Assembly: GCA_030615625.1 (NCBI GenBank)
Contig: JAUWYX010000001.1
Coordinates: 124,001 to 188,000 of the forward strand
DNA length: 64,000 nucleotides
Direction of reading: 5' to 3'
Source of the DNA: Dehalococcoidia bacterium
GTDB lineage: Bacteria > Chloroflexota > Dehalococcoidia > GIF9 > AB-539-J10
The notes below the pieces were generated by a model. That model saw only the letters and a program-made list of their open reading frames with translations. It searched no databases and had not been told where the DNA came from. The translations under genes were made by a program, and so were the position numbers. This document shows positions 1 through 64,000 of the stretch, piece after piece; within the stretch, counting starts at the first letter, position 1; each line of letters begins with the position of its first letter.

Positions 1-1
1 G

Positions 2-1084
2 CAAAGCGAGGAAAATTATCGAGTTTTGTTCGATAGCACGGTCATCGGCACGATTGTTCTGGATGCTGAAACTATGAAAATAGCGATGGTTAATCAAGCC
101 GCTGCGAAAATGTTTGAATTTAGTTCTGCAGAGGAAGCTCGGGGAGCAGACCCGTTTGACTTCGTTCGTCCGGAAGACAAAGAGAGAATTTCTAAGATTG
201 CTGCGGGGAATTTGTTTGGGCAAGACTCGCGGCAGACTTACGAACTGGGGATGGTGACCAGGAATGGGAGAGAAATATGGATAAATGCGACGGGTGCGAA
301 CATTATGCATGAGGGCAAATTGGCGGGCTTAATTTCTTTTACAGACATTACTGAGCAAAAGCGGCAAAGAGAACGGCTTATGGTGACTGACCGGCTGGCT
401 TCCCTTGGCGAACTGGCAGCCGGCACCGCCCACGAACTCAACAACCCGCTCACGAGCATTATCGGTTTCTCCCAGTTGCTTATGGAGAAAGAAACCCCTG
501 ACGACATCCGCGAGGACCTGAAGCTTATCAACAACGAGGCTCAGCGCGCCGTCAAAGTAACGAGGGATCTCCTTACATTTGCCCGAAAGCACGCACCTGT
601 GAAGCAGCATAACCAGATAAATAACATTATTGAAGACGTGCTGGAATTACGTGCTCATCTGCAAAAAATGAATGGTATCGAGGTCGAGAGACAGCTTGAC
701 CCTGACCTTCCTGAAATCATGGTTGATTATTTCCAGATGCAGCAAGTTCTCCTCAACATCATTATCAACGCCGAATATTTTATGACTCAGGCGCATAATA
801 AGGGGACTCTGACCATTACCACCAAAAAACAGAACAGTAGCGTGGTGATTTCAATTGCTGATGATGGCCCGGGTATGCTGCCGGAAAATCTAGGGCGGAT
901 ATTCGACCCCTTCTTCACCACCAAAGAAGCAGGCAGCGGGACCGGGCTTGGTTTGAGCATCTGCCACGGGATAGTGACCGAGCATGGCGGGCAAATATAT
1001 GTCAAGAGCCAACTGGGTAAGGGAGCCACTATTTTTGTCGAACTGCCCATTAACAGGCGCGCCCATATTAAGAGTATGCTATAA
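2..1084 (+). CDS. PAS-domain sensor histidine kinase (5' end outside window)
   Basis: This is a sensor kinase that autophosphorylates a histidine and passes the phosphate to a response regulator. The frame is open from the left edge and the codons before the first possible start (TTG at 26) read SEENYRVLFDST, a typical PAS-domain opening, so the true start lies outside the window. Counting from TTG 26, a PAS domain covers about residues 1-110, the HisKA box has the phospho-accepting His in AHELNNP (about 136), and the HATPase domain shows DDGPGM and GTGLGLSI nucleotide-binding boxes. No membrane segment is seen in the visible part. The HD-GYP response regulator just downstream is the likely partner. 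Confidence 0.9.
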   Translation, partial: QSEENYRVLFDSTVIGTIVLDAETMKIAMVNQAAAKMFEFSSAEEARGADPFDFVRPEDKERISKIAAGNLFGQDSRQTYELGMVTRNGREIWINATGANIMHEGKLAGLISFTDITEQKRQRERLMVTDRLASLGELAAGTAHELNNPLTSIIGFSQLLMEKETPDDIREDLKLINNEAQRAVKVTRDLLTFARKHAPVKQHNQINNIIEDVLELRAHLQKMNGIEVERQLDPDLPEIMVDYFQMQQVLLNIIINAEYFMTQAHNKGTLTITTKKQNSSVVISIADDGPGMLPENLGRIFDPFFTTKEAGSGTGLGLSICHGIVTEHGGQIYVKSQLGKGATIFVELPINRRAHIKSML

Positions 1085-1092
1085 AACAAGCT

Positions 1093-1178
1093 GACGCTAA
1101 CGAGAAAGGTATTCTAGTGGTTAAAGATGAAAAGGAGCTAAAACAATGACCAAAAATGTTTTGGCCGGGAAGGAGTGA
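1093..1178 (+). other. Possible remnant of a receiver-domain start
   Basis: Between the kinase and the HD-GYP regulator, one frame reads KGILVVKDEKELKQ and stops. This resembles the first strand and helix of a response regulator (ILVVDDEKEL) with one acidic residue changed to Lys. A ten-codon reading frame with its own AAGGAG overlaps the stop and ends inside the ribosome binding site of the next gene. It could be a decayed regulator or chance; the similarity covers only about 14 residues. Confidence 0.25.
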
Positions 1179-1182
1179 GGGT

Positions 1183-2190
1183 ATGCCTAGCCAGCGAGAA
1201 ACATTGCTTATCGTCGATGATGAAGTTGCAATCAGGCAGCTCCTTCGCCGGAAATTATCAGGAGAAGTCTACCAGTGTGAGGAAGCGGATACTGCTGTGC
1301 AAGCCCTGAATATGCTGGCAAACAGCCCGATTGCTCTGGTTATGCTGGATATAAAGATGCCCGGTAAATCAGGAATCGAACTCCTACCGGAAATAAAGTC
1401 AGGCTACCCTGACACAGCGGTTATTATGGCTACGGCTGTTAATGATATTAATGTTGCCGTTGAGTGCCTGAAGCAGGGGGCTGATGACTATATTTGCAAG
1501 CCTTTTAACCTGGATGAGGTTTCCCTGAGCGTCCAAAGAGCTCTCGAGAAAAGGCGTCTACAATTCGAGGTCAGGGATTACCAACAATTCCTGGAGGAAA
1601 GGGTTGAGGAGCAGACGGGAGAGATTAAAAAACTTTTCCTTGGCGCCATTGAGGCACTGGTATCCGCCCTCGAAGCTAAGGACAGGTATACTGGTGGGCA
1701 TTCCCGCCGGGTGACCGAGATAGCGTTAGCTTTAGGCAATGAACTTGGTCTATCTGTAAAAGATATGGAAGACTTGCGCTGGGGAAGTTTACTCCATGAC
1801 ATCGGGAAGATTGGGATTCACCAGGTTATCCAGAATAAACCTGATAAGCTAACATCTGAAGAGTACGAGCACATTATGACTCACGCTCATGTCGGCGCCT
1901 ACATTGTGAAGCCGATGCTTAATGGAAAAATAAGCGAGATGATTGAGCACCACCACGACCATTATGACGGCAGCGGACTTCATCAGGTTATAGCGGGCAA
2001 TGACATACCATTGGGAGCCAGAATCATAGCTGTAGCCGATGCCTTTGATGCTATGACATCTGACCGACCGTATCGGTCAGCAATGTCTATTGTGGAAGCC
2101 ATAGACGAAATTAAGCGCTGTGCTGGAACTCAGTTCGACCTAGCTGTCGTTAACGCACTACTTAAAACAGCCGAAACGGCGACGATATAG
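1183..2190 (+). CDS. Response regulator with HD-GYP-type phosphodiesterase output
   Basis: A CheY-like receiver (about residues 1-120, phospho-acceptor Asp in VMLDIKMP near residue 56) is joined by a helical linker to an HD-GYP domain. This family hydrolyses cyclic di-GMP. The HD pair sits in LLHDIGKIG, and HHHDHYDGSG follows, but the GYP triplet itself reads GLH, so the canonical motif is degenerate. ATG 1183 is preferred over ATG 1156 because AAGGAG lies eight bases before it. The gene follows the PAS kinase by about 100 bases and is probably its cognate regulator. Confidence 0.88.
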   Translation: MPSQRETLLIVDDEVAIRQLLRRKLSGEVYQCEEADTAVQALNMLANSPIALVMLDIKMPGKSGIELLPEIKSGYPDTAVIMATAVNDINVAVECLKQGADDYICKPFNLDEVSLSVQRALEKRRLQFEVRDYQQFLEERVEEQTGEIKKLFLGAIEALVSALEAKDRYTGGHSRRVTEIALALGNELGLSVKDMEDLRWGSLLHDIGKIGIHQVIQNKPDKLTSEEYEHIMTHAHVGAYIVKPMLNGKISEMIEHHHDHYDGSGLHQVIAGNDIPLGARIIAVADAFDAMTSDRPYRSAMSIVEAIDEIKRCAGTQFDLAVVNALLKTAETATI

Positions 2191-2269
2191 GCTCGAAGTC
2201 TTCGAAGCAGTGTGCCTGGTAGTTATCCCCGGAAATACGGAGGTTTCAATGCACAATGACACCCACCCT

Positions 2270-2384
2270 GTTATTACGAGGAGCCGAAGATGTGGCAATC
2301 TCATTGCGAAGCTGGAGCCTGCTATAGTTGGACTGAGGAACCTCGCTTAGAGATTGCTTCGTCGCTAGCGCCCCTCGCAATGAC
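2270..2384. repeat. Dispersed palindromic repeat, GTCATTGCGA family
   Basis: The spacer before the kinase gene holds a left half (TTATTACGAGGAGCC..GGCAATCTC) and a right half (GAGATTGCTTCG..CTCGCAATGAC) that are inverted copies of each other. The right half matches copies elsewhere in the window, for example near 32.2, 41.9, 43.5 and 54.3 kb. The element looks like a small non-coding mobile palindrome. The minus-strand reading frame through it (SLRGALATKQSL) is a by-product of the repeat. Confidence 0.7.
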
Positions 2385-2464
2385 AAAAAAGAAATGTCAC
2401 TAAGGTACTGAACGAAGACAGCATCTTGACACATAAGCTAACTCATGGTGATAATTGTGATATT

Positions 2465-3049
2465 ATGGCAGGTAGCTTAGATGAAGATGTAGAGAAATTA
2501 AGGCAAAGCCTTAATGGCTTACCCCAACCCCAGATAGAGCCTCCGCTTATAGTGGTCAGTGGCTTGCCAGGCACGGGTAAGTCTTTTTTCTGCCGTAAAC
2601 TGGCTGAAAGATTGTCTTTTCTCATCTTAGAAAGCGATACTTTGCGAAAAATCCTGTTCCCCTACCCCCAGTATAAGGAAAGTGAAAATAAGCGGCTTTT
2701 CTCTGCTTGCCATGTTCTCATCGAAGAGCTTTTAAGGAAAGGAATACCTGTCATTTTTGATGCCACAAACCTGTTGGAGCACCATCGAGAATATTTCTAC
2801 CGCGCTGCAGAAAGAACGGGGGCAAAGCTCATCTTGGTCTGGGTTGAAGCTCCCACCGAAGTGGTGCGGCAACGCCTTCTTGCCCGAGAAAAAGCAGCTG
2901 TGCCTCAATATAACTCGGAAGCCGGTTGGGAAGTGTATAATAAAATGAAGCCTCGAAGGGAAAAGATTTCTCGCAATCATCTTGTTGTTGATACCTCGCA
3001 GGATATTACTACCGTAATCGATAAGATTGTGCGAGCAACAAAGAGATAA
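2465..3049 (+). CDS. P-loop kinase, zeta-toxin/polynucleotide-kinase-like
   Basis: The Walker A motif GLPGTGKSFFCRKLAERL sits near residue 33 and an acidic ESDTLRK segment follows. FDATNLLEHHREYF and a lid-like arginine stretch (RQRLLAREK) come next. This layout matches the small AAA-type kinases of COG0645, whose substrates are mostly unknown. The start is uncertain: ATG 2465 is used, with TTG 2426 upstream also in frame, and neither has a strong ribosome binding site. It stands alone after a repeat and before pepA, so context gives no substrate. Confidence 0.75.
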   Translation: MAGSLDEDVEKLRQSLNGLPQPQIEPPLIVVSGLPGTGKSFFCRKLAERLSFLILESDTLRKILFPYPQYKESENKRLFSACHVLIEELLRKGIPVIFDATNLLEHHREYFYRAAERTGAKLILVWVEAPTEVVRQRLLAREKAAVPQYNSEAGWEVYNKMKPRREKISRNHLVVDTSQDITTVIDKIVRATKR

Positions 3050-3141
3050 GCGCAAAATTTCCTTTATTAACCTCTTCAATTCTTCATCCAAATAAAGTAA
3101 AATAAATGTTCTAAAATTTACACATTTTAGGGAGACGAATT

Positions 3142-4650
3142 TTGGAGATTAAAGTTATAGTTGGCGACATAGCTCAAATCGAAGCTGATGCCATTGTGGT
3201 AAATCTTTTTGAAGGTGTGGAACAACCGGGCGGCGCTACTGCTGCTGTGGATAAAGCTTTGGACGGAGCTATTAGTTCTCTCATCAGTCGAGGTGAAATT
3301 AAGGGTAAGTTTGGAGAAGTTAACATTGTCCACACGTTTGGGAAACTGCCAGCAGGGATAGTAGCTATTGCCGGGCTGGGCAAGCGACAGGATTTCAGTG
3401 TGGATAAAATTCGCGGGGTAGCCGGAGAATTTTGTCGGGCATTACGTAAATTGAATTGTCACAAGATAGCTACAATAGTTCATGGTGCTGGCATAGGTGG
3501 TATTGAGCTTGAAGCTTCGGCTGAAGCAATAGCTGAGGGCGCTCTTCTCGGGCTTTATAGCTTCACCAAATATAAGAAGCCTGAATATGAGGATATCGAG
3601 GAAATGCGGATAGTGGTAAGGGAAAAGGAAAAGGTCCCAATCCTGGAGCTGGCCATTGGCAAGGGGAAGTTGGTAGCTTCAGCTACCAACGCGGCTCGAG
3701 ATATGATTAATGAACCAGCTAACTACATGACACCTAGCCAGATGGCTGAAGCAGCTAAAGAAATAGCTAGCAAATATAATTTAGAGTTCAAAGTCTTTGA
3801 CCGAGAGGACATGGAGGCGATGGGCATGGAAGCACTCCTGGGGGTGGCGAAAGGAAGCAACCAGCCTCCCAAGCTAATAACTCTCAGCTATAAAGGAGAT
3901 GAACGTTCTGAAAAAGCCCTTGGCTTTCTGGGCAAGGGCATAACTTTTGATTCTGGGGGAATCTCCATTAAGGCGTCGGAAGGGATGGGTGCGATGAAGG
4001 ATGACATGGCTGGTGCTGCTGCAGTTATGACAGCACTTGGGGCTATTGCTCAGTTGAAACCGAAGATTAATGTCACCGCCATTATTCCGGCTACCGAAAA
4101 TTTACCCAGCGGCACCGCCCTGAAACCAGGGGATGTACTGAAGGCGATAAATGGCAAGACCATAGAAGTGATAAGCACCGATGCCGAAGGAAGGCTTATC
4201 CTGGCTGATGCTCTGAGTTATGCTCAGAAACTTGGTTTGTCTCCCATAATAGATTTAGCTACTTTGACCGGAGCTTGCCGTGTTGCTTTAGGCACCCTTT
4301 ATAGCGGTGTTTTTGGCAATGACCAAGACCTGATAGATAAAATCCTCAAAGCTGCAGAAAAAACCGGGGAGAGAATGTGGCAAATGCCCATGCCTGAGGA
4401 GTATAAGGAGCAAAACAAAAGCGAAATTGCCGATGTTAAGAATACCGGCAACAGGTATGGCGGAGCCATCACCGCTGCCCTCTTCTTGGCTGAATTTGTT
4501 GCTAATACCCCCTGGGTTCATATCGATATAGCTGGCACTGCTTCCTCGACGAAGGAGAGTGGCTATATAATAAAGGGGGCTACTGGAATCGGCGTCAGAA
4601 CTTTAATTGAATTAGCTTTGAGCGAAGCAAAGAATCAGGAGGCCATATGA
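3142..4650 (+). CDS. pepA: Leucyl aminopeptidase (M17 family)
   Basis: This cytosolic metallo-aminopeptidase removes N-terminal residues from peptides. It has the M17 layout: an N-terminal macro-like domain (about 1-170) and a catalytic C-terminal domain with FDSGGISIKAS, KDDMAGAAAV and the signature STDAEGRLILADAL carrying two-metal ligands and the catalytic Lys/Arg. The length of 502 is standard. It starts at TTG 3142 with GGAGACG a few bases upstream. Its last four bases overlap the start of the next gene, so the two are probably translated together. Confidence 0.95.
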   Translation: MEIKVIVGDIAQIEADAIVVNLFEGVEQPGGATAAVDKALDGAISSLISRGEIKGKFGEVNIVHTFGKLPAGIVAIAGLGKRQDFSVDKIRGVAGEFCRALRKLNCHKIATIVHGAGIGGIELEASAEAIAEGALLGLYSFTKYKKPEYEDIEEMRIVVREKEKVPILELAIGKGKLVASATNAARDMINEPANYMTPSQMAEAAKEIASKYNLEFKVFDREDMEAMGMEALLGVAKGSNQPPKLITLSYKGDERSEKALGFLGKGITFDSGGISIKASEGMGAMKDDMAGAAAVMTALGAIAQLKPKINVTAIIPATENLPSGTALKPGDVLKAINGKTIEVISTDAEGRLILADALSYAQKLGLSPIIDLATLTGACRVALGTLYSGVFGNDQDLIDKILKAAEKTGERMWQMPMPEEYKEQNKSEIADVKNTGNRYGGAITAALFLAEFVANTPWVHIDIAGTASSTKESGYIIKGATGIGVRTLIELALSEAKNQEAI

Positions 4651-5294
4651 AGGTAAAATGGTTGGGGCATTCTTGTTTTTTAATTACCTCCAGGGGTGGT
4701 CTAAGTGTAATTACCGACCCTTATGCTGTGGGGGGAGGTATTAATTATTCTCCCATTAAGGAAACTGCTGATGTCGTTGTGGTGAGCCATGGACATGACG
4801 ACCACAGTAACGTTTCTGCAGTACAAGGGAAACCTGAAGTGGTTAAAGGTGACGGCACAAAAACTGCCAAAGGTATTCAGTTTAGAAGCATCGCCACTTA
4901 TCATGATGCCTCTCAGGGCAAACGAAGTGGACTTAACACCGTCTTTTGTTTCACCATAGATGATATAAAGCTTTGTCACTTGGGTGACTTAGGGCATGTG
5001 CTTAGTCCAGAGCAGGTCAATGAAATTGGTGCCGTGGATATACTGTTTGTTCCTGTGGGTGGCTTCTACACTATTGATGCACCTGTAGCTAGCCAAGTAT
5101 GTGACCAATTAAAGCCGAAAATAGTTATTCCCATGCATTTTAAGACGCCCAAGTGTGCCTATCCCATAGCCGGTGTTGAGGATTTCCTTAGAGGCCAGAA
5201 AAATGTGAGAAGGGTGGGGGGTAGTGAAGTGGACTTCGAGCGAGAAAGACTTCCGGCTGCTACTGAAATCGTGCTATTGCGACCGGCTTTGTAG
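4647..5294 (+). CDS. Metal-dependent hydrolase, beta-lactamase fold (UPF0173-like)
   Basis: The product is a metallo-beta-lactamase-fold hydrolase of unknown substrate. Metal-binding motifs are visible: WLGHSCFLI at the N-terminus, SHGHDDHSN near residue 49, HLGDLGH and a C-terminal MHFKTP. The length of 215 fits the UPF0173 group. It starts at an ATG overlapping the pepA stop by four bases and has AGGAGG upstream, so it is translationally coupled to the aminopeptidase. Confidence 0.85.
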   Translation: MKVKWLGHSCFLITSRGGLSVITDPYAVGGGINYSPIKETADVVVVSHGHDDHSNVSAVQGKPEVVKGDGTKTAKGIQFRSIATYHDASQGKRSGLNTVFCFTIDDIKLCHLGDLGHVLSPEQVNEIGAVDILFVPVGGFYTIDAPVASQVCDQLKPKIVIPMHFKTPKCAYPIAGVEDFLRGQKNVRRVGGSEVDFERERLPAATEIVLLRPAL

Positions 5295-5317
5295 TTATTG
5301 AAATTTGGTCGCTGATT

Positions 5318-6058
5318 ATGAACTCAATGATTGTCAAAGATTCGGATTTTGTGTTTACTCCTCCCCCACAGCTTGCCTGGGCAAGACGAGTTTTGATCAA
5401 ACCCTATGCTGGTTATCCTTTCCCGTACCCTGTAACTACAAGTCCCAAACTACTGAATGCTATTATTAGAGGTATTAGAAAAATTAGCAATGCGGATATC
5501 CTCATTGCGGACGGGACTCCTAGCGGTGAATCGATTTACCCAATATATCAAGCTTTAGGATATAACTTTCATCACGTCCTTATGCTCGATATCAGGGATT
5601 CCATTTTTATAGAGGTTCAGAATCCTTTATCTCAATTCTATGCTGTGGAAAGTTTCTGGGTACCCAATGTAGTTTTGCGCAGCGACTTCTTGATCAGCGT
5701 TACCCCCTTTAAGGTTTGTGGTAACTCTGGTCACTTCAGTGTGGCAAACCTTTTGAGTCTGTTGCCGGTAAGCAAGTATCAAAAGGGCAAATCAGGTGGC
5801 TGGGGAGCTCTGTATGAGTTAGGCATTGAGAAAGTCCTTGCTGACCTCTACTTCACCTTGCCTTTCGATTTGGGCATTATCGAAGCCCATCAAAAATTCT
5901 TCTACACTGATGACCCCACGAAAGGGGAAGCAGAGGATTATGGGAAAATCTTGGTTGGCGAACCTCATGAAATTGATCTTGAGGCTTCTCAAATAGCTGG
6001 AGTTAACTGTGGGCACTTAGGATTGATTAGTGAGGGTAGGGTTCAACTTGAGGACTAA
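5318..6058 (+). CDS. DUF362 domain protein
   Basis: The protein resembles the DUF362 family (conserved iron-sulfur-associated proteins of unknown function): an N-terminal VLIKPYAGYPFPYPVTT segment, then ADILIADGTPSGES and a central region typical of that fold. No CxxCxxC ferredoxin motif is present, so this is a short cluster-free version. ATG 5318 has no strong ribosome binding site; the gene lies 23 bases after the hydrolase and probably shares its transcript. Function is not known. Confidence 0.65.
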   Translation: MNSMIVKDSDFVFTPPPQLAWARRVLIKPYAGYPFPYPVTTSPKLLNAIIRGIRKISNADILIADGTPSGESIYPIYQALGYNFHHVLMLDIRDSIFIEVQNPLSQFYAVESFWVPNVVLRSDFLISVTPFKVCGNSGHFSVANLLSLLPVSKYQKGKSGGWGALYELGIEKVLADLYFTLPFDLGIIEAHQKFFYTDDPTKGEAEDYGKILVGEPHEIDLEASQIAGVNCGHLGLISEGRVQLED

Positions 6059-6059
6059 G

Positions 6060-6152
6060 AAATTCAAAAAGCAAAAATAAAAGTGCAAAAATTAAGAAGT
6101 TTTGCATTTTGAGTTGTCATTTTGATTTTTAAGCTTTGACTTTTAATTTTCC
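6060..6152. terminator. AT-rich inverted-repeat region between convergent genes
   Basis: This very AT-rich segment contains GCAAAA..TTTTGC arms and ends in T-rich runs on both strands. It separates the plus-strand DUF362 gene from the minus-strand acylphosphatase gene, so it may serve as a two-way terminator. Its simple composition also resembles a dispersed filler repeat; I cannot tell which from one copy. Confidence 0.4.
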
Positions 6153-6153
6153 A

Positions 6154-6429
6154 TTAATATCTTATACTAAAGTTGGTGAACCGCCCTGAATAGTCCGACC
6201 AGTCTATTTCCACCCTCTTAACCCAGGCTCCCGGCGGGCCCACCTTAATTTGCTCTAGTAGTCTATCCAACTGTGGCTTCTCTCCTTCAGCTTGAACTTC
6301 TACGGCATCGCCGCTGCCAAGATTGCGAACATAGCCTTTTAAACCTAGCCTCCTGGCTATATTTCGAACGAAGTAGCGAAAGTAAACACCTTGCACCCGT
6401 CCATAAACTGTAGCGGAAAGGCGTGCCAT
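6154..6429 (-). CDS. acyP: Acylphosphatase
   Basis: This small enzyme hydrolyses acyl phosphates. The signature GRVQGVYFRYFVRNIARRLG holds the catalytic Arg, and GYVRNLGSGDAVEVQAEG contains the catalytic Asn. ATG 6429 gives 91 residues, the usual length, with eight residues before GRVQGV. An in-frame GTG at 6495 would add 22 residues derived from a palindromic repeat and is not preferred. It is the last gene of the rnc transcript. Confidence 0.9.
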   Translation of the reverse strand: MARLSATVYGRVQGVYFRYFVRNIARRLGLKGYVRNLGSGDAVEVQAEGEKPQLDRLLEQIKVGPPGAWVKRVEIDWSDYSGRFTNFSIRY

Positions 6430-6501
6430 ATCGGCCATTTCGTTACTCTGAGTTACCCTCGTCAGTCTAAAGCTATCCTTGTCATCTTGAGCCACTTTTT
6501 G

Positions 6502-7437
6502 TCATTCTGAGCGAATGTGAAGAATTTCTACGGGTTGGATCTTATCCAGTCGACTTAGCCCTGCTTTCTGGGCTGAGGATAATGCCTCACGGAATTCTGT
6601 GGATGATATTCGCCGCCCTAAGCTTGGGATTTGAAAAGCCTTGTAGCAAGGATGGTATTGAGCCATGATATTGACATAGGTGTTGTGGGAAATTTCTTCA
6701 CCGAGAAAATTTACTATCCCTTTTGTTCCTGCTAAACCGTGGGGTAAGACCAGGTGGCGAACCAAGAGTCCTCGTTGAGCCACTCCCTCCTCGTTTATCT
6801 CTAGGTCACCTGTTTGTCGATGCATTTCTTTAATTGCTGCTTTATTTATCTCAGGATAGTTTTCAATGCCCGACAATTCTCTAGCAGTCTCATCATCGTC
6901 ATATTTCATGTCAGGCATATAAATATCGACAATGCCGTCGAGTATCCTCAAGGTCTCCAGCGAGTCATAGCCACCGCTGTTGTATACTAAGGGAAGATGC
7001 AAGCCAGACTCCACTGCCAGCTCCAGTGCCTCCAGAACTTGAGGAACTACGTGGGTTGGGGATACCAAGTTTATGTTGTGGCATCCTTTAGCTTGAAGGG
7101 AGAGCATTATGTAAGCTAGCTCTTCTTTGCTTACCTTCTGTCCTTCGCCTAGTTGGCTAATGGAATAATTCTGGCAGAACAGACATCTGAGGTTGCAGTT
7201 AGTGAAAAATATAGTCCCCGAACCATGTCTACCCACTAATGGAGCTTCTTCGCCGAAGTGAGGCCCATAGCTGGACACCATTGCTTCACGGGGTGTGCGG
7301 CACTTGCCCACATCGGCAGCCAGGCGATTCACACCACAACTACGGGGGCATACGGAGCAACTCTCAAGCAAAGATACAGCCGCGTCTATCCGCTCCCTTA
7401 GCTTGCCACTACGGTAAAGCTCCAGGTAAGCTGCCAA
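6502..7437 (-). CDS. Radical SAM protein, PflX/COG1313 type
   Basis: The product is a radical SAM enzyme related to pyruvate formate-lyase activases. The cluster motif appears as CNLRCLFCQNYSIS near residue 81, and an extra N-terminal cysteine set (CSVCPRSCG..GKC, about 27-47) suggests a second metal site. LPLVYNSGGYDS and MPDMKYDDDETA are typical of this subfamily. Its target is unknown. TTG 7437 is chosen because GAGGAA lies just upstream, at the end of the preceding small gene. The C-terminal residues ILHIRSE and the stop are formed by a palindromic repeat of the GTCATTCTGAG family. Confidence 0.85.
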   Translation of the reverse strand: MAAYLELYRSGKLRERIDAAVSLLESCSVCPRSCGVNRLAADVGKCRTPREAMVSSYGPHFGEEAPLVGRHGSGTIFFTNCNLRCLFCQNYSISQLGEGQKVSKEELAYIMLSLQAKGCHNINLVSPTHVVPQVLEALELAVESGLHLPLVYNSGGYDSLETLRILDGIVDIYMPDMKYDDDETARELSGIENYPEINKAAIKEMHRQTGDLEINEEGVAQRGLLVRHLVLPHGLAGTKGIVNFLGEEISHNTYVNIMAQYHPCYKAFQIPSLGRRISSTEFREALSSAQKAGLSRLDKIQPVEILHIRSE

Positions 7438-7443
7438 TTTAAT

Positions 7444-7590
7444 CTATTCCTCGTACTCCTCAGCGGGCTTCCTCTTTTTCTTGATTACCTCTGTCTCCAA
7501 CTGTGGCACGAGTTCCGAAATCGGTTTGCTTTTCTGCGTCCCCTTCTTGGCTTTCTTTGGTTCTCGCCGTCTATAATCTCGTCTACCCAT
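7444..7590 (-). CDS. Small basic protein of 48 residues
   Basis: A short gene overlaps the end of rnc by eight bases and ends six bases before the radical SAM start. The product begins MGRRDYRRREPKK and is very rich in Lys and Arg in its first half, with an acidic tail (PAEEYEE). Tight packing and the way its last codons supply the ribosome binding site of the next gene support it as a real gene. I know no function; an RNA- or ribosome-binding role would fit the basic composition and the rnc neighbour. Confidence 0.7.
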   Translation of the reverse strand: MGRRDYRRREPKKAKKGTQKSKPISELVPQLETEVIKKKRKPAEEYEE

Positions 7591-8281
7591 GGCTACACCT
7601 CAGTTTTTCCCAAGCTGCTCTTGCTGCTTGGCTCTCAGCAGCTTTCTTACTCTTTCCTGTTCCTCTACCCAGTGCCTCCCCCTTTACTAGGATTTCAGCA
7701 GTAAATTGTTTATTGTGGTCAGGACCAGTAGCTTCCACCAAATGGTAAACTGGGGTTAACTTCTTTTGTCTCTGGATAAGCTCTTGCACTAATGCCTTGT
7801 AGTTTGGGGTTGTCTTCCCTGTCTTTATTTTTTTCAATTCCGACTTGAGCTGCCTGAGAATAAACCTTCTGGCTTTGGCTAGCCCCTGGTCTAAATATAA
7901 GGCGCCGAGAAGTGCTTCCATAGCGTTTGCCAAATTGCTCGCCTTCGTCCTGCCTCCGTTTGCTTCCTCACCCTGTCCTAACAAGAGCCAGTCACCAAGC
8001 TTGAGTGAAGAAGCTAATTCAGCCAAGGTATCACGGCAAACTAGCGAAGCACGAATCTCAGTTAGTTTTCCCTCAGGTAGTTTGGGAAATTCTTCATACA
8101 GCTTTTCCGCTACAATGAAGTTAAGTATGGCATCACCAAGAAACTCTAAGCGCTCGTTATTCGGCCGGGCGAAGCTGGGATTTTCGTTAAGATAAGATGA
8201 ATGCACGAAGGCCTGCTCCAGTAAAGATTCCTGATGGAAAGATATTCCTAAGTTTTTCTGGCAATCGTTCCAATCAATCAT
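7583..8281 (-). CDS. rnc: Ribonuclease III
   Basis: RNase III cuts double-stranded RNA during rRNA and mRNA processing. The catalytic signature NERLEFLGDAIL is present near residue 45, with a second acidic site around NAMEALLGALYLD, followed by a C-terminal double-stranded RNA-binding domain (PNYKALVQELIQ..SKKAAESQAA). ATG 8281 is chosen: a good promoter lies directly upstream, and the longer TTG start at 8305 would fall upstream of the predicted transcript start. No ribosome binding site is seen, which fits a leaderless message. Confidence 0.93.
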   Translation of the reverse strand: MIDWNDCQKNLGISFHQESLLEQAFVHSSYLNENPSFARPNNERLEFLGDAILNFIVAEKLYEEFPKLPEGKLTEIRASLVCRDTLAELASSLKLGDWLLLGQGEEANGGRTKASNLANAMEALLGALYLDQGLAKARRFILRQLKSELKKIKTGKTTPNYKALVQELIQRQKKLTPVYHLVEATGPDHNKQFTAEILVKGEALGRGTGKSKKAAESQAARAAWEKLRCSHG

Positions 8282-8292
8282 TTTTGAAATCA

Positions 8293-8321
8293 AGTATAGC
8301 AACAAAGCTTAGCTAGCTCAA
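8293..8321 (-). promoter_or_regulatory. Sigma70-type promoter of the rnc operon
   Basis: Reading the minus strand, TTGAGC is followed after exactly 17 bases by TATACT. The predicted transcript start lies about five bases before ATG 8281, so the rnc message would be nearly leaderless. Confidence 0.65.
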
Positions 8322-8440
8322 CCTGGCACTCTGGTTTGTGCCAGCCATCTTTCAGTCCGTGGAAAGTGTGGGTAAACAAGACGCACTTATGTTGCCCGAG
8401 CTCCATCTTTTTAATAGGACTTGAAGGACTTGTATGCCCA

Positions 8441-9946
8441 CTAGTTGGTCTTGGCACAGATTGGGGGAACACGCGCAGACCACGGCTGTGCCTTTTCAAG
8501 TTGTCCAGCCAGACGTAGTAGGGTTGCTTCATCGCCATATCGACCGACAAACTGCATACCAATGGGCAGCCCATCATCGTTCCAGTAGAGCGGAACTGAC
8601 ATGGCTGGCTGGCCCGTAACATTAAACAGCGGCGTGTAAGGCATGAACCCGAAGACGTGTTGGGCAGAAGTATCTATTCCGCTCAACGTGTTAATCAACC
8701 GACCGGCATTGAGACTACCCAGCAACTTCATGGTCACAGCTCGTATCCCTTTTGGTTGGAGCGCACCTGTAGCCACGGGTGGCATGGCCAACGTTGGAGT
8801 CAGCATGACGTCGTACTTTTCGAAGAACTCACCAATTTGTCGAGCTGTAAGTTGGGCCAGGTTAAGGGACCTGGATAACTCAGGTGCCCGGCACTGCCTG
8901 CCAAGCAAGCCGAGTGCCCATGTGCTAGGTTCAAAATCCTTAAACGAAGCTTTGCGGTTCAATAGCACCTCGGCCTCCTCAATTGTGGCTCTAGTTTCGA
9001 CACAAACTATCGTCAGAAAGGCCTTAGCAAAGGCTTTACCGTCTATTTGAGGTGCTGCTCCTACTACCTCATGGCCGAGGTCCTGGCATAGTCTAGCCGT
9101 CGCCTCTAGACCCTTCACACAATCTTTGTCAACAATGCCACCAAGAAAAGGCTCTGAGGTAAAGGCGATTCGCAGCTTTCCCGGGTCCATGCCAACCTCA
9201 CTGAGGAAAGGACGAACCGGTGGCACGGCATAGTAAGGAGCCCCGATATCTGGTCCGGCGGTGGCATCCAGCATGGCAGCACTATCACGAACTGAGCGGG
9301 TTAAAACGTGGTCACAAGTTAAGCCACGCCAGGCTTCACCAAAATCAGGGCCTATTGGATTTCGCCCCCGGGTTGGCTTGAGACCGAACACACCGCAGCA
9401 AGAGGCTGGCATTCGAATCGAACCACCACCATCACTGGCATGAGCCAAGGGGACCATCCGTGCGGCTACAGCGGCGGCCGAGCCACCACTAGAACCACCT
9501 GGAGTACGGCTCAGGTCCCAGGGATTGTTGGTAGGGCCAAACAACTCTGGCTCGGTTATTGGCACTAGCCCGAACTCTGGCGTGTTAGTCTTGCCAACAA
9601 CGATGATGCCAGCTGCCTTAAACCGCTTGACCAGCTCACTATCATGGTCTGGTACAAAGTCCTTAAGGAACCGACTGCCGTTCGTCAGGGGGACTCCGGC
9701 ATAAGCCATCAGTAAATCTTTCATGAGGAAGGGAACACCCTTGAAGGGACCATCTGGCAGGTCTCCATCGGCAGCTTTTCGAGCCAGTTCATACATCTTG
9801 TAGATTACTGCGTTGAGCCGTGGATTGAGCCTTTCGATGCGATTTATTGCCTCTTCAACCAATTCGCTTGGCTTGACTTCTTTCTTTCGCACGAGTTCAG
9901 CCAGGCCGAGGCCATCATATTTGTCATAGTCACTGAAGCTACTCAT
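8441..9946 (-). CDS. Amidase (amidase signature family)
   Basis: This enzyme belongs to the amidase signature family, which hydrolyses amides by a Ser-cisSer-Lys triad. Candidates are Lys76 in FLMKDL, Ser152 in [11 protein letters not shown] and Ser176 in [11 protein letters not shown]. It resembles stand-alone amidases such as 6-aminohexanoate cyclic-dimer hydrolase more than a GatA subunit, since no gatB or gatC lies nearby; the substrate is not predictable. The start ATG follows a strong AAGGAGGGTT. Confidence 0.88.
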
Positions 9947-10201
9947 CGTAACCCTCCTTGTCTACTTTCGCAGAGGCAGTTCAGCGATTTTGCTTGATGA
10001 ATCAAGCAACTATAGAAATCTGGAAACATCATATCAGTTCGAACTGTGCCATGACAATCACCGGTTATCGAGGCTTTGCGCGCATAGCGAAGAGCTGGCG
10101 TTTGCTTTTGGGTAGGGAAGCTTATCGTCATTTTTTGCCTGGTATATTTCCACCAAATTAGAGTCTGTGTTGTTCTCCCGAGACCCAGCCTTTATCGCTC
10201 T

Positions 10202-10230
10202 TTGGGGCTTTCTCTCCTCAATGCTATAAT
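10202..10230 (+). promoter_or_regulatory. Candidate promoter of pcrA
   Basis: A perfect TATAAT lies 17 bases after TTGGGG. The predicted start of transcription is about nine bases before the pcrA ATG, which has no ribosome binding site. The rest of the roughly 300-base spacer between the divergent amidase and pcrA holds nothing else I can name. Confidence 0.5.
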
Positions 10231-10245
10231 AGGTCCTGAGTCTTC

Positions 10246-12450
10246 ATGGATATTTTAGCCACGCTTAATCCCACCCAGAGAGAAGCTGTGGAAGCCATCG
10301 AAGGACCTTTACTTATTCTGGCTGGACCCGGCAGCGGCAAGACCAGAGTGATTACCCAACGGGTCGCTTATCTAGTTCAACTCTGCGGCGTTAGCCCCCA
10401 CAACATTATGGCAGTTACCTTTACCAACAAAGCCGCCCGAGAAATGAAAGAGAGACTTGAACAGCTCCTGGGTCAGGCGGTAGAAGCCTTGACTTTGGGC
10501 ACCTTTCATGCTATCTGTGCCCGAATTCTCCGCCGTGAGGGCAAAGCCATCGGGCTTGACTCAAGCTTTGTTATCTACGATGAAGATGACCAGTTAAGCT
10601 TGATGAAACAAGCTCTGGAAGAACTGAATCTCGACCCCAAGCAATATGCTCCTCGGGCTCTTCACTCAGCCATCAGCGCTGCTAAGAGCCGTCTTATCAG
10701 CTCTGAGGACTACGCCCAGCGGGTTAGCAGCTATTTTGAGGAGATAGTTCACAGAGTTTATCAACGCTATCAGCAATTGCTCATCCAGGGTCGGGCGGTG
10801 GATTTCGACGACTTGCTGATGAAGACGGTGCAGTTGTTCCAGGATCATCCTCGAATCCTTAAAAGATACCAGTCAAAGTATGTTCACATTCTGGTTGACG
10901 AATTTCAGGACACCAACATCGTCCAGTATATGTTGATGAAGCAGCTAGCAGGAAAATACCGGAATCTGTGCGTGGTCGGCGACCCTGACCAATCTATTTA
11001 TTCCTGGAGATTTGCTGATTTACGTAATATCCTGAGTTTTGAGAAGGATTATCCCGAAGCCAAAGTGGTGTTTTTGGAGCAGAATTATCGCTCCACTAAG
11101 ACAATTTTAGAGGTAGCCTCAAACGTTATCTCAGCCAATGTGCAACGTAAGCCTAAAAAGCTATGGACGGGAAACGAAGACGGAGCGCCGGTAACCGTTA
11201 TCGAAAGTTATAATGCCGAGGAAGAAGCTCAATCCGTGGTCAACGAGATCGAGAAGCTCATCGGCCAGGAGCAAATATCCCTCAAAGATTGCGCCGTCAT
11301 GTATCGGGTTAATGCTCAATCACGAGCCTTAGAGGAAACTTTCTTAAGGTATGGTGTGCCTTATAAGCTTGTTGGTGGCACGCGTTTCTACCAGCGGAGA
11401 GAGGTTAAGGACATTATTGCTTACCTCAGACTCATTCACAACCCCCAGGACAATGTCAGCCTTGTCCGGATAATAAACGTTCCTGTAAGGGGCATTGGGC
11501 AGCGTACCCTAAGCCATCTTCAGGATTGGGCAAAGGCTCATGATATCTCCCTTTTCGAGGCTTTAAGACAGGTGAGTCACAATCCCACTGCGAGTGAAGC
11601 GAAGCAATCTCTTCCTCCACGCATTATTCAAGCACTGGCTGGATTTGATGCTGTTATGGCTGAGCTCATTGCCCAAAACCGTGAGCTAAATCTTTCTGGT
11701 CTACTGGATGAGATATTGGAGCACATCAGATATAGAGAATATATCCTGAATAAAGAGGATGGGGAGGAGAGATGGGAGAACATCATGGAGCTGCGCAGCG
11801 TTGCCAACGAATATGATGAACTCGACACTGAAGAGGCTTTAACCACCTTTTTGGAAAAAGTAAGCCTGGTATCGGACATAGATGAACTGGATGAAAAAGC
11901 TGATGCTGCGACTCTGATCACCTTGCATCAAGCCAAAGGATTGGAGTTCCCCGCAGTTTTTATTGTTGGTCTGGAGGAAGGAATGCTCCCACACAGGAAA
12001 TCTTTCGACGACCCGGAACAAATGGAAGAGGAGCGTCGTCTTTGCTACGTGGGAATAACCAGAGCTAAGAAGCGACTCTACCTTTTACGCAGTTACCGTC
12101 GAAGCTTATTCGGCGGCAGCACGGCAAACCCCCCGTCCCGTTTTCTCCAGGACATCTCACCCCATCTGATAAGCCCAAGAGGGCTATGGGAGGAGAACCC
12201 GACTCCTGTGGCTAGTCCCGATTTTAATCGGGACTCCCAGCCTTCATCTCAATCTTCTAGCACTCTAGCGCTAAAGGTCGGTGACCATGTCCGCCATAGC
12301 AAATTTGGCCCCGGCATAGTAATGAATTGCCTTCCTACAAGGGATGACCAGGAGCTGACCGTAGCCTTTGAAGAAGCGGGGGTTAAGAAACTCCTGGCCA
12401 GCCTGGCACCCCTGGAAAAAATCGAGAAAGATTTCGATTTTTCCTCATAA
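10246..12450 (+). CDS. pcrA: UvrD/PcrA-type DNA helicase
   Basis: This is a superfamily 1 helicase for DNA repair and replication restart. Motif I reads GPGSGKTRVITQRVAYL, Ia TFTNKAAREMKERL, III VGDPDQSIYSWRFAD, V TLHQAKGLEFPAVFI and VI VGITRAKKRLYLL. A PcrA-type C-terminal module follows (VGDHVRHSKFGPGIV). Two stretches look repeat-derived: NPTASEAKQSLPP near residue 450 comes from a GCAATCTC-type palindrome, and SPDFNRDS near 660 from a 22-base palindrome. Both lie in places that should tolerate insertion. Confidence 0.93.
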   Translation: MDILATLNPTQREAVEAIEGPLLILAGPGSGKTRVITQRVAYLVQLCGVSPHNIMAVTFTNKAAREMKERLEQLLGQAVEALTLGTFHAICARILRREGKAIGLDSSFVIYDEDDQLSLMKQALEELNLDPKQYAPRALHSAISAAKSRLISSEDYAQRVSSYFEEIVHRVYQRYQQLLIQGRAVDFDDLLMKTVQLFQDHPRILKRYQSKYVHILVDEFQDTNIVQYMLMKQLAGKYRNLCVVGDPDQSIYSWRFADLRNILSFEKDYPEAKVVFLEQNYRSTKTILEVASNVISANVQRKPKKLWTGNEDGAPVTVIESYNAEEEAQSVVNEIEKLIGQEQISLKDCAVMYRVNAQSRALEETFLRYGVPYKLVGGTRFYQRREVKDIIAYLRLIHNPQDNVSLVRIINVPVRGIGQRTLSHLQDWAKAHDISLFEALRQVSHNPTASEAKQSLPPRIIQALAGFDAVMAELIAQNRELNLSGLLDEILEHIRYREYILNKEDGEERWENIMELRSVANEYDELDTEEALTTFLEKVSLVSDIDELDEKADAATLITLHQAKGLEFPAVFIVGLEEGMLPHRKSFDDPEQMEEERRLCYVGITRAKKRLYLLRSYRRSLFGGSTANPPSRFLQDISPHLISPRGLWEENPTPVASPDFNRDSQPSSQSSSTLALKVGDHVRHSKFGPGIVMNCLPTRDDQELTVAFEEAGVKKLLASLAPLEKIEKDFDFSS
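12214..12235. repeat. 22-base palindrome inside pcrA
   Basis: The coding sequence contains AGTCCCGATT, two T bases, and AATCGGGACT, a perfect inverted repeat. A close relative (TCCCGATTTATCGGGA) occurs inside the intergenic repeat near 43.5 kb, so this is probably a mobile palindrome rather than a chance event. It encodes part of the flexible linker before the PcrA C-terminal module. Confidence 0.6.
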
Positions 12451-12454
12451 ACTA

Positions 12455-12483
12455 TTGACAAAATACACGTAAACGTGTAAAAT
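12455..12483 (+). promoter_or_regulatory. mutL promoter with a palindromic operator
   Basis: TTGACA and TAAAAT are separated by exactly 17 bases. The spacer is largely filled by the palindrome TACACGTAAACGTGTA (12464-12479; two 7-base arms around AA), which would place a dimeric repressor over the polymerase site. The predicted transcript start is only a few bases before the mutL ATG, so the mRNA would be leaderless. Confidence 0.7.
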
Positions 12484-12492
12484 AGAATGTAG

Positions 12493-14166
12493 ATGTCGAT
12501 TAAGGTTTTAGAGCCGGAGGTCGTTTCTAAGATCGCTGCTGGGGAGGTGATTGAGAGGCCAGCCTCGGTGGTCAAGGAGCTTATTGAGAATTCCCTCGAT
12601 GCTGGAGCCACCCAGATTGCCGTAGAAACCCAGGGCGGCGGAGTAGAGCTAATCAAAGTGAGCGATAACGGGGCGGGTATCCCGGCATTGGAGCTAGAGC
12701 TTGCCTTTCACAGGTATGCCACAAGCAAGATCGGCAACTTAGACGACTTAGAGAAAATCTCCAGCCTCGGCTTTCGGGGCGAAGCCCTGCCCAGCATCGC
12801 CGCTGTTGCCGAAGTGGAAATCCTCACTCAAACATCCTCGGAGACCGTAGGCAGCTACATGTATTTGAGAAGGGGCGAGCTAGTCCGCAAGGAGAGCCGA
12901 GCCAGGCCCCAAGGCACCACCATAACCGTGCGCCGATTGTTTCGCTATTTCCCGGCGCGACTTAAGTTTCTCAAATCGGTAAATACCGAAAATAGCCACA
13001 TCGCCCATTTGGTAAGCCAGTACGCCCTGGCTTTTCCCGAGGTTAAGTTCAGCCTGGTTCTTGATAAACGTCCCAGCCTGCGCACTACGGGCAATGGTGA
13101 CCTACGCGAGGTGGTAAATGAGATATATGGTTCAGAGGTAGCGCAAAGGATGCTAAAGGTGGAACAAAATGACAGCCTGGCTAAAGTCGGCGGCCTAACA
13201 AGCCCACCTTCCTTAGCCCGTTCTAATCGCAACTATCTCAGCTTCTTCGTCAATCGCAGGTGGGTGCGCAGCCCCTTGCTAACTCGGGCAACTGAGGAAG
13301 CCTATCGTGGCTTACTTATGGATGGCCAGCATCCCATGGCGGTAATCAATATCTCCTTGCCGGCTCAAGAGCTTGACGTCAACGTCCATCCTGCCAAGGC
13401 CCAAATAAAGTTTTGCCATGAGCAAGCTGTCTTTAGCAACGTACAGAAAGCCATAGAGGAGGCATTAGCCAGGACTCCTATAGCCAGCTCGAAGGCTGTG
13501 CCCTTCTCAGTCAGCTCAGGGCAGTGGCAGAGCCCCCGCATGATAATGGATAACGAGCCGGCTTTTGCTGTTGCCCAGCTGCCAACCATGGAATTACCAG
13601 TTTTGAGGGTACTGGGGCAGCTAGCCAACACCTATATTATCGCCGAGGGACCTAATGGACTCTATCTCATCGATCAGCACGCTGCTCATGAGCGCATACT
13701 TTATGACCGAATTTTAGCGCAGTGGGCACAAAAGGAAGTTGAAGTCCAGGGATTACTCCAGCCGATAACCATAGAGCTTAGCCCCAGAGAGGAAGAGACC
13801 CTGAGAGCTAGTAAAGAGTTTTTGGCTGAGTTTGGCTTCACTATTGAGCCTTTCGGGAATAGAAGCTATGTGATACGCGCCATACCGGCACTAATGGCCA
13901 AGGCGAATATTATTGAGATAATAAGTGCGCTGCTTGATAGCCTTGCCAGCAAAGAAAGCCCCAATCCCTGGGAGGAAAAGATAGCCCAATCTTTGGCTTG
14001 CCACGGTGCTATCAGAGCGGGACAGCAGCTAAGCAATGAAGAGATGCGGGAGCTAATAAAGCAGCTAGAGCAAACCAAGCAACCGCGCGCCTGTCCCCAC
14101 GGCCGGCCAACTATGATTCATTTAAGTTCGCATCACCTAGAGAAGGAATTTGGCAGGATAAGCTAG
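12493..14166 (+). CDS. mutL: DNA mismatch repair protein MutL
   Basis: MutL couples mismatch recognition to strand removal. The N-terminal GHKL ATPase is clear (ELIENSLDAGATQI, DNGAGI, GFRGEALPSIA). The C-terminal domain has the endonuclease-type motif DQHAAHERILYD near residue 394, in which the second acidic residue is Asp instead of the usual Glu, and a distal CPHGRP. It is therefore likely a nicking MutL. No mutS is in the window. No ribosome binding site precedes the ATG. Confidence 0.95.
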   Translation: MSIKVLEPEVVSKIAAGEVIERPASVVKELIENSLDAGATQIAVETQGGGVELIKVSDNGAGIPALELELAFHRYATSKIGNLDDLEKISSLGFRGEALPSIAAVAEVEILTQTSSETVGSYMYLRRGELVRKESRARPQGTTITVRRLFRYFPARLKFLKSVNTENSHIAHLVSQYALAFPEVKFSLVLDKRPSLRTTGNGDLREVVNEIYGSEVAQRMLKVEQNDSLAKVGGLTSPPSLARSNRNYLSFFVNRRWVRSPLLTRATEEAYRGLLMDGQHPMAVINISLPAQELDVNVHPAKAQIKFCHEQAVFSNVQKAIEEALARTPIASSKAVPFSVSSGQWQSPRMIMDNEPAFAVAQLPTMELPVLRVLGQLANTYIIAEGPNGLYLIDQHAAHERILYDRILAQWAQKEVEVQGLLQPITIELSPREEETLRASKEFLAEFGFTIEPFGNRSYVIRAIPALMAKANIIEIISALLDSLASKESPNPWEEKIAQSLACHGAIRAGQQLSNEEMRELIKQLEQTKQPRACPHGRPTMIHLSSHHLEKEFGRIS

Positions 14167-14182
14167 AAAACTAGCAAGGTTA

Positions 14183-14848
14183 CTAGTTCAAGATTCGCTT
14201 CACAGATTTTCTATTTGCATAAACCAGAAGCCGGTCTCCTTCCACGATTTTCTCGTCCCAATTCGGCCTGGTTAGGTAAGTACCGGCCCTGTCTATACCA
14301 AGGATTTCTATGTCCCTTTCCGCGGTGATATCAGCCACAGACTGGCCAATGCTCTTCGAGCTTCCTTTTATCATGACAAGACTAATAGCCCAATCCTTCT
14401 CTACATGGAATATTTCCTCAACCGCTGGAGCTTCCCTAAGAATTCGGTTCATAACTGGCCTTTGCAGCCAGTCAAGAATCTGCTGGCCAACATTGCTTCT
14501 TATAATTAGTTGATAGAGGCCGAATATGCCTCCAACTATTATAGCCAGGCGAATGAAAAACCACGTGTAACCACTCACCTGGGTGAAAGATGCCACTAAA
14601 GTGGCAATTACAGTGACCATGCCGGCATTGCCCAGTATAATGAGAATGGTTACAATTCTTCGCCTGGTTCTGTTTCCCACCACCCGTTCAGCTTCTCTCG
14701 TCGTGAAGCCCGTTCCTGAGAAAGCAGATAACGCCTGAAATCTAGCTACATCAGGTTCTATCCCGGTTAACTGGAGGGCAAAGCCTCCAATTCGGACGAC
14801 GATGAAAGAAACTAGAATAGCTATCAACAAAATGCCTACATAAGCCAT
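14183..14848 (-). CDS. Membrane protein with a C-terminal TrkA-C (RCK_C) domain
   Basis: The N-terminal half has about three membrane segments (residues 3-25, 65-90 and 100-120). A short SAFSGTGFTT segment resembles the pore loop of TrkH-like cation transporters. The C-terminal half (about 140-220) looks like a TrkA-C ligand-binding domain. It may regulate or conduct cations, but it is too short for a full transporter. ATG 14848 is chosen because GGAGGTG lies six bases before it. Confidence 0.7.
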   Translation of the reverse strand: MAYVGILLIAILVSFIVVRIGGFALQLTGIEPDVARFQALSAFSGTGFTTREAERVVGNRTRRRIVTILIILGNAGMVTVIATLVASFTQVSGYTWFFIRLAIIVGGIFGLYQLIIRSNVGQQILDWLQRPVMNRILREAPAVEEIFHVEKDWAISLVMIKGSSKSIGQSVADITAERDIEILGIDRAGTYLTRPNWDEKIVEGDRLLVYANRKSVKRILN

Positions 14849-15097
14849 ATTCAACACCTCCAAGTTAGGTTCTGCTGAGGCATGGATGGCACTGTCTGTG
14901 TGGAAGCTTGCGGGTGCCCAATCGCTCCGCCTTTCAGTTCAGATGCCAGAGACATATTCCTCATTCAGTAACTTTGGAGCCAGCTCTTCCTCCTGAAATA
15001 GACTACCAGAGACATGCCTATCAATGTAGTTATTCATACTATAGTACAAGCCCTATCCTGCTATAATATTTACCTAGCTCTGCCAAAGTATTACCTA

Positions 15098-16126
15098 TCA
15101 ATAACTCCAATACCAGCCCTCAGTCACCGGGGCGAATTTGCCGTTTTCAGCCCCCAGCCTGGAATACCAGGGCTTGCCGTAGCTATCAGCTATCTCAGCT
15201 AGTTCCTTCAACCTTGGAGCAGCCGTATTCTGGAAAAAATTCATCCTCTCATCCCGAGAACGAATTTGGGCACCTTCCTGCCACAGGGCACGCCCTGCCA
15301 GGAAACCAGAAGCTCCCGCCTTACAGGCTATCTCTACCTGTTTCTTGAATGAGTCGAAGTCAACGCCAGCGCTGAGCAGCACCCAGGGTAGTCGGGATGC
15401 CTGGTTTAATTCCTGACACAACCCCAGCAGCTTTTCCTCATCCTGTTCAAACTTAATATCTGCCGGGAATTCTGCTTTCAACACATCAATGGGCAAGGCA
15501 GTAATCTGCCGGGCAGTTTCGATTACCAGACCAGGCTTTATCTCAGCAAACTTCTTCGAGGATGTCCCGCCTTGATTTATGCGTTCTTTACGAATAGGAC
15601 TCTCTTTTTTCTCAGTGGGATAGCTTACCGGCTCAACCAGAAAGGCTATATCTTCTTCAAGGCATTGGTTGGCCAGCCTTGCCACCAAATCGAGCTGTTT
15701 TGAGGCGACATCCTTCACGTCAGGCCTGAAGTAGATTAAAAGCTTGACCGCTGAAGCTCCCATTTTTTTCACTTTTTTTACGCTCCAGCCGGGCAAAAGC
15801 TCAGTAATTCTAGCCGTACTGTCTCCGGTATAACCGGTCTTTTCAATGCTGACAAGAAGCCCTTTAGGTCCGGGCAAGAGACCTGCAGCTATAGCCTGAC
15901 CAGCTCCATATTCCGGGTCAAGCAATACGGCACTGGCAAAAGGCGCTACCGCTTGACAAAGGTCAAGCTTAAAATCAACTATATCCTGGTAACTCACCGT
16001 AGCAGGGTTTTTCTCGTTCAGGGCCCGCTTAAGCGCTCCCCTGTGGTCAATGGCACACATTGTCATTATGCCCCTGGAATCAGCCAATTGCTGGAGTCCT
16101 CTTAGCTTGCCGATAGATATGTTCAT
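15098..16126 (-). CDS. LacD-like tagatose/fructose bisphosphate aldolase
   Basis: The protein matches class I aldolases of the LacD type (COG3684), which split tagatose 1,6-bisphosphate or related sugar phosphates. Segments such as CAIDHRGALKRAL, LLDPEYGAGQAI, GASAVKLLIYF (likely Schiff-base Lys region), FLVEPVSYP and ASGFLAGRALWQEG fit this family. ATG 16126 has GAGGTG upstream. It lies 33 bases after the ROK kinase, and the pair may handle a hexose; the exact sugar cannot be told. Confidence 0.8.
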   Translation of the reverse strand: MNISIGKLRGLQQLADSRGIMTMCAIDHRGALKRALNEKNPATVSYQDIVDFKLDLCQAVAPFASAVLLDPEYGAGQAIAAGLLPGPKGLLVSIEKTGYTGDSTARITELLPGWSVKKVKKMGASAVKLLIYFRPDVKDVASKQLDLVARLANQCLEEDIAFLVEPVSYPTEKKESPIRKERINQGGTSSKKFAEIKPGLVIETARQITALPIDVLKAEFPADIKFEQDEEKLLGLCQELNQASRLPWVLLSAGVDFDSFKKQVEIACKAGASGFLAGRALWQEGAQIRSRDERMNFFQNTAAPRLKELAEIADSYGKPWYSRLGAENGKFAPVTEGWYWSY

Positions 16127-16159
16127 CACATCACCTCATAGCAGACCATGTCCTTTCTT

Positions 16160-17212
16160 TTATTCACAAATGGGCTTTCTCATCTCCTGGAGGGCAAAGG
16201 CAGCGGCACCGAGCACGCCAGAATTTCGACCCAGCTCAGCAGAAGCAAAGCGCACAGCCTGGAAAGCCTCTTCATATGCTCTCTCTCCGGCCACCTTGAA
16301 AGCTGGCTCGAGCAGCATATCACCGATGTTCGATAAGCCACCACCGATAACTATCAACTCGGGGTTGAATATGTTGATTAAATTAGCCAACCCCACACCT
16401 ACGTAGTAGCCAGTCCGAGCAATAAGTTCTTTAGCCAGGCTATCACCCTGCTCGGCAGCGCTATGAATGACCTGTGCCGTCACCTTTTCCACGTCACCCG
16501 CAGCATATTCCAGAATGGATGTCCTGACTCCTTCTTTAATCCGATGCCTTGCCTCTCTAGCCAGGGCCGTCCCCGAGGCCAGCGTTTCCCAACAACCTCT
16601 GTTTCCACAGTTGCAGATTGGACCTTCATCATTAATGGTCATGTGCCCCACCTCGCCAGCGGCACCACTAGCCCCACTGTAAATCTTACCATCAGTGATA
16701 ATGCCTCCGCCGATGCCTGTGCTGAGAGTAATATAGATGAAGTTACGGACACCCCGGGCAGCGCCGAAATAAAATTCCCCCAGGGCAGCGGCATTGGCAT
16801 CATTGATGACAAAGGTCTTCTTGCCCAGCCTTTCTTGCATTATGTCTTTTAGGGGAACGTTTCGCCACCCTGGCAAATTCGGTGAGGTAAAAAGTATGCC
16901 CGTCTCAGGGTTTGAGAGACCAGGCGCCCCAACTCCTACGGCAGTAAGCTCCGAAATGGCAACACTTGCCTGCTTCAAGACACGATGTGCCGAGTCCAGA
17001 ATGGATTGGATTACTGCCTCGCGACCCTTTGTGACAGGCGTTATACTCTCATCACTCAAAAGCACTTCACCTTGAGAGTCAACTACAGCCGTCAGTATTT
17101 TACTGCCTCCAAGGTCAACGCCAAGAATCAAATCGTCAGCATTTTCACCCAATTTCAAACTCCTGCTATGAGCCTCAGCTATATAAGTTGGCCCCTTTGC
17201 CAAAGCTAGCAT
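16160..17212 (-). CDS. ROK-family sugar kinase (glucokinase-like)
   Basis: The N-terminal ATP-binding segment GVDLGGSKILTAVVD and the ROK zinc motif CNCGNRGCWETLASG are both present, with the catalytic Asp in VINDANAAALGE. These features fit a cytosolic glucokinase or related ROK kinase. About 28 residues precede the first beta strand, longer than usual, so a later start is possible; the ATG used has no clear ribosome binding site. It probably shares a transcript with the aldolase downstream. Confidence 0.85.
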   Translation of the reverse strand: MLALAKGPTYIAEAHSRSLKLGENADDLILGVDLGGSKILTAVVDSQGEVLLSDESITPVTKGREAVIQSILDSAHRVLKQASVAISELTAVGVGAPGLSNPETGILFTSPNLPGWRNVPLKDIMQERLGKKTFVINDANAAALGEFYFGAARGVRNFIYITLSTGIGGGIITDGKIYSGASGAAGEVGHMTINDEGPICNCGNRGCWETLASGTALAREARHRIKEGVRTSILEYAAGDVEKVTAQVIHSAAEQGDSLAKELIARTGYYVGVGLANLINIFNPELIVIGGGLSNIGDMLLEPAFKVAGERAYEEAFQAVRFASAELGRNSGVLGAAAFALQEMRKPICE

Positions 17213-17679
17213 TTCTTTTAAAAGTAAGGCTTGCTCTTGATTTTACTCATAGATTATCCTGGTGTGTATCTTTGTAGCCTCACTCCTAGGCTTGGCAAAA
17301 ACGGTCAGCCTGGATCATATTCATCTTTTCCCAGCTTACAGACCCTGTCTCAATGTCAATAACGGGTTTTGTTACAGTTTATATTATATTGTATACTGGG
17401 GCAGATAATAAAAAAAGACAGTAAGTTCTCGTGAACAATCAAAGACGGGTCAAAGGAATTAACTGCACTCTATGGACGGTAATTATAGCTTGATGGTCTT
17501 GTACCAGAAGGTTTATTAGGTTGAAAAGACCAGCCTACAGTTAAGAAAGTAAGCCAGCTTGACCATAATAGTCAGTGGTAATGTGCCTTTAGTGAGACCA
17601 GTATTATGTCAAATCGAATCATTGATTATTACAGTTGTTGATAGTATACTGTCATTATACACACAGGGGGAGGTATTCC
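17213..17679. other. Divergent spacer between ROK kinase and dnaN
   Basis: I see no gene here. The middle is AT-rich, around 17380-17410. The right end holds the dnaN promoter described separately. No clear minus-strand promoter for the ROK kinase could be picked. Confidence 0.5.
17622..17650 (+). promoter_or_regulatory. dnaN promoter
   Basis: TTGATT and TATACT are spaced by 17 bases, followed about 20 bases later by a strong GGGGGAGG ribosome binding site that fixes the dnaN start. Confidence 0.55.
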
Positions 17680-18813
17680 ATGAAATTATCTTGTCTTCAA
17701 GAAAACCTAAATAGGGGGCTAAGCATCGTAGGGAGAGCTGTAGCCACTAGGTCCACTTTACCTATCACCCAAAATATCCTCTTATCCGCTGAGCAATCGC
17801 GTCTCAAATTGGCAGCCACCAACCTGGAAATGGCTACCACGTGCTGGATTGGTGCTAAAGTGAAACAGGAGGGAGACATAACTGTGCCTGCTCGCTTGCT
17901 CATCGACTTTGTTAATTCCTTGCCTAACGATTTAATTGAAATCAATCTTCCCGCTAACAGTCGCATTCTGGAGCTTAAGAGCGGCCATTTCCAAGCCCAT
18001 ATTCACGGCATTGATGCTGCGGATTTCCCACCTATCCCTCAGATAAACGATGGCATAACTACCACCATTGAGGCAGCTAGCCTCAGGGAAGGAATTACAC
18101 AGGTCGCCTTTGCTGCTGCCACTGAAGAATCCCGCCCGGTATTAACCGGAATTAACACTGAATTTGATGGTGAGCAGCTCAACCTGGTGGCTGCCGATGG
18201 CTTCAGGCTAGCTGTTCATAAGACAACCCTCGGCTCGCCAGTCAGCGTGAAGACTACGGTTATCGTCCCAGCGAGAACCCTCAATGAACTGAATCGCCTT
18301 CTTGGTGAGCAGGAGGAACCCGTAGAAATCACCGTAAACGAAAAAAAGAGCCAGGTTCTCTTCCGCCTCAAAGATGCTGAGCTGGTTTCTCAGCTTATTC
18401 AAGGTTCCTTCCCCAATTATTCCCAGGTTATTCCTCAAAGCTATACCACGCGAGCTGTAGTGGACATTAATGAGTTTCTGCGGGTTACTAAAATGTCCTC
18501 TATATTTGCTCGCGATGCCAGCGGCATAGTTCGTCTGGTCATTACCCCGGGTAGTGAACTTACTCCAGGGAAGGTAACTGTCTCTGCTCAGGCTGAGGAG
18601 GTTGGAGACAATGTTGGTGAAATCGACGCCCTCACTGACGGAGAAGAGGCGAAAATCGCCTTCAATGTAAAGTATCTTTCCGATGTTCTATCTGTCCTTT
18701 CCCAAGCCCAAGTCGCTCTAGAACTCACCACCCCCTCAAGCCCGGGAACTATCCGCCCTATAGGCGTGGACAATTATGTTCACGTAGTCATGCCAATGTT
18801 CGTTCAATGGTAA
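17680..18813 (+). CDS. dnaN: DNA polymerase III beta subunit (sliding clamp)
   Basis: The beta clamp tethers the replicative polymerase to DNA. The 377-residue product shows the three-domain clamp pattern (RAVATRSTLPITQNILLSA, EESRPVLTGINTEFDG, LVAADGFRLAVH) and the family C-terminus HVVMPMFVQW. ATG 17680 follows GGGGGAGG; the longer in-frame start would begin inside the promoter. No dnaA lies nearby, so this need not be the replication origin. The last 18 bases including the stop recur exactly 6.6 kb downstream, which may mark this 3' end as an integration site. Confidence 0.95.
   Translation: MKLSCLQENLNRGLSIVGRAVATRSTLPITQNILLSAEQSRLKLAATNLEMATTCWIGAKVKQEGDITVPARLLIDFVNSLPNDLIEINLPANSRILELKSGHFQAHIHGIDAADFPPIPQINDGITTTIEAASLREGITQVAFAAATEESRPVLTGINTEFDGEQLNLVAADGFRLAVHKTTLGSPVSVKTTVIVPARTLNELNRLLGEQEEPVEITVNEKKSQVLFRLKDAELVSQLIQGSFPNYSQVIPQSYTTRAVVDINEFLRVTKMSSIFARDASGIVRLVITPGSELTPGKVTVSAQAEEVGDNVGEIDALTDGEEAKIAFNVKYLSDVLSVLSQAQVALELTTPSSPGTIRPIGVDNYVHVVMPMFVQW
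18791..18813 (+). repeat. dnaN 3' end, parent copy of a repeated attachment-like sequence
   Basis: The stretch ATGTTCGTTCAATGGTAA (18796-18813) at the end of dnaN is repeated exactly at 25431-25448 and, with one internal change and a different last base, near 23942. The flanking accessory genes suggest that it works, or once worked, as an attachment site. Confidence 0.55.
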
Positions 18814-19183
18814 TAAATCTTGAAGCTAAAGTGATGTAAAGGCGAAGGGGATATTAGCTTCAATTATTACTACCATTCTTCTATTTAGCTTTGGGGTTCA
18901 GGCTATTTTTGCCCATAAAACCACAATAAAAGCATCATATTTCATCAATAAAAAAGATATATTCCAAAGCTAGGCTAGATTTTCCTTCCCTCTTTGTTAG
19001 CGGTATAATTATGGAGGAGCCTTAGGTTAGATAGAAAGTAATATTATAGATGCGAATAGTGTGGTAAGTAGTTTTCAGAAATGGATATTCTTGAGGCGAC
19101 GTTGTTTCTCCAAAAGTCTCAAGGTAACTGGCACAACCCCAGTATACGAGGCAGTGCATTGAGGACTCTTTAGGTTGTATAAT
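18814..19183. other. Spacer between dnaN and the NarL-type kinase
   Basis: I find no gene. The region is AT-rich in its first half. A TATAAT (19178-19183) directly abuts the ATG used for the next gene, with no convincing -35 box. Confidence 0.4.
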
Positions 19184-20350
19184 ATGAAAGACAACACAAA
19201 AAGCGACCTATTGGGAAATTTGAAACCCAAGAAGTTCCAGTCCGAACACACAGCGACACAGGATAAATGTCAGGGTGTGCATATGAACATTGGCCTAGAC
19301 ATCTTGGATATCCTGGATGCTCTTCCCTTCTACGTTCTACTGATTGACGAACATCATTGCATTCTGCAGGCGAACAGCACAGTAAAGATGCACCTAGGGC
19401 TGGAACCCAAAGACATCATCGGCAAATACTGCCCGAAGGTAATACATGGACTTGATGAGCCCTTCTATGCTTGTCCGCTGGAGGAGGCTGTAGAGAAGGG
19501 TCAAGCAGTCGAACGGGAGGCACTCGATCAAGCATCCGGCCGTTGGATCAAGTCGGCAGTCTATCCGACTGGAGGATTTACTCGAGATGGGAGGAGAATC
19601 TATTTTCACATGATAAGCGATATCACTGATCGCAAGCAGGCCGAGGAGCAATTACAGGCTTCGCGTGAACAGTTGCGTAGCCTTTCAGCACATCTAGAAA
19701 TGGTGAGAGAAGAAGAAAGAAAGAGTATGGCACGTGAGATTCACGACGAATTGGGGCAGATCTTGACGGCTCTAAAGATTGATTTGTCATCGTTAACCGA
19801 GGGATCTGCCGAAGAGCGGCAATTGCTACTTGAGAAGACCAAATCAATGGGTGAACTGATTGATATGGCCATCGAAACCGTAAAGAGGATTTCCGCAGAA
19901 TTGAGACCCCCACTATTAGATGACCTCGGTGTTGCGGTTGCACTTGAATGGCAGGCAGGAGAATTTGAAAAGCGAACTCAAATTAAATGTGATTTCTCCT
20001 CAGAGCCAAAAGACATCGTCCTAGACCCGGATCGCTCCACAGCGATTTTCCGCATCTTTCAGGAGGCACTGACGAATGTTGTTCGCCACTCCGATGCAAG
20101 CAGGGTCAAAACAGTTCTGGTTAAAGAAACCGATAAGATTCTGTTAACAATTAAAGATAATGGCAAAGGAATTGAGAAAAAGCAGATTGCTGATGCGAAG
20201 GCGTTTGGAATAATTGGTATGAGAGAACGTGCGCGCTTCTTGGGAGGTGAGGTTAGAGTCAGTGGTGCTCCCGGTAAAGGTACATCAGTTACGGTAAGTA
20301 TTCCACTTACAAATCAGGAGAATCTCCATGCTCAGAATACTGATTGCTGA
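19184..20350 (+). CDS. PAS sensor kinase of the NarL/HisKA_3 type
   Basis: A PAS domain (about residues 35-150) precedes a HisKA_3 dimerisation domain with MAREIHDELGQILTALK, where His is phosphorylated, and an HATPase with FRIFQEALTNVVRHS, DNGKGI and GMRERARFLGG. No membrane segment is seen, so sensing is cytosolic. The start is uncertain: ATG 19184 directly follows a TATAAT, and ATG 19283 near the PAS start is an alternative. The gene overlaps its response regulator by 23 bases. Confidence 0.88.
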   Translation: MKDNTKSDLLGNLKPKKFQSEHTATQDKCQGVHMNIGLDILDILDALPFYVLLIDEHHCILQANSTVKMHLGLEPKDIIGKYCPKVIHGLDEPFYACPLEEAVEKGQAVEREALDQASGRWIKSAVYPTGGFTRDGRRIYFHMISDITDRKQAEEQLQASREQLRSLSAHLEMVREEERKSMAREIHDELGQILTALKIDLSSLTEGSAEERQLLLEKTKSMGELIDMAIETVKRISAELRPPLLDDLGVAVALEWQAGEFEKRTQIKCDFSSEPKDIVLDPDRSTAIFRIFQEALTNVVRHSDASRVKTVLVKETDKILLTIKDNGKGIEKKQIADAKAFGIIGMRERARFLGGEVRVSGAPGKGTSVTVSIPLTNQENLHAQNTDC

Positions 20351-20960
20351 TGATCATCCGATTGTTCGCCATGGACTTAGGCAGCTAATCGCCAAAACTA
20401 CCGACATGGTTGTAGTTGATGAGGCAAGCGATGGGTGGGAAGTGATCAGCAAGGTAGGGGCAAGTGACTGCGATGTAGTTTTGTTGGATATCTCTATGCC
20501 TGGCTTGAATGGTTTGGATATCATAAGACAATTGAAGAAGGAAAGCCCCAGACTTCCTATTCTGATACTAAGTATGCATTCAGAAGAACAGTACGCTGTG
20601 CGAGCTTTCAGAGCAGGTGCCTCAGGATATTTGACAAAGCAGAGTGCACCAGATGAATTACTGGCGGCGATACGGAAAGTGTCGATAGGTGGGAAATATG
20701 TTAGTTCTTCACTCGCTGAGAAATTGGCTTCGGACTTGGCAATCGGTACCGAACAGTCACCTCATAAGACTCTCTCCAATCGTGAGTATCAGGTCATGCT
20801 TATGATTGCCGCAGGGAAAACAGTTGCCGAAATTGCCGAAGAACTGTCACTGAGCATCCAAACCATCAGCACATATCGATCCCGCATCCTGCAGAAAATG
20901 CAGATGAAGAACAACGTTGAATTGGCCAATTATGCTGTAAGAAACCAGCTGCTAGAATAA
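20328..20960 (+). CDS. NarL/FixJ-family response regulator
   Basis: The receiver holds LIADDHPIVRHG and the phospho-acceptor Asp in VVLLDISMPGLNG. A LuxR-type helix-turn-helix follows (LSNREYQVMLMIAAGKTVAE..SIQTISTYRSRIL). It is the DNA-binding partner of the kinase with which it overlaps. AGGAGA lies before the ATG. Its targets may include the small genes downstream, but no operator is evident. Confidence 0.92.
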   Translation: MLRILIADDHPIVRHGLRQLIAKTTDMVVVDEASDGWEVISKVGASDCDVVLLDISMPGLNGLDIIRQLKKESPRLPILILSMHSEEQYAVRAFRAGASGYLTKQSAPDELLAAIRKVSIGGKYVSSSLAEKLASDLAIGTEQSPHKTLSNREYQVMLMIAAGKTVAEIAEELSLSIQTISTYRSRILQKMQMKNNVELANYAVRNQLLE

Positions 20961-21393
20961 TGAAATAAGAGATTAAACGCCTCAGCCATCCCCGGCAAAA
21001 CTCCGTTTACAGCGATATAGCAACTTCACTTTGTGCCCTTTGCAACTGGTCTTTCACTGAGTTGAGACTTAACAAGTACAACAACACAAATGTCTGTGCG
21101 GTATCGTGCTCCCATGTTCTCTTTGGCATAATGAATGAGATCCCCACGATGACCTAGCTTGTCACAAGAGCACTTTATTCTTTTTGCCTTTCACCCTGTT
21201 AACAAGACAGTCTCCAATATTCGCCGCTCGTACCTGTCCCTTGGGCTGTTTGTAGTACATATATGACAATGGGACACATCAAGATACTACAAAAGAATCA
21301 TACTCATGCTGATATACAGAAGTCTTTTGCTGCTGTAAATTGAAAGTAGATGGTGAACGGCTGAGTTCTATCGATGATGGAAAAAGAGGTACC
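20961..21393. other. Spacer without a recognised gene
   Basis: No reading frame with coding character is seen on either strand. T-rich runs near 21180 could end the upstream transcript. I cannot identify a promoter with confidence. Confidence 0.4.
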
Positions 21394-21795
21394 ATGAAAG
21401 TTCTAATCGTAGATGATTCCACAATCATACGTGAGAGATTAAGAGCCATACTTTCTAAGATTACGGAGATGCAAAACATTAACTACGCAGAAGATGTGCC
21501 CGAGGCCATAAGCTCTGTTCAGAAGCTGGATCCCGATGTGGTGATACTGGATATCCGGATGCCTGGTGGAAGTGGCATGGACGTACTCCGAGAAATAAAG
21601 AAAAATGATCAGACCCCCCTGGTGATAGTTCTTACTAATTACCCATATCCCCAATATCGTAGAAAGTACATAGACGCCGGGGCGGATTTCTTTTTTGATA
21701 AATCAACCGAGTTTGATAAGGTCACGGTCGTGTTAAGGCGTCTTAGTGAAAATCGATCCGGACAAAACAACAAGCCCCAGGTCGAGGGGCGATAA
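21394..21795 (+). CDS. Stand-alone receiver (CheY-like) protein
   Basis: The 133-residue product is a single receiver domain (MKVLIVDDSTIIRERL, Asp in VVILDIRMPGG, Lys in FFDKSTEFDKV) with a short polar tail and no output domain. It could act as a phosphate sink or a protein-protein switch for the nearby kinase. ATG 21394 has AGAGGT upstream; the longer in-frame start adds 18 residues unlike the family. Confidence 0.85.
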   Translation: MKVLIVDDSTIIRERLRAILSKITEMQNINYAEDVPEAISSVQKLDPDVVILDIRMPGGSGMDVLREIKKNDQTPLVIVLTNYPYPQYRRKYIDAGADFFFDKSTEFDKVTVVLRRLSENRSGQNNKPQVEGR

Positions 21796-21828
21796 GATTG
21801 AATTTAGAAAGAAAGGAGGCGAGAGCGA

Positions 21829-22134
21829 ATGAAATTTCTGATCATATCAAAGAACAAACATCTGACTCCACCAGAGGTCGTACCAGGTTTGATCGACGCC
21901 ACTTTGGCATGGGCACGCAAGTACCAAGGGCAGATTGAGCAGATCTGGGCAGTCGCCGGACAGCAAGCTGGTGGGGGAATTGCCGACGTAGAGTCTCTGG
22001 AAGAATTGGACACTATCTTAGCAGAGTTGCCTTTAGGGCCATTCTCAGAGACAGAGGTTTATCCTCTTGTCGATCTGGATGTCTCACTCCAACATCAGAA
22101 AGAGTCTTTGCACACTATCGGTGCTCGAGGTTAA
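21829..22134 (+). CDS. Muconolactone-isomerase-like small protein
   Basis: The 101-residue protein resembles the muconolactone isomerase-like dimeric alpha-beta barrel family (MKFLIISKNKHLTPPEVV, AVAGQQAGGGIADVESLEELD, LPLGPFSETEVYPLVDLD). Members outside true catabolic operons have unknown roles. A strong GAAAGGAGGCGAG precedes the ATG. No other aromatic-degradation gene is nearby, so a catabolic role is unsupported. Confidence 0.65.
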   Translation: MKFLIISKNKHLTPPEVVPGLIDATLAWARKYQGQIEQIWAVAGQQAGGGIADVESLEELDTILAELPLGPFSETEVYPLVDLDVSLQHQKESLHTIGARG

Positions 22135-22201
22135 CGCTGTCCCTAGTATGAACCCGAGGTCGACGGGTTATTGTGTAAGATTTAACGAAAGGAGTTAGAA
22201 G

Positions 22202-22819
22202 ATGAAAAAAACAATGCTTGTAGCAGTAGGAATTGCCGTCATATTAATGGTTTTATCACCAGTGGCAGTCCTTGCTGGTCCGCCATCCCCGCCTGACTAC
22301 GGTAGATACAACCCAACAGACCTACCAGGCCAGCCCCCTGAGGAATGGGGGGTGGAGAAGGCGATACCCTCGCCTTCAGCACCCGAGGGAGCAGTCCGTA
22401 TCATTACAGACCTCCTGGCAGGGGAAGGAGATGGTTGGGTGACATTCTGGTGTCAATCAAGGCTGGGATTCCAATACAATATCGGCGTGACTGGTCTGGA
22501 TGGATTGTCAAGATATAGCATAAACGCCTCCGGGGGACAAATCCTGATTGTTCCGGAGGACACCCCTGGGGCAGTCGAGCTAGAACCAGGCCTCTGGGTT
22601 GATTTCTCCACTTTGACGCCCGTAGAGCTTTATCTCGGTACGTTCAAAACCGATGCGAATGGCCGTGGTGGGGTAAACGGCGTCACAAAGTTATCAAGTG
22701 GCTATGTCTATGAAGTGGCGGTTGTGGTGTCTGATAGTGATGGCGTCCCAGTTCTCGGGCCCGCCGATTCCCCACCACCCTTCACAGGTCCTGATACCAA
22801 TGGGTTCATAGTCTATTAG
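22202..22819 (+). CDS. Secreted protein of unknown function
   Basis: A clear Sec signal peptide spans residues 1-25 (KKT start, hydrophobic core, cleavage after VLA). The mature part is rich in Pro and Gly, has a beta-rich pattern and a single Cys near residue 81, and shows no motif I recognise. AAAGGAG precedes the ATG. It sits among genes with equally strong ribosome binding sites, which suggests one expression unit for the accessory cluster. Confidence 0.75.
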   Translation: MKKTMLVAVGIAVILMVLSPVAVLAGPPSPPDYGRYNPTDLPGQPPEEWGVEKAIPSPSAPEGAVRIITDLLAGEGDGWVTFWCQSRLGFQYNIGVTGLDGLSRYSINASGGQILIVPEDTPGAVELEPGLWVDFSTLTPVELYLGTFKTDANGRGGVNGVTKLSSGYVYEVAVVVSDSDGVPVLGPADSPPPFTGPDTNGFIVY

Positions 22820-22966
22820 ATTAGAACGGCGAAGCGTCAAAACAGGGGAGGTCGTTCATCACTTTCCCTGTTTGCTGAGCCCTCAAGGACGAATGTAAGT
22901 AATTCGGTGAACTGAAGCCAAGCACAGCAGCTTCTGGAAAATGTAAATTAAAAGGAGGATATTTCA

Positions 22967-23401
22967 ATGTCAATAGAAGAAAATAAGGCTCTTATGCGCC
23001 GCTTTTACGAGGAAATCAGCAAGGGGAACCTAGCTGTGGTGGACGAGCTGATTGCTGCTGACGTTGTCGAGCACAGTCCGTTTGTTCCCGAACAAGCGCC
23101 GGGTCGCCAGGGTACATTAGATTTATTTACTATGATCCGTACCGCTTTCCCTGACTTGCGCGTCACAGTTGAAGACATGGTCGCGGAAGGAGACAAAGTC
23201 GTGGCCCGCGGGGCATTTATTGGCACACATAAAGGTGAATTCATGGGTATTGCCCCTACTGGCAAGCAAATAACTATTAGAGTCATCGAAATCGTACGAA
23301 TTGCGGGTGGTAAGATGGTGGAGCACTGGAACGTGGTAGATAATTTGGGCATGATGCAACAGCTTGGTGTTGTACCCACATCGGGGCAGGGCGGAAGATA
23401 A
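22967..23401 (+). CDS. SnoaL-like ester cyclase family protein
   Basis: The 144-residue product fits the SnoaL-like fold (NTF2-type cone): MSIEENKALMRRFYEEIS at the start, VVEHSPFVPEQ, GTHKGEFMGIAPTGKQ and VEHWNVVDNLGMMQQLG at the end. Members of this group are often annotated as ester cyclases, but most bacterial ones have no known substrate. AAAAGGAGG precedes the ATG. Confidence 0.82.
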   Translation: MSIEENKALMRRFYEEISKGNLAVVDELIAADVVEHSPFVPEQAPGRQGTLDLFTMIRTAFPDLRVTVEDMVAEGDKVVARGAFIGTHKGEFMGIAPTGKQITIRVIEIVRIAGGKMVEHWNVVDNLGMMQQLGVVPTSGQGGR

Positions 23402-23604
23402 TCCGTTTAGCCTACCCCTCCTCGAGACAGCCTTTTGGGACAAGTGACAAAATTGGTTGACCTAATAAGTTGCCAAAAAATTCAATAAATGCTTCGCTTT
23501 CGCGTATTGACAAACCCTATAGAGAGGGTTTTAGTTGAGCCCTTAATGAGAAACAACTGGGCACTGAACAAAAGATTACATACAATATAGCAAAGAGGTG
23601 AAAA

Positions 23605-23790
23605 ATGGCGTATACATTAGCCTGTAAAGATGCAGGGACAAATTGCCCTTATGTCGCTCGTGGTGAAACCGAGGAGGAAGTACTTCAAGATGGTGCAAAG
23701 CACGTAAAGGAAGTGCATGGGTATACAGATGAGCAGATTAATGACCCGAAGTTTCTGGAGGAATCCAGGAAACTAATTAGAAGGACATAG
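23605..23790 (+). CDS. DUF1059 family small protein
   Basis: The 61-residue protein has the DUF1059 pattern: CKDAGTNCPYVARGETEEEV with two Cys, and a HVKEVHGYT segment. Function is unknown. AGAGGTG precedes the ATG. An inverted repeat AAACCCT..AGGGTTT lies about 80 bases upstream next to a TTGACA and may be an operator or a terminator. Confidence 0.78.
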   Translation: MAYTLACKDAGTNCPYVARGETEEEVLQDGAKHVKEVHGYTDEQINDPKFLEESRKLIRRT

Positions 23791-23913
23791 CCATATTGTC
23801 TTCAAAGCGAGACCATCAGACTAGGCCACAGGATGTTTTATGCCGGTGACCTAGTCTTTTCGTGACAGTACAGAACTCGAACTTTTAACTGAGCCTGATG
23901 CTTGAGTATTAAG

Positions 23914-23960
23914 ACGTACGCATGGCTGGACAAACATCCCAATGTTCGTGCAATGGTAGC
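23914..23960 (+). repeat. Degenerate copy of the dnaN 3' end (first)
   Basis: This segment contains ACGTACGCATGG and, 28 bases from its first base, ATGTTCGTGCAATGGTAG. In the dnaN frame it reads IPMFVQW and stop. The same two blocks with the same 28-base spacing occur at 25403-25448. Between the two copies lie an AT-rich methyltransferase gene and an orphan gene. Confidence 0.6.
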
Positions 23961-24006
23961 GAATAACATTAAAATAACTATTATCCAGTTAATACTATGA
24001 AACGGA

Positions 24007-24645
24007 CTAAATTTTTTGTTTCCTTTGAAATAGAGTGTATATATACGGTCTAGCTTCGCCAGAGGGCATATAATACATATGGTCAAAGTGTTCTATTAAT
24101 TCAAATTCTTCTCCCAAGAATTCTACCAGTAAGTTCTCATCATAATTTTTAATATCTAAACCACTACACTTCTTAGCTCCATTTAGTGAAAATGTAGCGA
24201 TAAGTACATAACCGCCTTGTTTGACTACCTTTTTTAACGTAGCTAGATATGCATTTCGTTCATCCTCTTTTACAAGAAAGTGTAATACAGCTCTATCATG
24301 CCACACATCAACTTCTCCTAGACCCTGTATATGTACGGGATTAGTAATATCATCAACGATCCATTTAACTAAGGCGGCTTTTTCTTTTCCTAATCGCTCC
24401 CGTAATTTACTTAAAGCCGTCTCACTGATATCAGAGGCAATAATATTGGTAAAACCTGCTTCAATCAGAGAATCAATCAATGTTGATGCGCCTGTTCCAA
24501 TATCTAATAAAGTAACGCCCTTGTTAATGTCGCACTTTGAAAGCAATTCTAAAGATGGTGCTGAAATTTCTTCGTACCAACCCAACTGATTTATCTTCTT
24601 GGAAGAATACACATTATCCCAATGTTGTTTCATTGATGTAGTCAT
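24007..24645 (-). CDS. Class I SAM-dependent methyltransferase
   Basis: The SAM-binding motif VTLLDIGTGASTLIDSL is near residue 45, followed by IIASDIS (acidic loop) and DVWHDRAVLHFL, a pattern of small-molecule methyltransferases. ATG 24645 has GGAGG just upstream; longer in-frame starts lack support. The gene is much more AT-rich than the chromosome around it and lies between two dnaN-end repeats, which suggests acquisition by transfer. The substrate is unknown. Confidence 0.8.
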   Translation of the reverse strand: MTTSMKQHWDNVYSSKKINQLGWYEEISAPSLELLSKCDINKGVTLLDIGTGASTLIDSLIEAGFTNIIASDISETALSKLRERLGKEKAALVKWIVDDITNPVHIQGLGEVDVWHDRAVLHFLVKEDERNAYLATLKKVVKQGGYVLIATFSLNGAKKCSGLDIKNYDENLLVEFLGEEFELIEHFDHMYYMPSGEARPYIYTLFQRKQKI

Positions 24646-24838
24646 CTCAACCTCCTTCATTCGGACATACATCCAGATGTTCATCATATAATGACATATC
24701 TCCCAGGTCAAACATGAGCTAATCTATATCCTCTTTCCTCAGTATAGCTATACCTACAACGGAACATTGATCCCGATGTTTGTTCTATGGAAATAAAATG
24801 ATTTAATAGCTATCTCCGATATGCTATGATTTTTACAA

Positions 24839-25396
24839 ATGAGAGGAATATTCCGTGATAAATCAAGAGATAAATTAGCTCAGACCCTCAACTCCTTGGG
24901 TATTAGAGCGGACTTGGCTGAACGTGGCCGAGCGGAAGAAAAAATAGAGAATTCATGGTATCAACGTTCTTTGGGAATTATAGACATACCAGAAGGATTG
25001 GTCAGATGGATAAATATCTTGAAAAAAGATGGGAGTAAAAACAGTCTTCCTCTATGGTGGGTCATTCTTGTTATACCGGATGAGAGACCCCTCACAAATC
25101 ACCAAGCGGTTGACATCAAGACAATAAGAAAAAAGGCATTTCCATTGTTCGGGAAAGTAGTCGATGTGACTTGGAAAGGTAACGATCATCATACTGGACT
25201 AGCCGAAGTTCTTTCCAACGATGAAACAGTAAAAAACCTAGCGAAAAGGATTGGGAATTTGACAGTTCACAGTTATGCCAAAGAATTTCAAGGGTGGACA
25301 TTGCAAGTGGATAGGCGATTTGAGCCAACAAACCAAGATTGGGCAACTATTCAGAAGATTGCTAATTATATCCTTTCATCAGCTCGTGTCTACTAG
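24839..25396 (+). CDS. Orphan protein of 185 residues
   Basis: I do not recognise this protein. It is mixed charged and hydrophobic with a WWVILVIPDERP segment near residue 73 and an aromatic-rich C-terminal half. There is no signal peptide or membrane helix. A candidate promoter (TTTAAT, 17 bases, TATGAT) ends eight bases before the ATG, and no ribosome binding site is present, so translation may be leaderless. It is bounded by dnaN-end-like repeats and is AT-rich like its neighbour. Confidence 0.6.
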   Translation: MRGIFRDKSRDKLAQTLNSLGIRADLAERGRAEEKIENSWYQRSLGIIDIPEGLVRWINILKKDGSKNSLPLWWVILVIPDERPLTNHQAVDIKTIRKKAFPLFGKVVDVTWKGNDHHTGLAEVLSNDETVKNLAKRIGNLTVHSYAKEFQGWTLQVDRRFEPTNQDWATIQKIANYILSSARVY

Positions 25397-25402
25397 ACTG
25401 TA

Positions 25403-25448
25403 ACGTACGCATGGAATGGCACACATTCCTATGTTCGTTCAATGGTAA
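25403..25448 (+). repeat. Degenerate copy of the dnaN 3' end (second)
   Basis: ACGTACGCATGG is followed at the same 28-base spacing as in the first copy by ATGTTCGTTCAATGGTAA, identical over 18 bases to the end of dnaN. It reads HIPMFVQW and stop in the dnaN frame. It marks the right edge of the accessory block. Confidence 0.65.
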
Positions 25449-25494
25449 CTTGTTTGGTGTTCGACCAAGAGCTTAAGTTGCAAGAGCGATTAGG

Positions 25495-25584
25495 CTAAGG
25501 CAAGCCCACGAACACTATCACCAAGCCTACCACTAGCATTATCACACCCAAAGCTAATAAACCAATCAATAGCTTCTTATTCAT
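25495..25584 (-). CDS. Possible small hydrophobic protein of 29 residues
   Basis: A short frame starts MNKKLLIGLLALG and continues as one hydrophobic helix to a stop after GLP. It would be a single-pass membrane peptide. The ribosome binding site is weak (AGAAAAG), and the gene lies alone between the accessory block and the two-component pair, so this call is tentative. Confidence 0.35.
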   Translation of the reverse strand: MNKKLLIGLLALGVIMLVVGLVIVFVGLP

Positions 25585-25697
25585 ATGTAGAATCTTTTCT
25601 AAGCAAGTAGCTTGTTATAATACTCTAACGCCAAACAAAAGGAAAGGGTTGGTGCTATGCTCAATAGTTAAGCATCAAGCACGCAGCATGGTGAATG

Positions 25698-27041
25698 CTA
25701 TTCCGCGACGGGGAGAGTGAACGAAAAACGGCTTCCCTTTCCCAGCTTGCTCTGGACTGTGATTGTTCCGCCGTGGGCTTCCACCAGCCGCTTGGCAATA
25801 GTAAGACCCAGACCACTGCCTCCGGTGGCTCTGGCACGAGATTTATCCACTCTATAGAAACGCTCGAAAATGTGAGGTAAATCCTCAGCAGGAATGCCTT
25901 CGCCAGTATCCGATACGCTAATTTCCACCCAGTCACCTTGTTTTGCAGCAGCCACATTAATAGTGCTTCCCTTACGAGTATGAGCCACCGCATTTTCCAG
26001 AAGGTTATGCAGCACCTGGTTGACCCGTTGCCAGTCAATGTTAACCAGTGGCAGATTATCAGGCAGGTCAAGGGACAGCGATATCTCCTTTGCTGTTAGC
26101 TGGGGCTGCCAGGGAGTTACTGCCTCCTTAACTAACTTGGTGATGTCTTCCGCCTGATAAACCAGCTTCAGTTCGCCGGCTTCGGCGAGACTTAGCTCCT
26201 GGAGCTCATTAACCAGTCGTGAAAGCAGAGCTGCCTCTTCATTGAGTGAGCGGATAGTAGCGGCATCTGGCTTCATCATCCGATCGCGAATTGCCTCCAG
26301 ATAGCCTTGAATATTAGAAAGAGGAGTTCTCAGCTCGTGGGCAACATCAGCAACCAGATTTCGTCGTAATTGCTCGGCGTGCTCCAGGTCAGCCGCCATG
26401 GAGTTAAAGGCTTGAGCCAGTGCCGCAACTTCGCCTTCGCCCTGCAATTGAACCCTCTGGGACAAGTCTCCCCGTCCCAATCGTCTGGCAGCCTTGGCAA
26501 GGACGCCAATGGGTGACGTTATTCTTCGCGACAGGAAAAAAATCAATATTAAAGCGATGATAATTGCCAGCGAGCCTCCCAGGAGAAGGGAGCGATTGAT
26601 TGACGCAGATAGTCTTAGAAATGGAGCAACATATTCTTCTGCCTTCGGGTCAGGAATGATGTAGGCTCTTCCTATAAGCTCCTGGCTCCAGGTCAGCTCG
26701 AGAGGACTTTCCTGCGAGTCAGTGTAATTCGTCCCTAAAAATTCTCTTCCTCTTGAGTCACCTATGACCGTCCCGTTGGCAGCGACCAATGTAATATGTG
26801 TCCCTGAGACATGCGCTGTATCTTCAACCACGGTCTGAACGCCCTCCCAGCTTCTGTTGCCCGAATAGAAGACATATAGTCTGTACCGTATTTGACTAGA
26901 ACGATATTGCGCACTTATTGTCTTATAATATTCCATTTCATCAGCGATGCGCTCGCTGACGAAGAGATATATGGTGCCGACGGTCACCAATATTATCACT
27001 GCGAAAATCACCGAGAGACGAAACCACAACCGATGTATCAC
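25698..27041 (-). CDS. Membrane sensor histidine kinase (BaeS-like)
   Basis: An N-terminal membrane helix (about 8-28), an extracytoplasmic sensor domain, a second helix (about 150-172) and a HAMP domain precede the HisKA box ([21 protein letters not shown]) and an HATPase with [18 protein letters not shown] and GGSGLGLTI. It starts at GTG 27041, overlapping the regulator stop by one base, with GGAGGGG upstream, so it is translationally coupled to its regulator. Confidence 0.92.
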
Positions 27042-27727
27042 TATTCCCCTCCGACAAACTTATAGCCGACCCCATATACCGTCTTTATATACCTGGGATG
27101 GCTGGGGTCTAGCTCCAACTTTCGGCGTAAATTAAGTATGTGAACATCAATGGTGCGGTCGAAACCTTCAAAATCGTAGCCCAAAGCCTCTTCAATAAGG
27201 CTTGTCCGGCTGAAGACTCTGCCCGGCTCTCTGGCGAGAACCCCCAGTAACTTAAATTCAACACTGGTCAAATTCAGTGGCCTGCCGGCAAACCACGCCT
27301 CGTGTTTCGTAAAATCCATACTAAGTTCATCACGCTTAATCTCTTCAGGGCCACGCTCCCCGGGAAGACGCCTCAGCACTGCCCGTACTCGAGCCGCTAG
27401 TTCTTTAGGGCTAAAGGGCTTGGTCACATAATCGTCGGCCCCTAAGCCCAGGCCTGTTAGCTTGTCCTGGTCAGTAGACTTGGCAGTAAGCATAATGATT
27501 GGTACATCGGATTCATGTCTGAGGATACGACAGACCTCAAGTCCATCGATGTCTGGCAGCATAAGGTCAAGAATAATGAGGTCGGGGCGGCTTTCTCGAG
27601 CCAGGCGCAGAGCTTCAATACCATCATAAGCAGTTAGAACCTGATAACCGTCCCGGTCTAAGTAGAGCTTGACCAACTCTACGGTCTTTACATCGTCATC
27701 AACTACTAAAACCCTTTTGCCTGCCAT
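27041..27727 (-). CDS. OmpR/PhoB-family response regulator
   Basis: The receiver ([11 protein letters not shown], Asp in [13 protein letters not shown], Lys in [11 protein letters not shown]) is followed by a winged-helix DNA-binding domain ([20 protein letters not shown] and YGVGYKF). AGGAGA lies upstream of the ATG. The promoter region has TTAACAT and TAACATT half-sites spaced like PhoB-type boxes, which may be autoregulatory. Confidence 0.93.
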
Positions 27728-27913
27728 ACCTAATCTCCTGGCGATTCTTCACGCCTCCCTTAATGTTATAACAGAAATGTTAAGAAATTAATATGAAGGA
27801 CTTTTTCACCCAGATTTTTCTTAGCAAATTGTACAAACTATAGCCTAGAGTGAGCCGATACAATCCTCGTTGAACAATAATCCACATATTGTTGCCACCC
27901 CACCGTTTTTAGA

Positions 27914-27942
27914 TTGACATGATTGTATGGGCGGGCTATAAT
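27914..27942 (+). promoter_or_regulatory. Consensus promoter upstream of mgtE
   Basis: TTGACA and TATAAT, both perfect, are separated by exactly 17 bases. Transcription should start near 27949, giving a leader of about 170 bases before the mgtE ATG. The rest of the spacer back to the response regulator holds that gene's AT-rich promoter region. Confidence 0.75.
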
Positions 27943-27948
27943 CCTTTC

Positions 27949-28109
27949 TGGAACGAGATATAAGGTATGGAAATAAAATCATCCCCAGACCCAGACCATA
28001 AACGGCGACAGATTGCCACTTTCGTTCGATGGTGGTGGGGCTTGCTTTAGTGTAGGTCTGTGATTGAGATGCGTGTGCCCCACGTCCCACCGGACGTGGG
28101 GCTTTTGTT
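27949..28109 (+). ncRNA. Structured mgtE leader or small RNA with antiterminator potential
   Basis: The segment runs from a consensus promoter to a strong intrinsic terminator. GTGGGGC occurs twice: at 28035-28041 in the leader and in the 3' arm of the terminator, so the upstream copy could capture the 5' arm (GCCCCAC, 28077-28083) and prevent termination. That is the logic of a transcriptional attenuator or riboswitch in front of a magnesium transporter. I could not match it to the M-box. A free-standing small RNA is the alternative. Confidence 0.5.
28077..28109 (+). terminator. Intrinsic terminator just before mgtE
   Basis: A perfect 11-base stem, GCCCCACGTCC with GGACGTGGGGC, closes a CACC loop and is followed by TTTTGTTT. 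It ends about ten bases before the mgtE ATG, an unusual position that points to conditional read-through. Confidence 0.85.
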
Positions 28110-28118
28110 TGTCGGGAT

Positions 28119-29489
28119 ATGGCCGAAGATTTTCCTGGGAGGCTGTCATTGGAAGCTCTGAATGAAGACATATTCAAGGAGTTGCTGGAAAACAAGCAAT
28201 ACAGGGCATTGCGAGAGAGGCTAGCGGGTTCAGAACCCACACATATTGCCGACCTCCTGACCAGTATACCGGCAGACGAAGCAGTGATAGCATTTCGCCT
28301 CCTCCCGAAGAGTCTTGCCATTTCTGTTTTTGACTATATGGATGGAGCATTTCAAAACCAGCTACTCGAGGCATTCAGTGACCAGGCGGCGAGGGATTTC
28401 CTTGAAGCAATGCCACCAGATGACCGGACGGAGTTGCTGGACGAGGTACCCGCCAAGGTAGCCCGCAGACTGTTACAGATACTCTCGCCCGACCAACGCC
28501 GTGTCACCCTGCAGTTGCTGGGCTATGAGGAAGAAACGGCCGGACGTGAGATGACTCCCCTATTCGTAGACCTGCACAGCGATATGACCGTGACACAGGC
28601 TCTGGCAAGGGTCCGACAGCTGGCCATCAACCGGGAGACAGTGTATGAGTGCTATGTCATGGACCGCCGCCGCTCTCTTATGGGTACTGTTTCACTCAAG
28701 GACTTGGTCATCGCTGACCCGAATGCCAAGGTAAGCGATATCATGAAACCAGACCCGCCCTTTGTCTCTACCCACACCGACCGCGAGGAAGTAGCCAGAG
28801 AACTTCGGGAGCATAACCTGCCGGCAATTCCCGTGGTAGATACAGAACAGCGCCTCGTCGGTACCATCACCTATGATGATGTAGCGGACATCATAGAGCG
28901 AGAGGCCACCGAAGATATTTATCGCTTTGGTGCAGTATCTGGTACAGAGCGAGGTTACTTTGCCAGCCGTATCTTTGATGTTGTACGGCGCCGGGGGGTA
29001 TGGCTCCTCCTGCTTATCGTGGTGAACACAGTTACTGGCTATATTATTGCCGGGCAGGAAGCGTTCGCCGAGATACTGATACTGGCTGCCTTTATCCCGC
29101 TGCTGATTGGCACCGGCGGGAATGTGGGAGCGCAATCGGCCACCGTCGTTATTCGTGGGCTGGCTACCGGGGAGGTGAAACCAAGACGAGCTCTGGCCGT
29201 GGTCTTGCGGGAGGCCGGGATAGGTGCTATCCTGGGCATTGTCCTTGGTGCGGTTGCCCTGGGCTGGGCTTATGCACTCGGCGGGAACCTGAAGGTGGCC
29301 ATCGTAGTGAGCACGACCCTGGTGGCCATCTCAGTAATGGCAACCCTGGCAGGCGGAGCTTTACCATTCATTTTCCGTCTATTCAAGATTGACCCAGCTC
29401 TGGTGTCCGCCCCTTTTATAACTACGATTATGGATATATTCGGCGTGGCGCTTTACTTTGGGATTGCGCGCATGGTACTGCTAATGTAA
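28119..29489 (+). CDS. mgtE: Magnesium transporter MgtE
   Basis: MgtE is a magnesium-gated channel of the inner membrane. The N-domain of helical repeats (about 1-125), two CBS domains (about 130-250, with VSDIMKPDPPFVST and AIPVVDTEQRLVGTITYDDV) and five C-terminal membrane helices are all present, including PLLIGTGGNVGAQSATVVIRG, the conserved pore segment. The ATG lies right after a terminator hairpin and lacks a ribosome binding site, so expression is probably controlled in the leader. Confidence 0.95.
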   Translation: MAEDFPGRLSLEALNEDIFKELLENKQYRALRERLAGSEPTHIADLLTSIPADEAVIAFRLLPKSLAISVFDYMDGAFQNQLLEAFSDQAARDFLEAMPPDDRTELLDEVPAKVARRLLQILSPDQRRVTLQLLGYEEETAGREMTPLFVDLHSDMTVTQALARVRQLAINRETVYECYVMDRRRSLMGTVSLKDLVIADPNAKVSDIMKPDPPFVSTHTDREEVARELREHNLPAIPVVDTEQRLVGTITYDDVADIIEREATEDIYRFGAVSGTERGYFASRIFDVVRRRGVWLLLLIVVNTVTGYIIAGQEAFAEILILAAFIPLLIGTGGNVGAQSATVVIRGLATGEVKPRRALAVVLREAGIGAILGIVLGAVALGWAYALGGNLKVAIVVSTTLVAISVMATLAGGALPFIFRLFKIDPALVSAPFITTIMDIFGVALYFGIARMVLLM

Positions 29490-29539
29490 TCAGCTACCGG
29501 GGCAAGATAGAGAACTTTACGGGTAAAGGGAAACTCGAA

Positions 29540-30655
29540 ATGACGAATAGAATTGTCCAAAGCCCGAGGAGAAAGTCGGGAATAAAGCGATTGCGGAAGC
29601 TGCGAACGTCGATCGCCGAAAAGGGACTAGATGCTCTCCTGCTTTCGCAGCCGGAGAACCTCCGCTACCTTTCTGGATTTACCGGCTCCTCCGGATGGCT
29701 ACTCATTTCAGGACAGAATGCCATTTTAGCTACTGACTTTCGCTATGTGGAGCAAGCTAAGGGAGAGTCACCAGATTTTGAAATTATCCAGACTAAGCAA
29801 GAGTTACGTGACTGGCTTCCTGGTTTGGTCTCTGATTTGGGGTGGCACAAATTAGGCTTCGAGGCAAATTTTATTTCTTACGATAGTTCTCATAAGCTCA
29901 GCGAGGCAATAGAGACCAAGCAAGTTAACCTTGAACTTGTTCCCACCACTGGCATAGCAGAGCAGCTTCGCTCTATAAAAGAGCCTGAAGAACTAGGGCT
30001 TATCACAAAAGCAGTAGAGCTAGCCGATGCCGTCTTCGAACAGGCAAAGGCAATAATTCGTCCTGGCATAACGGAAAAGGAAGCAGCCTGGGAGATAGAA
30101 AAAATCCTTCGCCAAGAAGGCAGTGAAGGAATGCCCTTTGAAATCATTGTGGCTTCAGGCCCAAATTCAGCTTTACCTCATGCTCGACCTGCAGAAAAAA
30201 TAATTTGCTCTGGTGAACCAGTGTTGATTGATATGGGAGCCAGAATCAGCGGTTATTGCAGCGACTTCAGTCGCACTTTATTCTTGGGCGAGACAGACAA
30301 ATCCCTACAGGAAATTTATAATATAGTTCTCAAAGCACAGGCCACTGCCGTAGAGAGAATTGAATCAGGTATGGATGCTTCGCAGGCAGACCGATTGGCT
30401 CGAAGCATTGTTGAACAAGCTGGCTATGGAGATGCCTTTGGACACGGTCTAGGACATGGTGTTGGGCTAGCGGTACACGAATTTCCCACGCTTGGTCCTA
30501 GCTCCTCTGATTCACTTGCAGATGGCATGGTTTTTACCATAGAACCGGGAATTTACCTTGCGGGAAAAGGTGGTGTTAGGATTGAGGATATGGTAGTTTT
30601 GAAAAATGGCAAGGCCAAAGTGCTTAGCAAAGCAAAGAGGGATTTGTTATTCTGA
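29540..30655 (+). CDS. Xaa-Pro peptidase (M24 family)
   Basis: The creatinase-like N-domain (about 10-140) precedes an M24 pita-bread domain with the five metal ligands: IDMGARISGYCSDFSRT (two Asp), HGLGHGVGLAVHE (His), TIEPGIYL (Glu) and GGVRIEDMVV (Glu). It should cleave dipeptides or oligopeptides next to Pro. The gene is followed closely by efp, a common pairing in bacteria. Confidence 0.93.
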   Translation: MTNRIVQSPRRKSGIKRLRKLRTSIAEKGLDALLLSQPENLRYLSGFTGSSGWLLISGQNAILATDFRYVEQAKGESPDFEIIQTKQELRDWLPGLVSDLGWHKLGFEANFISYDSSHKLSEAIETKQVNLELVPTTGIAEQLRSIKEPEELGLITKAVELADAVFEQAKAIIRPGITEKEAAWEIEKILRQEGSEGMPFEIIVASGPNSALPHARPAEKIICSGEPVLIDMGARISGYCSDFSRTLFLGETDKSLQEIYNIVLKAQATAVERIESGMDASQADRLARSIVEQAGYGDAFGHGLGHGVGLAVHEFPTLGPSSSDSLADGMVFTIEPGIYLAGKGGVRIEDMVVLKNGKAKVLSKAKRDLLF

Positions 30656-30713
30656 ACAAGGAGCGCAAAACTCAGAGTGACAATTCACTCTCAATAAACA
30701 CGGAGGTTACTAA

Positions 30714-31274
30714 ATGATTGATGCCGGAGAATTGAGAAAGGGAGTCGCCATAGAGCTAGATGGCGAAATATACCAAATTCTAGAATGCCAACATGTTAAG
30801 ATGCAACAAAGACAGCCCGTAGTCAAGTTGAAACTTCGTGATGTTCATAGCGGGAATGTCGCCGAGCGGAATTTCCAATCCGGGGATAAAGTTACACCGG
30901 TATTTCTGGAACACCGCCACGTCCAGTACCTTTATAGCGATGGCGACCTCTATTACTTCATGGATAATGAAAGTTACGAGCAGATTATATTAACCTCTGC
31001 TCAGATAGGAGAGGGCACAAATTATCTAAAAGAGGGTCTGATGCTAGAGATTCTGACCTGCAAGGGGGATACAGTAGCCATAGAGCTACCTACTTCGGTA
31101 GAGCTTCAGGTTACGGAGACAGAGCCTGGCTTCAAGGGGGATAGGGCCACCGCGGGCACTAAAGCAGCTAAGCTAGAAACGGGAGCAACCATCCAGGTGC
31201 CTCTTTTCATTAATACAGGCGACATCATCAAAGTCCATACACGGACCGGGGGATATCTGGAGAAGGCTGGCTAA
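30714..31274 (+). CDS. efp: Elongation factor P with an atypical tip loop
   Basis: EF-P relieves ribosome stalling at proline runs. The three-domain pattern and length (186) are normal, but the tip loop that is usually PGKG reads MQQRQP (residues 30-35): Gln32 sits where the modified Lys34 should be and Arg33 follows. The C-terminal signature FKGDRATAGTKAAKLETGA is intact. CGGAGG precedes the ATG. It either works unmodified, uses Arg33, or has a lineage-specific modification. Confidence 0.95.
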   Translation: MIDAGELRKGVAIELDGEIYQILECQHVKMQQRQPVVKLKLRDVHSGNVAERNFQSGDKVTPVFLEHRHVQYLYSDGDLYYFMDNESYEQIILTSAQIGEGTNYLKEGLMLEILTCKGDTVAIELPTSVELQVTETEPGFKGDRATAGTKAAKLETGATIQVPLFINTGDIIKVHTRTGGYLEKAG

Positions 31275-31377
31275 TATCGCTTGATTCGCCTTTCTCTTAT
31301 CAGAAATGCTGGCTCCTTTCCCCAAAAGTTTTAACACACTGAGGCTGAACGAATTTAGCTGCAAACTTTAAGGAATC

Positions 31378-31386
31378 TGGTATAAT
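31378..31386 (+). promoter_or_regulatory. Extended -10 promoter before the PHP gene
   Basis: TGGTATAAT forms an extended -10 element with no clear -35 box. It would yield a leader of about 125 bases into the PHP phosphoesterase gene. Repeat-like DNA of the CTCAGAATGAC family fills part of the leader. Confidence 0.4.
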
Positions 31387-31407
31387 CAGGTAACAGGCGA
31401 AAGGGGC

Positions 31408-31465
31408 AGATTCTTCGGTCGCGGAGTTCACACCGAGCTAAGCCAAAGTGCTACCTCAGAATGAC
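31408..31465. repeat. Partial palindromic repeat, CTCAGAATGAC family
   Basis: GATTCTTCGG.. at the left and CTCAGAATGAC at the right match the ends of the cleaner copy at 57411-57482, with a degenerate middle. Confidence 0.45.
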
Positions 31466-31519
31466 AAGAGGGACAGCGCCCGGAATGACCGATAGGCAAT
31501 AACAAGATAGGTAAGCTAA

Positions 31520-32191
31520 TTGGTAAAAGCTGATTTACATATCCACACCTGCTATTCCATAGATTGTCTCACACCTTTGGAGCAAATAGTCGAGCGCTGC
31601 CTCGAGCTAGGCATAAATTGTATCGCTGTAGCTGACCACAACACCATTGCAGGCGCCTTAAAGCTAAGGGAAATTGCTCCGTTTAAAGTAATCGTTGCTG
31701 AGGAGATCTTAACGCCCGTGGGTGAAGTAATGGGGTTCTTTCTCAGTGAAGAAGTTTCCCGGGGATTGTCTCCCCAGGAAACAATATCTCGAATCCGAAG
31801 CCAAGGCGGTCTAGTGGCTATTCCCCACCCATTTGGCAGGTCGCCGTTCTGGAATGCTAACTCGCTAACCTCGGCAGAAGTTTTATCCCAGGTCGATATT
31901 ATTGAAACTTTTAATTCTCGTACGCCATTTTCTAATAGCATCGCCAGAGCATGGAAACTAGCCAAAGAGCAGGGAAAGGCTGCCAGCGCTGGCAGCGATG
32001 CCCATACTGTAGGCGAAATTGGCCGAGCATATGTGGAAATGCCCGAATTCGATGGACCTGATGATTTCCTAAATTCTTTAGCTCAGGGCAAAATATTCGG
32101 GCAAAAATCTAGCTATTTAGCTCATTTTGCTAGCACGTGGGCCAGGATAAGGAAACATATACTTGGAGATCCCTCACGGAGTTTACCCTGA
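31520..32191 (+). CDS. PHP-domain phosphoesterase
   Basis: The PHP metal motifs are present: ADLHIHTCYSID, VADHNTIAGA, VAIPHPFGRSPF and SAGSDAHTVGEIG. These enzymes (COG0613) hydrolyse phosphate esters of nucleotides or small molecules. The start TTG 31520 is used since it lies just before the first motif; AGG is weakly placed upstream. The stop codon is close to a palindromic repeat. Confidence 0.85.
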   Translation: MVKADLHIHTCYSIDCLTPLEQIVERCLELGINCIAVADHNTIAGALKLREIAPFKVIVAEEILTPVGEVMGFFLSEEVSRGLSPQETISRIRSQGGLVAIPHPFGRSPFWNANSLTSAEVLSQVDIIETFNSRTPFSNSIARAWKLAKEQGKAASAGSDAHTVGEIGRAYVEMPEFDGPDDFLNSLAQGKIFGQKSSYLAHFASTWARIRKHILGDPSRSLP

Positions 32192-32250
32192 GCGCTAGGA
32201 GCTTGCTTCGCTTCGCTCGCAATGACAAAAAGCGAAGGGCTCAAAATGAC
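32182..32250. repeat. Palindromic repeat after the PHP gene
   Basis: Contains GCTTGCTTCGCTTCGCTCGCAATGAC-type sequence and a second half ending CTCAAAATGAC; both belong to the dispersed family found across the window. It fills the spacer to the formyltransferase gene. Confidence 0.65.
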
Positions 32251-32276
32251 ATGAGTGAGGAAGGTAAAGCGGGCTC

Positions 32277-33053
32277 GTGCTGAACATTGGTTGGTTTTCC
32301 ACAGGGAGAGATGAAGCTGCCCGACAGCTTTTGCAAGCTGTGCAGGATAAGAGCCACAGGGGCGACATTAATGGGAAAATTAGCTTCGTGTTTAGCAACC
32401 GAGAACCTGGTGAGGCGAAGGAAAGCGACCTGTTCTTTGAGCTTGTTCGGAGCTACAACATTCCTCTTGTCTGTTTATCTCACAAAAAGTTCAAGACTGC
32501 TAAAGAGGAAGAGGATTTGGGTATCAAGAAAGAGTGGCGCATCAAATACAATAGAGAGGTAAACAAGAAGATTGAACCATTTGCTCCCGACCTTTGTGTT
32601 CTTGCTGGCTATATGCTCATCGTGAGTGAAGAGCTATGTCAGAAATACGATATGATTAATCTTCATCCTGCACCCCCCGGTGGACCTACGGGTAGCTGGC
32701 AGGAGGTAATTTGGGCGTTGATACAAAATAAAGCCGACACAGCCGGAGCAATGATGCACCTGGTTACCCCCGAACTGGATAGAGGTCCGGTAGTTAGCTA
32801 CTGCCTCTTCTCTACTAAAGGTGTGCCCTTCACTGAATATTGGCGGAAAGATAACAAAGACATGCTGTTTCGGCTTATTCGCCAGCACGAACTTGCTAGA
32901 GAATTTCCTCTTATCATCTTGACATTACAAGCTCTGAGCCGGGGCGAGGTCGGCATAAAGGACAGAAGAGTAATTGATGCCCAAGGAAAGTTAATCAGTG
33001 GCTACAATCTTAGTGGCAAGATAGATGAGGAGGTGAAGAAAAATCTGAGATGA
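32277..33053 (+). CDS. Formyltransferase-fold protein (PurN-like)
   Basis: The protein has the glycinamide ribonucleotide formyltransferase pattern INLHPAPPGGPTGSW with Asn and His, followed by MMHLVTPELDRGPVVSY containing the Asp of the catalytic trio. It is longer than PurN and lies away from other purine genes, so a different formyl acceptor is possible. It starts at GTG 32277 and overlaps the next gene by four bases, so the two are coupled. Confidence 0.75.
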   Translation: MLNIGWFSTGRDEAARQLLQAVQDKSHRGDINGKISFVFSNREPGEAKESDLFFELVRSYNIPLVCLSHKKFKTAKEEEDLGIKKEWRIKYNREVNKKIEPFAPDLCVLAGYMLIVSEELCQKYDMINLHPAPPGGPTGSWQEVIWALIQNKADTAGAMMHLVTPELDRGPVVSYCLFSTKGVPFTEYWRKDNKDMLFRLIRQHELAREFPLIILTLQALSRGEVGIKDRRVIDAQGKLISGYNLSGKIDEEVKKNLR

Positions 33054-34039
33054 ACTTGATTTGCTTTGACCTCGAAGGCCCTTTAGCTCCCCAAGATAAT
33101 GCCTATGAACTGATGAAGCTATTCCCCCGTGGCGGCAAGATTTTCGAAGTCATCAGCCGTTATGATGATTTGCTGGCTTTAGAAGGTCGGCCTGACTACG
33201 AGCCGGGAGACACACTTGCTCTCATCACTCCTTTCCTTGCTTATCACGGAATAGAAGAGGAACAAATCGCTGCTATGGGGCAGAAAGCTGGGTTAACCCC
33301 AGGGGCAACTGAATTAATCTCCAAACTTAAACCTCGAGGGTGGGACATATTTTGTATTAGTACTAGTTACAAACAATATGCCTTCCCCATCACACAGAGA
33401 CTGGGCATACCCAGTGAGAATGTAGCTTGCACTTCCTTTCCCCTAGCGCAGATTCGCCAACTATTAAGCCAGGATGAATTTGCCTTACTGGAGCAAACAG
33501 AACACGAAATTGTGAATCTTAATCCTTTCACTGACGATACTAGAATAAGGGAATATCTGGACTATTTTTATGGGCAGAAATTGCCTCAAACAAGTTCGGG
33601 AAGAATTATAGGCCAGGTGAAACCAGTAGGGGGGAGGCGCAAGGTAGAGGCACTGGAGAACTTTAGCACCAGGATGGGAAAACCGCTTTCTCGTTGGACG
33701 GTGGTAGGGGATAGCATCACAGATTTCAAAATGCTTCGGGCTGTGAATAAGGCAGGTGGCTTAGCCATTGCTTTCAATGCTAATGAATACGCCTTGCCCT
33801 ATTCCACCTTGGGTCTGGCATCGGTAAGTTTATATGATTTGTGGGTGGTTCTGGAAGCCTGGGAGAAAGGTGGCCGCCAGGTTGTTGGAAGAGTGGTCAA
33901 AGAGAGGGAGAAAGTTGGAGGAAGCGGCGATAGAGAGCATTTTCATTGGCTAGCTGAAGAAAAGGATATAGCTACTCCGCTGGAAATTCATAAAAGGATC
34001 CGACATCTGGTTAGAGAGGAAGCTGCCAAACTGGGCTAA
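33050..34039 (+). CDS. HAD-superfamily protein, EhaR-like
   Basis: The N-terminal CFDLEGPLAPQDNAYEL is like the HAD-type protein EhaR annotated with archaeal energy-converting hydrogenases. The first motif reads DLEG, so the usual second Asp of DxD is Glu. A later VVGDSITDFKML is a canonical HAD motif IV. No hydrogenase genes are in the window, so a housekeeping phosphatase role is more likely. ATGA overlap with the formyltransferase gene suggests a shared pathway. Confidence 0.7.
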   Translation: MNLICFDLEGPLAPQDNAYELMKLFPRGGKIFEVISRYDDLLALEGRPDYEPGDTLALITPFLAYHGIEEEQIAAMGQKAGLTPGATELISKLKPRGWDIFCISTSYKQYAFPITQRLGIPSENVACTSFPLAQIRQLLSQDEFALLEQTEHEIVNLNPFTDDTRIREYLDYFYGQKLPQTSSGRIIGQVKPVGGRRKVEALENFSTRMGKPLSRWTVVGDSITDFKMLRAVNKAGGLAIAFNANEYALPYSTLGLASVSLYDLWVVLEAWEKGGRQVVGRVVKEREKVGGSGDREHFHWLAEEKDIATPLEIHKRIRHLVREEAAKLG

Positions 34040-34049
34040 TGTAGATTAC

Positions 34050-34205
34050 TTACTCTCGCTTTCCGGTCTCACGGAAGATCCACACGAAGGTAACAATAGC
34101 GATTATGGAAACAATGATGATGGTAATTAAGCCCGCTTTGCCCAGCCCACCGAATGCTTCACCTGCGGCATAAACCGTAGCACTTGCCTCCATCCAGTCT
34201 GGCAT
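34050..34205 (-). CDS. Small single-pass membrane protein of 51 residues
   Basis: The frame starts MPDWMEASATVY, has one strong membrane helix (about residues 26-45, ITIIIVSIIAIVTFVWIF) and ends in a charged tail. Codon use and the complete helix suggest a real gene. It lies downstream of clpP on the same strand, and its 5' spacer of 115 bases has AGGATG as a weak ribosome binding site. I know no function. Confidence 0.55.
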   Translation of the reverse strand: MPDWMEASATVYAAGEAFGGLGKAGLITIIIVSIIAIVTFVWIFRETGKRE

Positions 34206-34320
34206 TCCAGCTATCATCCTATCAGTTAAAACTAAAAGACGTCTCAGCCCTTACAGGCAGCACCATTCGGGGGGTTAATCTGCCCAGACCCCGGCCGCTG
34301 TTAACCGTAGTGCATCCATT

Positions 34321-34926
34321 TTATTTCTTGGCTGGCTTGCTAAGTATCTCATCTACAATACCGTATTCCACTGCTTGTTCGGCGCTAAGATAAAAGTCTC
34401 TGTCGGTATCGTGGGCAATCTTCTCTACCGGCTGACCTGTGTGATTAGCTATGATGTTACGTATCATTTCCTGCATCCTCATGATTTCTCTGGCAGCAAT
34501 TTCAATATCCGCCGCCTGCCCTTGAGCACCACCAACTGCTTGGTGCAGATGTATAGTAGAGTTGGGTAAAGCGAACCGTTTGCCTTTAGTTCCAGCGCAA
34601 AGAAGCAAGGTGCCCATGCTAGCTGCTAAGCCAATACAAATGGTGGATATAGGGCAGCGAAGAATCTGCATAGTATCGTAGATGGCTAAGCCGGCGCTGA
34701 TAATGCCACCGGGGCAATGAATATAAAGGTTTATATCCTTTTCCGGGTCTTCTCTCTCTAAGTAGAGGAGCTGAGCAATAATAAGATTGGCTATCTGGTC
34801 GTTAATCGGCGTGCCCAAAAAAACGATTCTCTCTCTGAGCAAGAGAGAATATATGTCAAAAATACGTTCACCCCGAGCACTAGTCTCGGTCACTGTAGGA
34901 ATTATAACCTGAGATATTGTTTCCAT
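34321..34926 (-). CDS. clpP: ATP-dependent Clp protease proteolytic subunit
   Basis: ClpP forms the double-ring protease chamber. The catalytic triad is visible as Ser in [11 protein letters not shown], His in IHLHQAVGG and Asp in [17 protein letters not shown] departs from the more common MIHQPLGG. The first two codons are both ATG; the second is preferred because GGAGG lies only one base before the first. The gene overlaps or abuts the trigger factor stop, as often seen. Confidence 0.95.
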
Positions 34927-36218
34927 CATTCCTCCTTTGTCATATTCTCAACATTGCCAATGGCTATTTGTAATAATCGGTCCATCGTCTTCTGAGTATG
35001 CAGAGATTGTTCAATTGATTGCCTAACTTGGGGCAGTGAGAAGAACTGCCTTGCCTTTTCCTTATCCTCAGCATCATTGGCAAGCTCATCTACTTTATTA
35101 TCTACTTCTGAAGCATTAATTTCAATCTTTTCCTCTTCAGCTAATTTCCCCAAGACAAGACCTTGAGTAAGCCGCTTTTTCGCTATAGGATGCAGTTCTT
35201 GTTTAAGTTCCTCTTCTGTTTTACTGGTCTTTTTCAGATAATCCGCTAGCTCTCTAAAGCCCAAGCGCTGTGCCTCGTCTCTAAGAAGTCCGGTAATTTC
35301 CTCGTCCTCCAAAATAGGGGGATAGTTCACCTCGCTGATTTCCACCAGAGCGTCAAGCGCCTTTTGCCTCAACTCTAAGCGATTCTTAGCTTCGGTTTTG
35401 GCTTTTAAATCAGCAGCCACTTTCTTCTTCATATCTGCCAGGTTATCATAGCCAGCACTCTTAGCCAACTTGTCATCAAGCTCTGGCAACTGTTTCTCCT
35501 TTATTTCGGTAACAGTAACTTTGAAAGCGCCCTCTTTGCCACACATTTCTTTAATGGGATAGTCATCAGGAATAGTCAAGCTGAAAGTCCTTTCTTTGTT
35601 TTTTTCAGTGCCCTGCAAATGAGAGGCAAATCCAGGCACAGGTGAACGTGAATCCTTATCCACCTCATATAATACGCCTTTATGATTTAACCAGGGTTTC
35701 CCGTCTACATTGGCTTCGATGTCCATGGTAACTAAATCACCCAGCTCAACAGGGCGGCCTACAGACACCCATGCCCCTTGTCTTTCCCGGAACTCTTCCA
35801 TGGCAGCAGTAACTTCTTTCTGGGCGATTTTTATTACGGGGTCAGGCTCCAGCCTTATGCTATGGTAATCGCCAAGCTTAACTTCAGGTTTGAGAGACAC
35901 TATGGCTTTGAAAACCAAGGGCTCAGTTTGAGTAACTTCTATTTCTGGTCTGGCAAGGGGGTCGATTTCCTGAGACTCGATAGCCTGTTTATAAAGCTGT
36001 GGTATAAGATGCTCCAATGCCTCTTCCAACAAATCCTTCTTTCCTATGTGCTGCACCAGAATGGCTCGCGGTGCTTTTCCCTTGCGAAAACCAGGTATGG
36101 ATACCTCATTAACCAGATGATGATAAGCCTCGTCCAGTGATTTATCTAACTCACTGGCTTCAGCCTCAATAGTAAGAACTGTCTGGCAATTCCCTAAATT
36201 TTCTGTGCTTACTTTCAT
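34926..36218 (-). CDS. tig: Trigger factor
   Basis: Trigger factor is the ribosome-bound chaperone. The N-terminal ribosome-binding signature [20 protein letters not shown] is clear, followed by an FKBP-type prolyl isomerase domain (about 155-245) and a helical C-terminal domain. The length of 430 is normal. AAGGA lies upstream of the ATG. It is coupled to clpP, matching the usual protein quality-control cluster. Confidence 0.96.
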
Positions 36219-36231
36219 GTCTCATTCCTTG

Positions 36232-38025
36232 TCATTGTGAGTGAAGAACCTCGTGCTTCAGCTTAAGGTTTAGCTCGTCAAGCTGATGTTTATTAACATA
36301 TGAGGGGCTGTCCAGCATCATATCAACGGCGTTCTGATTTTTTGGGAAAGCAATAACTTCCCTTATGCTCCCTTCCCCGGCAAATAACATCACCAAACGG
36401 TCTAGTCCTATGGCAATACCGCCATGGGGCGGTGCTCCATATTCCAGTGCCTCTAAGAGACCTCCAAATCGGCTTTCCGTTTCTTCTTTACTGTAACCAA
36501 GGAGGCTAAATATTTTTTCTTGAAGCTGACGATTGTGAATTCTGATACTGCCGCTGCCAAGTTCACAACCATTGCACACTACATCATAATGTTGACCATA
36601 AACCTTAGCTGGTTCTGTATCAAGAAGCAACGCATCTTCTTCTCGAGGAGCAGTAAACGGATGGTGCATGGGTTCCCAACGATTCTCAGCCTCATTCCAT
36701 TCCAAAAAAGGAAAATCAACTACGAAGGCAAAAGCCAGTAGGTCAGCATCAGCTAGATTAAGTCGCTGTGCCATCTCGCGGCGTAACTCATCCAGTGTCT
36801 TGTTGACTACCTCCAGTTTATCAGCCACGATAAGTAAAAGGTCACCAGGCTTTGCTTCGAATCTACCGGCTATTTCTTCTAATTGGCGAGGAGTTAAATA
36901 TTTAGCAGCCGCCGATTTTACCTCATCCAAAGTTATTGCCTCTCCTGTAAAAGCCATGGTCATCAAACCCTGGGCACCACAACTCTTGGCTAAATTTATC
37001 AATTCATCAAGTTGATGGCGAGTATAATGACCACAGCCAGGGACGCATATTCCCTTCACCCTGCCATTATTATCGAGGGCCGAACGGAAAACCTGAAAGT
37101 CGGTATTGGCGGCGATATCAGATATATCCTTGAGCTCCAAGCCAAACCTGATATCTGGTTTATCTGTGCCATATTTCTCCAGCGTTTCTTTATAGGAGAG
37201 ATATGGAAAGGGCTTCAGTAACCGCATATCAGGTTTAGTAGCCCCCGCAAGCGAGGTGAAAAGTTCCTCCATGAGCTGCAATATGTCATTTACTTCGATG
37301 AAACTCATTTCCATGTCAAGCTGGGTAAACTCAGGCTGGCGATCTGCCCGGAGGTCCTCATCCCTGAAGCAACGAGCTATCTGGAAGTACTTGTCAAACC
37401 CGGCTACCATGAGGATTTGTTTGAGCTGCTGTGGAGATTGAGGAAGAGCATAAAACTTGCCGGGATTGATACGACTGGGCACAAGGTAGTCCCGGGCTCC
37501 CTCTGGCGTGCTCTTAATCAAAATAGGTGTTTCAATTTCAACAAATCCCTTGCCGTCGAGGAAATCACGAATGAACTTTATCATCTTGTGGCGTAAGAGA
37601 AGGTTGTCCTTCATCCTGGGCCTTCTCAGGTACAGGTACCGGCTTTTGAGGCAAAGCGACTCTTCAACTTCCACATCTTCACTTATGTAAAACGGCGGCG
37701 TTTTCGATGGATTAAGGATGATAGCCTCTTTCGCCATAACTTCAATATTGCCGGTAGCCAATTTGGGATTCTTCGTCCCTTCAGGGCGGGGAGAAACATC
37801 TCCAGCAACCTGAATTACATATTCGCCACGAAGTGAACCAGCTACCTGGTATGCCTCCTGTGATACCTGGGGATTGAACACTACTTGAATTATGCCTTCT
37901 CGGTCACGCAGGTCAATGAATACCTTCCCGCCATGGTCACGACGCCGGTGCACCCAGCCAGCTAAAGTTACCTGCTGCCCGGCATGGTTTTCCCTCAGTT
38001 CACCACAGTTATGGCTTTTGAGCAA
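36232..38025 (-). CDS. aspS: Aspartyl-tRNA synthetase
   Basis: This class II synthetase has an N-terminal OB anticodon-binding domain (GWVHRRRDHGGKVFIDLRDR), the catalytic domain with FRDEDLRADRQPEFTQLDME, the bacterial GAD insertion (about 290-420) and motif 3 (GGIAIGLDRLVMLF). Start is TTG 38025 with AAAAGGAG upstream. The last residues EVLHSQ and the stop come from a palindromic repeat (CTTGTCATTGTGAGTGAAG). Whether it is discriminating or not (AspRS for Asp and Asn) cannot be judged here. Confidence 0.95.
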   Translation of the reverse strand: MLKSHNCGELRENHAGQQVTLAGWVHRRRDHGGKVFIDLRDREGIIQVVFNPQVSQEAYQVAGSLRGEYVIQVAGDVSPRPEGTKNPKLATGNIEVMAKEAIILNPSKTPPFYISEDVEVEESLCLKSRYLYLRRPRMKDNLLLRHKMIKFIRDFLDGKGFVEIETPILIKSTPEGARDYLVPSRINPGKFYALPQSPQQLKQILMVAGFDKYFQIARCFRDEDLRADRQPEFTQLDMEMSFIEVNDILQLMEELFTSLAGATKPDMRLLKPFPYLSYKETLEKYGTDKPDIRFGLELKDISDIAANTDFQVFRSALDNNGRVKGICVPGCGHYTRHQLDELINLAKSCGAQGLMTMAFTGEAITLDEVKSAAAKYLTPRQLEEIAGRFEAKPGDLLLIVADKLEVVNKTLDELRREMAQRLNLADADLLAFAFVVDFPFLEWNEAENRWEPMHHPFTAPREEDALLLDTEPAKVYGQHYDVVCNGCELGSGSIRIHNRQLQEKIFSLLGYSKEETESRFGGLLEALEYGAPPHGGIAIGLDRLVMLFAGEGSIREVIAFPKNQNAVDMMLDSPSYVNKHQLDELNLKLKHEVLHSQ

Positions 38026-38051
38026 GGATAGTCTCCTTTTCTGAATTGTCC

Positions 38052-38081
38052 ATTATAGCGTATAAAAGGGCTTACTTTCAA
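38052..38081 (-). promoter_or_regulatory. aspS promoter
   Basis: On the minus strand TTGAAA is followed after 18 bases by a perfect TATAAT, about 25 bases before the TTG start and its ribosome binding site. The remaining spacer up to the cassette array (to 38286) holds no gene I can see. Confidence 0.6.
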
Positions 38082-38286
38082 TTGAGCCTGTTTATTCTGC
38101 CGTCCTGAGCCAAAGCTTTGACCATAGCGAAGAGGCCATCCCCGGTCATTAAAGGACTTGTATTCTAGCGTGGCCGCCCTAGCCCGACTTGAGCCGCTGC
38201 ACGGGGATATGCCAACCCGCCCTTAGCGTCCCTTCCTTGTTGGAATAATGGCAGATGACCGAACTAAAAACGACCCTTTTTAGGTC

Positions 38287-38343
38287 GCCTAACGCAAAAA
38301 TCAGCCGCGAGTGTAACGAGTCGGCTGCATTGCCTTGTTAAGG
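38287..38343 (-). repeat. attC-like recombination site 1
   Basis: Read on the minus strand, this 57-base imperfect palindrome runs from CCTTAAC to GTTAGGC. These match the integron R'' (RYYYAAC) and R' (GTTRRRY) cores, with CAGCCG and CGGCTG inner arms. The stop codon of the preceding cassette gene lies inside R'', as in true cassettes. It is the best of four such sites. Confidence 0.75.
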
Positions 38344-39039
38344 ACTCTTAGTCAAACGTCTTTCGAACATCTCGAGTTTTGAAATCTCCAGAATTTTCCC
38401 GGTCTCAGTAATTTCCCTGTACTTATCAGTGTAGTTTTCGGGGGTCAGGTTGAAATGGTCGAGGGTGATTGTTAGCATGAGATCAAGAATCTGGTCTGAG
38501 TATCCTAAGCATCGGCTGAACGTCACCGGGTGATGGTGTCGCCCGGTTCCATAGAACTTGGGACATATGTTCTTTACCCATTTCCCGTATGGATGCGCCC
38601 ACGCACTTAGTTCGTTCCATAGTTTCTGCATATTATCTTTCTCATAGTTATCCAAGTAACTTATCGAAAAAATCCTAGTGCGCATACTACCATGTTCTGT
38701 TGTTGCTACCCCAATCAGAAGTTCAAAAACACTTCTGAGGAGAATCATGGCCACAAGATAATCTGTTGCTCCGATAAGAAGCAATGCACTCTGGTATACC
38801 TTTCCCAGGTAACCCAGGAAAAGCGTTTTCTCTCTCACACCTTCAACATTCTTGCCAGATTCAACCCGTTTTTTATCGAATTCGGCGATTAGTTGCTCGG
38901 AAACTCTCAGAAGAACAAAGGCGTTGGACAGTTTTAACGAGATTACAGGATCCTTACAGATAGAGTCGATAAACGGGGCGATGAACTCTCTTTTCAGGAC
39001 AAGCTCAATTTGCTTCTTTAGAATCCATTCTTTTTTCAT
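38338..39039 (-). CDS. Cassette protein of 233 residues, unknown function
   Basis: I do not recognise this protein. It is helical and mixed charged, with a hydrophobic central stretch (ATDYLVAMILLRSVFELLIG) and a GTGRHHHPVTF segment. It sits between two attC-like sites on the same strand and its stop codon is inside site 1, so it is a typical one-gene cassette. No ribosome binding site is strong. Confidence 0.65.
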   Translation of the reverse strand: MKKEWILKKQIELVLKREFIAPFIDSICKDPVISLKLSNAFVLLRVSEQLIAEFDKKRVESGKNVEGVREKTLFLGYLGKVYQSALLLIGATDYLVAMILLRSVFELLIGVATTEHGSMRTRIFSISYLDNYEKDNMQKLWNELSAWAHPYGKWVKNICPKFYGTGRHHHPVTFSRCLGYSDQILDLMLTITLDHFNLTPENYTDKYREITETGKILEISKLEMFERRLTKSP

Positions 39040-39058
39040 AGTCCGTAAAAATCTCTAT

Positions 39059-39132
39059 CCTTAACGACCAAGCTCACTGGCGGGGGATGGAGCGCAAGCG
39101 GAATGGCAGTCGGGAGCAGCTAATTGTCGGGC
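39059..39132 (-). repeat. attC-like recombination site 2
   Basis: On the minus strand the site runs from GCCCGAC to GTTAAGG with a long variable centre. The R'' core has one change from the usual pattern and the last base of R' is G instead of a pyrimidine, so it is a weaker match. The orientation agrees with the other sites. Confidence 0.55.
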
Positions 39133-39205
39133 GGCTATAAAAGAAAACAAAATCATGTTGGCCTTGAATCTTGGGAGGGCGACAGGTAGCTCAATATTGT
39201 TGGTC

Positions 39206-39889
39206 TCATACTTGACGAAAACTATATGCTTTTGGATGTCCCATTATGACTAGTCTTACTCGTTTCCCATAACCGAAAGATCCTTCGAGAACTCTGAGAT
39301 TATGAGTTTGGAGCCCCTTTATTATTCGTGCAATTACATTCTCACAATTCTGACTAACGGTTTCCAATTCATCAGGATGGGTTAAGTGGGCGTTTGGCAT
39401 CACTATGACATCATTGAGTTCATGCCCAAGTGAGATGAGCTGGTCACGGCGTTCCAGAACTGTTCTGCAATAGGCGTCTACCAAATCATCACGCTGATGG
39501 TCCCCCTTCTCAACACATGTCATGACCAAAAGGCACCCCTTGTGTTTGCTATTTCGTAACCATGATCTGTAGTCTTTGTTGATGGTGAGTTGTGTAAGAA
39601 TCCCGGTTTCGCGAGCTTTGTCCAACAATAGTTTAAGTTCTCGGGATTCTAGTCCCAAATGTTCTTGTAGGTAATCGCGCTTGAGTTGAATGGGCGACTG
39701 AAAAGTGGCGTCAAGTTCAATATGTTCAAACAGTGATACTAGTTGAGCTAATTCCGGGTCTAACAGGCTTTCAGAAGTTGGCTCAATAGTAATGGGCTGG
39801 GCAGCTTTGGGCTCAATTCCAGGTGGCTTTTTTGATATTTCTTCGTCTTCAAAAATGCAAACAGCGCAATGAACCAATTGCAGTTTCAT
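39206..39889 (-). CDS. ThrRS-editing-domain-like cassette protein
   Basis: The ends of the protein resemble the archaeal threonyl-tRNA synthetase editing domain, a D-aminoacyl-tRNA deacylase fold: MKLQLVHCAVCIFED at the N-terminus, and CLLVMTCVEKGD, VIVMPNAHLTHPDELE and VLEGSFGYGKRVRLVIMGHP at the C-terminus. An insertion of about 75 residues (45-120) looks like a helical or winged-helix module. It overlaps the upstream membrane protein gene by four bases (ATGA). A deacylase, nucleotide-binding or defence role is possible; the similarity is by eye. Confidence 0.6.
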   Translation of the reverse strand: MKLQLVHCAVCIFEDEEISKKPPGIEPKAAQPITIEPTSESLLDPELAQLVSLFEHIELDATFQSPIQLKRDYLQEHLGLESRELKLLLDKARETGILTQLTINKDYRSWLRNSKHKGCLLVMTCVEKGDHQRDDLVDAYCRTVLERRDQLISLGHELNDVIVMPNAHLTHPDELETVSQNCENVIARIIKGLQTHNLRVLEGSFGYGKRVRLVIMGHPKAYSFRQV

Positions 39890-40758
39890 TTCGACTTCTT
39901 TTCTATAGGAGGTAATTGCGAGACGCGCATAGTATTTGGATCATTCCAGAGGCAGTCGAAAACTCGGGCTGCTTCTTCCAGTTCGACTTTAATCTGACTA
40001 ATATCAAGTTTGCTTCCAGTTGCTCCTTGCCTGACTATTACATATGGGTAAAAAAAAGCAAAATCTTGGTCAGCATTTTCCTTGGCATGACGGCGTAGTA
40101 TCCACTTGACCCCAGAATCCTTCGCTTCTGTTATATCATCCTTAGGCGGTGTGAGTTGGTTATCATGAATCTGCAGCATATGGCGAAAGTCAGTTCTTTC
40201 AAGATCCATTGGATCTAGGATGAAAATCCGGCGGACCTTCTTCCCTTGACGCATCAGCTCAGCATTTGCCGATAAGTAATCTTTAGCATCTGGATCATTT
40301 ATAAAGTCATCAATGTTGAATGCGGATATTGCCATCAGTTCACCCTTCAAGTCACGGAGTGTCCGACAGTACATAATTGTTTCTCCGTATACCTCGCTTT
40401 TTTCCGTAAGATACTTACCTTCACTGGCCATTGTTTTAACCTTGTTGAAGTAGAGAGAGGATTTGCCCCAGACCGCCAAAAGTGTCAGTTCATTCAAATG
40501 GCCATCGGTCATTCGTCTTATGTCATCACGCCAATCCAATTCTGAAGGCCGTGCGCGTTGTAGCACTTGATCCAAGCGCTTGAAAAGCATAGATGCGACA
40601 ATTAACTCCACATCGAGAAGACCCAGTGCTAAGGTGATTATTAGGGTCTCTCTCCGTGTTAAGTCTGTATACGGTGCGGTAGCCCATATGATGCACGCTA
40701 CGATGATGTACGCGATGGCGAAAACGAGTTCCCTATACTTAACATAGAACTGTTTCAT
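39886..40758 (-). CDS. Two-TM cassette protein with a cytosolic domain
   Basis: Two hydrophobic helices near the N-terminus (about 12-31 and 40-62) anchor a cytosolic domain of about 210 residues. Motifs such as KKVRRIFILDP, MAISAFNIDDF and QDFAFFYPYVIVRQG suggest an alpha-beta fold, but I cannot name the family. It is the first gene of a coupled two-gene cassette with the editing-like protein, an architecture often seen in membrane-effector defence pairs. That is inference. Confidence 0.6.
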   Translation of the reverse strand: MKQFYVKYRELVFAIAYIIVACIIWATAPYTDLTRRETLIITLALGLLDVELIVASMLFKRLDQVLQRARPSELDWRDDIRRMTDGHLNELTLLAVWGKSSLYFNKVKTMASEGKYLTEKSEVYGETIMYCRTLRDLKGELMAISAFNIDDFINDPDAKDYLSANAELMRQGKKVRRIFILDPMDLERTDFRHMLQIHDNQLTPPKDDITEAKDSGVKWILRRHAKENADQDFAFFYPYVIVRQGATGSKLDISQIKVELEEAARVFDCLWNDPNTMRVSQLPPIEKKSK

Positions 40759-41111
40759 CGATCCTTTGCTATTTTGCCTCCACGTTAATTATGCTCATAT
40801 ATACCACGTACCGCGGCTATACTTAACACCATATCACAAAACATGCCATGCACAACCATGGGATGTTAATTAAAAGCACAAGTATCTGCCCAACACCAAT
40901 TTCTATATTATCATATTAAATAATAAAATTGTATTGCATTCTTAGCCACTTATCAAGGCATTGAACTAAGAGGTCAAAGCTCTGCTAGTTCCTAAAGAAC
41001 GATCAGCATCGACTAATGGCACTAAGTTCCTATCACGTGCGGCGCTAATGAGTCGAACAGGGGCTTTTGTGAGAGTAATCGGCATGTTTGTGTCCTTTAG
41101 ATAAATGCTTG
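40759..41111. other. Spacer with a diverged aroB 3' end
   Basis: No gene is seen. The left half is AT-rich and carries the likely promoter of the two-gene cassette. Positions 40945-41000 are a diverged copy of the aroB 3' end and its downstream sequence (listed separately). Further on, 41045-41100 contains a frame ending IGMFVSFR and stop, which faintly recalls the dnaN end repeats. Confidence 0.45.
40945..41000 (-). repeat. Diverged duplicate of the aroB 3' end
   Basis: About 55 bases align without gaps to 41668-41723, which cover the last codons of aroB, its stop and downstream DNA; the best 33 bases agree at 27 positions. Differences in the coding part fall mostly at third codon positions (for example CTC/CTT, GAG/GAA, GCG/GCA), as for a homologous gene end rather than a fresh copy. 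One codon has become a stop. Confidence 0.6.
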
Positions 41112-41145
41112 GTATAACGGTCAAAATCAGCGGTGGCTGTTAGCC
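41112..41145 (-). repeat. attC-like recombination site 3 (short)
   Basis: On the minus strand the site runs from GGCTAAC, which holds the hicA stop codon, to GTTATAC. At 34 bases it is shorter than usual attC sites and the last core is imperfect; it may be a decayed or deleted site. It still shares the CCGCTGATTTT half with sites 1 and 4. Confidence 0.4.
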
Positions 41146-41322
41146 ATCCTGCTTCAACATTTTTATGATATGTTTTGCAAGATTGTCGTTGATTTCGTTA
41201 TGTCTCGGAACAGGTTGAGCAACTTTTGTTCTTGGATTCTGATACCAATCGTGTCTTCTTCCACGTCTGATCAAAATACAACCCATCTCCTCCAGTTGCC
41301 TTATCAGATCTTTCCTTTTCAT
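41140..41322 (-). CDS. hicA: HicA-family mRNA interferase toxin
   Basis: HicA toxins cleave mRNA and slow growth. The 60-residue protein has the family pattern MKRKDLIRQLEEMGC..GRRHDWYQNP with the catalytic His in RHDWY, and a C-terminal basic helix. It overlaps hicB by four bases. The antitoxin-first order differs from the common hicA-hicB arrangement. The pair sits between two attC-like sites, a frequent location for toxin-antitoxin cassettes, where they may stabilise the array. Confidence 0.9.
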   Translation of the reverse strand: MKRKDLIRQLEEMGCILIRRGRRHDWYQNPRTKVAQPVPRHNEINDNLAKHIIKMLKQDG

Positions 41323-41510
41323 GCTATTTCCAGTTCGGCAACTTTACGAACATACGGAATAGCACCACTGGTTAAATCATCATAAATATCTTTGAGGTTT
41401 TCTTTTAATTCTTCTAACGACTTTCCTTGCGTCATATAATCTGGATATTCTTCCAAATAACCTAGCCACATGTCATCATCTTGCCAGTATATAAATTTTG
41501 TGGTACCCAT
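41319..41510 (-). CDS. hicB: HicB-family antitoxin
   Basis: The 63-residue protein matches the short HicB antitoxin fold (FIYWQDDDMWLGYLEEYPDY, TQGKSLEELKENLKDI) and should neutralise HicA. ATG 41510 is chosen because AAGGAGGGG lies just before it. No DNA-binding domain is attached, so repression may depend on a complex or be absent. Confidence 0.88.
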   Translation of the reverse strand: MGTTKFIYWQDDDMWLGYLEEYPDYMTQGKSLEELKENLKDIYDDLTSGAIPYVRKVAELEIA

Positions 41511-41538
41511 AATCCCCTCCTTAATATTCCTCCTCACG

Positions 41539-41544
41539 ATTATA
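41539..41544 (-). promoter_or_regulatory. -10 box of the hicBA cassette
   Basis: TATAAT on the minus strand lies about 29 bases before the hicB start and downstream of attC-like site 4. The -35 box is weak. A cassette with its own promoter is usual for toxin-antitoxin cassettes. Confidence 0.45.
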
Positions 41545-41555
41545 TCATTTTTCTT

Positions 41556-41620
41556 GCTTAACGTTCTAAATCAGCAGTGACTACAAGCCATCCGCTTCAT
41601 TGGTTTGCTAGGCGTTATTA
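41556..41620 (-). repeat. attC-like recombination site 4
   Basis: On the minus strand this 65-base imperfect palindrome runs from TAATAAC to GTTAAGC, both fitting the integron core patterns, with the shared CTGCTGATTT half. It lies 77 bases after the aroB stop and marks the first boundary of the cassette array. Confidence 0.65.
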
Positions 41621-41696
41621 ATCGTTTTTTGCGACATTTGAATTAGGTATTGTGTCGCCGCAATTGTCCTACTTGTCGAGGTATCAAGCAAAGAGG

Positions 41697-43403
41697 TCAC
41701 GGCTCCGCTAGCTCCTGGAGAACTGCTAACACATCCTGCCGAGGCACATCACTACGAATTACTGCTTTGCCGATATCTTGTAACAGTACCCAGCGAATTG
41801 CCTTTCCTCTCATTTTTTTATCCAGTTCCATGGCTCTAGTTATCCCGGCAAGGCTCAACTTGAGATTGCTTCGCTTCACTCGCAATGACGTGGGTAAGCC
41901 CAATGCCCGTAATAGGGCTTGCTGGCGCTCCACCGCCGCTGAAGGCAAAAGACCTAATCGCTGACTGAGCTTAGTCGCTCCCACCATGCCAATGGCTACC
42001 GCTTCTCCATGAAGGAATCGCTTATATTGTGTAGCAGCCTCTAATCCATGAGCAATGGTATGCCCATAATTTAAGATGGTGCGTTTCCCTTCCCTTTCTT
42101 TTTCATCCTGGCTGACGACCTGAGCCTTGATAGCAGCGCTGCGGGCAATAGCTCGGGTGAGCGCCTCCGGCTCTAGCTTTGACAGCCTATTAACATTGCT
42201 CTCCAGGAATTGAACAAATTCCTCATCAAGAATCATGCCATGCTTAATAACTTCAGCCCAGCCTGAGGTCAGCTCACGCTGAGGCAGAGTGGCAAGAGTC
42301 TGACAGTCAGCCAAAACCAGGTTAGGCTGATAGAAGGCACCAATAAGGTTTTTTCCTTCAGGATGATTAACCCCGACCTTACCCCCGATGCTGGCATCAA
42401 CCATGGCTACCAAACTGGTCGGCACTTGTACCCAGGGCATACCCCGTAAGAAGGTGGCAGCGACAAAGCCCGCCAAGTCGCCTACCATACCGCCACCCAG
42501 GGCGATGATAATATCGTCTCGCTCCGCTCGATGCTCGACAAGGAAATCGTAAATCTTGATAGCGTAGTCCATGCTTTTCGTTTCTTCACCCGGCGGCACT
42601 ACAAAGGAATTAACAGCAAAGCCAGCGTCCTTGAGGACTCCCTCAACTTTGCTGCCGTAAAGAGAGAAGACATTCTCGTCGCTAACTATGGTGAATGTGC
42701 CAGATAGAGCAGTTTGCTTCATCTTCTCACCGAGTTTGTCCAATAAACCATAGCCAACAAAGACAGGATAACTTTGAGTCGCAGTCTCTACCAAGCAAGC
42801 GATGTCCTTGTCAATGTCACTCCGAGCCTTTTCCCTGTCATTGTGAGGAGCGTAGCGACGAAGCAATCTCGAAACCCTTATTACCTCCTCTGCTACCTGG
42901 CTGATGTTTAAATTGTCAGTATGAACCGTCCAGTCAACATTAGCATAGTAAGGCTGCCGGGAGGCTTTAAGCTCTCTGATGCGTTCCAAAGGGTTATCAT
43001 TAGCTAAAAGGGGGCGAACTTCGGTCTCAGGACTGTAAGCAGCCTCACGAAATAAGCGCTCACAGATTGTCTCAGGTTTAGCCTCCAGGCAAACAATTAA
43101 CCCAGTTTTGGCAAGCAACTCATAGTTTTGCGGGTCGACTATGGCACCGCCGCCGATAGCTATGACCGTCTGCCTTTGCTGGCAAGCTTTTCTAATCGTC
43201 TCGCGTTCCAGTTCCCTGAACCTGCCCTCCCCATCCTGACGAAAAATCTCGGCGATAGGCTTGCCAGTCTGTATAACTATCTCATCATCGGTATCAAGAA
43301 AATCCCAATTTAATCCCCGGGCTACCTCTTTAACCACCAGAGATTTACCGGTGCCTGAGAAACCTGTAATAATGAGATTGGTTATTCGCCTGTCCAATTT
43401 CAT
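41697..43403 (-). CDS. aroKB: Shikimate kinase / 3-dehydroquinate synthase fusion
   Basis: The first 175 residues are shikimate kinase (Walker A GFSGTGKS near 14-21, DTDDEI and GGGAIVD), and residues 205-568 are 3-dehydroquinate synthase (GGGMVGDLAGFVAATFLRG, NAD- and metal-binding motifs, HGEAVAIGM). They catalyse two steps of the shikimate pathway, which continues with aroE and aroC near 51-54 kb. The linker RLLRRYAPHNDREKARS (about 179-195) and a C-terminal RVKRSNLKL segment are encoded by palindromic repeats inserted in frame. Confidence 0.92.
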   Translation of the reverse strand: MKLDRRITNLIITGFSGTGKSLVVKEVARGLNWDFLDTDDEIVIQTGKPIAEIFRQDGEGRFRELERETIRKACQQRQTVIAIGGGAIVDPQNYELLAKTGLIVCLEAKPETICERLFREAAYSPETEVRPLLANDNPLERIRELKASRQPYYANVDWTVHTDNLNISQVAEEVIRVSRLLRRYAPHNDREKARSDIDKDIACLVETATQSYPVFVGYGLLDKLGEKMKQTALSGTFTIVSDENVFSLYGSKVEGVLKDAGFAVNSFVVPPGEETKSMDYAIKIYDFLVEHRAERDDIIIALGGGMVGDLAGFVAATFLRGMPWVQVPTSLVAMVDASIGGKVGVNHPEGKNLIGAFYQPNLVLADCQTLATLPQRELTSGWAEVIKHGMILDEEFVQFLESNVNRLSKLEPEALTRAIARSAAIKAQVVSQDEKEREGKRTILNYGHTIAHGLEAATQYKRFLHGEAVAIGMVGATKLSQRLGLLPSAAVERQQALLRALGLPTSLRVKRSNLKLSLAGITRAMELDKKMRGKAIRWVLLQDIGKAVIRSDVPRQDVLAVLQELAEP

Positions 43404-43486
43404 CTAGTTACCTTCGTCAGTATATTGAAAAATCCAGATTAGAGCAAGAATTAGTTTTGTACGAGACTGATTGCCAATTACCCTGT

Positions 43487-43565
43487 GTCATTGCGAGTCC
43501 CGATTTATCGGGACGAAGCAATCTCGTGGAGGCGCATGGGATTGCCACGCTTCGTTCGCAATGAC
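43487..43565. repeat. Full palindromic repeat with GTCATTGCGA ends
   Basis: Perfect terminal inverted repeats GTCATTGCGA and TCGCAATGAC enclose 79 bases, with an inner TCCCGATTTATCGGGA palindrome and GCAATCTC/GGGATTGC arms. Partial ends follow to about 43612. It is one of the most complete copies of the family that also invades coding sequences here. Confidence 0.75.
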
Positions 43566-43836
43566 GAGGGGTGAAGGGTTCAGAATGACAGGAAATGAAG
43601 GGCTCGCAATGACGATTCAACCTGCTAAATGACTCAATTTACCAGCGATTTTCCCCGTGGTGTCAACTTATGACATATTGTGTGCATTCGGCTTACGACT
43701 AACTGAACTGGTTAGCGAGTATGTTTCAACCATTCGCAGAAGTCACTTGACTATTCTGTGGCAACAGGGCATATTGAAATGGAAAGTACTAACATAACCC
43801 GTCCGACGTCATCTGCCTGGTCAGCTGATAACCCTA

Positions 43837-43865
43837 TTGACAAATTTCCAGAGGCAAGTTATCAT
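43837..43865 (+). promoter_or_regulatory. Promoter candidate for the peptide transporter operon
   Basis: TTGACA and TATCAT are separated by 17 bases. The transcript start would be about 400 bases before the binding-protein gene, leaving a long leader that contains the purine-rich segments. Confidence 0.5.
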
Positions 43866-44277
43866 GCAAGTTCAGGGTAAGTGCACCTAACCGTAACACG
43901 TGTCTTTGCCTGAAAAAGAGCGAGTTTTGCGTTTGTGAGATTGCTATGGTGAATTCGTATCGGAGCCAGTGCCCGGCATCTCTCAGCCAGGTTCGCTGGC
44001 TTCTTACAGATGCGGATGAAATTGTGAAAAAGTCTCGAGAGAACGCTTTACAGGCTTACTTAACAAGATTTTAACATAAATAGCGTAATATAGCACTATA
44101 AAAACTAGTGAAAGGAGGTGAGGACGAGTTACTTTACAAAGGAGAGCTTATTTAAGATAGCAAAGCCAAAATATGAAAGCATAAATGAAAGGGGGTGATA
44201 AGGTAAAGAATATACGATAGAAAAAGGTTAAAAAGGTGATGCAGTTTTGAAAAGTTTTAGAAAGGAGGAGAAATAAT

Positions 44278-46044
44278 TTGAAAAAAGTACTTTTTATCTC
44301 ATTAGCGGTGATACTGGCTCTTAGCGTGAGCCTCATCGGCTGTGGAGGAGATGGAGAACTACCCAGTATCTATATCGGCAGTGGTGCACTTGACGGTGAC
44401 GGTATCCCGGTGGACTTCTTCACTGATGAAGACGTGCGCAAGGGTTTCTGCTATGCCTTTGACTATGATACTTACATTGCCGATGCTCTGCAGGGCCAGG
44501 GTGTGCAGAGGGGCTCGCCGGTCGTTGAAGGACTTTACGGCTACGATCCTGATGCGCCGATGTATAGCTATAACGTGACAAAGGCTGAGACACACTTGAA
44601 GCTCGCCTGGAACGGCACGGTCTGGGAGAAGGGATTCAAATTCACCCTGCTCTACAACGTGGGTAACCTGCCGCGTAAGACCGCCTGTGAGATACTGGCT
44701 AAGAACCTGTACTCGATCAATGACAAATTCCAGGTCAGTATCCTTGCGCTGGCGTGGCCCACTATACTGGCCAAAATGTACGGCACTCGAGATATGCCCA
44801 TGTTCCAGGTAGGCTGGATGCCCGACTACCCCCACGCCGATAATTTCATCGTTCCCTTCATGCACAGCCAGGGTACCTTCTCTGGGTGGCAAGGCTACGG
44901 CTATACTGAACTCGACGACATGATCACGGCAGCATTCCAGGATACCAATCCCGTGACGCAACAAGCCAAGTACGATGCAATACAGCAGCGTTACTACGAC
45001 GATGCCCCTGGCATCGTGCTGGCCCAGCCGATAGCGAGGCGCTACTTCACCGAGCATATAGATGGTTTCTATTACAACCCCTGTGAATCTTCTTATGCCG
45101 GGCGCCTCTTAGACATGAGCAAGTCGGAAGTGGGGGGAGTACCGTACAAGAACGATGGTATCTTTGTCTTTGAGACCATCGGAGATATCACCTCCCTTGA
45201 CCCAGCCTGGATATACGACACAGCTAGCGGTATGCAGGTGGGTCTAATCAATGAGCAGCTCTTGTACTATGACGGCAACTCGACCGAAGTCTTTCAACCC
45301 TTGCTGGCTACCAATTGGTCATTCAACGCAGGAACTCTCGAATATCGCTTCACTATCCGTTCAGGCGTCCAGTTCAGCAATGGTAACAACCTGACCCCCG
45401 CAGATGTGGAATACACCTTCGAGCGGGCGATGTGCCAGGACAGACCGGCTGGACCTATCTGGATGTACTACCAGGCGCTGCTAGGTGCAGATGTGTGGGG
45501 TTACGAAGACACCACTTTTGCAGCTATTGATGCTGCCGTTGAAGTTGACGGCAATGACGTAGTGTTTACACTGTCGGGTGCTTACTGGGAGATGCCATTC
45601 ACACAGATTCTGTGCGGCCAATGGGCCGGCATTGTCGACTATGAATATTGTCAGTCTATAAACGATTGGGACGGCACTGAAGGAGACGTTGCCAGTTTCT
45701 TGCACCCTGCCGAGCCTGGTGACATCCCCCTCTACGAGGTGCCGATTGGTACCGGACCGTGGAAACTGAACACGTGGACGAAGGGCATTCAGGTCATATT
45801 GTATGAAAACACTACCTACTGGGGTGGCTCAGTCCCGTTTAATCAGGTCATCACCAAGGTGGTAGAGGAATGGAGTAGCCGAAAGCTATCACTCCTTGCC
45901 GGGGATGCCGACCTTGTCTATGTGCCGGCGACTAGATTTGACGAGATGGACGAGGAGGCGGGCCTCAACGTCTACCAAGACCTGCCTTCGCTCTCCGTTG
46001 ATGCATTCTTCTTCAATATGATTATCGGAGGACCCTCAAGCTAA
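44278..46044 (+). CDS. Peptide ABC transporter binding lipoprotein, apparently circularly permuted
   Basis: A lipoprotein signal (lipobox LIGC, Cys22) is followed not by the N-terminal lobe of a family 5 binding protein but by what is normally its C-terminal half: FFTDEDVRKGFCYAFDYDTY to DGFYYNP and a natural-looking end LLDMSKS (about 275-283). Then comes what is normally the first half: ETIGDITSLDPAWIYD, NEQLLYYDGNS, EYRFTIRSGVQFSNGN, GTGPWKLNTWTKG, ending DAFFFNMIIGGPSS. The end would naturally continue into the start. TTG 44278 follows AAAGGAGGAG. It may be a true permutation, a tandem-copy remnant or an assembly error. Confidence 0.8.
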   Translation: MKKVLFISLAVILALSVSLIGCGGDGELPSIYIGSGALDGDGIPVDFFTDEDVRKGFCYAFDYDTYIADALQGQGVQRGSPVVEGLYGYDPDAPMYSYNVTKAETHLKLAWNGTVWEKGFKFTLLYNVGNLPRKTACEILAKNLYSINDKFQVSILALAWPTILAKMYGTRDMPMFQVGWMPDYPHADNFIVPFMHSQGTFSGWQGYGYTELDDMITAAFQDTNPVTQQAKYDAIQQRYYDDAPGIVLAQPIARRYFTEHIDGFYYNPCESSYAGRLLDMSKSEVGGVPYKNDGIFVFETIGDITSLDPAWIYDTASGMQVGLINEQLLYYDGNSTEVFQPLLATNWSFNAGTLEYRFTIRSGVQFSNGNNLTPADVEYTFERAMCQDRPAGPIWMYYQALLGADVWGYEDTTFAAIDAAVEVDGNDVVFTLSGAYWEMPFTQILCGQWAGIVDYEYCQSINDWDGTEGDVASFLHPAEPGDIPLYEVPIGTGPWKLNTWTKGIQVILYENTTYWGGSVPFNQVITKVVEEWSSRKLSLLAGDADLVYVPATRFDEMDEEAGLNVYQDLPSLSVDAFFFNMIIGGPSS

Positions 46045-46090
46045 GAGTGATGTTTCAAGGCTCCTAGTGAGCTTGGTGAAACAAGTCAGG

Positions 46091-46116
46091 AAACCCCCGC
46101 TTGCAAGCGGGGGTTT
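46091..46116. terminator. Perfect palindromic hairpin between binding protein and permease
   Basis: AAACCCCCGCTTG pairs with CAAGCGGGGGTTT in a 26-base perfect palindrome. It may be a partial terminator or mRNA-stabilising hairpin that makes the binding protein more abundant than the membrane components, as is common for such operons. Confidence 0.75.
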
Positions 46117-46138
46117 CTTCGTGGTATAAAGGTGTGAT

Positions 46139-47185
46139 TTGGAACTCAGGTCTTATATTATCCGGCGCCTGCTTTTTCTTATCCCGGTGCTGTTCGGGGT
46201 GACCATCTTCATCTTCGGCATTACGATGCTGTTTTCCCCGATAGAGCGGGCATCTCTTTATGTCACCGACGCCAGGCAGATGACCAATATACCGCAGCTC
46301 ATCGAGACTTACGGTCTTGACCAGCCGTTCTGGGTACAATACGGCAACTGGATTAGCGAGGTATTCAGTGGTAATCTGGGCTGGTCAAGAGTGGTGGGGA
46401 TGCCTGTTGGGGACGCTATCTGGGCTTTTCTGCCGGCTACCCTGGAACTGTCAATATTCGCCACACCGATTATCATTTTGATGGGCATCTTCCTCGGTAC
46501 CAAAGCCGCCGCCCACAAAGACAGGCCGCTTGACCATGGGACACGGGTAATGGCCATCTTCGGATGGTCACTGCCCACTTTCTGGCTGGGGTTAATACTG
46601 ATGATGGTTTTCTACGGCTACTTCACCGGCCTCCTGCCACCCAGCCGGCTGAGTATCCCGATGGAACTGGTGGTCAACTCCGCCTCGTTTATCCGTTACA
46701 CTCATATCAACACTATTGACGCTATACTCAATCTTAAGGGAGCGGTCTTTCTGGACGCCTTAAGACATCTTATCTTGCCGGTCATCACCCTTTCGGTGAC
46801 CCAGGTGGCCTTTATTATGAGGCTTATGCGCTCCAGCATGCTGGAGTCTCTGGGTAAGGGATATATTCTCACCGCCAGGGCCAAGGGGCTTTCTGAAAGG
46901 GTGGTGGTCAACAAGCACGCCCGCCGCAATGCCCTCATCCCGGTGATAACCGTAGCCGGTTATGTGTTTGCTGGCATGGTGAACGGTGTCGTTATTACCG
47001 AGACCATCTTCACCTATAAAGGACTCGGCTGGTGGGCCTGGCAATCTGCAGTGCGTCTGGACATAGCATCGGTCCTGGGCTTTGCGCTCTTTAATTCCGT
47101 CTTGTTTGTGCTAGTCAACCTGGTCGTTGATATACTCTACACCCGCGTTGACCCTCGAGTGAGGTTGGGAGGAGTAATGCAGTGA
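46139..47185 (+). CDS. Peptide ABC transporter permease (DppB/OppB type)
   Basis: Six membrane helices are seen, the first in IIRRLLFLIPVLFGVTIFIF. The cytoplasmic EAA-like loop (TARAKGLSERVVVNKHARRN) docks the ATPase. Start TTG 46139 has AAAGGTG upstream. Its stop overlaps the start of the second permease by four bases. It should form the translocation pore with the next gene product. Confidence 0.92.
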   Translation: MELRSYIIRRLLFLIPVLFGVTIFIFGITMLFSPIERASLYVTDARQMTNIPQLIETYGLDQPFWVQYGNWISEVFSGNLGWSRVVGMPVGDAIWAFLPATLELSIFATPIIILMGIFLGTKAAAHKDRPLDHGTRVMAIFGWSLPTFWLGLILMMVFYGYFTGLLPPSRLSIPMELVVNSASFIRYTHINTIDAILNLKGAVFLDALRHLILPVITLSVTQVAFIMRLMRSSMLESLGKGYILTARAKGLSERVVVNKHARRNALIPVITVAGYVFAGMVNGVVITETIFTYKGLGWWAWQSAVRLDIASVLGFALFNSVLFVLVNLVVDILYTRVDPRVRLGGVMQ

Positions 47186-48069
47186 GCGACTGGAAATTCA
47201 TGGCACGGCAGCTAGTTAAGAACCCGCTTTCGCTGGCTGGAATCATAATCATCTCTATCTTTGTCATCATTGCTATCTTCGCTCCCCTTATAGCCCCACC
47301 GCCTGAGGGCCATCTGGATCACTATATGATACCCCGCGACGGTTACTCGGCGACACCAAAACTTCCCAGCGAGGAGCATATCTTTGGCACCACCGAGGGG
47401 CAGTACGATATTTTCTACGGTGTTATCTGGGGCACCCGCTCGGCATTTCGCGTGGGCCTAGTGGTGATTGGTATCGTGCTTGTCACAGGGATTTTACTGG
47501 GCAGCCTGGCTGGCTACTTCGGTGGGATTATCGACGAGGTTATCATGCGCATCACCGATATCTTCCTGGCCTTCCCAGCTCTCATTCTGGCCATGGCAAT
47601 CGTTGCTGCCCTAGGGCCCAGCCTGAGGAGCGTTATGATCGCTCTTACCGTGGTTTCGTGGCCTTCCTATGCGCGGCTGATCCGCGGCGACATACTACAG
47701 GTGCGCGAGGAGGATTACATCGAGGCTTCTCGCGGCATCGGCGCCTCAAACTTCAGGGTTATAATGCGCCATGCGCTGCCCAACGCCATCTACCCCACCC
47801 TTGTCATGGCTTCACTGGACATAGGGGCGGTGGTCCTGACAGCGGCAGCACTGAGCTTTCTGGGCCTGGGCGCCCCTGAAGGCTACGCCGACTGGGGGCA
47901 ACTGACTTCATTCGCCCGCAACTGGATCGTAGGGCCATCGAGTGACCCGTTGAGGTACTGGTTCGCAGTGACCATTCCCGGCCTGTTCATCCTCTTCTTT
48001 GTGCTGGGCTGGAATCTCCTTGGTGATGCCTTCAGGGATATTCTTGATCCCAGGTTGGCGAGGCGCTAG
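47182..48069 (+). CDS. Peptide ABC transporter permease (DppC/OppC type)
   Basis: The N-terminal helix, an extracytoplasmic loop and five further membrane helices fit DppC. The EAA-like loop reads EASRGIGASNFRVIMRHALP. Start is GTG in a four-base overlap with the previous gene. The length of 295 is standard. Confidence 0.92.
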   Translation: MSDWKFMARQLVKNPLSLAGIIIISIFVIIAIFAPLIAPPPEGHLDHYMIPRDGYSATPKLPSEEHIFGTTEGQYDIFYGVIWGTRSAFRVGLVVIGIVLVTGILLGSLAGYFGGIIDEVIMRITDIFLAFPALILAMAIVAALGPSLRSVMIALTVVSWPSYARLIRGDILQVREEDYIEASRGIGASNFRVIMRHALPNAIYPTLVMASLDIGAVVLTAAALSFLGLGAPEGYADWGQLTSFARNWIVGPSSDPLRYWFAVTIPGLFILFFVLGWNLLGDAFRDILDPRLARR

Positions 48070-49227
48070 ATGGGAAACCTTATCAGGATAAGAGACCTCA
48101 CGGTCAGGTTCTACACTTATGAAGGTGTTGTCCACGCCATTGATGACCTGGACCTGGACATCAGGCAGGGGGAAACACTGGGGATAGTGGGTGAAACCGG
48201 TTCGGGAAAGACGATGACCGCCCTGGCCATCCTTCGCCTTATCCCCTACCCCGGCAGGATAGAATCGGGCAGCATCGTCTTCTTTGACAGAGATCTCCAC
48301 AGCGAAATCGAGCTGCTGAAATTGAGCGAGGATAAGATGAGGTCTATCCGCGGCAACAAGATATCCATGGTCTTCCAGGAGCCGGGGGCTGCTTTAAACC
48401 CTGTATATACCATCGGTGATCAAATCTCCGAAGTCTTCTTGCTTCACCAGCGCCGTGAATTGGGTAAGCGGGCAAATAAACAAGTAGATAGGTTGCTCAG
48501 AGATGGAGACGGCCTTGCCGCTAGCATCAAGAGGCCCTTCTGGCACTGGCAGAAGAGGCTCTACAACAAGATAGCTCAGGAATCTAATCCCTTTGAGCCG
48601 CGCTTCTTGAGCCATGTCCCATTGTTCAGGCGGCTTCTCTGGCGGCTAAAAAATGAGTCCAAATTGCTGACGGTTGATATGTTGAAAGATGTGGAAATCC
48701 CCGACGCGGCCCGTGTAGCCGTTCACTACCCTCACGAACTCTCGGGGGGTATGAAACAACGGGCGGTCATTGCCATGGCACTTGCCTGCTCTCCGGAGCT
48801 TCTCATCGCCGACGAGCCGACTACCTCACTTGATGTCACTATTCAAGCTCAGATGCTGGAACTCTTCCGGCGCATTAAAGTGGAAAAGGGAGCCTCTGTT
48901 CTTTTTATCACCCATAACCTGGGAGTGGCATCCGAAGTCTGTGACCGTGTGGCAGTTATGTACGCCGGAAGTCTATGCGAAGTGGCCAGCGTTGAGGAGC
49001 TATTCCTCCACCCATCACATCCTTATACCAAGGCTTTACTCGATTCTGTTCCTATGCCCGGGAAGGAACTGCAGACCATCCCCGGGGCGCTGGCTGACCC
49101 ATTGAACCCGCCGTCGGGTTGTCGCTTTCATCCGCGGTGCCCAAGCGCCACGCCGGTATGCCAGCAAGAGAAAGCCAAACTTAAAGAGATTAGCAAAGAC
49201 CATATGGTCGCCTGTCATCTTTTCTAG
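48070..49227 (+). CDS. Peptide ABC transporter ATPase (DppD/OppD type)
   Basis: Walker A (GETGSGKT), signature LSGGMKQRAVIAMAL, Walker B (LLIADEPTTSLDV) and the family C-terminal motif GCRFHPRCPSATPVC, with Cys residues that may bind an iron-sulfur cluster, are present. A 60-residue insertion (about 135-200) between the Q loop and the signature is longer than usual. The ATG directly follows the permease stop. Confidence 0.93.
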   Translation: MGNLIRIRDLTVRFYTYEGVVHAIDDLDLDIRQGETLGIVGETGSGKTMTALAILRLIPYPGRIESGSIVFFDRDLHSEIELLKLSEDKMRSIRGNKISMVFQEPGAALNPVYTIGDQISEVFLLHQRRELGKRANKQVDRLLRDGDGLAASIKRPFWHWQKRLYNKIAQESNPFEPRFLSHVPLFRRLLWRLKNESKLLTVDMLKDVEIPDAARVAVHYPHELSGGMKQRAVIAMALACSPELLIADEPTTSLDVTIQAQMLELFRRIKVEKGASVLFITHNLGVASEVCDRVAVMYAGSLCEVASVEELFLHPSHPYTKALLDSVPMPGKELQTIPGALADPLNPPSGCRFHPRCPSATPVCQQEKAKLKEISKDHMVACHLF

Positions 49228-49242
49228 TCTAAGATTTAATCT

Positions 49243-50289
49243 ATGAACACATTAATTGATATCAGGAAACTGAAGAAACACTTCCCGATAGTCGGTGGTG
49301 TTCTTAGAAGACCAGTAGGAATGGTCAAAGCGGTGGACGGTGTCAGCCTGACGATTAAGCGGGGGCAGTGGCTGGGGCTGGTCGGCGAATCGGGCTGCGG
49401 CAAGACCACGCTTGCCAAGACAGCTGTCCGTCTCCTGAAACCAACCAGTGGAAATATCTATTTTGATGTTCCCGATGAGGTGAAGGCGGAGATAGAAGAA
49501 TTGCAGTCGCTGGGCAGGAACAATAGTAAATTGAATTCTCTTCTAAAAGAGAATGATCTAGCGACCTTTTCCGGTAGCAGGGTCCGCTTATTTCGTCGCC
49601 GTGCCCAGCTTGTCCACCAGGACCCATTTACCTCACTTGATCCGCGGATGAAGATAAAAAATATAGTTGCTGAGCCACTGACGATACACCGGGTCCTTTC
49701 TGGCCAGGCACGGGAGACGGCGGTCAAGGAGCTGTTACAGACGGTTGGGTTGAGCGCGGGGCAATTGAACCGCTATCCCCACCAGTTTAGCGGCGGTCAG
49801 CGCCAGCGCATTGCTATTGCTCGTGCCCTGGCTATGAAACCAGAATTTATTGCCTTTGACGAACCGACCTCTGCTCTTGACGTCTCCGTCCAGGCACAGA
49901 TCCTCAACCTTCTGAAGGAGCTCAAAAGTGAGTTTGGCCTTACTTATCTCTACATCACCCATGAACTTTTGATTGCCGAGAGTGTCTGCGATTATATCGC
50001 CGTGATGTACCTGGGTAAGGTGGTGGAGATGGGAAAGCCTGAGGAAATATTTCATACGCCACGTCATCCCTATTCACAGTCATTGGTCGCGGCAACGCCA
50101 GTCCCTGACCCTAAGAGAAGAGTCGGTCGCATTGTACTTCCTGGTGAAGTGCCCAGTCCAGCCAATCCACCACCTGGCTGTACCTTTCACCCCAGGTGTT
50201 CCCGGGCCAGCCAAGAGTGCCGTGAACTTTCACCAGCGCTCGAGCTTGTTGGCAACGACCATTACGTTGCCTGCTTTCATCCTCTGTAG
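49243..50289 (+). CDS. Peptide ABC transporter ATPase (DppF/OppF type)
   Basis: Walker A (GESGCGKTTLAK), Q loop (VHQDPFTSLDP), signature FSGGQRQRIAIARAL and Walker B (FIAFDEPTSALDV) are all intact. The C-terminal GCTFHPRCSRASQEC is typical of the oligopeptide group. An insertion of about 45 residues (about 70-115) separates Walker A from the Q loop. It ends the operon; no clear terminator follows. Confidence 0.93.
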   Translation: MNTLIDIRKLKKHFPIVGGVLRRPVGMVKAVDGVSLTIKRGQWLGLVGESGCGKTTLAKTAVRLLKPTSGNIYFDVPDEVKAEIEELQSLGRNNSKLNSLLKENDLATFSGSRVRLFRRRAQLVHQDPFTSLDPRMKIKNIVAEPLTIHRVLSGQARETAVKELLQTVGLSAGQLNRYPHQFSGGQRQRIAIARALAMKPEFIAFDEPTSALDVSVQAQILNLLKELKSEFGLTYLYITHELLIAESVCDYIAVMYLGKVVEMGKPEEIFHTPRHPYSQSLVAATPVPDPKRRVGRIVLPGEVPSPANPPPGCTFHPRCSRASQECRELSPALELVGNDHYVACFHPL

Positions 50290-50406
50290 ACCTCTAACTC
50301 CTCTCCAGCCTTGTTTATTTACTTCATTTACCAGTGATTTTCCTCACAATGGAGACCCGTGCTATACTTCACGGATTCAACTGTAAGATTACTAGAGAAA
50401 AGAGCA

Positions 50407-51033
50407 ATGATTGTAAAAATGCTAGCGGTCGGTCCTTTCGCCTCTAACTGCTATATCGTTGGTTCATCTTCAACTAAGCAAGGAATAATTATTGACCCTG
50501 GTGCTGAAGCTGAGATTATTTTGAGAACGGTGCAGCAAACGGGATTATCCGTATCCTTAATCGTGATAACCCATGCCCATATGGACCATGTTGGTGCCCT
50601 TCGCACAGTTCAAGAAAAGACTCATGCCCAGTTTGCCGTTCATGAGGCCGAGAAAGGCTTTGTATTTTCCGCCCCCATGCGTATGCTAACATCGCTCGGC
50701 CTCACCCCTGTTAAGTCACCTCCTAAGCCTGATAGGTTACTCAAGGACGGTGACCAAATAGATATAGGCGACTTACAATTTGAAGTCCTCTATACCCCGG
50801 GACATAGTTCTGGTGGGATCTCTCTTTCAGGTCATGGGGTAGTCTTTAGCGGTGATACTCTATTTAATTTTGGCATTGGCAGAACCGACTTCCCCGGTTG
50901 CAGCCACGAACGTCTTATGAAAAGCATTCGTGAAAAACTTATGGTTTTGCCTGATGAAACCATTGTCTATCCCGGCCACGGACCACCCACCACTATCGGC
51001 GATGAACGCCGAGGAAATCCTTTCCTCCAGTGA
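50407..51033 (+). CDS. MBL-fold hydrolase, glyoxalase II-like
   Basis: The metallo-beta-lactamase motifs THAHMDHVGAL, TPGHSSGGISL, FSGDTLFNFGIGRTDF and YPGHGPPT are clear. This group includes hydroxyacylglutathione hydrolase-like enzymes acting on thioesters, with real substrates rarely known in anaerobes. ATG 50407 is preferred over an upstream start, since residues before it do not fit the family. It converges with aroC. Confidence 0.9.
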   Translation: MIVKMLAVGPFASNCYIVGSSSTKQGIIIDPGAEAEIILRTVQQTGLSVSLIVITHAHMDHVGALRTVQEKTHAQFAVHEAEKGFVFSAPMRMLTSLGLTPVKSPPKPDRLLKDGDQIDIGDLQFEVLYTPGHSSGGISLSGHGVVFSGDTLFNFGIGRTDFPGCSHERLMKSIREKLMVLPDETIVYPGHGPPTTIGDERRGNPFLQ

Positions 51034-51115
51034 TTATCCTCTCTAGAGACTTCCTTTGACAGTTCTTCGCTGTCGCTAATGCTGCCTAGTTTGCCCTGGG
51101 ATAATAGTTGCTCAA

Positions 51116-52297
51116 TCAAGATATGTTGCTCAGATAATTACGGTAATTTGTCAGGGTCTCCTTTAAGTTATCACCGCCGAATTTCTCCAGGCAAGCATCA
51201 GCCAGGACAACGGCTAGCATGGATTCGGCGATTACCCCGGCGGCCGGGACAACACAAATATCGCTGCGCTCGTAATGAGCCTTCGCTATCTCTCCACTGC
51301 TAAGGTCTATGGAAGGTAAAGGATTAGCCAGGGTAGCAATAGGTTTGATTGCTGCCCTGACTATTATGTCCTCGCCATTGCTTATGCCACCTTCGATACC
51401 TCCGGCACGGTTGGTGGCACGTCGCCAAGGGAATCCCTTCGCTTTACTGCGTGGACCGGGTTCGATAACGTCGTGAGCCTGCGAGCCTTTACGCTCGGCT
51501 AAGGCAAATCCTGCTCCGATTTCCACCCCTTTCACGGCATTGATGCTCATTATCGCTTGAGCAATCCTGCCATCGAGACGGCGGTCCCAGCTAACGTGGC
51601 TGCCCAGACCGATTGGGACACCAGTAGAAATTACCTCAAAAATGCCACCCAACGTGTCCCCATTAGCTTTGGCCTCATCAATGGCTGCCATCATCGCCTT
51701 TTCTAGCTCGGCATGGGCACAGCGTACTGGGGAGACTTCTACTTGCTGCCAATCCATAGAGCCTGCTTCGCAGAGCGAGGCTGATGGTTCATGGCTAACA
51801 CTGCCAATTACTACAGTGCGGCTATGAATAGCAATGCCCAACTCCTCCAAGAATCTTCGGGCTATAGCTCCGACAGCTACTCTTGTGGCTGTTTCCCGGG
51901 CACTGGCTCTTTCCATAATCGGCCTGATATCTTTGAGACCATATTTAGTCAGTCCGGCCAGGTCGGCATGTCCCGGGCGGGGACAGGTTACAGGCTCGAT
52001 TTCTTTCTCTACCGGAGAAATGCTTAGCTGTTCCTGCCAGTTTTGCCAATCCCGGTTGGTGATAAAGAGTGCGATGGGGCTACCTGTAGTGAGCCCGTAG
52101 CGAACACCTGCTATAATCTCCGCCTTATCTTCTTCAATCTTCATGCGAGGACCACGCCCATAGCCCTGCTGGCGACGCATGAGTTCCTTATTGATATATC
52201 CCTCTTTCAGGGGAAGGGCAGCCACCATCCCTTCCACTATGGCTACCAACCCCTTTCCGTGGGATTCTCCACCAGTAAGAAAACGAAATTGTCCCAT
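51116..52297 (-). CDS. aroC: Chorismate synthase
   Basis: This FMN-dependent enzyme makes chorismate, the last step of the shikimate pathway. MGQFRFLTGGESHGKGLVAIVEG, RRQQGYGRGPRM, GHADLAGLTKYG and the C-terminal RSDICVVPAAGVIAE segments are diagnostic. The ATG overlaps the sppA stop by one base (TAATG), so it is translated by coupling. It ends the alaS-ruvX-aroE-sppA-aroC transcript. Confidence 0.96.
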   Translation of the reverse strand: MGQFRFLTGGESHGKGLVAIVEGMVAALPLKEGYINKELMRRQQGYGRGPRMKIEEDKAEIIAGVRYGLTTGSPIALFITNRDWQNWQEQLSISPVEKEIEPVTCPRPGHADLAGLTKYGLKDIRPIMERASARETATRVAVGAIARRFLEELGIAIHSRTVVIGSVSHEPSASLCEAGSMDWQQVEVSPVRCAHAELEKAMMAAIDEAKANGDTLGGIFEVISTGVPIGLGSHVSWDRRLDGRIAQAIMSINAVKGVEIGAGFALAERKGSQAHDVIEPGPRSKAKGFPWRRATNRAGGIEGGISNGEDIIVRAAIKPIATLANPLPSIDLSSGEIAKAHYERSDICVVPAAGVIAESMLAVVLADACLEKFGGDNLKETLTNYRNYLSNIS

Positions 52298-53220
52298 TAG
52301 CTCTGATATAGAAATAGAGGTTGCCTATAGTTATGGCTTAAAGTTTCCAATAAAATTATATCCTGGGCGCTCAACCCCGATACCCTCGCCTTTATAGCAT
52401 CGACAAGCCCCAACAGCGACCATAGTGTTAGTCTGGGTGGTTGATAATACTCCACTATCGCAGTTTCGATGCCAGCTAATTCTAATGCCAAATTTATGGC
52501 TGTATCCAGCCCACCCAGTTCATCAACCAGACCCAACTCCTTGGCTTTGGTACCAGTGTAAATTTGTCCCGTAGCTAAATTTCTGACCTCTTCCCTGCTT
52601 AGCTCCCTCCCTTCAGCCACCACATCGATAAACTGCTCGTAATACTCGTCGACCATCCCCTGCATGATTTCCTCTTCTTCCGGTGTCAGTTCCCTGAATC
52701 CCCAATACATGTCCTTATACTTGCCGCCCTTGAATATTTCTATCTGGATACCCAGCTTCTCCAGAAGCCCCTCGATGTTTGTTACTTGATAGATAACACC
52801 AATGCTCCCCGTCATTGTGGTAGGAAGGGCAACAATTTTATCCGCTTGGGTTGAGATATAGTAGCCTCCTGAAGCAGCCGTGCCCCCCATGCTTACCACA
52901 ATGGGTTTTGTCTCCTTAACTCTTTCTATCTCCCATAGGATTTCCTGGCAAGGCGCTATCTCACCCCCAGGGCTCTCTATGCGGAAAACAATTGCCTTTA
53001 CTGCTGTATCTTTCTCCGCTTTCGTTAAATAGTCTCTCACCAACTCCGGGGTAATGGTTGAGCCGGAGAACAATGAAGAGCTTTCGGTGGTAATAGTCCC
53101 ACTGAGTGAGATTATAGCAATTTTACCTGCTGCCGGCCTAGAAAGTAAGATAATCGGAATTAGTATCGCCGCAAGCAATGCCAATACGCACAAACTGATA
53201 ATGATTGCCTTTTTTTTCAC
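52297..53220 (-). CDS. sppA: Signal peptide peptidase SppA (short form)
   Basis: An N-terminal membrane helix (about 4-27) anchors a serine protease that digests cleaved signal peptides. The nucleophile Ser is in GGTAASGGYYIS and the general-base Lys in FKGGKYKDM. The length of about 300 matches the short SppA form of Gram-positive bacteria. GTG start with GGAGGAAAAGG upstream overlaps the aroE stop by four bases. Confidence 0.93.
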   Translation of the reverse strand: MKKKAIIISLCVLALLAAILIPIILLSRPAAGKIAIISLSGTITTESSSLFSGSTITPELVRDYLTKAEKDTAVKAIVFRIESPGGEIAPCQEILWEIERVKETKPIVVSMGGTAASGGYYISTQADKIVALPTTMTGSIGVIYQVTNIEGLLEKLGIQIEIFKGGKYKDMYWGFRELTPEEEEIMQGMVDEYYEQFIDVVAEGRELSREEVRNLATGQIYTGTKAKELGLVDELGGLDTAINLALELAGIETAIVEYYQPPRLTLWSLLGLVDAIKARVSGLSAQDIILLETLSHNYRQPLFLYQS

Positions 53221-54107
53221 CCTTTTCCTCCTGTCATTATTGCCTTAGCCTTATTAAACATTATGTCAACTGGGGCTTTCCTTCCTGTCCAGAGCTTGAA
53301 GGAAGCCGCTCCCTGATATACTAACATAGGTAGGCCGCCAAGTATATTTGCCCCGGCTTTTTGTGCTAGCTTTAACAGGGGAGTTAACCAGGGGTTATAT
53401 ACCAAGTCATAAACCAAGACGCTCCTAGGAATCACTTCGAGGCTCAAAGGTGATTGTCCTTCTTGAGAACTGTGCTTCATTCCTATGGTAGTGCAATGGA
53501 CTATTAAATCACAGTTGTCAAAAGTTTCGGCTGAGCTTAGACTCTGCCATTGAAAAGCAGTGACATCTGGCTCCAAATCCTTTGAGCTTGGTGGAGCTCC
53601 TTTGATATACCTCACCAAATTTTCTGCCAATGCCCTGGCTCGCTCAAAGATACCATCGGTAATGGCCAGTGAGACTACCTTCCTTTGCACCAGGGCAAAA
53701 CCCACTGCCCTGGCCACACCACCAGCACCCAAGATGACCACCTGCTTTCCTTCAGGGGCAAAGTGCCCTTCTTTGTCTAACGCCTCGATAAAACCACGGG
53801 CGTCAGTATTAAAACCCAGAAGCCTGTCATTTTTTTTGACTATGGTATTGACAGCACCGATCGAACTTGCCAGATCATCAACTTCATCTAATAAAGGTAA
53901 AACTGTCTCTTTATGGGGCACGGTTACGTTAGCTCCAATATTTTGAGGTTTTCTTAAATCATTCACCATGTCTTGAAGTTGGGCTGGGCTTGTCTCCCAA
54001 GCCTCATAGCGAATATCAAGTCGATAATAATCCAGAGCCGCCTGTTGGAAATAGGGAGAGATAGAATGCTTAATGGGGTAACCGATGAGGCCTATGTATC
54101 TCGACAT
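53217..54107 (-). CDS. aroE: Shikimate dehydrogenase
   Basis: AroE reduces 3-dehydroshikimate with NADPH. The substrate-binding segment GYPIKHSISPYFQQ, the catalytic Lys in NVTVPHKETVLP, NTDARGF and the nucleotide motif ILGAGGVARAVG are present. It lies between ruvX and sppA with tight spacing, and AAGGAT precedes the ATG. It forms part of a split shikimate pathway together with aroKB and aroC. Confidence 0.95.
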   Translation of the reverse strand: MSRYIGLIGYPIKHSISPYFQQAALDYYRLDIRYEAWETSPAQLQDMVNDLRKPQNIGANVTVPHKETVLPLLDEVDDLASSIGAVNTIVKKNDRLLGFNTDARGFIEALDKEGHFAPEGKQVVILGAGGVARAVGFALVQRKVVSLAITDGIFERARALAENLVRYIKGAPPSSKDLEPDVTAFQWQSLSSAETFDNCDLIVHCTTIGMKHSSQEGQSPLSLEVIPRSVLVYDLVYNPWLTPLLKLAQKAGANILGGLPMLVYQGAASFKLWTGRKAPVDIMFNKAKAIMTGGKG

Positions 54108-54123
54108 CGCTTAAGATCCTTCG

Positions 54124-54606
54124 CTATTGCTCAGGGCGGTGGCTATCGAGAAAACCCTGGAGAATAAAGGCCGCCGCTATGGCATCTACTTCGGCTTTAG
54201 CCGAAAAGCTGTGATTTCTGGCTCCTCTTTTTGCCCTGGAGCGCAGTTTGCTTCCCTTGCCACCAGCCTCCGTCTTCAAGCGCTCGGCAGCTTTGGTAGA
54301 GAGTCGTTCATCCCATAGTTGAACATCAAGCTGATTGACATTGCTTCGCTTCGCTCGCCATGACAATTTGTCAGCGAAAGCTGTTACCTTGCTAGCTTGT
54401 GTTCCCAGTTCGCCGTTTAAGCGGCGGGGCAAGCCAACTACAATGCACTCTACCTTATGTTGCTCCACAAGCTTGAGAATCTCATCTATAAGGGCATCTT
54501 CGTCTTTACTGACGAGCACGGTTAGAGGAGTAGCTAAAATCCCCAGGGGGTCGCTCATGGCCACCCCGGTTCTCTTATCTCCGACATCTAGCCCTAAGCT
54601 ACGCAT
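54124..54606 (-). CDS. ruvX: YqgF/RuvX Holliday-junction resolvase-like protein
   Basis: The N-terminal LGLDVGDKRTGVAMSDP and LWDERLSTKAAE motifs identify the YqgF family, involved in rRNA maturation or Holliday-junction processing. Residues about 81-90 (SWRAKRSNV) are encoded by a palindromic repeat inserted in frame, and KLRSRAKRGARNHSF near 122-136 is a second stretch longer than in relatives. The start is supported by GGTGAGGG upstream. Confidence 0.9.
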   Translation of the reverse strand: MRSLGLDVGDKRTGVAMSDPLGILATPLTVLVSKDEDALIDEILKLVEQHKVECIVVGLPRRLNGELGTQASKVTAFADKLSWRAKRSNVNQLDVQLWDERLSTKAAERLKTEAGGKGSKLRSRAKRGARNHSFSAKAEVDAIAAAFILQGFLDSHRPEQ

Positions 54607-54657
54607 TTCACCCTCACCTTAATTCTCTCCCATCGAGGGAGAGGAAAGCATGGTTTA

Positions 54658-57336
54658 TTAATCGTTATCCTCTGAGGAAATGGAGCTTTTACTCGCAATG
54701 ACACTTTTGACTAATTTCAGAGCTTCTTCAATCTTGGCGGCATCTTTTCCTCCGGCTTGAGCCATAGCAGCCTTGCCACCACCCCCTCCACCAGTAACCT
54801 TGGCTACTTGATTAATAATATCGCCGGCATGAAACCCCTTAGCTATCAGATCAGGAGTCACCATAGCCAAAAAGTTAGGCTTACCGTTATAAACTGTAGC
54901 CAAAACTACTATGGCGCTCTTTAGCCTGTCTCGCAATATATCGCCCATTTCCCTGAGGATAGGCATGGTCAATGCTGGCACTTTGACAGCCAGAACTGTC
55001 ACGCCGCGCACCTGCTCGGCTTGCCCAAGCAACTCCTCCGCTATTCTGCGCGATAGCTCCCTTTCCAGTGAAAGCACTCTCTTACGCTCTGCTTCCAGCT
55101 CACTAATGAGAGCTTTCACTTTGCCAGGAACCTTTTCGAGCGAGCCTTCTACTTCTTTGGCTATACTCTGCAAGGCAGTTAAGCGAGATTCAATTAGAGA
55201 TTCAGCTTTTCTTCCCGTTACCGCTTCAATACGATGCAGTCCTGTGCCAATGCTGCTTTCGCTGGTTATCAGGAATATGCCAATTTCTCCCGTTGAACTC
55301 ACATGAGTGCCACCACAGAGTTCTTTACTTATTGCCGGCTCCCCGATTTCCAGCATTCGAACTTCTTCTCCGTATTTTTCTTCAAATAAGGCGATAGCAT
55401 CCTCAGCGATGGCCTGCTTATAAGGGAGTACTTTTGCTTCTGCTTTCAAGTTCTGCCGTATCCATTCATTAACCTGCCTCTGAATCTCCTTGAGCTGCTC
55501 TTCAGTTACAGGTGCTCGATGGGAGAAATCGAACCTAAACCTTTCAGGCTCTACTAATGAACCTTTTTGCTCAATACGCCTGTCCATTATCTGTCTTAAA
55601 GCAGCCTGGAGGAGGTGGGTGGTGGTGTGATTGCGAGCGATATCCAGGCGGCGAGCGACATCAACTTTGGCTTCCACTTCGTCACCCACCGCTAAACTGC
55701 CTTGGGTAACATACCCCTGGTGGATAATAACATGCCTCTCGTGGGTAATAATGTCGGGTAGAACTGCAATAGTATTGGTAACAGAAAATCTACCTGATGG
55801 GCTGATTATCTCACCGGTATCACCTACCTGTCCCCCCATCTCTCCATAGAAGGGGGTAGATTCTAAAATCAGGCTTGCCTTCTCTCTCTCTAGTATCATC
55901 TCTACAATATTATTACTAACGAATAGGCTAAAAATACTGGTTTTATGTCTGAGGTTATGATAACCAACAAAACTGGCTTTCGTAGGCATTTTAAGCACCC
56001 CCACAATTTCTACCACACCACCTTTGCTCACCTTCACTTTGTAGCCTTTCCGAGCTTGCTGTCGTTGTTTCTCCATCTCTTGGTTAAAGCCTTCTAAATC
56101 TACTGAAAAACCGTGGTCAGTGGCAATTTCCTTTGTCAGCTCTACGGGGAAGCCATAGGTATCATATAGCTTAAAAGCCAGTTTGCCTGATATTTCATTT
56201 CTCCCTTGGCTGGCGGCTTCTGCCATAATCCCATCTAATATTTCCAGCCCCATGCTAAGCGTCTCGCTAAACCTGGCTTCCTCAAGTTCAATAGCGTTGG
56301 TAATGAAGTCCTGCCTTAGCACCAATTCAGGGTAAATATGTCCCAACTGCTTGATAGTGGTCTTAGCTGTTTCGGCAAGGAATGGTTCTTCCAGCCCCAG
56401 CCTTCGGCCGAAAAGTGAGGCGCGACGCAATATACGCCGCAAGACATACCCCCTCCCTTCGTTAGAAGGCATAACGCCATCGGCAATAAGAAAGGCAATG
56501 CCCCGCCCGTGCTCAGCAACAATTCTAATGGCTCGGTCAGTATTCTCCTCCCGTCCATATTCTTTCCCGGACGAGCGGCAAATGTGATCCACCAAAGGGG
56601 AAAACAAATTCGTTTCGTAAGGGGAAGACTTGCCCTGGATAGCTGCTAGAGTCCTCTCCAGTCCCATACCGGTATCGATGTTCGGTTTGGGTAAAGGAGT
56701 GCGTTGTCCTTTTTTGTCCTGATTGTATTGGGTAAATACCAGGTTCCATATCTCAGAGAAGCGACCGCATTCGCAATTGGGCTTGCATTCAGCTTTGCCA
56801 CAGCCAAACTCTTCACCAAGGTCGTAATGAATCTCGCTGCACGGTCCACAGGGACCAGAATCGCCAACGGGCCCCCAGAAGTTGTCCTCTTCATCGAATC
56901 GCAATATCTTTCCAGCGGGGACACCGACCTCTCGCCAATAGGCGAAGGCTTCATCGTCGTCAAGGTAAATGGTTATCCAGAGCCGTTCCTTGGGCAGCTT
57001 CAAATACCCAGCAACAAATTCCCAGGCCCAGGAAATAGCTTCTTTTTTGAAGTAATCACCGACACTGAAATTACCCAGCATCTCGAAGAAGGTAAGGTGT
57101 TTGCTATCACCTACCGAATCTATATCAGTGGTGCGAAAGCACTTCTGGCAGGAAGCTAATCGCCGGCCAGGTGGGGCCTCCAATCCCAGGAAATATGGCT
57201 TAATTTGCACCATGCCAGCGCTGGTCAACAGTAAAGTAGGGTCTTTACGAGGCACCAAGGAGGAGCTGGGGATAATCTTATGCCCCCTGTCCTGAAAAAA
57301 ACTCAGAAAGGCTTGCCTCAGTTCGTCACCAGTCAC
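54658..57336 (-). CDS. alaS: Alanyl-tRNA synthetase
   Basis: The class II catalytic core (KCFRTTDIDSVGDSKHLTFFEM), editing domain with HTTTHLLQAAL and CGGTHVSSTGEIGIF, and a C-terminal DHHA1-like domain with GGGGGGKAAMAQAGG are all seen. The length of 892 is standard. GTG is the start. The final residues (VIASKSS) resemble the palindromic repeat family, so the 3' end may have been altered by an insertion. It heads the five-gene transcript. Confidence 0.95.
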   Translation of the reverse strand: MTGDELRQAFLSFFQDRGHKIIPSSSLVPRKDPTLLLTSAGMVQIKPYFLGLEAPPGRRLASCQKCFRTTDIDSVGDSKHLTFFEMLGNFSVGDYFKKEAISWAWEFVAGYLKLPKERLWITIYLDDDEAFAYWREVGVPAGKILRFDEEDNFWGPVGDSGPCGPCSEIHYDLGEEFGCGKAECKPNCECGRFSEIWNLVFTQYNQDKKGQRTPLPKPNIDTGMGLERTLAAIQGKSSPYETNLFSPLVDHICRSSGKEYGREENTDRAIRIVAEHGRGIAFLIADGVMPSNEGRGYVLRRILRRASLFGRRLGLEEPFLAETAKTTIKQLGHIYPELVLRQDFITNAIELEEARFSETLSMGLEILDGIMAEAASQGRNEISGKLAFKLYDTYGFPVELTKEIATDHGFSVDLEGFNQEMEKQRQQARKGYKVKVSKGGVVEIVGVLKMPTKASFVGYHNLRHKTSIFSLFVSNNIVEMILEREKASLILESTPFYGEMGGQVGDTGEIISPSGRFSVTNTIAVLPDIITHERHVIIHQGYVTQGSLAVGDEVEAKVDVARRLDIARNHTTTHLLQAALRQIMDRRIEQKGSLVEPERFRFDFSHRAPVTEEQLKEIQRQVNEWIRQNLKAEAKVLPYKQAIAEDAIALFEEKYGEEVRMLEIGEPAISKELCGGTHVSSTGEIGIFLITSESSIGTGLHRIEAVTGRKAESLIESRLTALQSIAKEVEGSLEKVPGKVKALISELEAERKRVLSLERELSRRIAEELLGQAEQVRGVTVLAVKVPALTMPILREMGDILRDRLKSAIVVLATVYNGKPNFLAMVTPDLIAKGFHAGDIINQVAKVTGGGGGGKAAMAQAGGKDAAKIEEALKLVKSVIASKSSISSEDND

Positions 57337-57698
57337 TTGTCAGTCACCTTCCTGATTTTAGAAGGTGTCAGCTTTAATGTCAATCAGGCTGTAAGAGATC
57401 GTTTAGTAATGTCATTCTGAGGAGTCCAAATGAATTTGAGCGATGAAGAATCTCTGAGATTCTTCGCTTCGCTCAGAATGACAACCGGATCTTGGCCATA
57501 GTACTAAGATTTTTCCTTGCTTTTTAATTTCTGTGCCGGGGTTCTTCCTACCATAAATTTTTTGAAATTTCTTCCCATATCACCTATAATACAGCGTTCG
57601 TGGTAATTGTTGACCAAAAATTATCCTGGTACTAGAACACAAAGGTTCAAGTTAAGACTGCGTTGAAGGCAACACATGTCTATTGAAAGGAGCGTGAT
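57337..57698. other. Divergent spacer between alaS and the acyl-CoA dehydrogenases
   Basis: A palindromic repeat occupies 57411-57482. Beyond it the DNA is AT-rich; TTGACC near 57610 may be a -35 box for the dehydrogenase genes, but its -10 box is poor. No gene is visible. Confidence 0.45.
57411..57482. repeat. Full palindromic repeat with GTCATTCTGAG ends
   Basis: Perfect 11-base ends GTCATTCTGAG and CTCAGAATGAC enclose 72 bases, with an inner GAAGAATCTC/GAGATTCTTC palindrome. This is the cleanest copy of the second repeat family. Confidence 0.75.
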
Positions 57699-58793
57699 AT
57701 GATTTCGTTTAGCCCAACAGAAGAACAGCAAATGATTGTGAGTATGGTAAAACAGTTTGCCAGTGATGAAATGCGCAAAATCTACCGGGAATGCGATGAG
57801 AGCGGTGAGATTCCTGATAGTGTTATAGATATTGCCTGGAAAATGGGGCTTATTTCCAGCAATATATCTGAGAACTATGGCGGATTTGGTGGGGAGCACT
57901 CAGCTATCACAGGTTCGCTGATAGCCGAGGAACTGGCCTGGGGAGACCTTTCCATGACGATGCATATCCTCTGTCCGGCTCTATTTTCTTATCCGGTCTT
58001 GGAGATGGGCACTGAGACGCAGAGAAAGAAATATCTGCCGCTTGTCTGTGATGAGAAGTATAAGACAGTTACTGCTGCCCTCATTGAGCCACACTTTGAT
58101 TTTGACCCTTACTCTCTGTTAACCACTGCCCGACCTGACGGCAATGAGTATGTTCTTAATGGCGAGAAGTGTTATGTGCCCCTGGCTGCTGAGGCCGACT
58201 TTTTGCTCGTCTATGCAGCGGAAAATGGCAGCAGTCAGGGTTTTATTATTGAAAAAGGTACAAAGGGGCTTGAGATTGGCGAGCGGGAGAAGAATATGGG
58301 CATAAAGGCTCTAGCCACATACGAGCTTAGCCTGAAAAACTGCCGTGTTTCTAAGGAGAACCGGTTGGGTGGTCCGAAGGGATGTGATTTTAACCGTATC
58401 ATAAATTGCTCACGGGTGGCGCTGTCGGCAATGGCCGTAGGAGTAGCTAAAGCTGCCTTCGAATACTCGAGGGACTATGCCAAGGAACGTGTTGCCTTCG
58501 GGGAGCCAATCGCCTCCCGTCAAGCAATCGCTTTCATGCTGGCGGAGATGGCAATTGAAATCGATGCAACCAGGCTGATGACCTGGGAAGCTGCCTGGAA
58601 ATTAGACCGAAAAGAAGAGGCGACTAAAGAAGCGTCTCTGGTAAAGGCGTATGCTGACGATATGGCTATAATGGTAACTGACCGTGCTGTACAGATTCTG
58701 GGCGGGCATGGTTATGTTCGCGAGCATCCGGTGGAGCTTTGGTTGAGGAACGGTCGAGGATTTGTCACTTTTGACGGCATGGCTATAGTATAA
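57699..58793 (+). CDS. Acyl-CoA dehydrogenase-like protein, catalytic Glu replaced by Asp
   Basis: The fold is that of acyl-CoA dehydrogenases (ENYGGFGGEHSAI, LNGEKCYVPLAAEADF, AFGEPIASRQAIAFMLAEM, LGGHGYVREHPVE). At the C-terminus the usual catalytic Glu of a YEGT-type motif is Asp (FDGMAIV) and the protein ends there. The FAD-contact region TEPxAGSD is also altered to IEPHFDFDPYS. Coupling to the next gene suggests a heteromeric enzyme in which this is the non-catalytic partner. Confidence 0.85.
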   Translation: MISFSPTEEQQMIVSMVKQFASDEMRKIYRECDESGEIPDSVIDIAWKMGLISSNISENYGGFGGEHSAITGSLIAEELAWGDLSMTMHILCPALFSYPVLEMGTETQRKKYLPLVCDEKYKTVTAALIEPHFDFDPYSLLTTARPDGNEYVLNGEKCYVPLAAEADFLLVYAAENGSSQGFIIEKGTKGLEIGEREKNMGIKALATYELSLKNCRVSKENRLGGPKGCDFNRIINCSRVALSAMAVGVAKAAFEYSRDYAKERVAFGEPIASRQAIAFMLAEMAIEIDATRLMTWEAAWKLDRKEEATKEASLVKAYADDMAIMVTDRAVQILGGHGYVREHPVELWLRNGRGFVTFDGMAIV

Positions 58794-58809
58794 AAGGAGG
58801 TATTGCGCA

Positions 58810-59997
58810 ATGATAGATTTTGAACTGACGTCAGAACAACAAGAAGGAATAAAGGCAGCTCACGAATCTGCAAAAGAGCTATTTCGGCCCGTCAGTCGTT
58901 ATTACGATGAACATGAGCATGAAAGCCCACAGGAACTCATTGACAAGATGTGGGAGAGAAGAGGCGAAGGTATATTCAGCATGGGCCTGGATGTAACATC
59001 AGCTCTTAGAATCGAAGAGCTATGCTGGGGAGATGCAGGTCTTTACTTATGTATTCCCGGCCCGGCACTCGGGGGTGCCGCCGTTTTTTCTTCGGGTACA
59101 AAAGAGCAACTGGGGCGTTTTCTGGGTGGCTTCAATGAAGGGGGGCCGAAATGGGGTGCTATGGCGATGACCGAGCCACATGCTGGCTCGGATACCGCTG
59201 CTATCAGTGCCACCGCTGTGCGTGATGGTGACGAATGGGTGCTCAACGGTGAGAAGATTTTTGTCACAATGGGGAAACGCGCCCTGGAGAATTCCGATGG
59301 CTTTGTGGTAGTCTGGGCGACGGTGGATAAATCAGCAGGACGAGCCGGCATAAAGTCTTTTGTGGTGCCAGCCGGGACCCCGGGGATGAGAGTGGAAAAA
59401 CTAGAGAAAAAACTCGGGATCAGAGCCAGTGACACGGCTACTATCGTTTTCGATAATTGCCGTATTCCCTTTGACAACATACTCGGCAGCCCGGAGGTCA
59501 AGAAAACAGAAACCAGGGGTTTCAGAGGTGCAATGGCAACTTTTGATGCCACACGACCTATTATAGCTGCCCAGGCTATCGGTGTCGGACGTGCTGCCCT
59601 GGATTTTGTTAAAGAAACACTGGAGAGTAAAGGCATAAAGATACGCTATGGTGCACCCAGACAGAAGCTCACAGCCCTGGAACGGGATATAATGGAAATG
59701 GAAGCGAATTATAAAGCGGCCAAGCTACTTACCTTACGGGCTCTATGGATGATGAGCCAAGCTCAACCTAACAGCCTGGAGTCATCAATGGCTAAGACAA
59801 AAGCTGGCCTTGCCGTTACCAAAATCACTCAGAAAGCAGTTGAGATTATGGGGCCGCTGGGCTATTCTCAAAAGCACCTACTGGAAAAGTGGATGCGCGA
59901 TGGCAAGATAAATGATATCTTTGAAGGAACGGGTCAGATTAATATGCTTGTCACAGCCCGCAGAGTTCTCAACTATTCAAGAGACCAGCTTAAATAA
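58810..59997 (+). CDS. Acyl-CoA dehydrogenase
   Basis: Family motifs are intact: MTEPHAGSDTAAI, NGEKIFVTMG, and the catalytic Glu in DIFEGTGQINM near residue 378. AAAAGGAGG lies just after the stop of the first dehydrogenase gene. The intact partner probably forms an alpha2-beta2 complex with the upstream subunit. The acyl substrate is unknown; no CoA ligase or thiolase is near. Confidence 0.92.
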   Translation: MIDFELTSEQQEGIKAAHESAKELFRPVSRYYDEHEHESPQELIDKMWERRGEGIFSMGLDVTSALRIEELCWGDAGLYLCIPGPALGGAAVFSSGTKEQLGRFLGGFNEGGPKWGAMAMTEPHAGSDTAAISATAVRDGDEWVLNGEKIFVTMGKRALENSDGFVVVWATVDKSAGRAGIKSFVVPAGTPGMRVEKLEKKLGIRASDTATIVFDNCRIPFDNILGSPEVKKTETRGFRGAMATFDATRPIIAAQAIGVGRAALDFVKETLESKGIKIRYGAPRQKLTALERDIMEMEANYKAAKLLTLRALWMMSQAQPNSLESSMAKTKAGLAVTKITQKAVEIMGPLGYSQKHLLEKWMRDGKINDIFEGTGQINMLVTARRVLNYSRDQLK

Positions 59998-60203
59998 AAG
60001 GTAGCATGTCAAAGAGCTGATATTTTGTTGCTTTCTGACGCATTGGAAGGTTGCTTGGCTGCGCATCAGGTACCTACTCCTTCGTAGACGAACTAGAACC
60101 GAGGATGCCTTTTACTATTAAGGCAATCTAGATGGGCGGAAGTTTGCAAGAGGATTATTTCAGTAGGATGAGATTCAACTCCCTGCATCAACCGGGAATT
60201 TAA
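59998..60203. other. Spacer between convergent genes
   Basis: No gene or clear terminator hairpin is seen. It lies between the acyl-CoA dehydrogenase and the minus-strand small cysteine-rich gene. Confidence 0.4.
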
Positions 60204-60380
60204 TTATTTCCCTTTCTTCGTGTAATCAGGGCACCAAGTGGCATTGGGGCGCTCAGGGCGATGACAAGCAGTTCTCCAGTTCCATTTACAACTGTCGCAG
60301 AGGAAAATATTCATGCCAAGGGTTTTTTTGACCCCCAGTTTGAACTTGTCTAGCCAGCTGGGATTGCTTCGCCTTTTCAC
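60204..60380 (-). CDS. Small cysteine-rich protein of 58 residues
   Basis: The protein ends with a cysteine-rich module (CDSCKWNWRTACHRPERP, then WCPDY) that should bind zinc or another metal. An amphipathic stretch SWLDKFKLGVKKTLG precedes it. The N-terminal VKRRSNP is encoded by a palindromic repeat, so GTG 60380 may not be the original start; ATG 60314 would give 36 residues including the whole cysteine module. It lies 36 bases after the rho stop in the same transcript. Function unknown. Confidence 0.65.
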   Translation of the reverse strand: MKRRSNPSWLDKFKLGVKKTLGMNIFLCDSCKWNWRTACHRPERPNATWCPDYTKKGK

Positions 60381-60415
60381 TTCGTTCGGAGTGGCAGCCG
60401 GGGCAATAATATCCC

Positions 60416-61681
60416 CTACATATCCTTAGATAAAGTGGCTAAGAATTCAGCGTTATTCTTTGTCTTAGCTAGCCTTTCCAGGATCCTTTGTGTAGCCTCG
60501 CCGTGGTTAGGAGAATCGCTAGCTATCATACTAATCACGCGCCTGAGCAGCCATACTTGTTTCACGGTATTTTCATCCAGCAAAAGCTCTTCTCTCCTCG
60601 TGCCGCTAGGCATAATATCTATAGCCGGGAAGATCCTTCGCTCAGATAATTTTCTATCTAAGTGGAGTTCCATGTTACCTGTTCCCTTAAACTCCTCATA
60701 TATGAGGTCATCCATACGGCTGCCGGTATCCACGAGGCAAGTAGCAATGATGGTTAGACTCCCCCCCTCCTCACTGTTGCGAGCAGCACCGAAGAAGCGC
60801 TTGGGGGGATGCAGGGCTATTGAATCAATACCGCCAGATAAAGTACGCCCGCTAGGGGGCAGGGCTAAGTTGTAAGCTCTTGTAAGTCTGGTAATGCCGT
60901 CAAGGAGCATGACCACATCTTTGCCCATTTCTACTAGCCTTTTGGCTCTCTCTAATGCTAATTCCGCTACCCGAGTCTGGCTTTCTACTGGTTCATCGAA
61001 GGTGGCAGCAATAACCTCGGCCTTAACTGACCTCTTCATATCAGTGACCTCTTCGGGTCTTTCTCCAATAAGGCAAACCATGAGGTGAATATCATTGTAG
61101 TTAGTAGTTATGGCGTTGACAATTTTTTGAAGAAGCACAGTCTTGCCTGCCTTAGGTGGTGATACAATAAGCCCTCTTTGCCCCCGGCCTATAGGTGCCA
61201 CTAGGTTGATTAGACGAGTGGATAACTCATCTGACGTTGTTTCCAGATTGATGAGCTTATTTGGGAAGGTGGGCGTCAGCGAACCGAAATTGCGGCGCGT
61301 CCTTGCTAGTTCAGCGTCGAGTTCATTGATACTCTCTACTCGAAGTAAGCTGTAGTATTTCTCGCTTTCTTTAGGAGGTCTAGCCTGGCCACAAATAGCA
61401 TCGCCGTCTCTTAAGTTGAAACGGCGGATCTGGGAATTTGATACATAGACATCATTAGCACCACGCAGGAAAGTATCCTGTCGTAGGAAGCCATAGCCTT
61501 CGCTGATGGTTTCCAGGACGCCTGTTATAAACATATTTCCCTGCTGCTGGGCTTCCGCCTCCAGGATGCGGTGGACAAGCTCGGACTTTTTCAAAGCAGA
61601 GTAGCCGATGATGCCACACTCCTTAGCCATCGCCTCCAGTTCATCTCGATTTTTGCTTTCTAGTTGCGCCATAGTTATCAT
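60416..61681 (-). CDS. rho: Transcription termination factor Rho
   Basis: Rho is an RNA-dependent helicase ending transcription. The N-terminal SAP-like helices, the cold-shock RNA-binding domain (ETISEGYGFLRQDTFLRGANDVYVS), Walker A (SPPKAGKTVLLQ, about 174-185), Walker B (DVVMLLDGITRLTRAYN) and the Q and R loops are all present. The length of 421 is standard. ATG 61681 has AGGCTACT upstream. It follows the transaldolase in the pyrG transcript. Confidence 0.97.
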   Translation of the reverse strand: MITMAQLESKNRDELEAMAKECGIIGYSALKKSELVHRILEAEAQQQGNMFITGVLETISEGYGFLRQDTFLRGANDVYVSNSQIRRFNLRDGDAICGQARPPKESEKYYSLLRVESINELDAELARTRRNFGSLTPTFPNKLINLETTSDELSTRLINLVAPIGRGQRGLIVSPPKAGKTVLLQKIVNAITTNYNDIHLMVCLIGERPEEVTDMKRSVKAEVIAATFDEPVESQTRVAELALERAKRLVEMGKDVVMLLDGITRLTRAYNLALPPSGRTLSGGIDSIALHPPKRFFGAARNSEEGGSLTIIATCLVDTGSRMDDLIYEEFKGTGNMELHLDRKLSERRIFPAIDIMPSGTRREELLLDENTVKQVWLLRRVISMIASDSPNHGEATQRILERLAKTKNNAEFLATLSKDM

Positions 61682-61736
61682 AGTAGCCTCTTTCTAAATA
61701 CCTTTCCTTTTTATATCTATGGTTTTGTGGGGGCTT

Positions 61737-62399
61737 TTACAGTAATTCCTCCCTCACCATCACCTTCTTCCAGTCATCCTTAAAACGTTCAATGCCGATA
61801 TCTGTTAAAGGGTGTCGTATCATTTGTAGTAACACCTCGTAGGGCACTGTGGCAATATGAGCACCAACCTTAGCTGCTATTAAACAATGTTGAGGATGCC
61901 TGATACTAGCGGCGATAACCTGAGTTGGTAGTTGATAATAATCCAAGTACTCCACAATGTCAGCCACCACTTTCATACCATCCTCACCAATGTCATCCAA
62001 TCTGCCCACAAAAGGGCTTATAAAAGTGGCCCCTGCCTCTGCCGCCAGCAAAGCCTGGTTCAAGGTGAAGCACAAGGTAAAATTCACCTTTATGTTTTCA
62101 CTGGCCAGCACCGAGGTTGCTTCCACTCCTTCAAGGCTAGCTGGTATCTTAACCACGATATTCTGCGCCCATTTGGCTATTTCTCTGGCCTCAGCCACCA
62201 TTGTTTGGACATCCTGGCTTAATACCTCAGTAGATACTGGACCAGGGACAATGGAGCAGATTTCCTGGACTAATTTTCGATAATCAACCTTGCCTTCTCT
62301 CGATACAATGCTGGGATTGGTGGTTACCCCTGTAATCACCCCTAGTCTCACCCCATGGCGAATATGCTCTATATTGGCAGTATCTAAAAATATCTTCAT
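61737..62399 (-). CDS. Transaldolase / fructose-6-phosphate aldolase family protein
   Basis: The 220-residue length and motifs KIFLDTANIEHIR, GVTTNPSIVSREG, VVKIPAS (Schiff-base Lys84) and ATFISPFVGRLDDIG fit the short TalC/Fsa group, which either acts as transaldolase in the pentose phosphate pathway or cleaves fructose 6-phosphate. Sequence alone does not separate the two activities. It starts four bases after the pyrG stop. Confidence 0.93.
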   Translation of the reverse strand: MKIFLDTANIEHIRHGVRLGVITGVTTNPSIVSREGKVDYRKLVQEICSIVPGPVSTEVLSQDVQTMVAEAREIAKWAQNIVVKIPASLEGVEATSVLASENIKVNFTLCFTLNQALLAAEAGATFISPFVGRLDDIGEDGMKVVADIVEYLDYYQLPTQVIAASIRHPQHCLIAAKVGAHIATVPYEVLLQMIRHPLTDIGIERFKDDWKKVMVREELL

Positions 62400-62403
62400 C
62401 TTC

Positions 62404-64000
62404 TTAATTTAAAGGCAGGCTTGTCTGAGCACCTTCAACAAGTGTCTCCTTGGCTGCCCCAATGAACCCCACGAATAGAGGATGAGGAGAATCGGGGCGA
62501 GATTTGAACTCAGGATGAAATTGGCAGGCAAGCATCCAGGGATGATCTCGTAACTCAGTAATTTCCACTAATCTCCCATCCGGGGATAACCCAGAAGGTA
62601 CAAGACCGGCTTCCTCTAATGGCTGGCGGAAGTGATTATTAAATTCATAACGGTGGCGATGCCTTTCATAGACTACTTCAGTGCCGTAGGCACGAGCTGC
62701 CGTTGTTCCTGCTACCAGATGGCAGGGATAAGTCCCGAGCCTCATAGTCCCTCCCTTTTGCTCCACGCCATGCTGCTCAGGGAGCAGGTCGATGACAGGA
62801 TAAGCACTACTGGCATCAAACTCAGTGGAATTTACGTTTTCAGTACGGAAAACATGACGGCCAAATTCGATGACCATAATTTGCATCCCCAAGCATAAGC
62901 CCAGGTATGGAACTTTCCTTTCTCGGGCAAATTTGGCACCTTTTATCATGCCTTCAATTCCCCGGTAGCCAAAGCCACCAGGAACAATTATACCCTGAAC
63001 TTGCCCAAGCTTATCATCGGCCGTACCATCCAATTCCTCGGAATCCAACCATTCTATCTTCACTTCGCGATTGTGAGCTAATGCTGCATGGCACAATGCT
63101 TCACGCACGGAGTAATATGCATCTCTGAGTTCCACATATTTGCCTACTAATCCAATAATTACAGGTTCTTTAGGAGCTTTCAGCCTGGCTACCATGTCTC
63201 GCCATTCTTCCAGATTGCTCTTCCCAGCCCTTAATCCCAATCGGCTAACTATGAATTCCCCTAACCCGGCATCCTCAAGCAGTAGGGGTACCTCGTAAAT
63301 GGTTTCGCTGGTAACCAGAGAGATAACCGCCTCTTTATCTACATCGCAAAATAGCGATATTTTGTCCTTTATCCCTTCAGATATCTCCTTATCGCTGCGA
63401 CACAATATAACATCGGGCTGAATACCGATTCTCCTTAGCTCGTTGACACTGTGTTGAGTAGGCTTAGTCTTTAGTTCATCGGTGGCAGCGATGTGTGGTA
63501 AAAAGGTGACGTGAATGTATAGCACATTATCCCTGCCTTCATCCTTTCTCATCTGCCTTATAGCTTCGAGGAAGGGTTGCCCCTCAATATCCCCCACAGT
63601 GCCGCCAACTTCAACAATAACTAGCTCAGCCTGAGATATTTCGGCTACTTTCCTTATCCTGCTCTTTATCTCACTGGTTACGTGAGGAACCACCTGAATT
63701 GTGCCTCCCAGAAAATCTCCTTGCCTCTCCTGGGCAATGACCGCAGAATAGACCTGACCGGAGGTGACGTTAGAAGCTTGGGTCAACTCCACTCCAATAA
63801 ATCTCTCATAATGTCCTAAATCCAGATCAGTCTCGGCACCGTCTTTAGTAACAAACACTTCACCGTGTTGGTAAGGAGACATCGTCCCCGGGTCAACATT
63901 CAAGTAAGGATCAAGCTTCTGCACAGAGACAGATATGCCACGGCTTTTCAATATTTTGCCAATAGAGGCTACCGAAATCCCTTTGCCTACAGAACTAACT
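62404..64000 (-). CDS. pyrG: CTP synthase (5' end outside window)
   Basis: CTP synthase aminates UTP using glutamine. The N-terminal synthetase domain is cut by the right edge; the frame stays open to the last base and reads [15 protein letters not shown], the P-loop region, so only a few residues are missing. [24 protein letters not shown] and [15 protein letters not shown] follow. The C-terminal glutamine amidotransferase domain has its nucleophile Cys in LGLCLGMQ and its His-Glu in FHPEFKSRP. Confidence 0.96.

What the first reader, a model, noticed from the sequence alone, without database searches (positions are those of the whole stretch)
44278..46044. Peptide-binding lipoprotein with its halves in swapped order
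After a normal lipoprotein signal, the region usually found at the C-terminus of family 5 binding proteins (FFTDEDVRKGF.. to ..LLDMSKS, about residues 31-283) precedes the region usually at the N-terminus (TSLDPAW.. to ..DAFFFNMIIGG, about 284-588). The final residues would run smoothly into residue 31. That is the signature of a circular permutation through tandem duplication, and the junction near 45127 preserves the frame.
Basis: partly seen in the sequence, partly recalled or inferred. Interest (0 to 1): 0.8.

Follow-up and report, generated by a model that had tools for sequence, protein, structure and literature searches.

The report
Swapped-order peptide-binding lipoproteins in Chloroflexota
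A bacterial nutrient-uptake protein has its two halves encoded in swapped order; this is real and conserved, and the same family has been re-cut this way several separate times in one phylum, usually at the same joint, which makes it a natural experiment in how proteins are rewired.

Summary
The window gene (44278-46044, 588 aa) is a family-5 solute-binding lipoprotein whose C-terminal half precedes its N-terminal half. Usual-order relatives show an exact rotation: window residue 588 is followed by residue 30. The order is no assembly error: another MAG carries it over the whole protein (76% identity), and a second copy there reads across the joint. The gene heads a dppBCDF operon beside aroKB; two same-genus genomes have that locus with a usual-order gene, a before/after pair. 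AlphaFold plus structure search matches the second half to OppA residues 1-274, so the new ends lie at the domain I/III crossover. Elsewhere in Chloroflexota I found 8 more genes re-cut in the same loop and 3 re-cut at a different point. Trees of both halves reject a single origin; I count at least three, probably four. A natural permuted binding protein is known (TpMglB-2, cluster B); I found no report for the OppA/DppA class, nor of repeated permutation in a binding-protein family. Likely function: ordinary oligopeptide capture, each lobe now one continuous chain and the lipid anchor on domain III. Not shown: ligand, hinge behaviour, duplication intermediate.

The parts
44278..46044 (+). Circularly permuted family-5 solute-binding lipoprotein, 588 aa (TTG start)
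   Evidence: One ORF; Pfam SBP_bac_5 E 7e-62, two stretches; both halves match OppA/DppA chains in swapped order
44278..44343 (+). Lipoprotein signal peptide, lipobox LIGC with Cys22
   Evidence: Sequence. Resembles signals of other lipoproteins of the genus; differs from the L008 signal and from the usual-order operon signal
44365..45129 (+). Former C-terminal half (about residues 30-284), domain III plus last strands of domain I
45127..45150 (+). Joint of old C-terminus (..DMSKS) to old mature N-terminus (VGGVPYKNDG..), in frame
   Evidence: Usual-order relatives end in MSKSxS* and start the mature protein with GG..IPYKN; same joint in L008 and L099
45148..46041 (+). Former N-terminal half (about residues 291-588), domain I - domain II - domain I
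   Evidence: model residues 278-575 align to OppA 1-274 (1ola), Z 23.0
44059..44277 (+). Leader. Upstream DNA is orthologous to the usual-order locus of G011 up to about 44077; from about 44059 on it matches leaders of other lipoprotein genes (70-72%)
46088..46118 (+). Strong G+C-rich hairpin between the binding-protein gene and dppB, read as a processing or attenuation signal
   Evidence: RNAfold of 46040-46140: -38.8 kcal/mol, z -4.2; a like palindrome lies at the same place in L100
46139..47185 (+). dppB-like permease
   Evidence: ORF; 91/81/81% identical to the dppB next to L098/L099/L100 and 79% to that of the usual-order locus L102
47182..48069 (+). dppC-like permease
48070..49227 (+). 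dppD-like ATPase
49243..50289 (+). dppF-like ATPase
41697..43403 (-). aroK-aroB fusion, syntenic anchor of the locus
   Evidence: 86% and 80% identical and in the same place in G011 and G001, which carry usual-order binding-protein genes

Best explanation
The gene encodes the binding lipoprotein of an Opp/Dpp-type ABC importer that has undergone a genuine circular permutation. The old C-terminus was joined in frame to the old mature N-terminus, both of which lie in domain I. The chain was opened in the loop that crosses from domain I to domain III, and a signal peptide now precedes domain III. It should fold into the usual two-lobed OppA/DppA shape and capture a ligand, probably oligopeptide, for the DppBCDF pump encoded next to it. 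Two things differ from the usual form: each lobe is now one unbroken stretch of chain (domain III, then I-II-I) with one crossover instead of two, and the lipid anchor is attached to domain III instead of domain I. The change is seen at an operon locus that still holds the usual-order gene in sister genomes. The same family was permuted independently in other Chloroflexota, at least twice more and probably three times. Shown: order, conservation, synteny, repeated origin by trees, retention of conserved residues. Inferred: fold closure, ligand, hinge and anchor consequences, and origin by duplication, fusion and truncation.
For: Exact rotation against many usual-order relatives. Same order in an independent MAG at 76% identity, plus a second copy there crossing the joint. 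Orthologous aroKB-SBP-dppBCDF locus with usual order in G011 and G001. AlphaFold model pLDDT 75.8, pTM 0.73: its second half matches OppA 1-274 at Z 23, while the usual-order syntenic protein matches whole OppA/DppA chains at Z 32-36. Of 61 columns conserved in usual-order rows, permuted proteins keep 55-61; the usual-order median is 60. dN is below dS (0.17 vs 0.27 window vs L008; 0.08-0.21 vs 0.99-1.7 in the other permuted groups). 11 further permuted genes. One-origin tests rejected: N-half p-AU 2e-40, C-half 3.5e-8, all same-loop cases 5e-5, the two non-window same-loop groups 9e-64.
Against: No structure or binding data. The aligners used are sequential, so closure of the full permuted fold was only judged by halves; the permuted model is less certain than the usual-order one (pTM 0.73 vs 0.84). 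dN/dS of the window gene against L008 is about 0.6, against 0.24 for dppB, so constraint is weak or the protein is adapting. No duplicated remnant flanks the window gene. Gene conversion between permuted and usual-order paralogues could mimic several origins.
Confidence: 0.87

Rival explanations
1. Assembly or binning artefact: two pieces of a normal gene or of tandem copies were joined wrongly in this MAG.
For: The genome is a draft assembly of 19 contigs; the related permuted loci of G084 and G030 lie on short contigs.
Against: The same order and the same joint occur in G084 over the whole protein, in a second G084 copy, and 11 genes of other families are also permuted. The frame is intact through both joints.
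Confidence: 0.01
2. A decaying chimera: a rearranged gene caught on the way to loss, not a working protein.
For: dN/dS near 0.6 between window and L008 SBP, against 0.24 for dppB; the signal and leader differ among the permuted members.
Against: Full-length ORF, lipoprotein signal, intact operon, 55 of 61 conserved columns kept. The operon seems to have moved between orders: dppB 91% identical to G084 although aroB is only 46% identical. Other permuted groups show strong purifying selection.
Confidence: 0.06
3. One ancient permutation, with later gene conversion or reversion making the permuted genes look polyphyletic.
For: Most joints in the second class have a like short linker (SK-xxx-A-KNP), even between genes opened at different loops; the other-break group and one same-loop pair share SKDKxAKNPDTF.
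Against: One-clade tests are rejected on each half separately and on joined halves. Usual-order sister genes L188, L183 and L173 keep the opening-loop sequence (EGGNP-type) seen in outgroup genes, so they do not look like revertants. The window-clade joint differs in length and sequence.
Confidence: 0.15
4. The permutation arose by fission and fusion of separately encoded halves instead of duplication, fusion and truncation.
For: No tandem remnant at the window locus; leader and signal differ in origin from the ancestral operon leader.
Against: No separately encoded halves were seen. Directly adjacent 80%-identical duplicates of the family exist in G1179 (L187), which is the starting state of the duplication model.
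Confidence: 0.2

Closest known systems
OppA/DppA-type oligopeptide-binding proteins (SBP_bac_5, PF00496; cluster C)
   Same: Both halves, conserved residues, lipoprotein signal, dppBCDF-type operon
   Different: Halves in swapped order; new termini at the domain I/III crossover; anchor on domain III
Tp0684/TpMglB-2 of Treponema pallidum ('Type Ic/cluster Bc', PMC4990184)
   Same: A natural circularly permuted, lipid-anchored ABC binding protein, shown there to bind ligand and change conformation
   Different: A cluster B sugar-binding fold with three usual crossovers; that permutation adds a fourth crossover, whereas this one removes one of two. Different family and cut site
Usual-order syntenic gene in G011 (L102:8276-10066 -)
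   Same: Same locus (aroKB divergent, dppBCDF downstream), same family, 53/48% identity in the two halves
   Different: Usual half order and a different leader and signal peptide
DNA methyltransferases and swaposin (circular permutation by duplication, reviewed in PMC3320104)
   Same: Natural circular permutation; duplication model with intermediates
   Different: Unrelated families; no binding protein

Membership tests
SBP_bac_5 solute-binding proteins | Homology over the family profile | tested here: met
   PF00496 E 7e-62, 210 bits against cut-off 32.4, two stretches
SBP_bac_5 solute-binding proteins | Linear order N-lobe - domain III - C-terminal strands | tested here: not met
   C-half residues 30-284 precede N-half residues 291-588; so it is filed as a permuted variant, not as a standard member
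SBP_bac_5 solute-binding proteins | Two-lobed cluster C fold | tested here: inconclusive
   Second half matches at Z 23-25; first half is supported by sequence but a topology-independent alignment of the whole was not available
SBP_bac_5 solute-binding proteins | Export and lipidation signal | tested here: met
   Positively charged start, hydrophobic stretch, LIGC; by sequence only
SBP_bac_5 solute-binding proteins | Encoded with DppB, DppC, DppD, DppF | tested here: met
SBP_bac_5 solute-binding proteins | Binds peptide and delivers it to the importer | not testable with these tools
   Needs purified protein
Circular permutant | Both parts homologous to one relative, in reversed order, without loss | tested here: met
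   588 followed by 30 in usual-order relatives, 1-2 residue overlap in most
Circular permutant | Old termini joined in frame; new termini in one loop | tested here: met
Circular permutant | Same overall fold as the unpermuted relative | tested here: inconclusive
TpMglB-2 class (Type Ic/cluster Bc) | Type I/cluster B sugar-binding fold | tested here: inconclusive
   All listed structure matches are family-5 proteins, but absence from the list does not exclude

The most novel reading that the evidence does not exclude
Family-5 binding proteins of Chloroflexota are a hot spot of natural circular permutation. The chain has been re-opened at least four times independently: three times in the same interlobe crossover loop (window clade; L144/L146; L133/L136/L137/L141/L143) and once at a second point near the domain II/I border (L148/L155). 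This suggests either a recurrent duplication route or a selective gain from contiguous lobes and a moved lipid anchor.
Probability: 0.6. Interest if true: 0.82.

Novelty: new variant of a known kind. Interest (0 to 1): 0.72.

Why it matters
Natural circular permutants are usually known as single, old events found by comparing structures. Here there are before/after pairs at one locus, several separate events in one family, and two different cut sites at or near domain borders. That allows direct tests of why binding-protein lobes are interleaved at all, whether the second hinge crossover matters, and how permutations arise. It also warns that linear profiles and sequential structure aligners see such proteins as two partial hits.

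Tried and rejected
Assembly artefact: rejected by independent assemblies. Adjacent usual-order copy: none in the genome; nearest on another contig. Remnants of a lost duplicate in the flanks 43404-44360 and 46030-46150: none found beyond signal-peptide similarity. Chimera of halves from different paralogues: not supported, both halves place with the same relatives. G030:C153 (L100) as a further permuted gene: it ends at the opening loop and is followed by dppB, but its 5' part is off the contig, so it is unproven; the permease tree puts it outside the window clade (p-AU 0.04). Hits L124/L125 that seemed to cross the joint turned out to be usual order. Two alignments for structure prediction were spoiled by misplaced fragments and replaced by a subset. 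Paper searches found no circularly permuted OppA/DppA-type protein; most subscription journals and preprints are not held, so this is weak evidence of absence.

Full report
WHAT IS THERE. The ORF 44278-46044 (TTG start, good ribosome-binding site, 588 aa) has a lipoprotein signal (lipobox LIGC, Cys22) and two matches to family-5 solute-binding proteins. Against solved OppA/DppA-type chains the two halves match in swapped order. Against close usual-order relatives the rotation is exact: for example L020 residues 136-444 equal window 288-588 and residues 443-697 equal window 30-283. The old C-terminus (..MSKS) runs in frame into the old mature N-terminus (GGVPYKNDG..), which in relatives follows just behind the lipid-bearing cysteine.

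NOT AN ARTEFACT. A MAG of another lineage (L008, Dehalococcoidales bacterium CSMAG_1597; G084 here) encodes the same permuted protein over its whole length at 76% identity, followed by the same dppB and dppC. A second G084 contig begins inside the gene and reads through the joint (DMSKSDNG..FIFETIGEIDSLDPAW) to the same end and then dppB. In G030 a contig ends the gene at the same loop before dppB, but its 5' part is missing.

BEFORE AND AFTER AT ONE LOCUS. In two genomes of the same genus, G011 and G001, the same locus (aroKB divergent, then SBP, dppB, dppC, dppD, dppF) carries a usual-order gene. Intergenic DNA is alignable between window and G011 up to about 44077. There the window switches to a leader and signal peptide 70-72% identical in DNA to those of other lipoprotein genes. 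The L008 signal peptide is different, and within the signal region dS is 0.84 against 0.27 for the gene, so the leader was probably exchanged after the permutation. dppB is 91% identical between window and G084 although the only aroB-like match there is 46% identical; G084 belongs to a different order (G241, listed as same class only, turns up with identical coordinates as G563 in the order of G084), so the permuted operon has probably moved between orders.

STRUCTURE. The permuted model reached pLDDT 75.8 and pTM 0.73. Sequential structure alignment matches its residues 278-575 to OppA 1-274 at Z 23, and nothing listed covers the first half at the same time. The syntenic usual-order protein (pLDDT 86.0, pTM 0.84) matches whole OppA/DppA chains at Z 32-36. 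The opening therefore lies just after OppA residue 274. From general knowledge of OppA (domain I 1-44, 169-270, 487-517; II 45-168; III 271-486; recalled, not looked up here) this is the domain I to III crossover. The permuted chain runs III - I - II - I, so each lobe is one stretch and only one crossover remains. This last point is inference.

RECURRENCE. A joint-spanning query over 400 genomes of the phylum found distant proteins (36-42% over the joint) that also cross it. Read in full, they are also permuted in the same loop: L135/L133 (G895), L136 (G803), L137 (G857), L138 (G900, 3' end off contig). A search of their class added L141 (G1264), L143 (G913), L144 (G1147) and L146 (G981). Three more, L148 (G1144), L155 (G1087) and L150 (G1108, 5' end off contig), are permuted with a different opening, inside the former N-half: part of the N-half, then the C-half, then the rest of the N-half, ending ..GGWDGTC(N/S)*. 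Many genomes of that class keep the usual order. Trees of the N-half and of the C-half separately reject one clade of permuted genes (p-AU 2e-40 and 3.5e-8). On joined halves (64 rows) the same-loop cases are rejected as one clade (p 5e-5). Within the second class the two same-loop groups L144+L146 and L133+L136+L137+L141+L143 are separated by usual-order genes (p 9e-64). With the other-loop group this gives at least three origins and probably four. Caveats: groups were named after seeing hits, long branches occur, gene conversion is possible, and the short joint linkers in the second class look alike.

FUNCTION. Permuted proteins keep 55-61 of 61 columns conserved in usual-order rows, sit with dppB and dppC, and have dN below dS, strongly so outside the window clade. 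The window pair has a raised dN/dS of about 0.6, which may mean adaptation or weak constraint. The best reading is a working peptide-binding lipoprotein. TpMglB-2 shows that a permuted binding protein can bind and close (PMC4990184).

ORIGIN. The duplication model (PMC3320104) fits best. Adjacent duplicates, 80% identical, occur in G1179 (L187). No intermediate or remnant was found for the window gene.

NOVELTY. Natural circular permutation and even a permuted binding protein are known. A permuted OppA/DppA-class protein, and repeated permutation within one binding-protein family at two cut sites, were not found in the papers searched.

Noticed in passing
window 44059-44344: The leader with several Shine-Dalgarno-like repeats (AAAGGAGGTGA, AAAGGGGGTGA, AAAGGAGGAGA) and the signal peptide are shared at 70-72% DNA identity with other lipoprotein genes (G000:C3:33833-34049; L108).
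   Followed up: partly
window 46088-46118: Very stable G+C-rich hairpin between the binding-protein gene and dppB, also present in L100.
   Followed up: partly
L101:6796-8895: A usual-order relative without adjacent permease genes carries about 75 extra residues with a repeat-like sequence (YSLTISSTEGGSLTTPGEGTF..) between signal and binding domain; a similar stretch is in an unrelated ORF of L121.
   Followed up: no
L187:3-3905: Two directly adjacent, 80% identical usual-order family-5 genes, the starting state expected for permutation by duplication.
   Followed up: partly
L148, L150, L155: Permuted family-5 proteins opened at a second site, with the protein ending in GGWDGTC(N/S).
   Followed up: yes
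L100:3183-3968: Gene in G030 that ends exactly at the opening loop before dppB; probably permuted, but the 5' half is off the contig and its tree position differs from the window clade.
   Followed up: partly
window 43487-43570: Inverted-repeat-like intergenic element (TCATTGCGAG...CGCAATGA) also found in the orthologous intergenic region of L102 in opposite orientation.
   Followed up: no
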